Below the pieces are notes generated by a model. It saw only the letters and a program-made list of their open reading frames with translations, ran no database searches and was not told the DNA's origin. Shown here one piece after another: positions 1 through 7,670 of a stretch of 7,670 nt of DNA. Position 1 is the first letter of the stretch, and every line of letters begins with the position of its first letter. Origin of the DNA: Candidatus Mcinerneyibacteriota bacterium (GTDB lineage Bacteria > AUK180 > JAQVHJ01); contig DAOVMD010000132.1 of NCBI GenBank assembly GCA_030630935.1, positions 1-7,670 of the forward strand, given 5' to 3'. The translations under genes and the position numbers were made by a program.

Positions 1-686
1 AATATCTATTACAGATCAAACCAATCTGGATGTGGAGAATAATTAAGATTGGGCTGCCGGCAGCATTTGGAGATCTGATTAGAAATGGAATTCATATCGG
101 ATTAGGAAGGATTGTCAATGGCTTCGGAACAATCCTTATGGCGGCATTTGGAATCTGTTTTAGAATAATGGGATTCCTGTTCATTCCTATTGAAGGAGTA
201 GCAACTGCTGTAACCACAATGGTAGGTCAAAATCTCGGCGCCGGAAAACCCGAAAGATCTGAAAAGAGTGTTTATAAAGCAATTCTATTTATTTCTTTAG
301 TCACAATTGTAATAGCTGCTTTAACAGCTTTTTTTGCAGAGAATATCCTCTCTTTCATGACAAGAAATGATCAGAAAATTATCTCCGAAGGAATTATAAT
401 ACTTCGATTCTTTGTAATTACAATTTTCTTTATTTCAATATCCTTAAATTTCTTTTCTGCATTCTGGGGCTCAGGAGATACTGTACCACCTATGATAGTT
501 TCAAGTATTGTAAATGGAATCATGATTATATTTATTGTTTATTCAATTCTAATTTTAAAGAAAGGTGCAATATATATCTGGATATCCCTTGCAATTTCAG
601 AATTAGTTCAGGCAGGAATTATGTATATAATATTTAGAAGAGGAAAATGGAAAATCAAAGGTGACCTTTCAAGGATTAAGAGTTGA
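1..686 (+). CDS. MATE-family efflux transporter, C-terminal half (5' partial)
   Basis: The reading frame is open to the window edge (codons in phase from base 3), so the Met at base 30 is internal and the real start lies upstream. About 227 residues are visible, roughly half of a typical 440-460 aa MATE protein. The visible part begins near 'IGLPAAFGDLIRN', the conserved opening of the second MATE lobe. It continues into 'MVGQNLGAGKPERS', the GQ-x-x-GAG-type loop signature of the family. About five or six strongly hydrophobic segments follow, ending in a short basic tail (KWKIKGDLSRIKS). Family knowledge: MATE proteins are inner-membrane cation-coupled exporters of drugs and other organic compounds; the substrate cannot be read from sequence. 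It is separated from the downstream redox operon by 725 bp and that operon has its own promoter, so a functional link is unlikely. Confidence 0.88.
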   Translation, partial: YLLQIKPIWMWRIIKIGLPAAFGDLIRNGIHIGLGRIVNGFGTILMAAFGICFRIMGFLFIPIEGVATAVTTMVGQNLGAGKPERSEKSVYKAILFISLVTIVIAALTAFFAENILSFMTRNDQKIISEGIIILRFFVITIFFISISLNFFSAFWGSGDTVPPMIVSSIVNGIMIIFIVYSILILKKGAIYIWISLAISELVQAGIMYIIFRRGKWKIKGDLSRIKS

Positions 687-697
687 AGAGTTTAAAT

Positions 698-721
698 GTT
701 CAAATGTTCAAGAGTTCAAGT
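698..721 (+). repeat. 8-bp tandem repeat, GTTCAA core, three copies
   Basis: GTTCAA starts at 698, 706 and 714, an exact 8-bp period with two variable bases after each core (AT, GA, GT). It begins 11 bp after the transporter stop codon. It may be a slippage product or a family of spacer repeats; no function is evident. Confidence 0.7.
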
Positions 722-733
722 GTTATTGTCAAA

Positions 734-748
734 ACATGCTTTGCATGT
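734..748 (+). other. Small hairpin after the transporter gene
   Basis: Arms ACATGC (734-739) and GCATGT (743-748) are perfectly complementary around a TTT loop. It lies 47 bp past the transporter stop. It could slow or protect a transcript end, but it has only six pairs and no T-run follows, so I do not call it a terminator. Confidence 0.35.
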
Positions 749-856
749 GTTCAATAGTGAGAAGTGAATAGAAAAGAATTTGTTTTCACTTGGTAATTAA
801 AGATAATTAAAAGTTTTGTGTAAGAAATATCGCTTCCTCAAAAAACATTATAATAT

Positions 857-874
857 ATAAAGCAAAACATTCTT
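857..874 (+). repeat. 18-bp direct repeat, copy 1
   Basis: The sequence ATAAAGCAAAACATTCTT occurs here and again, identically, at 1190-1207, 333 bp apart. An exact 18-bp match inside one spacer is more than expected by chance even in AT-rich DNA. Confidence 0.8.
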
Positions 875-893
875 CATTATTACTTTCTGCGTC

Positions 894-913
894 ACGAACC
901 CTACGTAGTTCGT
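894..913. repeat. Interrupted palindrome with CTACGTAG core
   Basis: ACGAA (894-898) and TTCGT (909-913) flank the perfect 8-bp palindrome CTACGTAG (901-908), with two extra C bases on the left (899-900). As RNA it could also fold with 6-bp arms (ACGAAC/GTTCGT) around an 8-nt loop. Its role is unknown. It sits between repeat copy 857-874 and the repeat at 926-940. Confidence 0.4.
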
Positions 914-925
914 TGCTTCATTGTG

Positions 926-940
926 GAGCGAAGCGAAACT
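926..940 (+). repeat. 15-bp GAGCG-rich repeat, copy 1
   Basis: GAGCGAAGCGAAACT matches GAGCGGAGCGAAACT at 1243-1257 in 14 of 15 positions. It is noticeably more GC-rich than the surrounding spacer. Confidence 0.7.
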
Positions 941-957
941 ATTTCCTTCTTCATGTC

Positions 958-970
958 TTTAACGGTTAAA
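958..970. repeat. 13-bp palindrome TTTAAC-G-GTTAAA
   Basis: Perfect 6-bp arms surround a single central G. It resembles a small operator in shape but lies more than 380 bp upstream of the promoter, so a regulatory role is only a possibility. Confidence 0.35.
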
Positions 971-986
971 AAAGCACTCAATCGAA

Positions 987-1066
987 TCCTTAAGCATTAA
1001 GAGATCTAAACAAATATAAACTACATAAGTAAGTCCATTACATGTCTCTTTAAAGTTCCTGTAAAA
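987..1066 (+). repeat. Left members of two repeat pairs (TCCTTAAGCAT and CTCTTTAAAGTTCCTGTAAAA)
   Basis: TCCTTAAGCAT at 987-997 recurs exactly at 1149-1159. The segment 1045-1066 recurs imperfectly at 1108-1128 (TTAAGTTCCCTGTAAAA form, with a small indel). In the right half the two blocks appear in the opposite order, which suggests rearranged or decayed copies rather than a simple duplication. Confidence 0.55.
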
Positions 1067-1107
1067 TTTTTTTCTTTTTTTTTGTATTTTAAAAAGTTCT
1101 CGTTATT

Positions 1108-1159
1108 TCTCTTAAGTTCCCTGTAAAAAATATTCGCATTCGATTTATTCCTTAAGCAT
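1108..1159 (+). repeat. Right members of the same two repeat pairs
   Basis: Positions 1108-1128 pair with 1045-1066, and 1149-1159 pair exactly with 987-997. The T-rich tract at 1067-1083 separates the left and right groups. Confidence 0.55.
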
Positions 1160-1189
1160 CAGAAGATTAAAAGTAAAGCATTGTCATAA

Positions 1190-1207
1190 ATAAAGCAAAA
1201 CATTCTT
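1190..1207 (+). repeat. 18-bp direct repeat, copy 2
   Basis: This is the second exact copy of the 18-mer at 857-874. Both copies are followed 50-70 bp later by the GAGCG-AGCGAAACT repeat (926-940 and 1243-1257), so the two may belong to one larger decayed unit. Confidence 0.8.
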
Positions 1208-1212
1208 AATTT

Positions 1213-1233
1213 TTCATTATTCATTGTTCATTC
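1213..1233 (+). repeat. 7-bp tandem repeat, TTCATT core, three copies
   Basis: TTCATTA, TTCATTG and TTCATTC follow one another without a gap (1213, 1220, 1227), then a weaker fourth unit TTACTTG. It resembles the 8-bp GTTCAA set at 698-721 in scale and may have the same slippage origin. Confidence 0.65.
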
Positions 1234-1242
1234 TTACTTGCA

Positions 1243-1257
1243 GAGCGGAGCGAAACT
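1243..1257 (+). repeat. 15-bp GAGCG-rich repeat, copy 2
   Basis: This is the partner of 926-940 with one mismatch. It lies 36 bp after the second 18-mer copy; in the left half the corresponding gap is 51 bp. Confidence 0.7.
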
Positions 1258-1271
1258 CTCTTCTCTTCGCA

Positions 1272-1285
1272 TTTCACTTGTGAAA
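1272..1285. promoter_or_regulatory. Palindrome TTTCAC-TT-GTGAAA, possible operator
   Basis: Perfect 6-bp arms surround a 2-bp centre, 65 bp upstream of the -35 box. The position suits an activator or repressor site for the hdr operon. The half-sites TTCAC/GTGAA are generic and no regulator gene is visible, so this remains a guess. Confidence 0.3.
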
Positions 1286-1350
1286 GAAGGCACAATCCTT
1301 GATGTTTTTCATGTGTCCGATGATTTCTATGAATTTTTGTTCATATTATC

Positions 1351-1379
1351 TTGACATTATTATATATATATGTTATAAT
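1351..1379 (+). promoter_or_regulatory. Consensus sigma70-type promoter of the hdr operon
   Basis: The -35 box TTGACA (1351-1356) and the -10 box TATAAT (1374-1379) are both perfect and are separated by exactly 17 bp. The -10 is also preceded by TG one base away (1371-1372), an extended -10 element. The spacer is an alternating TA tract. Transcription should begin near 1386, giving a leader of about 25 nt before the hdrC start codon. A match this complete suggests strong basal transcription unless a regulator intervenes. Confidence 0.85.
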
Positions 1380-1397
1380 CTGAAATTTAATATAGAT

Positions 1398-1407
1398 AAA
1401 GGAAAGG
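1398..1407 (+). promoter_or_regulatory. Ribosome binding site of hdrC
   Basis: AAAGGA at 1398-1403, followed by AAGG, lies 8 nt before the ATG at 1412. It supports that start and the short leader predicted from the promoter. Confidence 0.7.
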
Positions 1408-1411
1408 TTTA

Positions 1412-1822
1412 ATGAAAATAAACATCAAGAATGAAGAGATACGCAGTGAGCGAGTTCTTCGGATAGAAGAGATTGCCGGAGAGAACATTTTTAAATGTTA
1501 TCAATGCGGGAAATGTTCTGCTGGTTGTCCGAGTGCAGATCAGATGGACCTTTTACCTAATCAAGTTGTCCGGAATCTTCAGATAGGGAAGGTTGACGCT
1601 GTATTAAATTCAAAAAGTATTTGGATATGTGCATCCTGTTTTATGTGTTGGACCAGATGTCCTCGCGGAGTAAATTTAACAGCCTTATTTGAAGCCTGCC
1701 GTCAAGTTAAGCTTCGTGAGAACATTGATGAAGTTGGATTAAAGCAGACTATTCAGGAAGCTGAAGAGATGGATATTCCCCAGATCGCAGTAATTTCAGT
1801 TTTAAGAAAATTAACAAGTTAG
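1412..1822 (+). CDS. hdrC: Heterodisulfide reductase subunit C-like iron-sulfur protein
   Basis: This 136-aa soluble protein carries two classic CxxCxxCxxxCP motifs: Cys29/32/35/39 and Cys73/76/79/83. Each should bind a [4Fe-4S] cluster. Text such as 'CYQCGKCSAGCP' and 'CASCFMCWTRCPRGVN' is typical of HdrC. Family knowledge: HdrC is the electron wire between HdrA and the catalytic HdrB. It is shorter than many methanogen HdrC proteins (often near 180-190 aa); the difference lies mainly in the C-terminal tail, while both cluster motifs are intact. It is the first gene of the operon and is followed by hdrB after 8 bp, with the hdrC stop overlapping the hdrB ribosome binding site, so translational coupling is likely. 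No transmembrane segment is present, which separates it from the membrane HdrE/DsrM type. Confidence 0.92.
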   Translation: MKINIKNEEIRSERVLRIEEIAGENIFKCYQCGKCSAGCPSADQMDLLPNQVVRNLQIGKVDAVLNSKSIWICASCFMCWTRCPRGVNLTALFEACRQVKLRENIDEVGLKQTIQEAEEMDIPQIAVISVLRKLTS

Positions 1823-1830
1823 GAGTAGAG

Positions 1831-2709
1831 ATGGAAGTATCTTATTTTCCGGGATGTACATTGAAGCAGACTGCAAAGAACTTTGAGACCTCTGCTATCA
1901 GTTCGAGTAAGCTTCTTGGGATTGAATTGAAAGAACTTTCCAGATGGAATTGCTGCGGAACTGTTTATTCATTAGCGACAGATGATTCTATGCATCACTT
2001 AGCTCCCATCAGGAATTTAATTCGAGTTCAGGAAGAAGGTTCCAAGGAAGTAGTAACGTTATGTTCAATGTGCTATAATACTCTTAAGCAGGCGAATGAA
2101 TTAGTCCGCGCTGAACCTGACCGGCTTCAGAAGTTAAATGATTTTATGTACCTTGAAGAAGATTACAAACCTGATTTAGAAGTTTACCACCTTGTAACTT
2201 ATATTAAGGACAATGTTGGTTATGAGAAATTAAAGGATAAGGTTACGAATCCTTTATCAGGATTAAAAGTTGCGGTCTATTATGGTTGTTTATTATTACG
2301 TCCTGATTCAATCAAATTAGATGACCGGGAGAATCCTCGAATAATGGAAGATATGATGGAAGCCCTTGGAGCTGAAGTAATAGATTTTCCTTATCACAAT
2401 GAGTGCTGCGGTTCATATCATACGCTTGGTAAAAGGGACTTAGTAATTGAGCGGACCAATAAAATTATTTCTGAAGCTAAGCTTGATGGAGCGGATGTAC
2501 TTGTATTGAGTTGTCCGGAATGCGACTTTAATCTTGATCATCGTCAAAAAAATACACTTGAGAAATATCCGAGTTTTGAAACGATGCCGGTTTTATATTT
2601 TACCCAATTAATGAATATTGCTTTAGGTGGCGACCTTGCAGATTGCGGGTTTGAATTGAATTATATTGATCCAATTCCCTTATTAAAAGATAAAGGGATA
2701 TTAAAATAG
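1831..2709 (+). CDS. hdrB: Heterodisulfide reductase subunit B-like protein, two CCG domains
   Basis: This 292-aa protein has two cysteine-rich (CCG, PF02754-type) domains. The first shows Cys9, Cys41-Cys42 and Cys78-x-x-Cys81, an exact fit to CX31CCX35CxxC. The second shows Cys153, Cys192-Cys193 and Cys228-x-x-Cys231 (CX38CCX34CxxC). In methanogen HdrB these motifs hold two noncubane [4Fe-4S] clusters that cleave the CoM-S-S-CoB disulfide. Both sets are complete here, so a catalytic role is plausible, but the natural substrate in a bacterium is unknown; it may be another disulfide or simply a redox relay. The start ATG follows AGGAG (1821-1825) by 5 nt. The gene lies between hdrC and hdrA, the usual partners, and has no signal peptide or membrane segment. 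Confidence 0.93.
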   Translation: MEVSYFPGCTLKQTAKNFETSAISSSKLLGIELKELSRWNCCGTVYSLATDDSMHHLAPIRNLIRVQEEGSKEVVTLCSMCYNTLKQANELVRAEPDRLQKLNDFMYLEEDYKPDLEVYHLVTYIKDNVGYEKLKDKVTNPLSGLKVAVYYGCLLLRPDSIKLDDRENPRIMEDMMEALGAEVIDFPYHNECCGSYHTLGKRDLVIERTNKIISEAKLDGADVLVLSCPECDFNLDHRQKNTLEKYPSFETMPVLYFTQLMNIALGGDLADCGFELNYIDPIPLLKDKGILK

Positions 2710-2725
2710 ATTTGGAGTAGACCTT

Positions 2726-4711
2726 ATGAAGAGAATAGGCGTGTTTGTTTGTCATTGCGGTCTGAACATAGCCGGAAGTGTTGATATTGACAAGATAGTT
2801 GAAGAGGTTTCAAAATTAAATCATATTGTATATGTAAAAAATTATATTTTTCTTTGTTCTCAACCGGGTCAGCAGATGGTTGAAGATATAGTGAAGGAAC
2901 ATAACCTTGACGGTTTTATTGTTGCAAACTGTTCACCCACACTACATGAAAAGACTTTCAGGAATACTGCTATTCGAGCCGGGATGAATCCTTACTTTGT
3001 TGAAGTTGCAAATATTAGGGAACAGAGTTCCTGGCCTCATAGTAAGGAGAAGAAAAAAGCAACTCAGAAAGCTTTACTGATAATTAAAGCAACAATTAAA
3101 AAATTAGTTAAGAATCTTGACTACCATTCCAAACGAGTAGATTTAACCAAGCGTGCATTAATAATCGGTGGAGGTATTGCAGGGATACAAGCAGCTCTTG
3201 ACATTGCAGATGGCGGGTATGAGGTTGTTTTACTTGACAGGCAGCAATCCATTGGTGGGCATATGGCACAGATTTCTGAGACTTTTCCAACACTTGATTG
3301 CCCGCAATGTATAATGACACCAAAGATGACGGAAGTAGGGAATCACCCTAAAATTATTTTAAGGACATATTCCGAAGTTGAAGAAGTAACCGGATTTATT
3401 GGAAACTTTACAGTTAAGATTCGTAAAAAAGCAACGAGTGTGGATTGGACTAAATGTACAGGCTGCGGAGAATGTATTGCCAAGTGTCCTGCAAAGCCCT
3501 TATCCGTATTTGACTGTTTTCTTTCAAAAGGTACCGCAATGTATAGAGATTTTGAACAAGCAGTTCCAAGTTTCCCTGTTATCAATAGAGATGCATGTTT
3601 ATATTTTCAGAAAGGCGTTTGCCGAATTTGTGAAAAGGTCTGTCCCATTGACGCGATTGATTTTGAACAGCAGGATGAGATAGTTGAAGAGCAGGTTGGT
3701 GCGATTATCATTGCCACTGGTTATGATCTAATGCCGATGTCTGAACAGGGTGAATATGGTGCGGGCAAATACAAGGATGTAATTGACGGCATGCAGTTTG
3801 AGAGACTTCTTGCTTCAACCGGGCCTTATGCCGGGGATGTTAAGAGGCCGTCTGATGAGAAGGTTCCTGATAGCGTTGTTTTTATTCAATGTGCCGGGTC
3901 CCGTGATCCCGAATCAAACTATCCATATTGTTCAAAGGTCTGCTGTATGTACATAGCGAAGCAAGCATTACTATATAAACATAATGTCCATCATGGTCAG
4001 GCATATATTTTTTATATTGACATCAGGTCTACCGGCAAGGGCTATGAAGAATTTGTTCAGAGAGTTCAGGAAGAGTCAGGAGTAATTTATATCAGGGGAA
4101 AAGCTTCGAAGGTTTTTAAACGCGGAGATAAAATGGTAGTTTGGGGAGTTGACACTTTAACCGGTCAAACGGTTGAAATAGAGACCGACCTTGTTGTTCT
4201 TGCATCAGCAATGATTCCTTCTTCCGGTGCTTTTACTCTTGCATCGAAGACACGATTAGCTACAGACAAGTATGGTTGGTTTTCAGAAGCTCATCCGAAA
4301 TTAAGACCTGTTGAAAGTGTAACCGGTGGATATTATCTTGCAGGGGCCGCCCAGGCACCGAAGGATATTCCTGAGACTGTTACCCATGCGAGTGGTGCTG
4401 CGAGTAAAGTCCTTGCATTATTCTCAAATGACTTTTTAGAGAGCGATCCTATAATTGTTCAGGTTGATCCGGAAATTTGTAATCGCTGCGGGTATTGTGA
4501 AGCGGTCTGTGCTTATGATGCAGTAAAATTAAATTCAAAGACAAAAATTGCCGAAGTAAATGAAGTTTTATGTGAAGGCTGTGGAGCATGTGCGGCGACT
4601 TGTCCGTCCGGAGCGATTTCGCATAGGAATAATACCAGGAGCCAGATATTTGATATGATTTCTGTTGCAACTGAAGATTATAAAGAAATAACCACAAAAT
4701 TTGATAAATAA
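2726..4711 (+). CDS. hdrA: Heterodisulfide reductase subunit A, FAD/iron-sulfur (electron-bifurcating type)
   Basis: At 661 aa this is a full-length, single-copy HdrA. Order of parts: an N-terminal domain (about 1-135) with Cys9, Cys11, Cys44 and Cys69; an FAD-binding thioredoxin-reductase-like fold starting at GGGIAG (148-153) with 'SIGGHM' and 'DCPQC' (192-195); an inserted ferredoxin domain (about 240-312) with Cys244/247/250/254 and Cys291/299/302/306; the second FAD half with 'CAGSRD...YCSKVCC' (Cys389, 402, 406, 407); and a C-terminal ferredoxin (about 578-632) with Cys585/588/591/595 and Cys616/619/622/626. Family knowledge: the HdrA FAD is the bifurcation site, and ferredoxin is reduced through its cluster chain. 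The second inserted-ferredoxin motif has 7 residues between its first two Cys instead of 2; I recall this spacing from bacterial relatives. No in-frame UGA selenocysteine is present. GGAG at 2714-2717 precedes the start by 8 nt. Confidence 0.95.
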   Translation: MKRIGVFVCHCGLNIAGSVDIDKIVEEVSKLNHIVYVKNYIFLCSQPGQQMVEDIVKEHNLDGFIVANCSPTLHEKTFRNTAIRAGMNPYFVEVANIREQSSWPHSKEKKKATQKALLIIKATIKKLVKNLDYHSKRVDLTKRALIIGGGIAGIQAALDIADGGYEVVLLDRQQSIGGHMAQISETFPTLDCPQCIMTPKMTEVGNHPKIILRTYSEVEEVTGFIGNFTVKIRKKATSVDWTKCTGCGECIAKCPAKPLSVFDCFLSKGTAMYRDFEQAVPSFPVINRDACLYFQKGVCRICEKVCPIDAIDFEQQDEIVEEQVGAIIIATGYDLMPMSEQGEYGAGKYKDVIDGMQFERLLASTGPYAGDVKRPSDEKVPDSVVFIQCAGSRDPESNYPYCSKVCCMYIAKQALLYKHNVHHGQAYIFYIDIRSTGKGYEEFVQRVQEESGVIYIRGKASKVFKRGDKMVVWGVDTLTGQTVEIETDLVVLASAMIPSSGAFTLASKTRLATDKYGWFSEAHPKLRPVESVTGGYYLAGAAQAPKDIPETVTHASGAASKVLALFSNDFLESDPIIVQVDPEICNRCGYCEAVCAYDAVKLNSKTKIAEVNEVLCEGCGACAATCPSGAISHRNNTRSQIFDMISVATEDYKEITTKFDK

Positions 4712-4725
4712 AGAGAGGAATTCAA

Positions 4726-5493
4726 ATGACTACAGTTAAACCAAGCGGAGATAAACCTAATTTACCTCCCACTAGTCGTTTAATAGAAGTTTTCATTATG
4801 GGAAAGAGCTATAAGGTACCGGAAACACTTACCATTCAAAAAGCAATTGAGTGGGCAGGTTTTCAATTCATCCGGAGTTGCGGCTGCCGTGGCGGAATCT
4901 GCGGAGCGTGTCCGACAATTTATAGAACTAAAGATGATTATAAACTAAAAGTCGGTCTTGCTTGCCAGACAGTTGCAGAAGATGGGATGTATCTGGTTCA
5001 GCTTCCATTTGTTCCGGTTCAGAAAGCGATTTATAATATTGAAGAAGAAAAGGCAACCCTTGCCGCAATTGAAAAACATTATCCTGAAACCTTTCGTTGT
5101 GTTCAATGTAATACTTGTACAAAAGCATGTCCCATGGACATTGAAGTTATGCAGTACATTGCGGAGATTATAAAAGGTGATTATAAAAAAGCAGCAGAAC
5201 TTTCACATTCGTGTATTATGTGCGGGATGTGTGCAGCCCGTTGTCCTGCTGAGCTTCAGCAATTTAATGTTGCAATGTTTATTAGACGAATGTATGGACG
5301 TTATGTATTACCGAAAGCAGAACATTTAAAAAACAGAGTTGAAGATATTGAAGCAGGAAAATATGAACCGATGCTTGATGAACTTCAACAAGTTTCAAGC
5401 GGAGAATTAGTGAAACGGTATAAAGAACGTGAATGGGAACCGGAGCCGTATGAAGTTCCGGATTGGAAACCAAAAGATACAAAATACTTATAA
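4726..5493 (+). CDS. frdB: Fumarate reductase-like iron-sulfur subunit ([2Fe-2S] + HdrC-like dicluster)
   Basis: This 255-aa protein has an N-terminal plant-type [2Fe-2S] domain (about 18-95) with 'CRGGICGAC' (Cys54/59/62) and 'LACQT' (Cys80); Cys52 is an extra nearby cysteine. A dicluster domain follows with Cys125/128/131/135 and Cys163/166/169/173, both in CxxCxxCxxxCP form. The first half matches SdhB/FrdB. The second half is closer to HdrC/GlpC: SdhB normally has a three-Cys [3Fe-4S] motif and a longer linker there (about 46 residues, against 27 here). TfrB, the thiol:fumarate reductase B subunit of methanogens, has the same two parts plus a CCG domain, which is absent here. The C-terminal 60 residues are charged and end in a Trp/Pro/Glu-rich tail. 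Role inferred: carries electrons between the Hdr module and the flavoprotein 20 bp downstream. The start at 4726 follows AGAGGA; Met25 is a less likely start. Confidence 0.85.
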   Translation: MTTVKPSGDKPNLPPTSRLIEVFIMGKSYKVPETLTIQKAIEWAGFQFIRSCGCRGGICGACPTIYRTKDDYKLKVGLACQTVAEDGMYLVQLPFVPVQKAIYNIEEEKATLAAIEKHYPETFRCVQCNTCTKACPMDIEVMQYIAEIIKGDYKKAAELSHSCIMCGMCAARCPAELQQFNVAMFIRRMYGRYVLPKAEHLKNRVEDIEAGKYEPMLDELQQVSSGELVKRYKEREWEPEPYEVPDWKPKDTKYL

Positions 5494-5502
5494 TAATTTT
5501 AT

Positions 5503-5507
5503 GGAGG
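5503..5507 (+). promoter_or_regulatory. Ribosome binding site deciding the flavoprotein start
   Basis: GGAGG lies 6 nt before the ATG at 5514. An upstream in-frame ATG at 5463 would overlap the preceding gene by 31 bp, lacks such a site and would add 17 residues of no family character, so 5514 is preferred. Confidence 0.85.
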
Positions 5508-5513
5508 TTTAAG

Positions 5514-7199
5514 ATGGGTTATACCCCCGAGATGAAAGAATTAATAAAAGTGGTTGAGAAGACCCGACCTGAAAGAATCAGGAAGATAAAAAATGGTCAT
5601 TCATATCCGGCATTATCTTTAGAAGCACGGACAAAAGTCCTGGAGAAATTTCATCCTGATTATAAGCCAAGCGGCAGGAAGGAGATACTTGTTGGTCCGA
5701 ATAAAGGTGATAAGAAAACTTATCCTGAAGAATTTGTTGACCTTCTTCATTCCAGAAGCCGTCTTTCAAATATCGAAGATTTTGAGAAGATCATCGAAAA
5801 ACCTGACTATGAAACAGATGTTTTAGTCATAGGCGCCGGCGGTGCGGGATCTTCAGCAGCACTAACAGCAATGAATCACGGTCAGAAAGTTATTCTATCT
5901 ACAAAGCTCAGGCAGGGTGATGCGAATACAGTCATGGCGGAAGGCGGAATACAAGGTGCTACACAGGAAGTAGATTCCCCTTATTACCATTATCTCGATA
6001 CGATTGGCGGAGGACATTTCACAAATGACCCGAAACTTGTAAAGGCATTAGTAACCGATGCACCCTTAGTTATTGAGTGGCTCGAATCTCTGGGTATGAT
6101 GTTTGATAAAGAATCTGACGGCAGATTAAAAGTTCTTAAAGGCGGTGGTGTTTGTAGAAGGCGAATGCATTCTTCTGCGGACATGACAGGCTCTGAAATC
6201 ATGAGAGTTTTAAGAGATGAAATTAATAATAATCCCGATAAAATTACACCCCTGGAATTTTCACCTGCAGTAGAGTTAATCCTTGATTCTGCCGGGAAAT
6301 GTATGGGGGCAGTACTTTATAATTTGGAGACGAAAGAATATTATGTAGTTCATGCAAAAGCAGTGATTTTAGCGACTGGCGGTTTTGGACGTTTACATAT
6401 TCAAGGTTTTGCAACAACAAACCATTATGGTGCAACTGCAGATGGAATTATCATGGCATATCGTGCAGGAGCAAAACATCGATTTATGTATGCGACTCAA
6501 TATCACCCGACTGGTGCGGCTTTCCCGGAACAGAATATTGGGTTGTTAATTACCGAGAAGACCAGAACCCTTGGAGCTGAACCTATTAATAAGCATGGCG
6601 AAGAATTTGTATTTCCACTCGAGCCCAGAGACGTTGAAGCAGCAAGTATAATTAAGGAATGTATTGAAAATAAAAATGGCATTGCAACTCCCGCCGGACG
6701 ATTAGGAATTTGGTTAGATTCTCCCATGGTTGATATTCTAAGGGGACCGGGTACAGTAGAACACGCACTTGAAGCAAAGCATATTCAATTTATGAGATAC
6801 AATATAGATATTTCCAAGGAACCAATGCTGATCTATCCTACTCTTCATTATCAAAATGGCGGGATTGAAATTGATGAGTGGGGGGCAACTTCTATCCCGG
6901 GCTTATATGCCGCAGGTGAAGTTTCAGGTGGAATTCACGGTGAGAATAGATTAATGGGAAATTCTTTACTTGATATAAATGTTTTTGGCCGCAGGTCAGG
7001 GAAAAAAGCTTCTGAATATGTTAGTAAGGGAGTTAAGTTCGGTAAACCGTCATTGGATCATGTTAAAAAATATAATGCAGAATTAAAAGAAGCCGGACTG
7101 GGTGATGATTCAATTGCACCAATGCTTCTACCCGATTATAGTAATCCAAAGGTCAGGGAGAAACAATTAACAGCATTAAAATTTGGAACATTACAATAA
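5514..7199 (+). CDS. frdA: Fumarate reductase/succinate dehydrogenase-like flavoprotein (TfrA/FrdA family)
   Basis: This 561-aa protein has an FAD Rossmann motif 'VIGAGGAG' (105-112) and, by comparison with E. coli FrdA, the whole dicarboxylate active site: His331 in HPTG, Glu348 in 'LLITE', Arg351, the proton-shuttle Arg372 in 'PRD', His445 in 'LHYQNGG' and Arg479 in 'HGENRL'. This supports interconversion of fumarate and succinate in the cytoplasm. Oddities: Asn138 in 'DANTVMAEGG' replaces the His that links FAD covalently in SdhA/FrdA, so FAD is probably non-covalent. About 98 residues precede the FAD domain, where FrdA has fewer than 10. The chain ends about 70 residues after the last active-site stretch, so the helical C-terminal domain of SdhA/FrdA is missing, and mvhD follows after 13 bp so it is not hidden by a frameshift. 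Related flavoproteins (aspartate oxidase, urocanate reductase) are alternatives but fit the neighbours less well. Confidence 0.87.
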   Translation: MGYTPEMKELIKVVEKTRPERIRKIKNGHSYPALSLEARTKVLEKFHPDYKPSGRKEILVGPNKGDKKTYPEEFVDLLHSRSRLSNIEDFEKIIEKPDYETDVLVIGAGGAGSSAALTAMNHGQKVILSTKLRQGDANTVMAEGGIQGATQEVDSPYYHYLDTIGGGHFTNDPKLVKALVTDAPLVIEWLESLGMMFDKESDGRLKVLKGGGVCRRRMHSSADMTGSEIMRVLRDEINNNPDKITPLEFSPAVELILDSAGKCMGAVLYNLETKEYYVVHAKAVILATGGFGRLHIQGFATTNHYGATADGIIMAYRAGAKHRFMYATQYHPTGAAFPEQNIGLLITEKTRTLGAEPINKHGEEFVFPLEPRDVEAASIIKECIENKNGIATPAGRLGIWLDSPMVDILRGPGTVEHALEAKHIQFMRYNIDISKEPMLIYPTLHYQNGGIEIDEWGATSIPGLYAAGEVSGGIHGENRLMGNSLLDINVFGRRSGKKASEYVSKGVKFGKPSLDHVKKYNAELKEAGLGDDSIAPMLLPDYSNPKVREKQLTALKFGTLQ

Positions 7200-7200
7200 C

Positions 7201-7205
7201 AGGAG
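7201..7205 (+). promoter_or_regulatory. Ribosome binding site deciding the mvhD start
   Basis: AGGAG lies 7 nt before the ATG at 7213. An in-frame ATG at 7183 lies inside the preceding gene and would add ten residues without family character. Confidence 0.85.
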
Positions 7206-7212
7206 AAAATTA

Positions 7213-7638
7213 ATGAGTGAAAATAAAGAACCCAAAATAGTTGGTTTTTTATGCAAGTGGTGTACTTCCGCTGCTGCTGATCTTGCAGGAACATCAAGAA
7301 CACAATATCCTGCTTCGATTCGGCCTATTAAAGTTATGTGCAGCGGATCAGTGGATATGTCCTACATTCTCCGAGCCCTTTTAATGGGAGCTGACGGTGT
7401 TTTAGTCGGGGGGTGTCATCCCGCGGATTGTCACTATATCTCAGGAAATTATAAGGCAAGAAGAAGAATTGCAATATTAAAAAATATATTTGAAACTTTA
7501 GGTCTCGATAGCGAGAGAATTGAATTGAAATGGATCAGTGCCTCTGAAGGTACAAAATTTGCCAGAACAGTTGAAGCTTTCACTAATAAATTAGCGGAGA
7601 AAGGTCCGAATGATTTTGAAAAATTATGGAATATTTAG
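7213..7638 (+). CDS. mvhD: MvhD/FlpD-type [2Fe-2S] adaptor protein
   Basis: This 141-aa protein is the full usual length of the MvhD/FlpD family. The five cysteines expected for the [2Fe-2S] site are visible: Cys14 and Cys17 (CKWC), Cys43 (MCSG), Cys68 and Cys73 (GCHPADCHY). The 'SGNYKARRR' and 'WISASEGTKF' stretches are also typical. Family knowledge: MvhD docks on HdrA and passes electrons to its FAD from a partner, which is the Mvh [NiFe]-hydrogenase in many methanogens and formate dehydrogenase, MetF-type or Flox-type enzymes elsewhere. Its presence as the sixth gene of the cluster suggests this HdrA takes or gives electrons through an external oxidoreductase, possibly encoded by the next gene. 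It is a separate protein here, not fused to HdrA or to a hydrogenase subunit. Confidence 0.93.
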   Translation: MSENKEPKIVGFLCKWCTSAAADLAGTSRTQYPASIRPIKVMCSGSVDMSYILRALLMGADGVLVGGCHPADCHYISGNYKARRRIAILKNIFETLGLDSERIELKWISASEGTKFARTVEAFTNKLAEKGPNDFEKLWNI

Positions 7639-7644
7639 CTAATT

Positions 7645-7651
7645 AAAGGAG
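7645..7651 (+). promoter_or_regulatory. Ribosome binding site of the next gene
   Basis: AAAGGAG lies 7 nt before the ATG at 7659. It shows that a seventh gene of the operon begins at the window edge. Confidence 0.75.
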
Positions 7652-7658
7652 AAATTAA

Positions 7659-7670
7659 ATGGCTATCTCA
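7659..7670 (+). CDS. Start of a seventh operon gene (3' partial, four codons)
   Basis: Only Met-Ala-Ile-Ser is visible, 20 bp after the mvhD stop and behind a strong ribosome binding site. The product cannot be named from four residues. From the context, an electron-donating partner of MvhD (hydrogenase, formate dehydrogenase, NADH-oxidising flavoprotein or methylene-tetrahydrofolate reductase) or a fumarate/succinate pathway enzyme would be reasonable candidates, but this is inference. Confidence 0.7.

Follow-up and report, generated by a model that had tools for sequence, protein, structure and literature searches.

Gene content and organization of the operon

The window, which is the whole 7,670-bp stretch of DNA analyzed, is one entire contig (C59) of a metagenome-assembled genome (MAG) of 3.16 Mb in 471 contigs with 80% completeness. 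Six genes in the order hdrC-hdrB-hdrA-frdB-frdA-mvhD lie on its plus strand at positions 1412-7638, with intergenic gaps of 8-20 bp and a Shine-Dalgarno-like sequence before each gene. Genes encoding an HdrC (1412..1822; 136 aa; TIGR03290, 2.2e-21) with two CxxCxxCxxxC [4Fe-4S] motifs, an HdrB (1831..2709; 292 aa; TIGR03288, 3.1e-51) with two CCG domains, and an HdrA (2726..4711; 661 aa; HdrA2, 3.3e-226), a flavin/iron-sulfur subunit of the bifurcating type with a C-terminal 2x[4Fe-4S] ferredoxin domain, are followed by an frdB-like gene (4726..5493; 255 aa; Pfam Fer2 and Fer4 families), by frdA (5514..7199; 561 aa; FAD_binding_2, 4.4e-73), encoding a fumarate-reductase-type flavoprotein, and by mvhD (flpD; 7213..7638; 141 aa; PF02662, 4.7e-51), encoding a [2Fe-2S] adaptor. 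The start of frdA was moved from TTG 5463 to ATG 5514 and that of mvhD is best placed at ATG 7213, both with a good Shine-Dalgarno sequence.

Upstream of the operon, a truncated MATE transporter gene (3-686) is followed by an AT-rich non-coding stretch of 725 bp (687-1411) containing the partial internal repeats AAAGCAAAACATTCTT and GAGCGAAGCGAAACT; the Rfam search, which included this stretch, returned no RNA match. A sigma-70-type promoter of the form TTGACA-17 nt-TATAAT with an extended -10 element (plus strand, 1351..1379; 12/12 matches) lies 32 bp 5' of hdrC, and an equally perfect TTGACA-17-TATAAT is found at the same position upstream of the operon of a second genome of the same family (G001, locus L055), despite diverged surrounding DNA. 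This genome has the identical six-gene order with protein identities of 80-87%, and its identity to the window is 78-93% at codon positions one and two but 42-63% at position three, which indicates that all six genes are under selection. The families and their order thus agree with the preliminary description of six tightly spaced genes combining HdrABC, MvhD and a fumarate reductase pair.

The window contig ends 32 bp past mvhD, and its final 59 bases (7612..7670, plus strand) recur exactly at the end of another contig of this MAG, C418, which carries the operon on with a gene referred to here as X, larA and mdh; the join is based on this overlap and on the mvhD-X-larA order within one contig of G001 (L055). 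X is a protein of 371 aa with an FrhB_FdhB_C domain and a [4Fe-4S] dicluster. The malate-racemase-like LarA and the malate dehydrogenase lie behind X (L142, C418 2802-5025). For the LarA-type racemase the best NCBIfam model was the LarAH6 malate racemase, at 322 bits and below the cut-off of 500, and the match of Mdh to TIGR01763 (449.6 bits; cut-off 351.9) identifies it as a genuine malate dehydrogenase. G001 has larA followed by a GlcD/GlcF-type hydroxyacid dehydrogenase in place of malate dehydrogenase (L055 5206-9024). A Ni-dependent malate racemase within a fumarate reductase operon would be unusual.

Cofactor ligands and catalytic residues

Regarding the Hdr module, HdrA aligns over its full length with 5odc_A (3e-185) and has the features of the HdrABC-MvhD family, namely the FAD domain, the conserved cluster cysteines and the conserved ferredoxin-like C-terminal domain. 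HdrB, whose matches among solved structures were 7bkb_B and 5odc_B, has the full set of ten cysteine ligands for its two non-cubane [4Fe-4S] clusters (C9, 41, 42, 78, 81 and C153, 192, 193, 228, 231). HdrC, best matched by 9sfi_E and 5odc_C (2e-16), is short (136 aa compared with 184 in solved HdrC) and keeps both [4Fe-4S] motifs, so that HdrABC was correctly called complete, and five of five MvhD cysteines align with those of solved MvhD (5odc_D, 3.5e-47).

The FrdB subunit has ligands for one [2Fe-2S] cluster (C54, 59, 62, 80) and two [4Fe-4S] clusters (C125-135 and C163-173, CxxCxxCxxxC twice), and these twelve cysteines are invariant in every sequence covering them. No [3Fe-4S] cluster motif was found in FrdB. 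In membrane Sdh/Frd enzymes the [3Fe-4S] cluster adjoins the quinone. As previously described, no membrane anchor gene lies between the six genes; an sdhC or other anchor gene for the pair was also looked for nearby and not found, and the Sdh_cyt family (PF01127) had no match anywhere in the 80%-complete MAG, which argues against a membrane Sdh with a distant anchor. With neither a covalent-FAD histidine, a [3Fe-4S] cluster nor an anchor, the pair falls outside membrane complex II.

At its N terminus FrdA carries a conserved extension of about 98 aa, and no Succ_DH_flav_C domain was recognized in it. In a quick tree it belongs to a tight subfamily of 54 sequences, whose separation from NadB and from the other FAD_binding_2 proteins is fully supported. 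It is not a mis-called NadB, the organism's own NadB being a different gene on contig C24 (540.6 bits), and FrdA scores 263.6 bits against the curated nadB model, below the cut-off of 452.75. Its closest solved structures are Sdh1, NadB and FrdA; an AlphaFold model based on 16 sequences was of poor quality (pLDDT 63), and the fold closest to it was that of E. coli FrdA (1kf6), on which it superposed loosely. The catalytic residues H331, T347, E348, R372, H445 and R479, presumably those binding and protonating fumarate, as judged by homology, are invariant wherever covered among the 54 aligned sequences. FrdA has Asn138 at the site where FAD is covalently attached to a histidine in Sdh/Frd, and this residue is Asn in 53/53 sequences. 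Soluble fumarate reductases, L-aspartate oxidase and other homologs whose FAD is bound noncovalently are reported to reduce fumarate but to be unable to oxidize succinate (PMC9557727); the Asn in place of the FAD-binding His therefore points to fumarate reduction rather than succinate oxidation.

Distribution of the gene set in other genomes

A search for FrdB in 386 genomes picked by kinship alone, without regard to Hdr, gave 37 positive genomes. Genes encoding HdrA, HdrB or MvhD were present within 10 kb of the FrdA-subfamily gene in 26 of 34 loci and 18 of 24 families, where by our own uncomputed estimate about one chance co-occurrence would be expected, given some four hdr clusters per 3-Mb genome. 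Several of the remaining loci are cut by contig ends, and three (L057, L102, L120) have frdBA alone. Sixteen of the 34 loci, from 10 families, hold the full set of hdrABC, mvhD and frdBA on one strand, as do four named loci besides.

The full set is extended by mvhG and mvhA (MvhADG-HdrABC-FrdAB) in ten loci representing six families, and some of these compact clusters sit in high-quality genomes. The order is hdrC-hdrB-hdrA-mvhD-frdB-frdA-mvhG-mvhA in L097, L100 and L110, and fumarase-OGOR-hdrA-mvhD-mvhG-hdrCB-frdBA-malic enzyme-mvhA in L059 and L060, which belong to the window's class. Neighboring genes in relatives encode 2-oxoglutarate:ferredoxin oxidoreductase (OGOR; korABC), fumarase, SucCD and malic enzyme, and several of the ten loci with mvhGA have OGOR, fumarase and malic enzyme genes alongside. 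Relatives G003-G005 have a more distant HdrA (41-43%). The gene order of the window is thus not unique to this contig, occurring in G001 too; the exact order is limited to the window's family, and the gene set is found in many families. This shuffling of gene order between families favors a functional link over common descent from a single cluster.

Operons of the form hdrC-hdrB-frdB-frdA without hdrA were also detected in sulfate reducers and GN15 (L012, L015, L016, L017, L018, L020, L114), the named loci being those of Desulfoferrobacter (L012), Desulforhabdus (L016) and GN15 (L020); this four-gene operon looks like a split thiol:fumarate reductase.

Proposed function and energetics

From the genes and their order, the complete set of cofactor and catalytic residues, the recurrence and the genomic context, we infer that the six subunits would form one physical complex with HdrB in contact with FrdB. 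As judged from sequence, the operon fairly probably encodes a cytoplasmic flavin-based electron-bifurcating fumarate reductase. Electrons would enter via MvhD and then reach the FAD of HdrA. The donor to MvhD would be MvhGA hydrogenase in relatives and probably X in the window's organism, as suggested by the adjoining mvhD gene and by the likeness of X to FdhB/Flx-type proteins. One electron of each pair would pass through the ferredoxin domain of HdrA to free ferredoxin; the other would travel via HdrC, HdrB and FrdB to the FAD of FrdA, where fumarate would be reduced to succinate, with two donor pairs yielding one succinate and a two-electron-reduced ferredoxin. Reduced ferredoxin could feed reductive steps such as that of OGOR, and fumarate would be supplied by malate dehydrogenase and fumarase.

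Calculated from textbook potentials, the energy change per fumarate is about -33 to -92 kJ across the donors NADH, H2 and formate, all of which make the reaction exergonic (about -33 to -49 kJ with NADH and -70 to -85 kJ with H2), whereas it is about zero or uphill with lactate or malate as donor.

Gene content of the MAG was assessed by targeted searches only, one of which used a joined query of seven proteins, and absences are soft given the completeness of 80%. Genes encoding fumarase and SucCD were detected on contig C314 and an OGOR-like 2-oxoacid oxidoreductase on C93. Regarding other donors, neither NiFe hydrogenase (PF00374; MvhA/MvhG), [FeFe] hydrogenase nor molybdopterin formate dehydrogenase (FdhA) was found in the 80%-complete MAG, and all three were rejected as donors in this organism. 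Pieces of molybdopterin oxidoreductase were detected in G001 only.

Alternative explanations

An unlikely alternative is a soluble enzyme of the thiol:fumarate reductase (Tfr) type, in which HdrCB and FrdBA would pass both electrons to fumarate, with HdrA-MvhD as a mere relay and no reduction of ferredoxin. Operons of hdrCB-frdBA without hdrA are common, and the finding of FrdAB without HdrA, or without any Hdr nearby (L057, L102, L120), implies that the pair can work otherwise. In methanogens, TfrB combines FrdB-like and HdrB-like parts in one chain, and the NCBIfam model for TfrB hits HdrB as well as FrdB of the window. A further precedent is the soluble five-subunit NADH-dependent fumarate reductase of Hydrogenobacter. 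For Aquifex, fumarate reductase subunits FrdA-E have been listed (PMC10052474). Against such a relay, HdrA has kept its C-terminal ferredoxin domain as well as the clusters known from bifurcating HdrA proteins, and the OGOR encoded next door requires reduced ferredoxin.

It is improbable that the operon encodes two enzymes, an HdrABC-MvhD with a disulfide substrate and an independent FrdAB, even though HdrB keeps both non-cubane clusters, which split heterodisulfide in methanogens, and FrdAB occurs alone in some genomes. CoM and CoB are not expected in bacteria. DsrC was not found in the MAG and was rejected as the partner of HdrB; among 13 genomes with the cluster, 11 had no match to DsrC, one had a match below the cut-off and one had a true match, so that the MAG and most relatives tested lack the disulfide protein that usually partners HdrB in bacteria. 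For a lone FrdAB, neither an electron donor nor an anchor is apparent, and the linkage of Hdr with Frd survives rearrangement of gene order.

The reverse reaction (confurcation), in which the oxidation of ferredoxin would pull that of succinate to serve a syntrophic propionate oxidizer, was raised in the preliminary description and is very improbable: HdrABC systems are reversible in principle and some relatives belong to groups with syntrophs (e.g., kin of Desulforhabdus), but Asn138 and the noncovalent FAD site it implies speak against it (PMC9557727), the process would be uphill by at least 33 kJ with NADH and by about 10-26 kJ at 1 Pa H2, and methylmalonyl-CoA mutase was not found in the 80%-complete MAG, which argues against propionate oxidation. 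What stands of the earlier suggestion of bifurcation is its forward direction, with fumarate as the exergonic acceptor driving ferredoxin reduction, which is well supported by anatomy and context: a soluble FrdAB is tied to HdrABC-MvhD, fumarate is the likely high-potential acceptor, and the pairing is found again in many families, with MvhGA or OGOR genes.

Comparison with known systems

The bifurcating fumarate reductase proposed here shares HdrABC, MvhD and their cofactor ligands with the methanogen complexes MvhADG-HdrABC and FdhAB-HdrABC, which differ in having CoM-S-S-CoB as acceptor and no FrdAB. In MetFV-HdrABC-MvhD of Moorella, listed in PMC5861303, HdrABC-MvhD is likewise joined to a two-subunit reductase replacing the disulfide, the acceptor being methylene-THF rather than fumarate. 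TfrAB also combines soluble subunits of the FrdA/FrdB type with an HdrB-like CCG part; however, TfrB is a fusion and HdrA and MvhD are lacking, whereas the CCG protein of the window is encoded by a separate gene, and scores against the curated models were far below the cut-offs (TfrA, 333 bits against 718; TfrB, 28 against 385). HdrB resembles SdhE (4.5e-50) of the 8-methylmenaquinol:fumarate reductase SdhABE, which by contrast is membrane-bound and quinol-linked, and the curated models again place the window proteins outside this family (SdhA, 230 against a cut-off of 1100; SdhE, 171 against 500).

The statement that no complex of exactly this make-up has been characterized holds in the literature surveyed, but the concept was anticipated in 2019, when an HdrABC-FlxABCD-KorABCD-TfrAB complex was proposed for tubeworm symbionts and Thioflavicoccus, with HdrA bifurcating to Kor/ferredoxin and to TfrAB (Rubin-Blum et al., 2019; PMC6315080). 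Co-expression of this cluster, with the exception of tfrAB, was later reported for Endoriftia (2024; PMC11636981). That system, a proposal rather than a characterized enzyme, has in common with the reading put forward here a proposed bifurcation by HdrA to ferredoxin/OGOR and to a TfrAB-type fumarate reductase, and a reductive tricarboxylic acid (rTCA) cycle context; its donor is FlxABCD (NADH), whereas the window has MvhD and X with no Flx in the operon. A cluster of TFR-OGOR-fumarase-SucCD-Mvh-Hdr in Ca. Celaenobacter, for which heterodisulfide was named as acceptor and fumarate was not proposed (2021; PMC8542988), matches as described the content of L059 and L060, unlike the window operon, which has neither mvhGA nor OGOR. 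New here are the versions with Mvh and with X, their broad distribution, the evidence on direction drawn from residues, and the compact operon.

The source of low-potential ferredoxin in bacteria using the rTCA cycle was called unresolved in 2023 (PMC10052474). It is an even call whether the loci described here represent a widespread, hitherto unrecognized class of soluble HdrABC-MvhD-FrdAB complexes, often with MvhGA, in which the reduction of fumarate would drive that of ferredoxin with electrons from H2 or another donor. In many anaerobic lineages, the 2-oxoglutarate synthase reaction would then be paid for by the fumarate reaction of the rTCA cycle. If so, this soluble coupling of fumarate to ferredoxin would answer the ferredoxin question for many anaerobes, energy would be conserved from fumarate reduction without quinones or a membrane, and fumarate would join the acceptors of flavin-based bifurcation, no fumarate enzyme being included in the 2018 list of such complexes (PMC5861303). 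The compact MvhADG-HdrABC-FrdAB clusters make the idea directly testable.

Other Hdr systems in the MAG and at further loci

A Flx-like NADH module with HdrA and MvhD was detected on contig C34 of the MAG (L006), where HdrA-MvhD is followed by AsrA/sulfhydrogenase-beta-like and NAD-binding AsrB-like proteins, a Flx-type NADH entry, and by another HdrA-like protein. Another Hdr system of the MAG, distinct from that of the window, is encoded by a large cluster on contig C109 (L007, 794-12112), which specifies two MvhD proteins, two X-like proteins and an HdrA-like fusion of 1484 aa. Instead of one HdrA, five loci (L008, L010, L011, L021, L023) have longer or split proteins resembling HdrA/Qmo, of about 1000 aa, encoded upstream of mvhD-X-frdBA.
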